A stretch of 35,471 nt of DNA from an uncultured Thiotrichales bacterium (GTDB lineage: Bacteria; Pseudomonadota; Gammaproteobacteria; CAIRSR01): positions 1 through 35,471 of the forward strand of contig CAIJYR010000225.1 in assembly GCA_903824965.1 (NCBI GenBank), in the 5' to 3' direction. The notes beneath the pieces are model-generated. The model saw only the letters and a program-made list of their open reading frames with translations, had not been told where the DNA came from and did no database searches. Position 1 is the stretch's first letter; every line of letters begins with the position of its first letter. Shown here piece after piece: positions 1 through 35,471 of the stretch. The position numbers and the translations under genes are program-made.

Positions 1-289
1 GCGAGCCAGCGAAGTGGCGAGTCGTGGCGGACGCAGGGCGGCGCGGGCGCCGAAGGCACGGCATGTCGCCAATTTTTCGCTCCCGACGGCGACTGGGATG
101 TCCCAGTCGGGTATCGCGAAAAATGGCGACTTCCCTGGCTCTTTAGCGCAGGGCTGTGCTCAATATCACTGGTATAAACATCATACTACACCCATCGTAT
201 GCCTTTCGGTACACGACGCAAAAAAAAAAAAAAACAAATAGAAACAGTTGGTTGCGAGAAGTAAGCCGCTCAGAAACGCTGATTTGCAC
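1..289. other. Left flank, no convincing gene
   Basis: I see no credible gene here. The stretch holds a G/C-rich start, a strong nested hairpin (listed separately) and a run of 15 A residues at 220-234. Open frames that cross it are compositionally odd, run through the palindrome and match no family I recognise. It may be the edge of a repeat element that continues left of the window. Confidence 0.5.
65..130. repeat. Long nested hairpin
   Basis: The outer arms (65-80 and 116-130) are complementary except for one extra A on the left. The inner arms (CCCGAC...ACTGGGA and TCCCAGTCGGG, about 82-111) also pair, with a small insertion in the left inner arm. This could be an intergenic palindrome, an IS end or a terminator. 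There is no T-run after either side, so a simple terminator is less likely. Confidence 0.6.
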
Positions 290-1054
290 TTACGGATGCA
301 GCGCCAGCCTCTTTTCGAGGTACGGCGAGCAACGTGCCCATAAGTAATTCTGGTAATCGGCTCTTTGCATTACGTAGGGATCTTTTGTAGTGCTAGTAGG
401 GATATCACGGGCGTATCTAAGACTCGCCGCTGAGGCACTGAGATCAACGACCAAATCGGCGGTAGCGATGGTCGGCGAAATCTGCGCCAGCAGGTACCAT
501 TCTACGGCAAAGAAACCCGTCAACAACAGTGCACTGTCGGTACTTGCTGGGCCTATGAGGGGCAAGACCACAAAACGACCTGGATCCAGACCCGCCGTGC
601 AGAGCGATTCGGTAAACTCTGTTTCGGTACGTTGATACCCCATCTTTTGGGCAGGATCCCAAAGACCCGCCACCCCAAGAGTCGAATTGATCAGAAACCG
701 TTTTATGGAGGTAAGAGAGGCATGGTAGTCACCGACAAACAAGTTGGTGACGATGAACTCAGGTTCCACAAGGTTTTCATAGACATTGTGGGCTGCCTTT
801 TTGCCCAAGTCAGGAATGGAGCTATCTAGGAAAGAGGCGGTTGGATTGACGATGTTATTTACAAGCCAAGCATTCAGGCCAAACATGGTGCGATTGAATG
901 ACTCGTTTGGATCAATGACATTGGCAAAAGACGTTGTTGCAGAGGGTGCCTTTTGCGCCTCTACGGGTACAGAGGATTCCTCAGCCATCGCTGTTCTACA
1001 AAAGAACACGATGGAAACGATCAACAACCTTATTTTTTGATTATTCATGGACAT
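290..1054 (-). CDS. MlaA/VacJ-family outer-membrane lipid-asymmetry protein, paralogue 1
   Basis: The 254-residue product belongs to the MlaA (VacJ) family. In the Mla pathway MlaA sits in the outer membrane with porins and removes misplaced phospholipids from the outer leaflet. Visible family motifs are ESFNRTMFGLN (about 51-61), YENLVEPEF, NSTLGVAGLWDPA and PGRFVVLPLIGP. The N-terminus is a signal peptide (about 1-24) with probable cleavage after AMA. A Cys lies in the hydrophobic stretch, but without a proper lipobox, unlike the classical lipoprotein MlaA. Start may instead be the ATG at 1048, which has GAGAG at better spacing. A second copy is at 20614-21402; no other mla genes are in the window. 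It lies downstream of nadE on the same strand, separated by a repeat arm. Confidence 0.88.
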   Translation of the reverse strand: MSMNNQKIRLLIVSIVFFCRTAMAEESSVPVEAQKAPSATTSFANVIDPNESFNRTMFGLNAWLVNNIVNPTASFLDSSIPDLGKKAAHNVYENLVEPEFIVTNLFVGDYHASLTSIKRFLINSTLGVAGLWDPAQKMGYQRTETEFTESLCTAGLDPGRFVVLPLIGPASTDSALLLTGFFAVEWYLLAQISPTIATADLVVDLSASAASLRYARDIPTSTTKDPYVMQRADYQNYLWARCSPYLEKRLALHP

Positions 1055-1142
1055 CTCTCAGAGGCTTCCCTCGATTTTTCTAACTGATCAGTTGCCCAAT
1101 AAAGACAAGTAACCACCTCATGTTTCTGTCTTTAGGATTATC

Positions 1143-1176
1143 CCTTCCAGGGGAAGGGGCTATGTCTACAGTCAAA
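1143..1176 (-). repeat. Solo arm of the palindromic intergenic repeat family
   Basis: Read on the minus strand, this begins TTTGACTGTAGACATAGCC and continues into CCTTCCCCTGGAAGGG. It closely matches the left arm of the full element at 30328 (TTTGACTTTAGACATAGCC...). It forms a small CCCTTCC/GGAAGGG hairpin and overlaps the nadE stop codon, so it could act in 3-prime end formation of the clpS-clpA-nadE transcript. Confidence 0.6.
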
Positions 1177-2842
1177 TGCCATGATCGGATCGACCGAAAC
1201 CAGACGTAATAGGATAGCGTCGATCACGACCAAACGCACGATGGGTGATCCGTATGCCCGGTGCCGCTTGGCGGCGTTTATACTCCGAACGATCCACCAA
1301 GTTCACAATCCGTCGCACAACCTCCGGCGCATATCCAGCAGCTATGATCGCGTCCTGGGAGTATTGTTCCTCAATGTACAACGCCAAAATAGGATCTAAA
1401 ATTTCATACGGAGGTAAACTGTCCTCGTCGCGCTGATTGGGGCGCAACTCCGCCGAAGGAGGCCGCACCAAAACACGCTCAGGAATAACCTCCGAAAGAC
1501 CATTTCGGTAGCGAGATAGCCGATAGACAAGCGTTTTTGGAACGTCCTTGATCACCGAGAATCCACCCGCCATATCCCCGTACAAAGTCGCATAACCCAC
1601 GGCAGCTTCACTCTTGTTGCTCGTCGTCAGGACGAGCTTACCTGTCTTGTTCGAGAGCGCCATGAGCAGCATCCCCCGACAACGCGCCTGTAGGTTCTCT
1701 TCCGTGACATCGGCAGACAAACCCTCGAATTCGCTCGCAAGCGTTGCGAGAAAAGCCTGAAAGGAGCCTTCGATCGACAACACCGCCTGACGCACCCCCA
1801 ATGCCTCGGCCTCGGCACGCGCATCTTCGAGACTCATGGCAGCACTGTACCGCGAAGGCATCATCACCGCCTGTACCCGTTCGGCACCCAACGCATCCAC
1901 CGCAATGGCCAACGTCAACGCCGAGTCTACTCCGCCCGACAGCCCCACCAGCACCCCAGGTGCACGATTCTTCTGGACATAGTCACGCACCCCAAGCACC
2001 AACGCACGGTATACACTGGCCTCCAACGAAAGGGGAGGGGGACACCCCTTGGGTATCGGAACCAACCTGCCATCCTCGTGGGTGAACGCAACCAAAGCCA
2101 TCACTTCCTCAAAGGCCATGGCACGCTGGGTCACATGACCAACGGCATCCATGACCATGGATTCCCCATCGAAAACGAGTTCGTCCTGACCACCCACCAG
2201 ATTGACATACACAATCGGCAGATGCACTTCAGACACACGCTCTCGTAAAACCACCTCGCGCTCAGCGGTCTTGCCCATGTGGTAGGGAGAAGCATTGAGG
2301 TTCACGATGATTTGTGCACCCGCTTGTGCGGCTGCTGTGGCCGGGCCACTGTGCCACAGATCCTCGCAGATGGTCACTCCCACCGAAACACCCGCCACCG
2401 AGACGACGAGCGCGTGACGACCCGCTACAAAATAGCGTTGTTCATCAAAAACCGCGTAGTTCGGCAACAAGTGCTTGTAATAAGTACCGAGTACCTGACC
2501 GTTATAGAACACACTGGCTGCGTTGTACAGATGGCCTTGGCAGCGTTCGGGATGACCCACCACAAGCGCAATACCCTGTACATGCATACGCAGTTTTTCT
2601 AACGCACGATCTACCTGATCCAACAGTTCAGAGCGAAACAGCAAGTCCTCTGGAGGATATCCGGTCAGGGTCAATTCAGGGAAGACGATCAAATCCGCGT
2701 GGTACTGATCACGCGCTTGCAGGGCAGCCGCTAGAATGCATGCGAGATTCCCGGAAACATCGCCAACCAACAAATTGCTCTGGGCCATGGCCACACGTAG
2801 GCCAGGCAGCCTTGCCGATTCGCCGTCCGACATGCAGTTCAC
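1172..2842 (-). CDS. nadE: Glutamine-dependent NAD+ synthetase
   Basis: This enzyme catalyses the last step of NAD synthesis, amidating nicotinic acid adenine dinucleotide with glutamine-derived ammonia. The N-terminal nitrilase-type glutaminase domain carries the Glu-Lys-Cys triad: E56 in FPELTLTGYPPEDL, K123 in YYKHLLPNY and C159 in TICEDLW. The C-terminal ATP-pyrophosphatase synthetase domain has the P-loop SGGVDS at 302-307. The length of 556 aa is normal for the bacterial two-domain form. The listed start is a GTG that overlaps the clpA TGA by 3 nt (GTGA arrangement); an ATG at 2833 is the alternative. The overlap implies co-transcription and translational coupling with clpA, an unusual partner. 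Confidence 0.95.
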   Translation of the reverse strand: MNCMSDGESARLPGLRVAMAQSNLLVGDVSGNLACILAAALQARDQYHADLIVFPELTLTGYPPEDLLFRSELLDQVDRALEKLRMHVQGIALVVGHPERCQGHLYNAASVFYNGQVLGTYYKHLLPNYAVFDEQRYFVAGRHALVVSVAGVSVGVTICEDLWHSGPATAAAQAGAQIIVNLNASPYHMGKTAEREVVLRERVSEVHLPIVYVNLVGGQDELVFDGESMVMDAVGHVTQRAMAFEEVMALVAFTHEDGRLVPIPKGCPPPLSLEASVYRALVLGVRDYVQKNRAPGVLVGLSGGVDSALTLAIAVDALGAERVQAVMMPSRYSAAMSLEDARAEAEALGVRQAVLSIEGSFQAFLATLASEFEGLSADVTEENLQARCRGMLLMALSNKTGKLVLTTSNKSEAAVGYATLYGDMAGGFSVIKDVPKTLVYRLSRYRNGLSEVIPERVLVRPPSAELRPNQRDEDSLPPYEILDPILALYIEEQYSQDAIIAAGYAPEVVRRIVNLVDRSEYKRRQAAPGIRITHRAFGRDRRYPITSGFGRSDHGI

Positions 2843-5115
2843 TCTAGAATGGGTGACGAGACGATGCTCTCTTTTGTCTCAAAGCGCAAGGCAAGTTCCC
2901 CAGCTGTCTCTGTGACCTCTACATGACCACCCGTCGAGAGAATCCCGAACAATATCTCTTCGGCAAGTGGCTTTTTGATATGCTCGTGCAGGATACGCGC
3001 CATGGGTCGTGCGCCCATCGCAGGTTCATAGCCCTTTTCTGCAAGCCACGATCGGGCCGATTCACTGACCTCTAGGGTAATGCTCTTGTCATGCAGTTGC
3101 CCTTCCAGCTCCATGATGAACTTATCGACCACATGGGCAATGCTGGTCGGTGTCAAAGACTTGAATTGGAGAATGGCATCCAAACGGTTGCGGAACTCCT
3201 GGGTGAACGTGCGGCGAACGGCATCCGATCCATCGGCGCTGTGATCTTGGCGCGTAAATCCAATGGAAGGACGCCCGATCTGATCGGCCCCCGCATTGGT
3301 GGTCATGACCAAGATGACAGTGCGAAAATCGGCCTTGCGTCCGTTGTTGTCGGTGAGCGTCCCATGATCCATCACTTGGAGCAAGAGATTAAACACATCG
3401 GGATGGGCCTTTTCGATCTCATCCAGCAACACGACCGCATGGGGATGTTTGATCACCGCGTCGGTGAGCAAACCGCCTTGATCAAACCCCACGTAGCCAG
3501 GGGGGGCACCAATCAACCGAGAAACCGTGTGTCGCTCCATGTATTCGGACATGTCGAAGCGCAACAATTCAATGCCCATGATCAAGGCAAGCTGACGGGT
3601 GACTTCGGTCTTGCCAACACCCGTTGGGCCAGCAAAAAGAAAGCAACCAACTGGCCTGGAGGGGTTTCCAAGGCCCGATCGAGACATCTTAATGGCAGCA
3701 ACGAGGGTATTGATGGCCTCATCTTGCCCGAAGATGACCCGTCGCAGATCGGTTTCTAGGGTACGCAGGTGTTCCAAGTCAGAATGAGAGACGGTTTTGG
3801 GCGGAATCCGGGCCATCTTAGCCACGATCAGCTCTACGTCCTGCGGATGAATCACCGCCTGGCGCTCTGTCTGCGAAAGCAAACGCTGGTGTGCGCCTAC
3901 TTCATCGATCACATCAACGGCTTTGTCGGGCAAATGCCGATCGTTGATGTACCGTGCGGAGAGTTCTGCGGCGGCACGCAGGGCAGGACTGGTATACCGT
4001 ATTTCGTGGTGTTGCTCAAAACGGCTCTTCAATCCTTCCAGAATGGACACCGTTTCTTCTACCGTAGGTTCGTCCACATCGATTTTCTGAAAGCGACGCG
4101 CAAGCGCACGATCTTTTTCAAAAATCCCTCGGTATTCCTGGTAGGTCGTTGAACCTATGCACTTCAGATCACCCGACGCCAGCGCCGGTTTGAGAAGATT
4201 CGATGCATCCATTACACCCCCAGAGGCCGATCCAGCCCCCACAATGGTATGAATCTCGTCGATGAACAAAATGGCACCGGCTTCTTGGTGGAGGGCTGCC
4301 AACACAGCTTTCAACCGCTTCTCGAAGTCACCTCGATACTTCGTACCGGCAATCAAGGCACCGAGATCCAACGCATAGAGCGTGCTGTTCGCGAGGATGT
4401 CCGGCACGCCTTTGTCTACGATCATCTTGGCCAGCCCTTCGGCAATGGCGGTTTTGCCGACCCCCGCTTCTCCTACGAGAAGGGGATTGTTTTTCCGTCG
4501 TCGACACAATATCTGGAGGGTGCGCTCGATCTCAGCGCGACGCCCGATCAGCGGGTCAATCTTCCCCTGAATCGCAAGGAGATTGAGGTTGGTCGTGTAG
4601 AGTTCCAGCGGGGTACGGGGAGAGGGAATGTCATCGCCCTCTTCTCCCAGGGCGGCCGTGGGCTGCTCGGTCTCCTCCTCGCCTGGCACCTTCGAAATGC
4701 CGTGCGACAGGTAATTGACCATGTCCAACCGCGTCACATTCTGCTTGTTTAAGAAGTAAGCAGCATGCGAGTCTTTTTCACTGAAAATCGCAACCAATAC
4801 ATTGGCACCCGTGACCTCTTTTTTTCCAGCCGATTGGACATGGAACACAGCACGCTGTAATACCCGCTGGAAACTGAGGGTAGGTTGTGTCTCACGGCCA
4901 TGGGTGTGACTGATGATCGGCGTTTTTTCTAGGAAAGACAGCAGATCCTTACGAAGCCCCCCTACATCCGCTGCACAAGCACGAAGCACCCGATTGGCTT
5001 CAGGATTGTCCAACAAACACAGCAAAAGATGCTCTACTGTCATGAATTCGTGCATCTTTTCGCGTGCTTCGCGAAATGCCTGATTCAGGGTGTACTCAAG
5101 ACTCTTGTTCAACAT
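2839..5115 (-). CDS. clpA: ATP-dependent Clp protease ATP-binding subunit ClpA
   Basis: ClpA is the HSP100 unfoldase that feeds substrates into ClpP in the cytosol. The product is 758 aa, matching the usual length. Order: Clp N-domain (about 1-140), AAA1 with Walker A GEAGVGKT (215-222) and Walker B ILFIDEIH (about 282-289), AAA2 with Walker A GPTGVGKT (496-503) and Walker B VVLLDEIE, then the D2-small domain. The IGF loop (618-620) is present, which is the tripeptide that docks on ClpP and separates ClpA from ClpB. It lies 29 bp downstream of the adaptor gene clpS, the standard clpS-clpA arrangement, and is followed without a gap by nadE. Its peptidase partner ClpP is encoded at 10283-10939. 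Confidence 0.97.
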   Translation of the reverse strand: MLNKSLEYTLNQAFREAREKMHEFMTVEHLLLCLLDNPEANRVLRACAADVGGLRKDLLSFLEKTPIISHTHGRETQPTLSFQRVLQRAVFHVQSAGKKEVTGANVLVAIFSEKDSHAAYFLNKQNVTRLDMVNYLSHGISKVPGEEETEQPTAALGEEGDDIPSPRTPLELYTTNLNLLAIQGKIDPLIGRRAEIERTLQILCRRRKNNPLLVGEAGVGKTAIAEGLAKMIVDKGVPDILANSTLYALDLGALIAGTKYRGDFEKRLKAVLAALHQEAGAILFIDEIHTIVGAGSASGGVMDASNLLKPALASGDLKCIGSTTYQEYRGIFEKDRALARRFQKIDVDEPTVEETVSILEGLKSRFEQHHEIRYTSPALRAAAELSARYINDRHLPDKAVDVIDEVGAHQRLLSQTERQAVIHPQDVELIVAKMARIPPKTVSHSDLEHLRTLETDLRRVIFGQDEAINTLVAAIKMSRSGLGNPSRPVGCFLFAGPTGVGKTEVTRQLALIMGIELLRFDMSEYMERHTVSRLIGAPPGYVGFDQGGLLTDAVIKHPHAVVLLDEIEKAHPDVFNLLLQVMDHGTLTDNNGRKADFRTVILVMTTNAGADQIGRPSIGFTRQDHSADGSDAVRRTFTQEFRNRLDAILQFKSLTPTSIAHVVDKFIMELEGQLHDKSITLEVSESARSWLAEKGYEPAMGARPMARILHEHIKKPLAEEILFGILSTGGHVEVTETAGELALRFETKESIVSSPILE

Positions 5116-5144
5116 GACCGATACCTACCAATCCTTCAGAGCGC

Positions 5145-5468
5145 CTACGTAGGCTCCATTCTACACTGCAACGGATGTTGGTTCTGCCGAGAATAGTCAC
5201 TTACCTGCGCCACTTTGGTTTCGGCCACCTCGCGGGAGAAGACACCGCACACCCCTTGCCCATGGTTGTGGACTTGCAGCATCACTTGCGCTGCTTTTTC
5301 GTGCCCCATCCCAAAAAAACGCTGCAGCACTTTTACCACAAAATCCATCGTAGTATAGTCATCGTTGAGCAGGATCACTTTGTACATTGGAGGACGTTTG
5401 AGCTTGGGCTTATCCTCCTGAAGGACAACACCATCGTCGTCCAGGGCGGCAGATTGTTTTTTCGCCAT
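5145..5468 (-). CDS. clpS: ClpS adaptor of the ClpAP protease
   Basis: ClpS binds the ClpA N-domain and delivers N-end-rule substrates with bulky hydrophobic N-termini. The product from the ATG at 5468 is 107 aa, the normal length (about 106 in E. coli). An upstream in-frame start at 5528 would add 20 unrelated residues and cross a hairpin, so it was not used. Visible signatures are [16 protein letters not shown], whose Asp pair contacts the substrate amino group, and the HNHGQGVCG segment with the conserved His of the binding pocket. The first about 27 residues are the flexible tail that enters ClpA. It is the first gene of a clpS-clpA-nadE unit. Confidence 0.95.
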
Positions 5469-5511
5469 AAATTCTGTGATCTCGACATGCAATCCGAACG
5501 ACAAAACCAAA

Positions 5512-5538
5512 CCCTCTCTCCATGGCAAGGAGAGAGGG
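5512..5538. repeat. Perfect 10-bp hairpin upstream of clpS
   Basis: CCCTCTCTCC (5512-5521) pairs perfectly with GGAGAGAGGG (5529-5538) around a 7-nt loop. It lies between the end of the barrel-protein gene and the clpS start, so it may terminate or attenuate transcription. Its C/T-rich arms resemble those of the palindromic repeat family elsewhere in the window. Confidence 0.6.
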
Positions 5539-5584
5539 CAAACGAAAAAGCTATGCGTACTTACTTCTGTTCAGGTAGTGCTAG

Positions 5585-6400
5585 TTAAAAGCGATGCGCA
5601 AATCCGAAGGTGATATTCGCATCGGGCGTAGCTTTGTTGGCTGCAAGGTTCACTTCTGCATCCAACTGGGTGGTTTTATTCAGGAGATACGTCACGCCGA
5701 AGTCTGCGGTTGCCTGCGTTCGGAGAGTCCGCGTATGGTCTCCGTATAGCTCTGCATAGACACCGAAGGTATCGGTCACAGCATAGGTAAGGTTAGCGGC
5801 ACCGTAGGTGTCGTTAAGATAGGAAGTTTGACCCGCTGGATGTTTCGTATCCTCGGCTAGGGTTAAGGTGAGGCTTGTCTTGTCGTTTAGGCTGAGACTC
5901 CCCGTCGCAATGGCACCCCCTACTGTGCGATTGTCGAACACCCCTGCATTTTTGAGCTTTTTGTCAGCCGTTGGAGTGGTCACAAAACCAATGACCGCGA
6001 AGGCGGGGTTGTTGCCATCCGCTCCCATGAAGGTATGAAGCACACGGAAGGTTGTGTTTCCAAAACCCGAGGTGGACTGGCCCAGATCCGTTTGTCTGGT
6101 ATAGGGGGTCACAATCACCTGAACATCCGTTGCGTCGAAAAGACCATACCGGAGAGAGGTCTGTGCGAACTGATACTGATGACTGTGATCAGGGGGGGCT
6201 GAGGTGTTCGTATAGCTCGCAATCGCGGTTTCGACCTGGAAGTACCCCTTCGCTACGGCAACCGCGCCCTCTGCCTGGCCTGGGCGTCCAGAAATAAACG
6301 CTGGGTCACTGCTTGCAGCGTCGTCTGCGACCGAAGGGAGCGGGAACGCAACAGCCATCATTGCAAAAAGCGCAACGGTTTCTACTTTTTTCATTTTCAT
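5585..6400 (-). CDS. Predicted outer-membrane beta-barrel protein (transporter/MetA-pathway-like)
   Basis: From the ATG at 6400 the product is 271 aa and begins with a clear signal peptide (MKMKKVETVALFAMMAVAF..., likely cleavage after SVA near residue 25). The mature part is rich in alternating polar/hydrophobic segments, as in beta strands, and ends in Phe (FGFAHRF), the usual C-terminal signal for outer-membrane insertion. The pattern FQVETAIASYT...LRYGLFDATDVQVIVTPY resembles the putative MetA-pathway phenol-degradation/transporter barrel family. Substrate is unknown. An upstream in-frame start at 6478 would put non-signal sequence ahead of the signal peptide, so it was rejected. It is transcribed toward clpS but separated by 116 bp with a hairpin, so it is probably its own unit. 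Confidence 0.75.
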   Translation of the reverse strand: MKMKKVETVALFAMMAVAFPLPSVADDAASSDPAFISGRPGQAEGAVAVAKGYFQVETAIASYTNTSAPPDHSHQYQFAQTSLRYGLFDATDVQVIVTPYTRQTDLGQSTSGFGNTTFRVLHTFMGADGNNPAFAVIGFVTTPTADKKLKNAGVFDNRTVGGAIATGSLSLNDKTSLTLTLAEDTKHPAGQTSYLNDTYGAANLTYAVTDTFGVYAELYGDHTRTLRTQATADFGVTYLLNKTTQLDAEVNLAANKATPDANITFGFAHRF

Positions 6401-6917
6401 AGTCAGCCTACTTGGGGAGAAGAAAAAAAGGGGGTAAAAACAGAGATGCGGATCGTCAAAGCATCCGTTCCAGATCACGGTGCGGTACTGCGAAAGTTGC
6501 CTACCTTTTCCCGCGTGTACTCTGACTGCTGTCGGGATAAATCGTTCACTGTCGTCTTTTCAAACCTCGTGCACGGAGCGAAAGCGAACCCGATCGAAGT
6601 GTCTCCCCTCACTTCGAACCACCCCTAAGGTGAGCGTCCACGCAAAACCGCGCACTACAGAACATGAAGTTCTAGAAGCCTGTCGGAGGGTGTTCGGTCA
6701 ATCGATTGGACGTTCGCTGTGAGGTGATTTGTCCGGCTTTTGGGCAATCAACAAAGCGCCGCTGTCGGATCAGCCGAAGGAGGGATGCACACGCACAATG
6801 ATAAAACCGATCCCCATCTCGATCAAGACGCCATGAGGGGAACAGGGGGGATCGGGTGTGGTCTACATACAACGGAACAACCATGAACAACCGGTGGTTT
6901 CCAGGTGCAAGGAAACC
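6401..6917. other. 517-bp intergenic region, no gene seen
   Basis: No frame here looks like a real protein. It lies upstream of the barrel-protein gene and downstream of the repeat-protein gene, so it must hold the promoter of the former and the 3-prime end of the latter. An inverted repeat CCGATCCCC (6807-6815) / GGGGATCGG (6847-6855) has a roughly 31-nt loop. I see no tRNA, IS or clear terminator. Confidence 0.5.
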
Positions 6918-7529
6918 CTACCGCGTGATACGAATGGTCTGATCAGGCCCACCCACACCACGGGAAACTCGGTTGGAGATCCCGTTGGTCAATCCACTTA
7001 TGACGGCATTGACCAGCATCATAGAAGCAAATTGCGTCACCCCTGCGATGGCAATGCCTGTGTTATCAGCCACCTTTTGGAAATAGGTACCTGCGTCGGC
7101 GGGTGGTTGTTGATCCCACACGCTGAACCATGCTGTGATCGCGGCAAAAGATACGGCAACACTGGTCAGTGTCAGAGCAGAATAAGCAACAATAGGTGTA
7201 ACACCAACGCCTGTAGTCAACGCATTGGACATCCCAACGGCAGAAGCAGCAGTTACAACCGCCATCGAGGTCGTGGTGACAACGGCAGCTTTGTTGGCAT
7301 TGAAAAAAGGTTGTGCCACTGGTTGTGCTGAGGATTGTGCCGCCGATTGTGTCGCTGCCTGTGTCGAGGGTTGTGCCGCTGCCTGTGTCGAGAGTTGTGT
7401 CGCTGCCTGTGTCGAGGGTTGTGTCGCTGCCTGTGTCGAGGGTTGTGTCGAGGGTCGTGCCAATTCAACGGCAAAAGCCGATTGCAGCACAAAGAGCAGA
7501 CCTATGAAAGCGTATAAAAATCGACTCAT
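6918..7529 (-). CDS. Secreted or membrane protein with Thr/Gln/Ala repeats, unknown function
   Basis: I do not recognise this gene. From the ATG at 7529 it encodes 203 aa. A signal peptide (MSRFLYAFIGLLFVLQSAFA, about 1-20) is followed by a low-complexity stretch of imperfect 8-residue repeats of the STQAATQP type (about 24-65). Then come long hydrophobic segments rich in Ala/Val/Thr/Met (about 75-135 and 160-185) that could be two to four membrane helices. The C-terminus is short and basic. An in-frame extension up to 7961 overlaps rtcB and has no signal sequence at its start, so it is rejected. It is divergent from rtcB with 60 bp between starts, and AGAGGCC precedes the ATG. Confidence 0.6.
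   Translation of the reverse strand: MSRFLYAFIGLLFVLQSAFAVELARPSTQPSTQAATQPSTQAATQLSTQAAAQPSTQAATQSAAQSSAQPVAQPFFNANKAAVVTTTSMAVVTAASAVGMSNALTTGVGVTPIVAYSALTLTSVAVSFAAITAWFSVWDQQPPADAGTYFQKVADNTGIAIAGVTQFASMMLVNAVISGLTNGISNRVSRGVGGPDQTIRITR
7345..7440. repeat. Four tandem 24-bp coding repeats
   Basis: Units at 7345, 7369, 7393 and 7417 share the plus-strand consensus (G/A)(G/A)TTGTG(T/C)CGCTGCC followed by TGTGTCGAG, with one or two changes each; a half unit follows at 7441-7452. Each encodes eight residues of the minus-strand repeat protein. Copy number is likely to vary between strains by slippage without changing frame. Confidence 0.85.
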
Positions 7530-7589
7530 GATCGATGGCCTCTGGTTGTTATTTCCCCGCATGGGGCAATGATGGCGTAGTATACTGTC

Positions 7590-8747
7590 ATGATAGGGTA
7601 TTGGACAAGCCAGAACAAAGGCAACAGCGCGAATATGCACATTGTTACCGACAAACCGTATCATTTGTTTGTGGACACGATCGAGCCAGAGGCCCTCCAT
7701 CAGTTTGAGAGCGCCATGCAACAGCCCTTTGTGGTGCGTGGGGCCTTGATGGCAGATGCCCACACAGGGTATTCCTTGCCCATTGGTGCGGTCATCGCCA
7801 CCAAAAGCGTGGTGGTTCCCGCCTGGGTCGGCTATGACATTGGTTGTGGTATGTGTGCACTGCCGATCTCCCACACCAAAGACGTCCTCACCGAACATGC
7901 ACAACAGATTTTTGATCAGCTCTACAAAGTCATCCCTGTCGGGTTTTCCCACAATCGGCACGAAACCGTTTGGGAAGAGGCTGAGAAAATCAAGAAAACA
8001 GAGGTGTTAGCCTCGATTTTCAGAAAAAATGGACTGCATCAGTTGGGCAGTTTGGGGGGCGGAAATCATTTTATAGAAATCGGAACCGATGAGACAGGGA
8101 GAGGATGGATCGTGATCCACTCTGGCAGCCGAGGCATAGGACATGCCGTTGCAACCCATTATATGAAAACCGCCAGCGGTACCGGAAAAGCACGAGAAGG
8201 GCATTACGGATTGTCCGTACAGAGCCAAGAAGGGATCCATTACCTCAAAGACCTGCACTTTTGTCTTTCCTTTGGGCTCGAAAACAGAATGGAGATCATG
8301 CGCAGGGTCGTAGCCACTCTGTGTGATTTGGTTCCTGGTCGTGCTTTCTGGGACGAGCGCATCAACAGAAATCATAACCATGTCGAGCATAAAGAGGGGA
8401 TCTGGATTCATCGGAAAGGGGCTACCCACGCCGAAAAGGGCATGATGGGGGTGATCCCTGGCAACATGCGGGATGGTAGTTTTATTGTGCGGGGCAAAGG
8501 AAATCCAGATGCCTTGTATTCCAGTTCCCATGGTGCGGGTCGTGTGTTGGGACGTAAGGCGTCCAAAGCGGCCATCAGTATGGCTGATTTTGTCAAGACA
8601 ATGAAGGGGATAACCGCCCGCGTTGCCCCAGAAACCTTGGATGAATCCCCCTTCGCATACAAGGATATACACCATGTGATCGAACAACAGAGCGAACTCA
8701 TCGAGGTGATCGCACACATCACACCCATTATCAACCTCAAGGGATAA
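7590..8747 (+). CDS. rtcB: RNA-splicing ligase RtcB
   Basis: RtcB joins RNA 2',3'-cyclic phosphate (or 3'-phosphate) ends to 5'-OH ends using GTP and Mn2+, in RNA repair or tRNA splicing. All core motifs are visible in the 385-aa product: ADAHTGYSLPIG (55-66), the metal-binding D83 and C86 in GYDIGCGMCA, GGGNHFIEI with N159-H160, HSGSRGIG (177-184), NHNHVEH, PGNMRDGSFIVRGKGN and the guanylylated His at 314 in SSSHGAGR. It is slightly shorter than E. coli RtcB (408 aa). The first ATG is used; an internal ATG at 7635 is possible because a TATACT box lies at 7581-7586, too close to 7590. No RtcA, RtcR or archease gene is nearby. Confidence 0.95.
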   Translation: MIGYWTSQNKGNSANMHIVTDKPYHLFVDTIEPEALHQFESAMQQPFVVRGALMADAHTGYSLPIGAVIATKSVVVPAWVGYDIGCGMCALPISHTKDVLTEHAQQIFDQLYKVIPVGFSHNRHETVWEEAEKIKKTEVLASIFRKNGLHQLGSLGGGNHFIEIGTDETGRGWIVIHSGSRGIGHAVATHYMKTASGTGKAREGHYGLSVQSQEGIHYLKDLHFCLSFGLENRMEIMRRVVATLCDLVPGRAFWDERINRNHNHVEHKEGIWIHRKGATHAEKGMMGVIPGNMRDGSFIVRGKGNPDALYSSSHGAGRVLGRKASKAAISMADFVKTMKGITARVAPETLDESPFAYKDIHHVIEQQSELIEVIAHITPIINLKG

Positions 8748-8843
8748 CGATGCGTGAGGCGCCAACCATCATCCGATTCTCCGGGTTCCTTGCGTTCGGA
8801 CGTAGCACTCTCTTTGCGATCCCATGTATAATTCTCATTCCAC

Positions 8844-8928
8844 GCGAAAGTGGCGGAATCGGTAGACGCGCTGGTTTTAGGTGCCAGTGGGGGAACCCGT
8901 GAGAGTTCGAGTCTCTCCTTTCGCACCA
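8844..8928 (+). tRNA. tRNA-Leu (anticodon UAG)
   Basis: The acceptor arm GCGAAAG (8844-8850) pairs with CTTTCGC (8918-8924), followed by discriminator A and an encoded CCA (8926-8928). The long variable arm typical of tRNA-Leu is present and the T-loop reads GTTCGAGTC. The anticodon loop gives TAG, which reads CUN codons. A TATAAT box at 8827-8832 lies 12 bp upstream, consistent with its own promoter. Confidence 0.96.
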
Positions 8929-8985
8929 AATTGTTCTCTCGCCTGTCCCGGATGCCACCGGAGGGCACGTCATTGAGGTACAACG

Positions 8986-10269
8986 ATGCAGGTTTCAGCA
9001 GAGACCACCCAGGGCCTGGAGCGCCGCGTCACGATCACCCTCTCCGCGAAAGACATCGCACAGGAGATGCAGAGTCGCCTTAGGTCGTTGGCGCAAACCA
9101 CACGGATTGCAGGATTTAGGCCCGGCAAAGTCCCTCCTGCCCTGATCCAACAGCGTTTCGGTGCACAAGTACGCAACGATGTGGTGGGCGAGTTGCTGAG
9201 ATCCTCCTTGTCCAAACAGTTGACGGAGCAGCGGTGGCGCTTGGCCAACAGCCCACAGTTTGAGCCGATCCCAACAGGTGACAACGCTGGGGGGGGCGAC
9301 ATTTGTTATGCAGCAACCTTTGAGATTTATCCTGAGGTGCAGTTGCTCCCCATGGAGGACGTGATCATCCAGCAACCCGTCGTTCAGATCGCTGAGTCGG
9401 ACGTGGATGCCATGGTGGAACATCTCCGCCGTCAACGCCAACGCTGGAACAAGACCGATGCCCCCGCCGCCTTGGACGATCGCGTAGAAATCGATTTTAC
9501 GGGTACCTTGGCCGACGGTGTTCCATTCGAGGGAGGTACGGGCACGCAGGTTTTGGTGGTCTTGGGTGCAGGGAAGTTCATCGGTGCCTTTGAGGAACAG
9601 CTCGTGGGTGCACTGCCAGGCGAAACCCGCACGGTAGAGGTCACGTTCCCCGCAGAGTACCACCACGCAGAGCTGGCGGGACAAGACGCACAGTTCGTGG
9701 TGGTCGTCAAATCGGTCGAAAACGGACAGCTGCCGGAATTGGACGAGGCATTCATCCGTTCGCTTGGCGTGGCGGAGGGAACGGTAGAGGTACTGCGCCA
9801 AGAGATTCATCGCAATATCGAACGGGACTGTGCAGGCAAAATCAAAGAATTGCTCAAAACCCAAGTGTTGGATTGGCTGTACCGAGAGCACCCCTTGGAA
9901 GTGCCGAATGGCTTGCTCGGGGAAGAAATGACCTCATTGCGTAACAGCGGCATCCCAGAGGAAGCCCTAGAAGAACGTGCCCGCCGCCATGTTGCGCTGG
10001 GTATTCTCCTAGGGGAAGTCGTTCAACGTCAGCGCATCAAGGCGGATCACGAACGGATACGCGCCTACATTGCGGCTGCCGCCGAGGAGTACGAAGACCC
10101 CGATCAAGTGGCACGCTGGATTGCCTCTGAACCCAAACGAGTGCAAGAAATCGAGGCGTTGGTCATCGAGGACATGGCAGTAGAGTGGGTTTTGAAGCAA
10201 GTCCAGTTGGCACCAAGTCCTGTTCCATTGAGTGACTTGGTCAACCTCACACGCACCAACCACGCCTAG
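8986..10269 (+). CDS. tig: Trigger factor, ribosome-associated chaperone and prolyl isomerase
   Basis: Trigger factor binds the ribosome exit tunnel and shields nascent chains. The 427-aa product has the normal length. The N-terminal ribosome-binding domain carries the signature [17 protein letters not shown] (about 44-60), matching the family GFRxGKxP loop. A central FKBP-type isomerase domain (about 150-245, with [14 protein letters not shown]) is followed by the long helical C-terminal chaperone domain. Start is the ATG at 8986, preceded by GAGG. It heads the conserved tig-clpP-clpX-lon-hupB-ppiD cluster and ends 13 bp before clpP. Confidence 0.97.
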
Positions 10270-10282
10270 GGGACACGCAAAC

Positions 10283-10939
10283 ATGGTCGAAAGGCACCGT
10301 AGTGCGGGTGGCAGCGCCACAGAGATCACTGGCCTCAATTTAGTGCCCATCGTCATTGAGCAGTCTGCTCGCGGCGAACGGGCCTACGATATTTATTCAC
10401 GACTCCTCAAGGAGCGGGTTATTTTTTTGGTTGGCCCCGTCGAAGACTATACCGCCAACCTGGTGGTGGCCCAACTGCTCTTCTTAGAGTCCGAGAACCC
10501 TGATAAAGACATTCATTTTTATATCAATTCTCCAGGAGGATCGGTAAGTGCAGGATTGGCTATTTACGATACCATGCAATTCATCAAGCCCGATGTGAGC
10601 ACCCTTTGTATTGGTCAAGCGGCTAGCATGGGGGCATTGCTGTTGGCGGGAGGCGCTGCCGGGAAACGCCATTGTCTACCCCATTCGCGGATGATGATTC
10701 ATCAGCCGTTGGGCGGTTTCCATGGGCAGGCAACCGACATTGATATCCATGCGCGTGAGATATTGCTGATCCGTGACAAACTGAACCAGATCCTGGTCAA
10801 ACACACGGGTCAACCGATAGAGCGGATCCAGCAAGATACCGATCGTGACAATTTCATGGGGCCGGAAGCAGCCGTTGAGTACGGCCTTGTCGATGATGTT
10901 CTCACCCAACGGGTTGCCGTGACACCCGCAAAAGCGTAG
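10283..10939 (+). CDS. clpP: ATP-dependent Clp protease proteolytic subunit
   Basis: ClpP is the serine peptidase core that works with ClpA and ClpX. The ATG at 10283 is preceded by AGGGGAC and gives 218 aa; an upstream in-frame start at 10232 lies inside tig and is less likely. The catalytic triad is visible: S115 in QAASMGA, H140 in MMIHQP and D189 in DRDNF. The N-terminus before [20 protein letters not shown] is a short propeptide. It is unusually far from clpX (292 bp), because a structured element sits in between. Confidence 0.97.
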
Positions 10940-10991
10940 TCCATTGTTCTGCCTGTTTTTCGCAGCAGGAGGATGGGGTCAATCGCGACGT

Positions 10992-11105
10992 GTCAATCCC
11001 CGCCTAAAGGCGGAGGCTTGTGAAAATAAGCCTGGGATTGACCAGCCTGCGTCCGAACACTCGTCGGACTGCATTCATGAGCGGCGGAGTATTGCCCCTT
11101 CAAGG
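10992..11105 (+). ncRNA. Short structured element resembling the 5-prime part of an IscB-type omega RNA (HEARO-like)
   Basis: GTCAATCCC (10992-11000) pairs perfectly with GGGATTGAC (11034-11042). This encloses the hairpins CGCC/GGCG (TAAA loop) and GGCTT/AAGCC (11015-11032). A further hairpin GTCCGA/TCGGAC (11051-11069) follows. The longer element at 15135 has the same layout, with several stem positions changed in both arms. The end is set at the small CCCTT/AGGG hairpin near 11096-11105 and is approximate. From memory it resembles the HEARO/omega RNA family; an IS200/IS605 end is the alternative. Transcription from the tig-clpP promoter is plausible. Confidence 0.5.
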
Positions 11106-11176
11106 GTAAGGGCGGTAAGGGCGCTGCCTCAGCGTCTGGCGCTTGTTTGCAAGGGGACTGACCGACCCTGTAGGGC

Positions 11177-11218
11177 GCAGATTGAAGCAAGCAGATTGAA
11201 GCAAGCAGATTGAAACAA
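11177..11218 (+). repeat. Three tandem 14-bp repeats before clpX
   Basis: The unit GCAGATTGAAGCAA occurs at 11177, 11191 and 11205 (the last with one change). The array ends just before the clpX ribosome-binding site GGAGAG (11221-11226), so copy number would alter leader length only. Confidence 0.85.
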
Positions 11219-11231
11219 GCGGAGAGATTCG

Positions 11232-12503
11232 ATGGGTAACAGACATGGGCGAGAAGATATGAACAAGCTGCTCTATTGCTCGTTCTGTGGTAAGAGCCAG
11301 CATGAGGTACGTAAGCTCATCGCGGGGCCGTCGGTTTTTATCTGTGATGAGTGCGTCGATTTGTGCAATGAGATCATTCGCGAGGAAGTGCAAGAGAAAG
11401 CGAACGCGATCAAAAATCGTCACTTGCCAACTCCCCGTGAGATCCGTCACACGCTGGACGATTATGTGATCGGCCAAGAGCACGCCAAAAAGGTGTTGGC
11501 GGTTGCCGTGTATAACCACTATAAGCGTTTAGAGGTCGGTCACAAGAAAGATGACGTCGAACTGTCCAAGAGCAATATTTTGCTGATTGGGCCTACCGGC
11601 TGTGGCAAAACCCTCTTGGCGGAAACGCTGGCGCGGTTGCTGAACGTCCCCTTCGCCATCGCGGACGCGACCACGTTGACCGAGGCTGGCTACGTTGGAG
11701 AAGATGTCGAAAATATTATCCAGAAATTGCTCCAAAAATGTGATTACGATGTCGAAAAAGCGCAGACGGGTATTATCTACATCGATGAGATCGACAAAAT
11801 TTCGCGCAAGTCAGACAACCCTTCGATTACGCGGGACGTCTCAGGCGAGGGTGTGCAACAGGCATTGCTCAAGCTCATCGAGGGAACGATTGCGTCGATT
11901 CCCCCTCAGGGAGGGCGCAAGCATCCCCAGCAAGAGTTTTTGCAGGTGAACACCAGCAACATTTTGTTCATTTGTGGGGGTGCCTTCGCAGGGTTGGACA
12001 AGGTGATCCGAGCACGCACCGAAAAGAGTGGCATCGGGTTCTCTGCCGACGTGCGCAGCAAAGACAACCGTAAGGGCATGAGTGAACTGATGGCGGAGAC
12101 AGAACCCGAGGATCTCATTCGCTATGGTCTGATCCCTGAGTTTGTCGGCCGCTTGCCGATCCTCGCGACCCTAGACGAGTTGGACGAGGCCGCTCTCATC
12201 CGCATCCTGACCGAGCCAAAGAATGCCGTCACGAAGCAGTACCAGCGTATGTTCAGCATGGATGGCTGTGATCTAGAATTTCGTGGCGAGGCCCTCAATG
12301 CTGTGGCACGCAAAGCCATGGATCGAAAAACAGGTGCACGAGGCTTACGTTCCATCTTGGAACACGTCCTCCTCGACACCATGTATGATCTACCTTCCTT
12401 GGATTCTGTCACCAAAGTGGTGGTGGAGGAATCAGTCATCACAGGAAATGGGAAGCCTTTATTGATTTACGAGGGTGTCGAGCAACGCGCCGCCTCCGAT
12501 TGA
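11232..12503 (+). CDS. clpX: ATP-dependent Clp protease ATP-binding subunit ClpX
   Basis: ClpX is the AAA+ unfoldase that recognises tagged substrates and translocates them into ClpP. The 423-aa product starts at an ATG with GGAGAG 5 nt upstream, and its N-terminus aligns in length with the E. coli protein. It has the four-Cys zinc-binding domain (CSFCGKS...CDECVDLC, about 16-43), Walker A GPTGCGKT (about 119-126), Walker [11 protein letters not shown] and the ClpP-docking IGF loop in SGIGFSADV. The C-terminal small AAA subdomain is complete. Its last 29 bases overlap an alternative GTG start of lon. Confidence 0.98.
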
Positions 12504-12525
12504 CGAGATTCCGAGGGTTCCGACA

Positions 12526-14961
12526 ATGTCACAGAATGACGAAGAGTCAACGCTTCCCGTACCTGTCCAGAACTTGGTAGTCCCTGTCCTGCCGCTGCGG
12601 GACGTGGTGGTCTACCCGCACATGGTCATCCCGCTGTTTGTCGGGCGTGAGAAGTCCATTCGGGCACTGGCTGCGGGCATGGAAGCAGGCAAGCAGATTC
12701 TCTTGGTGGCTCAGAAAAGTGCTGCCATGGATGAGCCACAGATCGAAGACATTTATCGGGTCGGCACCCTTTCTTCGATTCTACAGCTCCTCAAGCTCCC
12801 GGACGGGACGGTGAAGGTGTTGGTAGAAGGCGCACGCCGTGCCCAGATCCTGCAATTTGTACGCAACGAGGAGTTTTTCTCGGCCCAAGTGGGGCTGTTT
12901 AATACGGTTACCATTGACGAGCGAGAATCCGAGGTACTGACCCGTTCGCTGTTGTCGCAATTTGATCAGTATGTAAAGCTCAATAAGCGTGTACCGCCTG
13001 AGATTTTATCTTCCTTGGCGGGTATTGATGATCCGGGCCGTTTGGCGGATACCGTGGCGGCGCACATGTCGCTCAAAATTGAGGAAAAGCAGAATATTTT
13101 AGAAATTGACGATGAGCGTGCCCGTTTGGAGCACCTCATTGGCTTGCTCGAATCGGAGATCGATCTACTGCAGGTGGAGAAGCGCATTCGAGGTCGGGTC
13201 AAGCGCCAGATGGAAAAAAGTCAGCGCGAGTATTACCTGAACGAACAAATGAAAGCGATCCAGAAGGAACTGGGCGAGATGGAAGACGCGCCGAATGAGG
13301 CCGAAGAACTCGCACGCAAGATTGAAAAAGCAGGCATGCCCAAAGAAGCCAAGGCCAAGGCGACTGCAGAACTGAACAAGCTCAAGATGATGGCACCGAT
13401 GTCTGCAGAGGCGACGGTGGTGCGCAACTACATTGATTGGCTGGTCAATGTGCCGTGGAAAAAACGCAGCAAAGTCAGCCATGACCTGGCAGAGGCAGAA
13501 AAAATCTTAGAGGTCGATCACTATGGCCTGGAAAAGGTCAAAGAACGCATCTTAGAATATTTGGCCGTCCAACAGCGTGTACGCAAGCTCAAAGGGCCTG
13601 TGTTGTGTTTGGTGGGGCCGCCGGGTGTAGGCAAGACCTCCTTGGGTCAGTCCATCGCACGTGCGACCAACCGTCAGTTTGTACGGATGTCGTTGGGTGG
13701 GGTACGTGATGAGGCCGAGATCCGTGGGCATCGGCGCACCTACATTGGATCGATGCCAGGGAAGATTATCCAGAAGCTCTCCAAAATCGGCACACGGAAT
13801 CCGTTGTTTCTTCTGGATGAAGTGGACAAAATGTCCATGGACTTTAGGGGCGATCCGTCTTCTGCGTTACTAGAGGTACTCGATCCAGAACAGAACCACA
13901 CGTTCAACGATCATTATTTAGAGGTCGACTACGATCTGTCCGATGTGATGTTCGTGGCAACCGCCAATACCCTGAACATTCCCCCTCCGCTATTGGATCG
14001 CATGGAGGTTATCCGGTTGCCCGGGTATACGGAAGACGAGAAAATCAATATTGCTCTCCGTTATCTGCTGCCCAAACAAATGAAAGCCAATGGGATACGT
14101 GCCAAAGAATTGTCGATCAACGAAGGCGCGTTGCGCGACATTGTGCGGTACTATACACGTGAGGCGGGTGTCAGAAACCTGGAACGTGAAATCTCAAAAA
14201 TCTGTCGCAAAGTCGTGAAAGAACATGTCCTGCGTAACCAAGACAAAAAGGCGCTGGTCAGTCCGCGCAATCTAGAAAAGTTCTTGGAGGTGAAGCGATT
14301 CCGTTATGGTCGCGCCGAAGAGAACAACCAAGTGGGACAAGTGACAGGTCTTGCGTGGACAGAAGTGGGAGGGGAATTGCTGACCATCGAGACTGCGGTG
14401 GTGCCGGGCAAGGGCCAGCTCACGATCACGGGCCAGATCGGGGATGTGATGCAGGAATCGGTACAAGCTGCGATGAGTGTCGTTCGGAGCCGATCCCAGA
14501 GTCTTGGCCTCGATGCGGAGTTTTACCAAAAGCACGATATCCATGTGCATGTCCCTGAAGGGGCAACCCACAAGGACGGCCCCAGTGCTGGGGTGGGCAT
14601 GTGCACCGCGCTTGTGTCTGCGCTGACGGGCATTCCGGTACGAGCCAATGTAGCGATGACCGGCGAAATTACGTTGCGGGGTCGTGTGTTGCCCATCGGG
14701 GGTCTCAAAGAGAAGCTGCTTGCGGCGCACCGAGGTGGCATTGAGGTTGTGCTCATTCCCGAAGAGAACGTTCGGGATTTGATGGAAATCCCAGCCAACA
14801 TCAAGCAAAATTTGGACATCCGGCCTGTGCGTTGGATTGATGAGGTTTTGGAAATGGCCCTAGAACGACTTCCTGAGCCGCGTCCCCCAGAGGAAGCGGC
14901 CATTGTGGTTGCGGCAGACAAAGTGCCCGCCCCAGAGACCTCTGCTGTTCGTCCTCATTAA
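12526..14961 (+). CDS. lon: Lon ATP-dependent serine protease
   Basis: Lon degrades misfolded and regulatory proteins in the cytosol. From the ATG at 12526, which has GAGGG at good spacing, it encodes 811 aa. A GTG at 12475 inside clpX would add 17 residues and cannot be excluded. The N-terminal substrate domain ([20 protein letters not shown]) and coiled-coil middle lead into an AAA+ module with Walker A GPPGVGKT (364-371) and Walker [10 protein letters not shown]. The C-terminal protease domain has the Ser-Lys dyad S687 (GPSAG) and K730 (GLKEK). This is the LonA type. Confidence 0.98.
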
Positions 14962-14991
14962 GGATTTTGGACGGTTTTGAGCGCCCTGTCC

Positions 14992-15021
14992 TTGACACAG
15001 GTTTTCAGTAGTTGGTATAAG
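14992..15021 (+). promoter_or_regulatory. Probable sigma70 promoter of hupB and the structured element
   Basis: TTGACA (14992-14997) and TATAAG (15016-15021) are separated by 18 bp, starting 31 bp after the lon stop. It is the only strong promoter-like pair I see between lon and hupB. Downstream are a hairpin CCTAC/GTAGG (about 15034-15051) and the structured element, so the hupB leader would be about 480 nt. Confidence 0.6.
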
Positions 15022-15134
15022 ACTTACCGAGCAACCTACATCGCCCACGTAGGTGGGTGGCGGGTTTGGTTTGCTCTTGATAAATTGTGCTCCGCCATGC
15101 GCTGGGAGTCCGGTGCTCCTTCAAGGGGATAAAT

Positions 15135-15490
15135 GTCAACCACCCCCGCCGCCTAAAGGCGGGGGCTTGTGAAAGCAAGCCTGGGGTTGACCAGCCTTAG
15201 TCCGGTTGCGAGCAATCGGACTACGTTGCAACGAAGTACAAGACTCATCCTGGGGCGCTTCCTCAACTCCAGGCTCTGAAAGCAGCAGATGCAGACATGC
15301 GACGGGTACGCACGAAACGATCTGTCGCGAGGTTCGCAAGAACCAAAGCTGCGTTGCAACAGTGGCGAGGGGAGCCACACTGCAAGGTGTGCGTCACTAG
15401 GCCCGTAAGGGCTGACAGCCGGGAAAGACCGGCACCTGACACTGACGGTTGCCCAAAACCGTCTCCTTTATATCCCAGCCCTTCAGGGCG
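15135..15490 (+). ncRNA. Structured RNA element, candidate IscB-type omega RNA (HEARO-like), no nuclease nearby
   Basis: An outer stem GTCAACC (15135-15141) / GGTTGAC (15185-15191) encloses CGCC/GGCG with a TAAA loop and GGCTTG/CAAGCC. Then follow AGTCCGGTTG/CAATCGGACT (15199-15222), GGTTC/GAACC (15331-15344), GTGGC/GCCAC (15362-15378), GCCC/GGGC (15401-15412), GCCGG/CCGGC (15418-15433) and GACGGTT/AACCGTC (15444-15463). A terminal GCCC-TTCA-GGGC hairpin (15478-15489) closes the element. Two copies of GTTGCAAC (15225 and 15353) can pair over a distance. Total length and architecture fit my memory of HEARO/omega RNA, whose guide is the 5-prime flank. It ends about 20 bp before hupB. No IscB, TnpA or TnpB gene is in the window. 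Confidence 0.6.
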
Positions 15491-15510
15491 GAGTTTCTCG
15501 GAGACTATTG

Positions 15511-15783
15511 ATGAACAAATCAGAACTGATCGATAAAGTGGCCGAGAAGGCAGATATTTCCAAGGCATCAGCGGGGCGTGCGGTAGATGCTTTTGTGGAG
15601 GCGGTAGCGGAGTCTTTGGAGGGCGGTGATGGCGTTACTCTGATCGGATTTGGTACTTTTTCCGTGCGTGAACGCGCCAGTCGCCCAGGCCGCAATCCAC
15701 GGACAGGTGCCATGCTGGAGATCAAAGCCAGCAAAACGGTTGGATTTAAGCCTGGTAAAACGCTTAAAGAACGGTTAAAATAG
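15511..15783 (+). CDS. hupB: DNA-binding protein HU
   Basis: HU is the small histone-like dimer that bends DNA and compacts the nucleoid. The 90-aa product has the usual length and the signature arm [20 protein letters not shown] (about 47-66). The ATG at 15511 is preceded by CGGAG (15499-15503); a TTG one codon earlier is less likely. In this cluster the position after lon is typical of hupB. Its stop is only 11 bp before tRNA-Val, so the tRNA may be read from the same transcript. Confidence 0.96.
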
Positions 15784-15794
15784 TTCTTTCGTCG

Positions 15795-15867
15795 GGGTGC
15801 TTAGCTCAGCCGGGAGAGCGTCGCCCTTACAAGGCGAATGTCGGGGGTTCGAACCCCTCAGCACCCA
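15795..15867 (+). tRNA. tRNA-Val (anticodon UAC)
   Basis: GGGTGCT (15795-15801) pairs with AGCACCC (15860-15866), with discriminator A at 15867. The anticodon stem CGCC/GGCG frames TAC at 15828-15830. The T-arm GGGGGTTCGAACCCC is intact. The following bases are TTG, so CCA is not encoded, unlike in the other two tRNAs of this window. Confidence 0.95.
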
Positions 15868-15933
15868 TTGATGCTTTGTGAAGAGGTTGTGAAGAGGTTG
15901 TGAAGAGTAAATTGTGAATGGGGTACAGATTGG

Positions 15934-15963
15934 TTGTAGTGTTGGTCTGCTTGCGTGTATACT
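15934..15963 (+). promoter_or_regulatory. Candidate promoter of tRNA-Asp
   Basis: TTGTAG (15934-15939) and TATACT (15958-15963) are 18 bp apart, about 30 bp upstream of the mature tRNA. The -10 is good and the -35 moderate. Just upstream is a short direct duplication of GTGAAGAGGTT (about 15878-15900). Confidence 0.5.
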
Positions 15964-15993
15964 GTCCCCATCACGAAACGATTATAACGATTT

Positions 15994-16070
15994 GGAGTGG
16001 TAGTTCAGTTGGTTAGAATACCGGCCTGTCACGTCGGGGGTCGCGGGTTCGAGTCCCGTCCACTCCGCCA
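15994..16070 (+). tRNA. tRNA-Asp (anticodon GUC)
   Basis: GGAGTGG (15994-16000) pairs with CCACTCC (16060-16066), followed by discriminator G and encoded CCA. The anticodon loop CTGTCAC contains GTC, and the T-arm is GCGGGTTCGAGTCCCGT. A tRNA-Val/tRNA-Asp pair between hupB and ppiD is also seen in other gammaproteobacteria. Confidence 0.97.
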
Positions 16071-16097
16071 TTGTTTGGTTGTTGTAGTTGCCTTGAG

Positions 16098-16132
16098 AAA
16101 AGGGCGCGTCTCAATCAGGGAGCGCCCTTTTT
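16098..16132 (+). terminator. Rho-independent terminator after tRNA-Asp
   Basis: AAAAGGGCGC (16098-16107) pairs with GCGCCCTTTTT (16122-16132) around a 14-nt loop, and the descending arm runs straight into T residues. It separates the tRNA transcript from ppiD. Confidence 0.8.
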
Positions 16133-16190
16133 GTTGTGGATCCCGTCCCCCTGCCGTTTTGTTCAGCCCCCCCGTTGTCCCTATACGACC

Positions 16191-18101
16191 ATGCTCACTT
16201 CCATTCGCGAACGCGCCCAAGGTTGGATTGCTTGGATCATTATCGGTCTCATTATTTTTGTCTTTGCTGTATGGGGCATCGAAAGCTTTTTCACGCCCAA
16301 CCCAAACGTACCGGTGCTCACTGTGGGCGATACGGAGGTGGGGCTTCGAGAGTTTCAAGCGGCCTACCAAGAACAACGCGATCACCTGCGATCCGTGTTG
16401 GGGAGTGAACCAGAACGGGTTGGCTTCAGCGAAGAACGTATTAAACAACAAGTGGTGGACAATTTGATCGAACGCATTGTCCTCGCAAATACAGCACGCA
16501 GTGTGGACATGCGGATTGGGGATGCTACCCTTGCAGCCCAGATTGATGCCTTTGGTGCGTTTCAGGTCAACGGACATTTTTCAAAAGACCGCTATGAACA
16601 AGTGCTCCGCAATCAGGGGATGACGCCCGCCGGGTTTGAGCAAAAGATGCGCGGGAGCTTGTTGTTGCAACAGTTCTACAGTGGTGTGACCGATACCGCT
16701 TTCATCACCCCGAAACGGCTAGATGATTATCTGCGACTGGAAGGCCAAACACGTGATCTGGCCTACATCGTGCTTCCTGCGGCACATTTCCTAGAGAAAG
16801 CCGTGGTCTCCGACGAAGAGGTGCAACACTACTATGGAGAGCACGGAGACGCATACCAAACCTCCGAACAGGTCAGCATTGCCTATGTGGAGCTGTCTGC
16901 GGCTGCGTTGGCCCCCGGCATTGCGGTCACGGACGCAGATCTCCAAACTTATTACCAGGAAAACCGTGCCAATTACCGCCAAGCAGAAAGGCGACGTGCC
17001 AGCCATCTTTTGATCACCCTCGATGAAAAAGCAGACGCAGCAACTGTGGCCGCTGCAGAAGCCAAAGTTGCGGATTTGCGTCGTCAGATCCTGGGCGGTG
17101 CCCCTTTTGAGGAGATTGCCCGCGCCAATTCCCAAGATCCAGGGTCTGCCTCTCAAGGCGGGGATCTCGGTTTCTTTGGACGTGGTGCCATGGTAAAACC
17201 CTTTGAGGATGCGGTCTTTTCCATGAAGGAAGGGGAGATCAGTGAACCCGTCCACAGTTCGTTTGGGATACACCTCATCAAGCTTACGGGGATTGAACCG
17301 ACGCACGATCAATCGTTTGAGGAAGCACGTGCGCAGGTGACGCAAGAACTGCGCCGCACCCGGGCTGAAAAGCTGTTTTTTGACCGTTCCGATCCGCTGG
17401 CCAACCTTGCTTATGAGCACCCGGACAGCCTCGATCCAACGGCCACCCAACTAGGCCTCACGATACAACATGCGGGGCCTTTTGCTCGTACAGGGGGCGA
17501 GGGCATTGCAGCAGAATCCAAAGTCACTGCATCCGCCTTTAGCGAAGATGTGCTGGCCCGAGGCAATAACAGCGAACCCATCGAACTGACGGGCAACCGC
17601 TTGGTGGTTTTGCGTGTGACAAATCACCAACCAATTCGCCGACAGTCCCTAGAGGAAGTGCGTGGAACGATCACGGCAACCCTGCGTCAAGAAAAGGCTC
17701 AACAGATGGCAAAGGCGGAGGGTGAGGGTTTTGTGAAGGATCTCCGTGCTGGCACAGATCCTGTCTTGCTCTCAGAAAAGGCCACCTTTCATTGGAAGCG
17801 CGTGGGCTTTGTGAATCGAAAGGCCTCTGAACCAGCGCACGAAGTGCTGTCCGCTGCTTTTCAGTTGTCGCAGCCGACCGACCAAAAGCCCGTGTATGAG
17901 GGTCTGGTGTTACCAAACGGAGATTTTGCGATCATGGAAGTATTGGGCATCAAAGAGGGCGATCCGGCTGCTGCTTCCGCCACCACACGGGAGGATGCAC
18001 GACGCCAGTTGATCAAAGCCGATGGGGAACAGGCATTTACAACCCTCGTCAAAGATCTCAAGGCCCACACCAATACGGTCGTGCATCCAGAACGGTTCTG
18101 A
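16191..18101 (+). CDS. ppiD: PpiD-like periplasmic folding chaperone anchored in the inner membrane
   Basis: PpiD sits at the SecYEG exit and helps newly secreted proteins fold. The ATG at 16191 gives 636 aa, close to E. coli PpiD (623 aa). The frame extends 40 codons upstream through the tRNA and terminator, which cannot be coding. One N-terminal membrane helix (about 12-30, [19 protein letters not shown]) is followed by a SurA-like chaperone region. A single parvulin domain lies about 265-365 (RRASHLLI..., [31 protein letters not shown]). The C-terminal third is a diverged second lobe. The context after hupB supports the name. Confidence 0.92.
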
Positions 18102-18117
18102 TTTGGCGGAGACACTG

Positions 18118-18864
18118 ATGAGGATTCTCCTCAGCAATGATGATGGGTACCAGGCTCCGGGTCTGCGCTGTTTGGCCAAAGCCATGGGCGAAATCGGCAC
18201 GGTGGTCGTGGTTGCACCCGAACGAGATCGGAGCGGTGCGAGCAGTTCACTCACATTGGATGCACCTGTTCGGGTCGTACAGAGCGAAAAGGGTTTCTAC
18301 CGCGTTGAGGGAACGCCGACGGACTGTGTTCACCTGGCTGTGACGGGTCTCTTGGAGGACGAACCGGACATGGTTGTGTCCGGGATCAATGCGGGTGCCA
18401 ACCTGGGCGATGATGTGATCTATTCAGGCACTGTTGCTGCGGCGATAGAGGGTCGTTTTTTGGGTTTGCCATCGATTGCGGTTTCGCTTGCCCACCTGGA
18501 GGGCGAACACTATGAAACCGCCGCGATCGTTGCACGCATGTTGGTTACGCGACTCCAAGCGGATCCGCTGCCAGCAGACACCATTCTCAATGTGAATGTT
18601 CCTGATCTGCCGTGGGCTCGCGTGGTCGGTTTTCAAGCGACGCGACTGGGGGGCCGCCATAAGGCAGAACCCATGATTCGTTCGACTGACCCGCGTGGTC
18701 GCGCCCTGTATTGGATAGGCGCGGCAGGCCCCGAACAAGATGCGGGTCCCGGTACCGATTTCTACGCCATTCGGCAGCACTGTGTTTCCGTAACACCGCT
18801 GCATATTGACTTGACACGCCATACGGCCGTCGATCGGGTATCGGGCTGGCTCAAGGGGTTGTAA
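18118..18864 (+). CDS. surE: 5'/3'-nucleotidase SurE
   Basis: SurE is a metal-dependent phosphatase acting on nucleoside monophosphates and short polyphosphates. The 248-aa product starts at an ATG preceded by GGAG (18107-18110). The metal site is visible in [15 protein letters not shown] (D8, D9), [10 protein letters not shown] (about 37-46) and [19 protein letters not shown] (about 87-105). It lies 16 bp after ppiD and 15 bp before nlpD. The pcm gene often found between surE and nlpD is absent here. Confidence 0.96.
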
Positions 18865-18880
18865 ATCAAGGAGTTGTAAA
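18851..18880 (+). repeat. 15-bp tandem duplication across the surE-nlpD junction
   Basis: TCAAGGGGTTGTAAA (18851-18865), which includes the surE stop, is followed directly by TCAAGGAGTTGTAAA (18866-18880). The second copy supplies the AAGGAG ribosome-binding site and the first base of the nlpD ATG. Confidence 0.85.
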
Positions 18881-19662
18881 TGGGCGAACGTCCACGGGCA
18901 AAAAAAATGCGTCGTGAAACATGGGCCATTTTTCTACCACTGGTGTTGTCTTCGTGTGCCAGCACGACTCCTGTAACCACGGAGACCTCTTCCGAAGAGA
19001 ATAGCGGCTTGGTATATGTGGTACATCCTGGGGATACACTGTCTGTGATAGCACTCCAACATGGAGAAAGCTACCGAGATATCGCCCGCTGGAACAATAT
19101 TCCTCCTCCGTATGCGATTCAGTCGGGTCAGCGTCTCCGTTTGACACCTCCAGCGACTGCGGCCAATCCCCCTACCAACCAGGGTGCGCCACCCACGCCG
19201 AAACCTGAGATTCGCAACAAGGTAGACTCCAGCGAAGCCGTGCTGCCGTCTACCAGTGAAACAGTTCCTCCAGCAGCAGAAGGTACCAAGACCGTCAGAA
19301 AGCTGCAGTGGCAGTGGCCTACCAGTGGGCATGTTGTGCGGGGTTTTTCCCAGTCCACGAAAGGGCTGGACATTGGTGGCCGAGAGGCTGATCCTGTGTA
19401 TGCAGCTGCGGATGGTACGGTCGTCTATACGGGTGCGGGGATCATTGGGTATGGGCCTATGATCATTCTTCGGCACAACAGCACCTACCTCAGTGCCTAC
19501 GCCCACAACAAACGGATGCTTGTCAAAGAGGGCGATCATGTGACGCAAGGTCAGCAGATTGCGGAAATGGGGGTTGATCAACGCCACCGTGCGCTGTTGC
19601 ATTTTGAGATTCGGCGCAACAGTAAATCTGTAGATCCAACGGTATATCTTCCCGAACGGTGA
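18880..19662 (+). CDS. nlpD: NlpD-like lipoprotein, LysM and degenerate LytM amidase activator
   Basis: NlpD activates the periplasmic amidase AmiC during cell separation. The 260-aa product has a lipoprotein signal with lipobox LSSC (Cys about 26) after a basic N-terminus. A LysM peptidoglycan-binding domain follows (about 44-90, YVVHPGDTLSVIALQ...), then a Pro/Thr/Ala-rich linker. The C-terminal M23/LytM domain (about 145-260) ends in LHFEIRRNSKSVDPTVYLPER. As in E. coli NlpD, the first zinc ligand region reads KGLDIGGR instead of HxGxD, so the domain is probably not a peptidase. rpoS, often the next gene, is missing. Confidence 0.93.
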   Translation: MGERPRAKKMRRETWAIFLPLVLSSCASTTPVTTETSSEENSGLVYVVHPGDTLSVIALQHGESYRDIARWNNIPPPYAIQSGQRLRLTPPATAANPPTNQGAPPTPKPEIRNKVDSSEAVLPSTSETVPPAAEGTKTVRKLQWQWPTSGHVVRGFSQSTKGLDIGGREADPVYAAADGTVVYTGAGIIGYGPMIILRHNSTYLSAYAHNKRMLVKEGDHVTQGQQIAEMGVDQRHRALLHFEIRRNSKSVDPTVYLPER

Positions 19663-19680
19663 TATAACAGAGGTGACGAG

Positions 19681-19962
19681 ATGGCCACGACATCGTTTTT
19701 CTATCCAAGGGGTTGGGTATTCTCTGGTGTGGCGGAGAGGCTTGGTGTGCCCATCGGGATACGCATCCGTGTTATGCTTGACGCTGCGTGTGCCGTTTAT
19801 ATTGCAACCAGTCCAGATGTGAAGGGGCTTGTTGTTGAATCAGAAACCTTTGAACAACTGATTGCAGAAACAAATGATCTTCTTCCGACATTGATCGGGC
19901 ATAAATCAGACGTTGGCCTGTTGACTGATTACCATTTACTCCATCCACTCATAGCATCGTAA
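19681..19962 (+). CDS. DUF1902/HicB-like antitoxin candidate
   Basis: This 93-aa protein has the core IRIRVMLDAACAVYIATSPDVKGLVVESETFEQLIAE (about 27-63), which fits the partial RNase H-like fold of DUF1902/HicB-type antitoxins. The first 25 residues are not part of that fold, so translation may begin later. A GAGGTGACGAG sequence before the ATG supports the listed start. It sits 103 bp upstream of the HicA-like gene, the antitoxin-first order seen for some DUF1902 pairs. The assignment is by motif only. Confidence 0.65.
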   Translation: MATTSFFYPRGWVFSGVAERLGVPIGIRIRVMLDAACAVYIATSPDVKGLVVESETFEQLIAETNDLLPTLIGHKSDVGLLTDYHLLHPLIAS

Positions 19963-20065
19963 TCAGCATAAATATTTAATCAGCTAACCTTTAGATTACT
20001 ATTCATCCCTTTATGTCATTCATTTAGAGTAACTTTGTGTAAAACAATTTCAAGAAGGAGGTTGC

Positions 20066-20257
20066 GTGAATGGTTTCGCAAAGTCAATAAAAGAAATATT
20101 GACCAGCAATGGATTCTATTTGTCTCGCATGGGTAAAGGCTCGCATGAGGTATGGAAGCATAATGATGGGCGACAGGTGGCTGTGAATAATATATGCAAA
20201 TCACGTCATACCGCTAATGCGATTATGAAAGAAGCGAAGATAAGTTACAAGTTCTAA
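20066..20257 (+). CDS. hicA: HicA-family mRNA interferase toxin
   Basis: HicA toxins are small double-stranded-RNA-binding-fold proteins that cleave mRNA. The 63-aa product has the family pattern: an N-terminal helix ending in LTSNGFYLSRM, then GKGSHEVWKH with the catalytic-type His27, then the strand RQVAVNN and a C-terminal helix NAIMKEAKISYKF. The start is a GTG with a strong AAGGAGG (20055-20061) just upstream; the nearby ATG at 20070 is out of frame. This end of the locus is A/T-rich compared with nlpD, which suggests acquisition. Confidence 0.8.
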   Translation: MNGFAKSIKEILTSNGFYLSRMGKGSHEVWKHNDGRQVAVNNICKSRHTANAIMKEAKISYKF

Positions 20258-20347
20258 TGCCATTCTTGAGGAATTGGTTCCGATTAGAGTAGAGCAAGTT
20301 CTCTCATGCAATCATGTGCTGTATTTCGGATAATTTCCTGTCCGAAG

Positions 20348-20596
20348 CTTTCTGACTTTCAGATCGCCCATCTCCTGAAAGGAGAGGGGTTGGGGTGAGG
20401 TAATCTTCTGGGTTTGACTTGTTTTTGATCGATTTGATTTCGTTTGTTTTGACTGATTGGATTGATTGGATTGATTGGATTGATTTGATGTACCTGCTCA
20501 GCACTATTTAAAGATCAGTCAAAAACCAGTCAAAAACAGCCTCCCCCCTCCCCAAGCCCCTCCCCTCACGGAGAGGGGCTATATCTAAAATCAAAG
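20348..20596. repeat. Palindromic intergenic repeat, copy A
   Basis: The left arm (CTTTCTGACTTTCAG... GGAGAGGGGTTGGGG...GGGTTTGACT) is inverted at the right end (AGTCAAAAACAGCC...CTCCCCAAGCCCCTCC...ATCAAAG). Each arm also forms its own CTCC/GGAG hairpin. The centre holds a 9-bp tandem array GATTGGATT at 20455, 20464 and 20473. It fills most of the 356-bp gap between hicA and the second mlaA-like gene; 20258-20347 shows nothing else. Confidence 0.8.
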
Positions 20597-20613
20597 ATCC
20601 ACTAGGAGTTCCG

Positions 20614-21402
20614 ATGCTGAAGAACGTGAAGAAAATATTGGCTACTGTTTCTTTTTTGTTGTGCGCAACGTCTGTTGCTGCTCAAACAGATCCTAGCCTC
20701 CAGAATACACCCACCAAACCGACTGCTGTAGTGCAGAATACGCTACAACCAACTAGCAATGTGCAGACCACCAAAGAGACACATCCCTCTGATCTCTTTG
20801 AATCATTCAATCGAGCGATGTTCGGGTTTAATACTTTCTTTGCCTATCATGTGGTGGATCCCAGCGCCGCCGGACTGGACAAAGTGACACCCAACTGGTT
20901 AAGAACCGCCGGTTCTAATTTTTACGAGAACCTAACTGAGCCAGAGTTTTTCTTTACCAATTTGATTGATGGCAATTTCAAAGACTCTGCTGTATCGGTC
21001 GCGAGGCTTGTGGTGAATAGCACAGTCGGCATTGCAGGTATTTTTGATGTCGCCACTTCCCTTGGTCTAAAACGGCACCAAATAGAAATCAGTGATGCCT
21101 TCTGTAACGCCGGCGTTCCGCCTGGGCCTTATGTTGTACTACCCCTGGTCGGTTCCACCAATTTGTTGAGCGGTGGACTCATGGGGGCATTGTTGGCGAC
21201 AGAATGGTATTTGCTAAGCCTGATGGATGCCACCATTGCTGCGGGTGATGCAATACTGGATACCACGGTTGGTGCCGCAAGCCTTCGTCATGTAGGCGAT
21301 GTGCCCGCATCCGCGCAGAGCGATCCATATGCCAATCAACAGAATATCTATTGGAACGACTTGAAAAAAGCCTGTCCCTCTCCCCAGACAGCCAAGAAAT
21401 AA
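20614..21402 (+). CDS. MlaA/VacJ-family outer-membrane lipid-asymmetry protein, paralogue 2
   Basis: This 262-aa protein is clearly related to the one at 290-1054: both share SFNRxMFG, YENLxEPEF, NSTxGxAG, CxAGxxPGxxVVLPLxG and EWYLL. Its signal peptide (about 1-23) ends in SVAA-Q with no lipobox. A Gln/Thr/Pro-rich spacer (about 25-55) leads into the MlaA core (about 60-250). The predicted role is removal of outer-leaflet phospholipids, but having two non-lipidated copies suggests divergence. It is followed after 39 bp by the VWA gene. Confidence 0.88.
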   Translation: MLKNVKKILATVSFLLCATSVAAQTDPSLQNTPTKPTAVVQNTLQPTSNVQTTKETHPSDLFESFNRAMFGFNTFFAYHVVDPSAAGLDKVTPNWLRTAGSNFYENLTEPEFFFTNLIDGNFKDSAVSVARLVVNSTVGIAGIFDVATSLGLKRHQIEISDAFCNAGVPPGPYVVLPLVGSTNLLSGGLMGALLATEWYLLSLMDATIAAGDAILDTTVGAASLRHVGDVPASAQSDPYANQQNIYWNDLKKACPSPQTAKK

Positions 21403-21441
21403 GCGACTCCCAAAGGCACTTGACGCTTAAGGAATCTTCTC

Positions 21442-22140
21442 ATGACACAGGCGGATTGTATTCCAGGTGCTGAGTTTGTTGATAATACGCAACAACGCAC
21501 ACCCTGTCTTTTGGTATTAGACGGTTCTGGTTCCATGGCGAATCATGGAAACATGAACCGACTGAATGAAGGGATGAAACGGCTAGAGGAAGAACTAAAA
21601 CGAGACGTGGTTGCACGTAATCGTGTTCAAATTGCGGTGATTCGGTTTGGGGGCAGTGAACCCACGTTGCTCACAGACTGGACGGACGCCGTTGAATTTG
21701 AAGCGCCGGTACTGACCGCAGAGGGTGTCACCCCGATGGGACTCGCAGTGGACATGGGATTGCACATGATCGAGGAAAGAAAGGAGCTGTACAAGAAAAA
21801 TGGCATCCCCTACACACGTCCGTGGATGTTTCTTGTCAGTGATGGTGCCCCCACGGACAGTCAATGGGAACAAAGCGCCAGGCGTTGTAACCAAGCGGAG
21901 ACGAATAAACAGGTATTGGTGTGGCCTCTTGGGGTCGTAGGATCGGACATGGCGAAATTGGCCGCGTTCAAGGCACCGAACAAAGAAGGAAAGCGCGACG
22001 TCTTTAGTCTGGACGGTATGCATTTTATAGAATTGTTCCAATGGTTGAGTGCCAGTTTATCGAGAACGAGCCAAGGAGAAATGGGGGGCACAATACAAAT
22101 TGCCGCACCTCCGGCCCGTATGATTACCATCGAAACATGA
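21442..22140 (+). CDS. TerY-like von Willebrand factor A domain protein
   Basis: The 232-aa product is a stand-alone VWA domain. The metal-ion-dependent adhesion site is complete: DGSGS (27-31), Thr97 in GVTPMG and Asp134 in VSDGAPTD. There is no signal peptide, so it is cytoplasmic. It overlaps the following PP2C gene by 4 bp (ATGA). VWA (TerY-like) plus PP2C pairs are known with a Ser/Thr kinase as a signalling triad linked to tellurite/stress-type modules. AAGGA precedes the ATG at good spacing. Confidence 0.88.
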   Translation: MTQADCIPGAEFVDNTQQRTPCLLVLDGSGSMANHGNMNRLNEGMKRLEEELKRDVVARNRVQIAVIRFGGSEPTLLTDWTDAVEFEAPVLTAEGVTPMGLAVDMGLHMIEERKELYKKNGIPYTRPWMFLVSDGAPTDSQWEQSARRCNQAETNKQVLVWPLGVVGSDMAKLAAFKAPNKEGKRDVFSLDGMHFIELFQWLSASLSRTSQGEMGGTIQIAAPPARMITIET

Positions 22141-22904
22141 TACTACTCTCCCAACACGAACCGCACATTGGAAGGACGGAGCAGGGATGGAAAATCATCG
22201 CTGCCACTGTCACAGGTGCAATGCACGAACGCAAAGGGGAGCCTGGCCAAGACGCCTATGCCGTAGGCGTGGATCAGGGTTTGTTGGTGGCGGTAGTCTG
22301 TGATGGCGCTGGAAGCGCCGTATTGGGAGGGGAAGGCGCACGGTTGTGTAGTCAACTAGTCGTTGAGGGTCTTTTGGAGATACAGGGTGAACTCACAGAA
22401 GCGTTCGTGAAAGAACGAATCGTGCTGTGTATTGATCGTGCCCGTCGATCAGTGATGAAATTCGGCGAATTAAAGGAGTATGCGGCAACCCTGGTGGGAT
22501 TGATCGCCCATCGGGAAATGGGGTGGTTCTTTCACATTGGCGATGGTGCTGGCGTAGCATTTGGCGCTGATCAAGCACAGACTGTGACAAAACCAGAAAA
22601 TGGAACCTACATCAACGAGACGTATTTTTTCACAGATGGCGACTGGCAGAACCACTTGCGAATCACGGCCTTTGGAAGTGCAGAGGCGTTGATCTTAATG
22701 AGCGATGGCGTCACCTCCTTTGCGATGCTACCATACAGCGTTGGAGTGGATGATCGATTTACTGCGCCGGTTTTTCGGTACTTGCGTGAAACTGATCCAG
22801 AACAGAGTGGACGCGCATTGTCCGGCACGCTGGGATGTGAAAATGCTCGTAAGGTCAGCGATGACGATAAAACGTTCCTTTATGTCGAACGAATGCCCGA
22901 ATAG
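22137..22904 (+). CDS. PP2C-family protein phosphatase
   Basis: The product from the ATG at 22137 is 255 aa; the frame extends upstream inside the VWA gene but has no better start. Metal-binding motifs of PP2C phosphatases are visible: GQDAYAVG (about 37-44), VVCDGAGSA (about 53-61), MSDGVTSF (about 188-195) and the C-terminal DDDKTFLYVER. It should dephosphorylate Ser/Thr residues in a pathway with the coupled VWA protein. A partner kinase would be expected next, but none is present before the ATPase operon. Confidence 0.88.
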   Translation: MILLSQHEPHIGRTEQGWKIIAATVTGAMHERKGEPGQDAYAVGVDQGLLVAVVCDGAGSAVLGGEGARLCSQLVVEGLLEIQGELTEAFVKERIVLCIDRARRSVMKFGELKEYAATLVGLIAHREMGWFFHIGDGAGVAFGADQAQTVTKPENGTYINETYFFTDGDWQNHLRITAFGSAEALILMSDGVTSFAMLPYSVGVDDRFTAPVFRYLRETDPEQSGRALSGTLGCENARKVSDDDKTFLYVERMPE

Positions 22905-23250
22905 CGCACACTTTTCTCGGATACACAGAATTCAACCTAAAAAGCGCAGTTGGATGCCGAGATTTGATTTTTCCTATGATTGCGTGGCACGCCCCCCAAC
23001 TGCTCTGCAAACAACCTGAAATTGCTGAAATCCTTATGCAGCAAGGCTTCCAGCTTGTTTGAGCGCCTTAACTGCGTTTTCTAGGTTCAACGAGAGACCG
23101 CGAGAATCCCCTGGCTGCTTGAGCCATGGAGAGATGTAGTGGCAAGAGAACACACCAAAAATCTCTTCCCAAAGGGCATAACCATGTGGCATAATGGGGG
23201 CGGTTGAATCTCTTTGTGTGGTTTGTATTTGACTATAAAGGGGATTTTCC
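22905..23250. other. 346-bp gap between the PP2C gene and the ATPase operon
   Basis: No gene is certain here. A minus-strand frame at 23034-23252 could encode 72 aa ending PGDSRGLSLNLENAVKALKQAG; it looks protein-like but has no good ribosome-binding site and no recognised family, so it may be a fragment. The end of the gap should contain the ATPase promoter; a TATAAA lies at about 23234-23239 without a clear -35. Confidence 0.4.
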
Positions 23251-23571
23251 ATGGAAGCCACTTTGCAGCGTCTGTTGGATGCAGAACGTAAGGCGCAACA
23301 GTTGGTAGACCTCGCAAGCCTGGAGCGCGATCGGATCCTCCAAGGGGCCCTTGCAGATGCAAGTGCCGCGAGTGATCGGCTGACCGCTCGGATACCCGAT
23401 ATCCAAACGTCTCTCACCGCCAAAGCCCAAGAACGTGCCAACCAGTCCATAGCAGAAATGCAGCGCCGCCATGCAGATCACCTGGCGCTGATCCATCAGT
23501 CCTCCAAGACACGTAGGGAAGAGGCCATGTTGGCAGCGATGACGATGCTGCTCGATCCGGGTCAGGCATAG
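23251..23571 (+). CDS. V-type ATPase peripheral-stalk subunit (G/H-like)
   Basis: The 106-aa product is almost entirely helical and charged, with Ala/Glu/Gln/Arg heptad-like patterns (LLDAERKAQQLVDLASLERDRIL), as expected for the small stalk subunit that pairs with subunit E. It is the first gene of the ATPase operon, four bases before subunit C. AAAGGGGA precedes the ATG. Assignment rests on the coiled-coil nature and position; sequence conservation in this family is low. Confidence 0.7.
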   Translation: MEATLQRLLDAERKAQQLVDLASLERDRILQGALADASAASDRLTARIPDIQTSLTAKAQERANQSIAEMQRRHADHLALIHQSSKTRREEAMLAAMTMLLDPGQA

Positions 23572-23575
23572 TCCC

Positions 23576-24598
23576 ATGTCAGCCGCCGCCCAGTATGCCT
23601 ACCTACACGCACGCGTGTCGGCACTGGCAAGTGGGTTGTCCCAAGAGGGAGACTTTCACACCCTGCTGGAAGACACCCTGGACGAGCCGACCATTTTGGC
23701 ACGCATTGGTTTGAACGTCGCCCCTGGAATCACCCTAGAGCAAACACTGTTCAACCGATTGCTTGCGGATGTCCAGATCCTGGTGCGTCCGACCAGTGGA
23801 GGAGCGCGTGATCTACTGATCCATTGGGTGCGACGCCACGAACTCAGCAACCTCAAAGCGATGATTCGCGGTCGTCTAATCGGGCGAACCTCTGCTGAAA
23901 TCCGAGAGGAATTGATCGATCTTGGGCCTTTTTCGGTTCTTCCCGTTGCCGAATTGCTCCAAAGTGAAGATGTGTTGGAAATGTTGCGCCGCTTGGAGAC
24001 GACCCCCTACGGCGAGGTTGCACGTCAGGCACGTGCCGCGTTTGAGGCGCGGAACGAATGGTTGGCCGTCGATGCCGCCATCGATAGGCATTATTATGCG
24101 GGTTTGAGCAGTCGCGCCCGCGCCCTGTCTGCCTCGGATCAACAATACCTACGACCCTTGTTGGGGGCCATCCTCGACCGCATCAACCTCCTTTGGTTGC
24201 TGCGCTATCGCTTTGTGTACCAGCTCGCACCCGCCCACACGTACTACCTGCTGGTACCCGCAGGTGGACACCTGACGGGCGATCCGTTGCGTGCCCTCGT
24301 AGGGATGGGGTCTATGGAGGAAGTGATCCGTGCACTTCCTGCGCCCCTGTACTCGATCGTAGAAGGGGCTGTGACGTTGACCGAGGTAGAAGATCGTATG
24401 GTGTGTGAGTTGGTGCGTCGCGCAGAGACCGTTTTGAACCGCGCTGTTTTCAGTGTGGCACGAGCCTTTGCCTATTTGGTGCTGCGTACCTACCAACTGC
24501 AACGGATCCACATTCTCCTTCGAGGCAAACAGCTTCGGTTGTCTAAAACGTTGATCACAGATACCGTCTCCTGCCCGAGGAGTGTGCACCATGTTTAA
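23576..24598 (+). CDS. atpC: V-type ATPase subunit C
   Basis: Subunit C (V0 d-type) is the funnel-shaped socket that joins the central stalk to the membrane ring. The 340-aa product is helical with the family pattern AAQYAYLHARVSALASGLSQ at the N-terminus and LRYRFVYQLAP (about 209-219). There are no membrane helices. It overlaps the next gene by 8 bp. The letter refers to the A/V-type nomenclature, not to the F-type c ring. Confidence 0.85.
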   Translation: MSAAAQYAYLHARVSALASGLSQEGDFHTLLEDTLDEPTILARIGLNVAPGITLEQTLFNRLLADVQILVRPTSGGARDLLIHWVRRHELSNLKAMIRGRLIGRTSAEIREELIDLGPFSVLPVAELLQSEDVLEMLRRLETTPYGEVARQARAAFEARNEWLAVDAAIDRHYYAGLSSRARALSASDQQYLRPLLGAILDRINLLWLLRYRFVYQLAPAHTYYLLVPAGGHLTGDPLRALVGMGSMEEVIRALPAPLYSIVEGAVTLTEVEDRMVCELVRRAETVLNRAVFSVARAFAYLVLRTYQLQRIHILLRGKQLRLSKTLITDTVSCPRSVHHV

Positions 24599-26477
24599 AT
24601 CGATCCTCATGCGGCGGGTCACGGTGTACTGCCTCCACGGGGATGCACAGGCTGTTGCCTTGGCGCTTGCTGAGGTGGGCGTCCTGCACCCGGAAGAAAG
24701 CCCTACACAAGACCTGCCCGACTTCCCTGGGCATGATCATCAGCAGGTCTACCAGGCAGCCCACGCACGCTTGGAGAAAATCCAACGCTACGCGACGCTA
24801 GAACCATCGACGGTGCCTTCCCTAGCATCCCGTACCGTTGGCAGTGAGGAACTCTCCCGCCTGAACGAAACACTCGGCGAGTGGTGGCGGGACTGTTCGC
24901 AAGCCGAAGAGCAAGCACGCACCTTGGACGAGGAAAACAAGAGGGTTTTGGAGCTTTCGCAAACCCTCGAAAATTTTGCTGGCCTCGACATCGACTTAAG
25001 CCTACTCCAAGGCAACACCCGTTTTCTGGATGTGCGCGTTGGCACGGTGCCACTCCAGAATTTCAAACGGCTGCGTGATGCTTTGCAGCTTGCTCGTTTT
25101 TTTGTGAGCGTTTTTCGCACGGTTGGGGATCATGCTCATCTGGTGGTCACGGGCCTTCGAGAAACCCACACCGACCAAGAAATCGGCGCACTGCTTGATG
25201 CGGCGGGTTGGCGCGCATTATCCATGCCGACGGAGTTTACGGGACATCCAGAACAGCTCAAACGTGATCTAGAAAATCGTCAGGTTGCTGTGAACCAGGC
25301 ACGTACCGCACTGCACGAGACGCAGGAAAACCGTAACCGCGCAGCCAGCCCTACCATGGTAGAAGCCATTCAGGTATTGCGTCTTGCGGCACCCTATGCA
25401 GAGGTCGCGGGGGTTTTGCGTGCGAGTGGTGCGCTTGCCATGCTTCAGGGCTGGGTACCTCGGCATGACGTTCCGAGACTTCACGAACACCTGAAGGGGA
25501 GAATCACAAATCCCTTTGTGCTGGAAAGCCGTGTACCAACGGCAGACGAGCGTTTGTCTGTTCCGACGCTTTTGCAGCATCCTCGCTGGTTATCCCCTTT
25601 TCTGTCGTTGGTGCAGAATTACGGAATCCCTCGGTATGGCGAGTTTGATCCGACTGGGTTGTTCGCTGTCACTTACATTTTGATGTTTGGTGCGATGTTT
25701 GGCGACCTCGGCCAGGGGGCGATTATTGCGGGTGTCGGTGTGTATTTCCGCCAACGTCTCGGAAGCACCGCTGTCTTTCTTGGGGCCATTGGCACGTCTT
25801 CTATGGTCTTTGGTGTACTCTACGGTTCTGTGTTCGGGTACGAAACCCTTCTGCCCGCGCTCTGGATGTCCCCTCTCAGCAGTCCTAACCGTATGTTGAT
25901 CTTGGCTCTGTATTGGGGCATTGGGTTTATCGTGTTGTCTACTGTGATTACCATTCGCAATCGCCTTGTGGAGGGGCACATTCTCGAAGCCCTTTTTGAC
26001 AGAAAGGGACTTGCAGGTATCCTTACCTATGTTGGGTTGCTGTGGGGTGGGTATTCCTGGGTAACCCAGGGTATATTGACCCAAGGTGCCGAAATCGGCA
26101 TCTTTGCTCCACTCCTTGTGGTCCTTGCCTATCAATGGTACGAAACGCGCTTACCTCTCCAAGAAAAGATTTTGGTTGTCTTTATCGAAGGATTCGAGAC
26201 AATTGTCAATTATCTATCCAATACGCTCTCTTTCTTGCGTGTAGCTGCTTTTAGCTTGAACCATGTTGCCCTTGCGATTGCGATTTTCACCATTGCGGGG
26301 ATGTTAGGAACGGCGGGTCATTGGATCACGGTGGTGCTCGGGAATGTTTTTATTCTCGTATTAGAAGGCGGAATCGTTGCTATTCAGGTGTTGCGCCTCG
26401 AATACTATGAGGGTTTTTCGCGGTTCTTTCGTGGGGATGGACGGGCGTTTAAACCGCTACAGTTGCGACACTCGTAG
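24591..26477 (+). CDS. atpI: V-type ATPase subunit I (membrane stator, a-type)
   Basis: Subunit I forms the two half-channels next to the rotating ring. The ATG at 24591 has GAGGAG 8 nt upstream and gives 628 aa. The N-terminal half (about 1-335) is a cytoplasmic helical arm. The C-terminal half starts with GIPRYGEFDPTGLFAVTY and has about seven membrane helices. The conserved Arg near NTLSFLRVAAFSLNHVAL is present, matching the residue that faces the ring carboxylate. The gene is followed by a palindromic repeat before atpK. Confidence 0.94.
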   Translation: MFKSILMRRVTVYCLHGDAQAVALALAEVGVLHPEESPTQDLPDFPGHDHQQVYQAAHARLEKIQRYATLEPSTVPSLASRTVGSEELSRLNETLGEWWRDCSQAEEQARTLDEENKRVLELSQTLENFAGLDIDLSLLQGNTRFLDVRVGTVPLQNFKRLRDALQLARFFVSVFRTVGDHAHLVVTGLRETHTDQEIGALLDAAGWRALSMPTEFTGHPEQLKRDLENRQVAVNQARTALHETQENRNRAASPTMVEAIQVLRLAAPYAEVAGVLRASGALAMLQGWVPRHDVPRLHEHLKGRITNPFVLESRVPTADERLSVPTLLQHPRWLSPFLSLVQNYGIPRYGEFDPTGLFAVTYILMFGAMFGDLGQGAIIAGVGVYFRQRLGSTAVFLGAIGTSSMVFGVLYGSVFGYETLLPALWMSPLSSPNRMLILALYWGIGFIVLSTVITIRNRLVEGHILEALFDRKGLAGILTYVGLLWGGYSWVTQGILTQGAEIGIFAPLLVVLAYQWYETRLPLQEKILVVFIEGFETIVNYLSNTLSFLRVAAFSLNHVALAIAIFTIAGMLGTAGHWITVVLGNVFILVLEGGIVAIQVLRLEYYEGFSRFFRGDGRAFKPLQLRHS

Positions 26478-26636
26478 GTTTTAGCATTGCCCCTCTGCCT
26501 TTCAGAAGAGTGGGGCAGGAAGAGGTAGCCTTCTGGGTTTGACTTGTCTTTGATCGAGATCAAAATGAAAGATCAAGATCAAGATCAAACCACCCTGTCT
26601 CCCCCTTCCCATTGAGGGAAAGGGGTTTATCAAAGG
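26478..26636. repeat. Palindromic intergenic repeat, copy B (inside the ATPase operon)
   Basis: A shorter member of the family: left arm GCCCCTCTGCC...CTTCTGGGTTTGACTTG, right arm CACCCTG...CCCCCTTCCC...AAAGGGG...ATCAAAGG. The centre has three GATCAA units (about 26572-26589). It fills most of the 257-bp gap between atpI and atpK; the remaining ~100 bp holds no gene and no clear promoter. Confidence 0.75.
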
Positions 26637-26734
26637 TTAGAAAACATTCGTGCTGGTATTTTGGAATCTGAACAGTTGCAAGGTTCTAAGCCCATCACGC
26701 ATCGAACATTGATCAATATTCAGGAGTATACGAA

Positions 26735-27181
26735 ATGTACTGGTTAGTTGCATTGATGGGCGTAAGTCTCCTTGGAATCATGGCGCTGGGGATCTGGTTG
26801 GAACTCCATCCCGCCGATGCGTGTGTACAGACCCCGCGTTGGTTGCGCGGAAGCGTTGGGTTCAATCTGCTGAGTTTCGTGGGGGCTGAGATCGGTCTTT
26901 TGCTGTTGGGCGTACAAAACGTGATGGCCGAACCCGTTTCCGTAGCCCCCCATGATATTTCGATTGGGATGGGTCTTGCGCTGCTTGGGTGTGGGCTTCC
27001 TACGGCTATGGCGACCATTGGGGCGGGGATTGCGATTGGGCCGGTGGGTGCTGCAGCACTTGCGGTTATTGCTGAAAAACCAGAAGCTTTTGGCCGGAGC
27101 CTGATCTTTCTAGGGCTTGCGGAAGGTGTTGCCATTTATGGCCTCGTTGTGACCATCTTGCTGCTTGGCAAAATCGGATGA
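26735..27181 (+). CDS. atpK: V-type ATPase proteolipid subunit K (rotor ring)
   Basis: The 148-aa product has four membrane helices (about 3-21, 42-64, 76-104, 120-145). The last holds the ion-binding Glu130 in GLAEGVAIYG; helix 3 is the Gly/Ala-rich partner. Glu52 lies in helix 2 (VGAEIGLLLLG), so both helical hairpins may carry a carboxylate. No Gln typical of the Na+ site is seen in helix 3, which favours H+, but this is an inference. The stop overlaps the next start as ATGA. Confidence 0.9.
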   Translation: MYWLVALMGVSLLGIMALGIWLELHPADACVQTPRWLRGSVGFNLLSFVGAEIGLLLLGVQNVMAEPVSVAPHDISIGMGLALLGCGLPTAMATIGAGIAIGPVGAAALAVIAEKPEAFGRSLIFLGLAEGVAIYGLVVTILLLGKIG

Positions 27182-27555
27182 AACGCCTGGCCCTAGAAAA
27201 TCTCCTCCGTCCCCGAACCGATGGAGGGTCGGTAACTCGTATGGTTGCGATGGGGAGTCGGGCACTCACGGAAGGATTTGCGCTCATCGGTTTTGAGACA
27301 CTGCCAGACACGACGCCCGAAGAACTGGAAGAAGTGCTCGGTACGTTTCTCAAGCAACGGCAAAAGGCGCTGCTGCTGCTCGAAGATACTCTGGTACGTG
27401 ACCCAGGGCCGATGGTAAACAGGGCACGCATGGAAAGTGCGCACATCGTGATGGTAGAAATCCCTCGCCTAGAGGAACCGGCGGATTATCATCCCCAAGT
27501 AGAAGCCATGGTACTTTCGATTCTGGGTGCAAACGCCTTGGAGGAAGTGCAATGA
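27178..27555 (+). CDS. atpF: V-type ATPase subunit F
   Basis: Subunit F is the small central-stalk regulator. The 125-aa product carries the family pattern RALTEGFALIGFETLPDTTPEELEEVLGTFL (about 27-57). It overlaps atpK and atpE by four bases at each end (ATGA), showing strong translational coupling. The N-terminal 20 residues extend slightly beyond the usual start of this family. Confidence 0.85.
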   Translation: MKRLALENLLRPRTDGGSVTRMVAMGSRALTEGFALIGFETLPDTTPEELEEVLGTFLKQRQKALLLLEDTLVRDPGPMVNRARMESAHIVMVEIPRLEEPADYHPQVEAMVLSILGANALEEVQ

Positions 27556-28208
27556 ATACGCCTGGCGACGTTGCTGCATTAGAACGGGCTTTGTTGGCGC
27601 GTGCCGAGGCTTTGGCGGCCGAATACGTGGAGCGTGCCCGGCGCTCTCGTGATCGCATCCTGGCGGAGAAAAATGAGCACCTCCGTTTGCGCGAGGAACG
27701 TGCTATGTTGGCCGCCAAAGCCGTCGCGGATCGTACCTATCGACGCTTGGTGCAACAGGCAGAGCTTGCCTTTCAAGAGGAACTGGATCGGCTGCGCTGG
27801 CAAATCCTCCGCGACACTCTAGACGCCCTTTCGGAACGGTTGGTTCAAGTGACCCAAGACAAGGGGATCCAAGACGAGGGCTATTTTGTTTTGTTGGAAC
27901 GCTTTTTAGCGAGTGCAGCCCGTTCTATTGGGCAAGATGATCTGGTCTGTGAAGTCAACGCAACGGATTTGCCACCACTACAGGAGATTTGGAAAGACTT
28001 TGCCCGATCAGCGGCACCAAACCAACGCATTACGCTGCACGAGGTACCACGCACTTGTACGGGCGGATTGCTGCTCCGCACGGCGGATGATCGTGTCCGT
28101 GTGGACAATACCTTTGAGGGTCGGTTGGCACGGCTAGAAGAAGCAATGGAGCGCATCATTCAGGAACGTTTGTTCCCCGCCCACTTGGGAGCTTCATGCA
28201 ATGGGTGA
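27552..28208 (+). CDS. atpE: V-type ATPase subunit E
   Basis: Subunit E is the peripheral-stalk protein that anchors the catalytic head to the membrane stator. The 218-aa product has a long charged N-terminal helix (about 8-105) and a globular C-terminal domain with GGLLLRTADDRVRVDNTFEG (about 174-193), a good match to the family. It overlaps atpA by 8 bp. Confidence 0.9.
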   Translation: MNTPGDVAALERALLARAEALAAEYVERARRSRDRILAEKNEHLRLREERAMLAAKAVADRTYRRLVQQAELAFQEELDRLRWQILRDTLDALSERLVQVTQDKGIQDEGYFVLLERFLASAARSIGQDDLVCEVNATDLPPLQEIWKDFARSAAPNQRITLHEVPRTCTGGLLLRTADDRVRVDNTFEGRLARLEEAMERIIQERLFPAHLGASCNG

Positions 28209-29982
28209 GATTATTGAGATCAATGGGCCACTTGTGCGCGTACGTTTGCCGGGTGTGCTGAATGGGGAGCAGGTCAAAATCGGCACGCTAGAGCTGGTGG
28301 GTGAGGTCATCAGCCGTGATGCGGATCTTGCCATGGTGCAAGTGTATGAATCCACCGAGGGGGTTCGTCCTGGTGAGTCTGTCGTTGCGCTGGGACATCC
28401 CCTCTCGGTAGAACTCGGCCCCGGATTGCTGGGCCAGATCTACGACGGTGTGCAACGCCCGTTGACCCGCATCCAAGCGATCTCTGGTGATCACATTGCC
28501 CGTGGGTTGGACGTTCCTGCCCTGGATCGAGCACGGTCTTGGGCATTTACGCCCCTGCCTGACCTTGCGCCAGGCAGTGCCGTCAGCGGTGGCATGATAC
28601 TCGGTAGGGTTCCAGAGACCCGCACCATCACCCATCGGATCCTCGTACCCCCTGAGGTATCGGGTACGTTGTTGGAGATCGTACCGGCTGGGGAATACAC
28701 GCTCGATCAGGTCATTGCTCGCGTTGCCACGAAAAACGGGGAAGAATATCCGCTCTTTCTGTACCACCGTTGGTCGGTGCGTAGGCCGCGTCCTTACGCA
28801 AAACGGGATCACGCTGTTGCACCGTTGATTACCGGCCAGCGGATTTTGGACACTTTTTTTCCGTTGCTAAAGGGTGGCAAAGGGGCGGTACCTGGCCCCT
28901 TTGGGGCTGGCAAAACGGTGGTTCAACAGCAGATTGCACGCTGGTCGAACGCGGACATTGTGATTTACGTCGGCTGTGGTGAGCGTGGCAATGAGTTGGT
29001 AGACATCCTAGAGACCTTTCCAGAGCTACAAGATCCGCGTACTGGGCGTTCTTTGATGGAGCGCACCCTGTTGGTGGCGAATACGTCGAACATGCCCGTG
29101 GTAGCCCGCGAAGCTTCTATTTACGTGGGTGTGACACTTGCAGAGTATTACCGCGATCAGGGCTATGATGTCGTGATGGTGGCCGATTCGACCTCTCGTT
29201 GGGCGGAGGCGTTGCGTGAAGTGGCGGGGCGTCTTGGCCAAATGCCCGTTGAGGAGGGATATCCTGCCTATCTTGCCTCACGCCTTGCGGCTTTCTACGA
29301 GCGTGCGGGGCTGGTGGTCACGCTCGGTGGGGCGCGTGGTTCGGTGACACTGATTGGGGCTGTGTCGCCGCCTGGGGGAGATTTCTCAGAGCCGGTCACT
29401 TCCCACACCAAAGAGATCGTAGGAACGTTTTGGGCGTTGTCGAAGGAATTGGCGGATGCACGCCATTACCCATCGGTCGCATGGACAGAAAGTTTCTCTA
29501 GCTATGTCGCGACCGCTGCCAACTGGTGGAAGGAGCATGTGAGCGACCAATGGGCTGGAGCACGATCCAAAGCACTGGGGTTATTGCTGCAAGCCGATGA
29601 ATTGGGGCGTATCGTCAACTTGGTCGGCCCTGAGGCGCTTTCGCCCGCACAACGTTGGGTATTGGAGGGTGCAAGTCTCTTGAAGGAGGGGGTTTTACAA
29701 CAGAGCGCACTGGATGAAGTGGATTCGTATGCTTCCCCTGAAAAACAGTTTATCCTGTTGGATTTGGTGCTTCAGATTTATCGGGAGGGCCAAGAATTGA
29801 TTACCCTTGGGGTGCCGATTCAGCAGTTGATGCGACTGACTATTCTAGGACGTGCTCGCCGTATCAAGGGGATGTATGCCAGCAACCAGCTAGACGGCTT
29901 GCGCAATTTTTCACAGGATATTCAGGCAGATTGCCAACGCTTACGTATTGAATACAGCGAACCAGAAAAGCAATCGGCGTAA
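28201..29982 (+). CDS. atpA: V-type ATPase catalytic subunit A
   Basis: Subunit A hydrolyses or makes ATP in the A3B3 head. The 593-aa product has the N-terminal beta barrel, the extra non-homologous region typical of A subunits (about 110-190), and Walker A GPFGAGKT at 232-239, whose GAGKT form marks V/A-type A chains. VMVADSTSRWAEALRE gives the Walker B/arginine region, and SPPGGDFSEPVT the conserved catalytic loop. It is complete and of normal length. Confidence 0.97.
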   Translation: MGEIIEINGPLVRVRLPGVLNGEQVKIGTLELVGEVISRDADLAMVQVYESTEGVRPGESVVALGHPLSVELGPGLLGQIYDGVQRPLTRIQAISGDHIARGLDVPALDRARSWAFTPLPDLAPGSAVSGGMILGRVPETRTITHRILVPPEVSGTLLEIVPAGEYTLDQVIARVATKNGEEYPLFLYHRWSVRRPRPYAKRDHAVAPLITGQRILDTFFPLLKGGKGAVPGPFGAGKTVVQQQIARWSNADIVIYVGCGERGNELVDILETFPELQDPRTGRSLMERTLLVANTSNMPVVAREASIYVGVTLAEYYRDQGYDVVMVADSTSRWAEALREVAGRLGQMPVEEGYPAYLASRLAAFYERAGLVVTLGGARGSVTLIGAVSPPGGDFSEPVTSHTKEIVGTFWALSKELADARHYPSVAWTESFSSYVATAANWWKEHVSDQWAGARSKALGLLLQADELGRIVNLVGPEALSPAQRWVLEGASLLKEGVLQQSALDEVDSYASPEKQFILLDLVLQIYREGQELITLGVPIQQLMRLTILGRARRIKGMYASNQLDGLRNFSQDIQADCQRLRIEYSEPEKQSA

Positions 29983-30005
29983 AATTCGTCATACGGAGCC
30001 TGTCT

Positions 30006-30317
30006 ATGTTCTTTCTTCCAGAGAAATACCAGTGGCATTTGAAACAGATTTTTCTCCTCTTCATCCTTGGGGGTGCAACTGTATTATGGTTGTACCAACC
30101 AAAGGTGTTGGCGGTCGTTGTGGTTGCTGCGCTTGCGATTTCTTTGTTCAGGATGCTATGGCACTGGTTTTTGTTTCTCGTTGGGTTGATGGTAGTGGCT
30201 GTGCTGTTTTCGTTCAACCACCTGTTTGGATACATTGGCATGGTGGTTTTGGTGGTATTGAGCAACGTCCTGCACCCGTTTTTCACGGTCGCCAGAGCGG
30301 TAGAAAAGGTAGTGTAG
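30006..30317 (+). CDS. Small three-helix membrane protein of unknown function within the ATPase operon
   Basis: I do not recognise this 103-aa protein. It has three predicted membrane helices (about 14-30, 33-48 and 53-71, with a fourth hydrophobic stretch at 74-92), aromatic-rich ends and no charged catalytic motifs. GGAG precedes the ATG and it lies 23 bp after atpA, so it is likely co-transcribed. The position between A and B is not standard. An accessory or assembly role like that of small membrane proteins in other ATPase operons is possible but unproven. Confidence 0.65.
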   Translation: MFFLPEKYQWHLKQIFLLFILGGATVLWLYQPKVLAVVVVAALAISLFRMLWHWFLFLVGLMVVAVLFSFNHLFGYIGMVVLVVLSNVLHPFFTVARAVEKVV

Positions 30318-30327
30318 AAGAGTATAC

Positions 30328-30669
30328 TTTGACTTTAGACATAGCCCCTTCCCTGAAAGGGGAGGGGTTGGGGAGGGGTAGGGGGCTGGGTTTGACTGAT
30401 CTTTGACTGATCTTTGACTGAACTATTAATTGATCTATTAACTGCTCTTGATTTGTATTTATTGATCTTGATTTATATTTAATATTTATTGATATTTATT
30501 GAGATTGCCTATTGCTATTCTTTTAGAAAAGAGATAAAAGCGATCGAAATTAACTGAGAGTAATTAAAAAATCAAGCAAGACCAATCAAAAGCAAGTCAA
30601 GCCCAGCAGACTGCCCCTCTCCCCAACCCCTCTCCTGCCAGGAGAGGGGCAAGCTGAAAGTCAAAAGAC
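30328..30669. repeat. Palindromic intergenic repeat, copy C (inside the ATPase operon)
   Basis: The largest member. Left arm: CTTTGACTTTAGACATAGCC... GGGGAGGGGTTGGGG...CTGGGTTTGACTG. Right arm, inverted: GTCAAGCCCAGCAG...CTCCCCAACCCCTCTCC...AAGTCAAAAG. The centre has a TGACTGATCTT array (about 30392-30420) and a very A/T-rich stretch. It occupies nearly all of the 389-bp gap before atpB. Confidence 0.8.
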
Positions 30670-30706
30670 AGCAATCATTCTTTTGTATTCTTTCTAAGAG
30701 GCCATC

Positions 30707-32119
30707 ATGCGGGAAAAAGAATACCGTTTAGCTTCTGCCGCTCGGGGCGGTTTGTTGTTCATGCGCGGCGTTCCTGGGGTGGCCTTTGCCGATCGTGTCG
30801 TCGTTCGCGACTATCGCGGTCGATTACGCAACGGTCAAGTGATCCGCACCTCAGAGGAACTGGTACTCATCCAAGTGCTAGAAGGCGTCGATGACCTCGA
30901 CCTAGAACGTACCTGGGTACGTTTCTTGGATGAGCCGGTTGAATTGCCAGTATCGCCTGGTTTGATGGGGCGTATTTTCAACGGCACAGGATTGCCCCGC
31001 GACCATCGGCCACGTCTGATTTCGAGTCTGCGGCGCAATGTCAACGGATCTCCCGTCAACCCTGCGGCACGTGCCTATCCACGAGAGTTCATCCAGACCG
31101 GCATTTCCACGATTGATGGCCTAAACTCGCTGGTGCGTGGCCAAAAATTGCCCATTTTCTCGGGTTCTGGCTTGCCCCATAATCGTCTCGCGGCCCAAAT
31201 TGTGCGCCAAGCCCGTCTGCTTTCCGAGGACGCACGTTTTGCGGTGGTGTTCGCCGCGATGGGCGTATCCTATGCCGATGCACGCTTCTTCGAGGAAGAT
31301 TTCGAGGCATCGGGGGTGCTCGGCAATGTGGTGATGTTCATGAACCTGGCCGACGATCCACCCATCGAACGGCTGATTTTGCCGCGCACCGCACTCACTG
31401 CCGCCGAATATTTGGCCTACGATCTCGATTTGCACGTTCTGGTGGTCATGACCGACATGACCCATTATGCCGAAGCGTTGCGTGAAGTCGCAACCGCGAA
31501 GGGAGATGTTCCCTCTCGTAAAGGCTATCCAGGCTATCTGTATTCTGATCTGGCGGAATTGTACGAACGGGCAGGGCGCATCAAGAACCGGCATGGGTCG
31601 ATTACGTTTGTACCGATTTTGTCCATGCCATCAGATGACATCACACACCCCATCCCCGACCTCACTGGGTATATCACAGAAGGGCAGATCGTGCTCTCTC
31701 GTGAATTGCACAACCAGGGTGTGTATCCTCCGGTGAATATTTCTCCCTCGCTTTCTCGACTGATGAAAGATGGTGTCGGAAAAGACTTTACCCGTGAAGA
31801 TCATCCCCGTGTAGCAAGCCAATTGTATGCGTCGTATGCCCGCGCTCAAGAGATTCGGAATCTTGCCTCCATCATCGGAGCCAGCGATCTCTCAGAGACA
31901 GATCGACGCTACCTGACCTTTGCAGAACGCTTTGAAACCCATTTCGTAAGCCAAGGTGAGAATGAGGATCGCTCGATCGTAGAGACTCTAAACATCGCTT
32001 GGGATCTGTTGTCCCTCCTCCCGCCTGAGTTGCTGTCCAGAGTACGTGAAGCCGACATTGCGAAATACCACCGAGGCGATGAAGCGCAGGTCTCACAGGA
32101 AGCACACGCTCTCTCATGA
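30707..32119 (+). CDS. atpB: V-type ATPase subunit B
   Basis: Subunit B is the non-catalytic nucleotide-binding partner of A. The 470-aa product has the usual length. In place of a Walker A motif it has PIFSGSGLPHNRLAAQI (about 149-165), the hallmark of B chains. MTDMTHYAEALREVATAKGDVPSRKGYPGYLY is the other strong family signature. It is separated from atpA by the small membrane-protein gene and repeat C. It overlaps atpD by four bases (ATGA). Confidence 0.97.
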   Translation: MREKEYRLASAARGGLLFMRGVPGVAFADRVVVRDYRGRLRNGQVIRTSEELVLIQVLEGVDDLDLERTWVRFLDEPVELPVSPGLMGRIFNGTGLPRDHRPRLISSLRRNVNGSPVNPAARAYPREFIQTGISTIDGLNSLVRGQKLPIFSGSGLPHNRLAAQIVRQARLLSEDARFAVVFAAMGVSYADARFFEEDFEASGVLGNVVMFMNLADDPPIERLILPRTALTAAEYLAYDLDLHVLVVMTDMTHYAEALREVATAKGDVPSRKGYPGYLYSDLAELYERAGRIKNRHGSITFVPILSMPSDDITHPIPDLTGYITEGQIVLSRELHNQGVYPPVNISPSLSRLMKDGVGKDFTREDHPRVASQLYASYARAQEIRNLASIIGASDLSETDRRYLTFAERFETHFVSQGENEDRSIVETLNIAWDLLSLLPPELLSRVREADIAKYHRGDEAQVSQEAHALS

Positions 32120-32736
32120 CCCAACGACTAAAGATTCCTCCCACCAAAAGTACCTTGCTGGTTTTGCGCCGCCAGGTCAATTTTTTACAGCAGGGGTACG
32201 CTTTGCTCGAACGCAAGCGCGAATTGCTGACCCGCTTGGTTTCGGTGCAATTAAAACACTACCGAACCTTACGCAAGGAGGCACGTACGTCGCTTGTGGA
32301 GGCTTATCGTTGTTTGGGCATTACCCAGATGCGGATGGGAAGCAAACAACTGTACCAAGCGGTTTTGGGTGTTGGGCCTGCACTTCGGGTCAACATTCTG
32401 CCGCGATCCAGCATTGGCGTAGAATATCCCTCGGTCGTAACAGAAACCCTTCCTTTGCAACCCATGGGATTGATGGGAACCGACGCAAGTTTTGACGAAA
32501 CCCGTCTGCAACTGGTGCGATTGGCAACGATTCTAGCAAACCTCGGAGAGGCTGAAACTGCGTTACGACGAATGTTGGCAGAACAGCGAAAAACCCAGAA
32601 ACGAGTCAACGCACTGAAATACAATGTTATCCCACGCTACCAGACCACCATTCGTTTTATCCAGAACTCCTTAGAGGAAGAAGAGCGCAACACTTTATTT
32701 CAGATTAAACTGTTGTGTGCACAGGGACGCGAGTAA
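32116..32736 (+). CDS. atpD: V-type ATPase subunit D (central stalk)
   Basis: Subunit D is the rotor shaft inside the A3B3 head. The 206-aa product has two long helices with the family pattern IPPTKSTLLVLRRQVNFLQQG at the N-terminus and RVNALKYNVIPRYQTTIRFI near the C-terminus (about 163-182). It is the last gene of the operon. It ends 12 bp before the convergent chemoreceptor gene; I see no clear terminator in between. Confidence 0.95.
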   Translation: MTQRLKIPPTKSTLLVLRRQVNFLQQGYALLERKRELLTRLVSVQLKHYRTLRKEARTSLVEAYRCLGITQMRMGSKQLYQAVLGVGPALRVNILPRSSIGVEYPSVVTETLPLQPMGLMGTDASFDETRLQLVRLATILANLGEAETALRRMLAEQRKTQKRVNALKYNVIPRYQTTIRFIQNSLEEEERNTLFQIKLLCAQGRE

Positions 32737-32748
32737 AAAGCATTTCCT

Positions 32749-34428
32749 CTAGGACTCCGTAAAGAAACTTTGTACACGTTGCAAGGTTTGCTGATACAGC
32801 GCATTGTGATCGATCTGTTGTGCCTGTTGTCGGTTGCGTTTCGCTGCCAGTTCTATTTTCCTCTTGGTCAATACCTGGCTGAGTGATTCCATGAGTCCAG
32901 GTTGTCGCGCAATGAAAGGAGCAATGTCGTCCTTTGTGATCTCAAAAACGTGCGTATCCGTTGCGCAAATCAGTGTTGCTGAGCGCGGTTCCCCCATCAG
33001 AAGCGCCATTTCTCCCACCACATCCCCAGAGGAAACCTGGGCAACTTTCACGGTGTTGCCTTCTGGTAAGCGAACCATCACATCTACGGTGCCTCGGGCC
33101 AGCAAGAACAGAGAAGATCCCCTCTCGCCTTGCCTGATAATGGTATCACCAGCAGAAAAATGGCGACTCTGAATACACTCACTCAAAGAATCAATCGCCT
33201 CTTCAGAAAATGGCTTAAAAATATCAACCTCTTTGAAAATGGTAAAACTAATCTCGAAACGCGATACACTGTCTTCTAACGTGGTGGCAGCATTGTTCAG
33301 TTGCTCAATCATTCCATGAGAGTTCCGCAAGGACGTCATCGTATCCTGCATTTCGTTCCCTAACTGTCCCATCGCCTTGTTGATCTGGGTGGTGGTGTGA
33401 GACTGATGCTCCATTGCTGTATTGACTTTGTCGAACTGCGGCAACATGCCCTGCACTTGTTGAATAATAGTATTTAATTGTGTGCTTATTTTTGAGACAT
33501 GATCTACGTTCTCCCGAACCTCCATCACAAAGTTATCCATTTCTAGCATACCCTCCGAGACTGCGGTATGCATTTCGTTGATCGTTTGTTTGATTTCTAC
33601 GGTTGCAAGCGATGTCTGTTTGGACAATCGACGAACCTCTTGAGCAACGACGGAGAAACCACGCCCAACCTCTCCCGCTTTCTCTGCTTCAATCGCGGCA
33701 TTGATGGACAATAGATTGGTTTGTTGTGCAACATTGGAGACAGTGGTTGTTACCTTGCTGATCTTGCTTGCCTTCTGATGAATCGATGCCAACTTGCTTG
33801 AAATGACCTGAGATGAATCTTTGATATGTTGCATGACCTCAGCCAGTCGTTGCAAATCGGATTGTCCACTACTAGCAAGGTTGGTGGTGTCCTCTAGGAT
33901 GGTGGTTACTTGACGGGTAGTGTGTACCAATTGGACTGCAATACTAGAAATATCGGCCATGGAATCTTGAACATGCTGTATCGATTTTGTTTGGTGATTC
34001 AGCGTTTGTTCCTGTTGTCGACCCAAGTTTGACAATGCTTTGGACGAAGAGGTCACTTGCAAACCGGAATGCTGTACCTGACTGACCAAGGTGTTCAGAT
34101 TGGTTGTCATCGTTCTGACCGCAACAGCGAGTTGCGCGATTTCATCGGAGGACGGCGTGTCCGTTTGTCCGCACAAGGTGACTGCATCAGCCGCCGCAGA
34201 AGAAATGTCGCCTGTGGCAATCTGTTTGACAATACTGGTAATGTGCGCAATGGGTGTAGAAATGCCACGTGCAATGTACCAAGCGAACCCGGTAATCAGG
34301 GTGACGGTGATCACGTTTACGCCAACCCACCACCCGCTGACACCCTGTCCATTCTCTCCGATGAGACCGATGCAAAAAAGGAGTGCGGAGAGACAGGGCA
34401 GCAGGATAATTTTATGCGCAAGTTTCAT
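32749..34428 (-). CDS. Methyl-accepting chemoreceptor-like protein fused to a cyclic-nucleotide-binding domain
   Basis: From the ATG at 34428 this is 559 aa (a TTG at 34455 would add 9). Two membrane helices (about 5-23 and 35-53) are separated by only about 12 residues, so there is no periplasmic sensor domain. Then come a HAMP region (54-110) and a signalling coiled coil whose tip reads AIEAEKAGEVGRGFSVVA (about 245-262), the CheA/CheW contact. The C-terminus (about 403-520) is a cNMP-binding domain: the phosphate cassette has GEMAL (472-476) with R482-S483, the residues that hold cAMP in CRP. No che genes are nearby. Confidence 0.92.
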   Translation of the reverse strand: MKLAHKIILLPCLSALLFCIGLIGENGQGVSGWWVGVNVITVTLITGFAWYIARGISTPIAHITSIVKQIATGDISSAAADAVTLCGQTDTPSSDEIAQLAVAVRTMTTNLNTLVSQVQHSGLQVTSSSKALSNLGRQQEQTLNHQTKSIQHVQDSMADISSIAVQLVHTTRQVTTILEDTTNLASSGQSDLQRLAEVMQHIKDSSQVISSKLASIHQKASKISKVTTTVSNVAQQTNLLSINAAIEAEKAGEVGRGFSVVAQEVRRLSKQTSLATVEIKQTINEMHTAVSEGMLEMDNFVMEVRENVDHVSKISTQLNTIIQQVQGMLPQFDKVNTAMEHQSHTTTQINKAMGQLGNEMQDTMTSLRNSHGMIEQLNNAATTLEDSVSRFEISFTIFKEVDIFKPFSEEAIDSLSECIQSRHFSAGDTIIRQGERGSSLFLLARGTVDVMVRLPEGNTVKVAQVSSGDVVGEMALLMGEPRSATLICATDTHVFEITKDDIAPFIARQPGLMESLSQVLTKRKIELAAKRNRQQAQQIDHNALYQQTLQRVQSFFTES

Positions 34429-34479
34429 CGTGAATAGCCGATACGTGATGTGCAAGGGTACAGTGAGGAGGGAAGTGGG

Positions 34480-35376
34480 TCAACGCCGTCTGTCTACCAG
34501 TTCTTGCACCTGCAACGGTAAGAAAGCACGTAAGCGAAGGGCGACGATGCCTTCGTTACGCTGCCAAAGAATGCCAAGATAGACGATGCCAAAACCAACG
34601 GCAGTCAAGCAGAACGGAAAGAACACACTGTCTTCAAAGACTTCATAGGCAATGTAGCTCAGATATCCTGCCACGCCTATGCCACCAAAAACAGCGAACA
34701 CCCTACGAGAGAGCAGGGTGCCCACGAGGATCATGACGAGGTTGATGCATAAATAGACGAGCCTATGCCACTCATGCTCTGAATGTATCATGGAAAGACC
34801 ACTCCAAAACGCAAGGGTACCAAACAAGTATAACCAATATGCATAATCTTGCTCACGACGTGTGCGAAGATCGACCCAAACGGCCAACAAGAGGATGCAG
34901 AGACCAAACCAGAGTGATACCAGTTGTCGGAGTTCCCAGGTGAGCTGTTCTTGGCCAAACAGAAACGGGGTAAGATCCATGCTCATGTACCAAAGTGTGA
35001 CAGCAATCGGCATCACCAAGAAAGGCAGCGCATAACGCCATAATAGGACTGCACCGCTGGCCAGCGTGCAAAGCTCCATCATCATCCAGCGCCAGTCGAC
35101 GTGTGTATGGTATTCGCGGTACACAAGACCCTCTGCCCACCCCCCAAGCGCAACCTGTGCGCCATAGACCGCCAGGGGTGTGAGCACGACCACAAAAGTT
35201 GCGGAAATCCCTGCTGGAATGGTCAAACGCAAGCGTTTTAGAAAGAACTCGGTGGCCCAAATGCCGATGCCAGCGTACACGAGGGATAGAAAACAGATTC
35301 CTGCGCCGCCGAAACCTTCCCAACCCAGGTTCATAAATAACCCAAGTTGCCACCTATCAGGCGACGAAGACCGCAT
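34480..35376 (-). CDS. Multi-pass membrane protein, unknown function
   Basis: The 298-aa product has about eight hydrophobic segments and no recognised catalytic motif. Repeated features are LTPLAVYGAQ, MDLTPFLFG, a central VSLWFGLCILLLAVWVDLRTRR and a final cytoplasmic LRAFLPLQVQELVDRRR. It resembles uncharacterised integral membrane proteins of many bacteria, but I cannot name a family. An in-frame TGA lies 18 bp upstream of the listed ATG, so the gene is complete as read. An ATG at 35334 (MNLGWEGFGG) is an equally good start. It is 51 bp upstream of the chemoreceptor gene and may be co-transcribed with it. Confidence 0.65.
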   Translation of the reverse strand: MRSSSPDRWQLGLFMNLGWEGFGGAGICFLSLVYAGIGIWATEFFLKRLRLTIPAGISATFVVVLTPLAVYGAQVALGGWAEGLVYREYHTHVDWRWMMMELCTLASGAVLLWRYALPFLVMPIAVTLWYMSMDLTPFLFGQEQLTWELRQLVSLWFGLCILLLAVWVDLRTRREQDYAYWLYLFGTLAFWSGLSMIHSEHEWHRLVYLCINLVMILVGTLLSRRVFAVFGGIGVAGYLSYIAYEVFEDSVFFPFCLTAVGFGIVYLGILWQRNEGIVALRLRAFLPLQVQELVDRRR

Positions 35377-35471
35377 AAGAAATATGATATTTCAGGCTGC
35401 GAATTGAAAGCTGTGAGCCAGGACAAACAGAAATGCTTTTAATTCAAAACCAGCACTGGTAACTGCATGAA

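Follow-up and report, generated by a model that had tools for sequence, protein, structure and literature searches.

The RNA upstream of hupB belongs to the HEARO family

What kind of RNA lies between lon and hupB, and what might it do directly in front of a start codon? The stretch of DNA analysed here, 35,471 nt long and referred to as the window, had been read from its letters alone, and this sequence-only reading described positions 15135–15490 as a hairpin-rich structured RNA resembling the HEARO/omega RNA associated with IscB. Using cmscan, we found that positions 15135–15380 match the Rfam family HEARO (RF02033) from end to end (model positions 1–211) at 110 bits (E = 4.8e-22), above the gathering score of 83, so the proposed resemblance was correct. 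Only one other HEARO match in the genome scores higher. Family membership rests on the RNA model, with no need for an adjacent ORF. HEARO RNA is the omega RNA of IscB nucleases (PMC9755519).

The fold bears out the hairpin-rich structure noted earlier: the element strand has a folding energy of −167.6 kcal/mol (z = −5.6 against dinucleotide shuffles), which 0 of 100 shuffles equalled. The GTCAACC/GGTTGAC outer stem proved to be the first helix of the HEARO model, and the long-range pairing suspected from the letters is the model's long-range helix, formed by two copies of GTTGCAAC at 15225–15232 and 15353–15360. The GCCC-TTCA-GGGC hairpin, taken in the first reading for the end of the RNA, is present at 15478–15489 as the inner hairpin of the right end, the element itself terminating at 15510. 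When 43 family members were aligned, 23 of the 56 predicted pairs showed compensatory changes. We conclude that the sequence at the hupB locus is a genuine IscB-type guide-RNA element (HEARO) without its nuclease gene; no iscB or HNH ORF adjoins it downstream, where hupB follows, and iscB occurs only on contigs C51 and C247.

The element separates the hupB Shine-Dalgarno sequence from its start codon

Alignment of the genome's copies showed that the conserved unit continues beyond the Rfam model and stops sharply at a right end, GTTTCTCGGAGACATTG, after which comes ATGA. At hupB the whole element measures 376 nt (15135–15510, forward strand) and abuts the hupB ATG at 15511; the start first given, 15135, was right, and the end moves from 15490 to 15510. 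The omega RNA core (15135–15380) forms the left end. It is followed by the 3' hairpins of the stand-alone form (GCCC/GGGC, GCCGG/CCGGC and GACGG/CCGTC; 15381–15460), which in the aligned family partly replace iscB, and by the right-end hairpin (15461–15505), in which GTCTCC (15461–15466) pairs with GGAGAC (15500–15505) around the inner hairpin. Within the latter arm, GGAGA (15500–15504) is the predicted element-supplied Shine-Dalgarno sequence of hupB, 6 nt from the ATG and with an anti-Shine-Dalgarno duplex of −6.6 kcal/mol. On the same strand, hupB (15511–15783) encodes a 90-aa HU DNA-binding protein (Pfam Bac_DNA_binding, 4.8e-34), and its opening ATGA is the target-adjacent motif.

We compared the locus with its counterparts in one relative of the same genus (G001) and two of the same family (G002 and G003), this genome being G000. 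A likely hupB promoter (TTGACA ... TGGTATAAG; 14992–15020, forward strand) lies upstream of the element. We propose it because the motif TTGACAC-NN-GTTTT-NNN-TAGTTGGTATAA is kept at the same place in the hupB loci of all four genomes; a generic promoter scan did not list it, since that scan demands a final T. In the three relatives, hupB has no insert (the G001 orthologue is 94% identical) and its start codon is directly preceded by AAGGGGAcgaga, AAGGGGAcgaaa and GAGGGGAtgaac in G001, G002 and G003, respectively, with (A)GGGGA at the same spacing from the start codon in each. In this genome the order is AAGGGGAtaaat, then the 376-nt element, then ATGA. Alignment with these empty sites places the insertion exactly between the Shine-Dalgarno sequence and the start codon.

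The 16 nt directly 5' of the omega RNA (15119–15134, forward strand), which contain AAGGGGA, are the putative guide, 16 nt being the guide length of IscB systems. Given the element-free sites in the relatives, this candidate guide corresponds to the old hupB ribosome-binding region. The comparison is consistent with the proposal of the sequence-only reading that a guide would come from the 5' flank ending at about 15134; its description of a stand-alone guide-RNA locus also holds, with pre-existing host DNA on the 5' side and no adjoining iscB. No second site matching the hupB guide and target-adjacent motif with up to 3 mismatches was found in G000, which gives no sign of trans-targeting of another of its own genes.

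The window holds a second, degenerate HEARO element between clpP and clpX (10992–11231, forward strand), which ends GGAGAGATTCG directly before the clpX start codon (11232). Positions 10992–11127 scored 31.5 bits with cmscan, below the cut-off, and 44.8 bits with nhmmer and the family profile. The clpX gene of G001 is without such an insert. The omega RNA core of this copy is mostly gone, and a AGATTGAAGCAAGC-like short repeat lies near its right end.

Stand-alone copies derive from an iscB element

IscB is a nuclease of the Cas9-ancestor kind. That the window contains no IscB gene, as first stated, was confirmed; a genome search, which the same reading had asked for, found two broken iscB copies elsewhere. 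The iscB on contig C51 is a clear guided IscB (NCBIfam NF040563, 438 bits) that matches solved IscB structures. Its frame breaks just past the RuvC-III HALDAVCV motif, the C-terminal part being encoded in a different frame. This break (locus L138, about 1165–1185) lies within a short run of GT dinucleotides and could stem from slippage, phase variation or a sequencing error. In the second copy, on contig C247, 111 nt are inverted internally and the C-terminus is altered. The inversion (locus L139, contig positions about 6280–6440) covers an arginine-rich stretch and may reflect either a genuine rearrangement or an error of assembly. No further full iscB match was found in the G000 assembly (3.22 Mb in 265 contigs, 98.4% complete), so no intact IscB, as a functional OMEGA system needs, was seen there, although assembly gaps could hide another copy. 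Among the relatives, the IscB N-terminal family was detected in G002 and G003, as in G000, and had no match in G001; G002 has long open IscB frames. Sequence of iscB was present in about 20 of the 154 loci fetched, several of which are overlapping fetches of one gene.

The C51 iscB element, whose left end is cut by the contig start, and the stand-alone copies have omega RNA sequence and right end in common. The C51 copy diverges past the equivalent of the GCCC/GGGC hairpin and rejoins the others at the right end. Because of these common parts, the alignment identifies the stand-alone copies as non-autonomous derivatives of the iscB element, in which a short hairpin stretch has taken the place of iscB. 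Non-autonomous IS200/IS605 derivatives of the MITE/PATE type likewise keep both ends, have lost the gene and reach high copy number; the hupB-type elements differ in that their interior is a structured nuclease guide RNA and the insert becomes a gene leader. Of the marks of such derivatives, ends in common with an autonomous element were found by way of the truncated C51 element, and a Y1 transposase (Y1_Tnp/TnpA) in the same genome was not found in G000; Y1_Tnp matches are present in G002 and G003.

HEARO elements are abundant in the source family

G000 contains 41 HEARO matches at E <= 0.1, the degenerate one before clpX among them, and 27 of the 41 reach E <= 1e-6; G002 has 68, G003 at least 106 and G001 none. 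HEARO and iscB are both present in G000, G002 and G003 and both absent from G001. When 185 gammaproteobacterial genomes sampled across the class were searched, HEARO was found in 4, two of which belong to the source family; the other two carry one copy each with iscB adjacent, the ordinary arrangement. The source family is a HEARO hotspot. Collection relied on intact right ends and so favoured better preserved copies, and in the fragmented assembly repeats break contigs. Exact-sequence scans of viral contigs found no copy of the element and so gave no sign of phage carriage.

In Ktedonobacter racemifer, Altae-Tran et al. (2021) reportedly described many stand-alone omega RNAs with no nuclease beside them, and few iscB genes. 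The elements studied here resemble these in both respects and occur in another phylum; neither placement at start codons nor replacement of the Shine-Dalgarno sequence is known to have been reported for K. racemifer.

Copies insert before ATGA and capture start codons

Right ends taken from three genomes were directly followed by ATGA in 93 of 103 cases and by GTGA in 6 of 103, with copies ending GGAGACATTG immediately before ATGA. From these junctions, the copies are seen to insert immediately 5' of ATGA and, rarely, of GTGA. This preference is known already, as are stand-alone HEARO copies; Weinberg et al. reportedly described HEARO insertion 5' of ATGA/GTGA in 2009. HEARO elements themselves are also known, and what is new is the copy number and the capture of start codons. 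In their full-length covariance-model match, their insertion site and a guide side at the 5' end, the present elements agree with RF02033, whereas they differ in having no iscB attached, extra 3' hairpins and dozens of dispersed copies, and in lying on gene start codons and carrying a Shine-Dalgarno sequence.

In G000, an ORF of at least 90 codons begins at 26 of 30 right ends, compared with 66 of 260 ATGA sites in the window (p = 3e-12). Set against the window's non-coding ATGA sites plus gene starts, among which 5 of 37 are starts (about 14% expected), the excess is stronger (p = 4e-19). Pfam families were matched by 21 of the 26 element-started ORFs. The captured genes include metH, nrfD, gspN, kaiB, an accC-like gene, ptsI, a glycosyl hydrolase 1 gene, flaG, pyrE, rpsH, rpoN, cyoC, atpE, a NUDIX hydrolase gene, hda, iscR and hupB. 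Some inserts lie inside operons, 14 nt past the upstream stop codon at ptsI, 23 nt at rpsH and 11 nt at the NUDIX gene. Element-free orthologous starts could be read in relatives for eight genes (hupB, metH, nrfD, accC, ptsI, pyrE, rpsH and iscR); at nrfD, homology between the 5' flank, gcagtaggacaccgacg, and the empty site of G001, cagcaggataccaacg, is plain to see.

The association with starts varies with the age of the copies. G000 copies are old (nearest-neighbour divergence 12%) and 26 of 30 (87%) lie at starts, G002 copies are young (0.3%) with 15 of 37 (41%) at starts, and G003 copies (4%) have 13 of 32 at starts; G000 differs from G002 and G003 combined (Fisher p = 2e-5). Within G003, copies at starts are older than the others (p = 0.04), while the same nearest-neighbour comparison was not significant within G000 or within G002. 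As older copies are more often at starts, the pattern fits survival in harmless places rather than start targeting as such, two explanations that these data do not fully separate.

The right end carries a Shine-Dalgarno sequence

Elements end in GGAGACATTG or GGAGACACTG, which puts GGAGA at a normal distance from the ATG. In all eight genes compared with relatives, GGAGA forms a duplex of −6.6 kcal/mol with the 16S tail, and it is kept in nearly all G000 copies. In each of the eight, the native Shine-Dalgarno sequence falls short of the mean strength of its orthologues (mean −3.6 versus −6.3; Wilcoxon p = 0.004), and it is gone at rpsH and accC. That of hupB, 5' of the element, is still strong, so the hupB flank has hardly decayed.

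In 16 of 42 sequences, one pair of the GTCTCC/GGAGAC stem has undergone a compensatory change from U-A to C-G, and 95% of the stem's cells are paired compared with 92% in shuffles; G003 copies carry a GCCCGC/GCGGGC variant. Since GGAGAC is intact also in the few copies away from starts and is part of a covarying stem, its conservation need not reflect translation. Within G002 and G003, start association did not differ significantly between GGAG and other right ends (p = 0.12), and we therefore do not claim that translation maintains the Shine-Dalgarno sequence.

A mobile leader element and competing explanations

We consider it probable that the hupB locus carries a non-autonomous HEARO/IscB-type mobile element that acts as the hupB leader and has taken over the Shine-Dalgarno function. 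The element consists of omega RNA and right end, with iscB deleted, and splits the hupB Shine-Dalgarno sequence from the ATG. Transcription from the conserved upstream promoter would make the omega RNA the 5' leader of hupB, which it probably is, with the old ribosome-binding region as the likely guide. Translation would start from the Shine-Dalgarno sequence of the element, leaving the insertion nearly harmless. An IscB acting in trans, in the past or at present, would be guided by the omega RNA to cut an element-free hupB allele, recognised by its old Shine-Dalgarno region and ATGA, and such cutting would favour retention of the element. Guide function in G000 may have lapsed, because both iscB copies appear broken, while the role as leader and ribosome-binding site would keep copies in place.

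A bolder version, which we doubt, builds on the target-adjacent motif being the start codon and on the Shine-Dalgarno sequence in the right end, and treats the guide-RNA transposon as a portable translation-initiation module. It would have captured ribosome-binding sites at dozens of housekeeping genes, and within the leader of each gene a copy would encode a putative guide against the element-free allele, with the right-end stem possibly co-regulating the genes. According to PMC13418256, TldRs are nuclease-dead TnpB repressors, and the possible outcome, a guide RNA aimed at a gene's expression signals, would be the same; here the guide RNA survives and the protein is broken.

That the hupB copy is simply a dead relic, without any present guide role and surviving, as an old non-autonomous transposon copy, through its harmless position and built-in Shine-Dalgarno sequence, is quite plausible, though we lean slightly against it. 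The broken iscB copies and the missing TnpA of G000 point this way, as do several copies that have lost the omega RNA core and kept the right end (L121, L131, L132, L135 and the clpX copy) and the loss, or original lack, of HEARO and iscB in G001. The hupB copy nevertheless scores 110 bits, an assembly of 265 contigs could miss an intact iscB, and the family shows many compensatory changes, which mostly record selection before or around insertion. It is unlikely that the copies form a working trans-acting guide array, in which a missed or partly retained intact IscB uses dozens of stand-alone omega RNAs to cut element-free alleles: the IscB and HEARO expansions coincide across the family and the long open IscB frames of G002 accompany nearly identical young copies, but in a genome 98.4% complete only two iscB loci were found, both disrupted.

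We give still less credence to a domesticated leader, in which the right end is an RNA switch that co-regulates hupB and other genes, with GGAGA hidden by GTCTCC or freed by CCGTC-GACGG pairing. The right-end stem could hide the Shine-Dalgarno sequence, and because GTCTCC/GGAGAC and the GACGG/CCGTC hairpin exclude each other through a common GTC segment, a switch is conceivable; the U-A/C-G covariation and the recurrence of the same leader before many housekeeping genes also favour it. A transposon right end would be expected to have such a stem as well, however, and non-start copies retain it too. An unrelated repeat or chance hairpins, for which no support was found, are ruled out by the full-length HEARO match and the family covariation.

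Under the favoured reading of a mobile leader element, the locus would show how an RNA-guided transposon can multiply to between about 40 and more than 100 copies even though the genome is compact, namely by landing where its motif is the start codon and replacing the ribosome-binding site that it displaces. The family offers stand-alone omega RNAs whose target sites are known, together with cognate IscBs that are nearly intact in sister genomes and with alleles free of the element. This natural collection makes directly testable both the use of RNA-guided nucleases to transposons and the fate of guides after the nuclease has died.

Variant copies in the relatives

Several groups of copies depart from the common form. 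A G003 subfamily (L150, L152, L154, L156 and L196) has the right end CTTCTCGCGGGCATTTG before GTGA; its members are among the highest HEARO scores, lie away from gene starts and have no Shine-Dalgarno-like end. A subfamily in G002 (L149, L151 and L218) keeps both element ends, but the middle of its omega RNA is quite unlike that of other copies and may represent a chimera or serve another IscB as guide RNA. Three short G003 inserts (L201, L228 and L231) consist of little but the right-end hairpin, its GGAGA standing in front of an ATGA, and look as though only the ribosome-site part were being kept.
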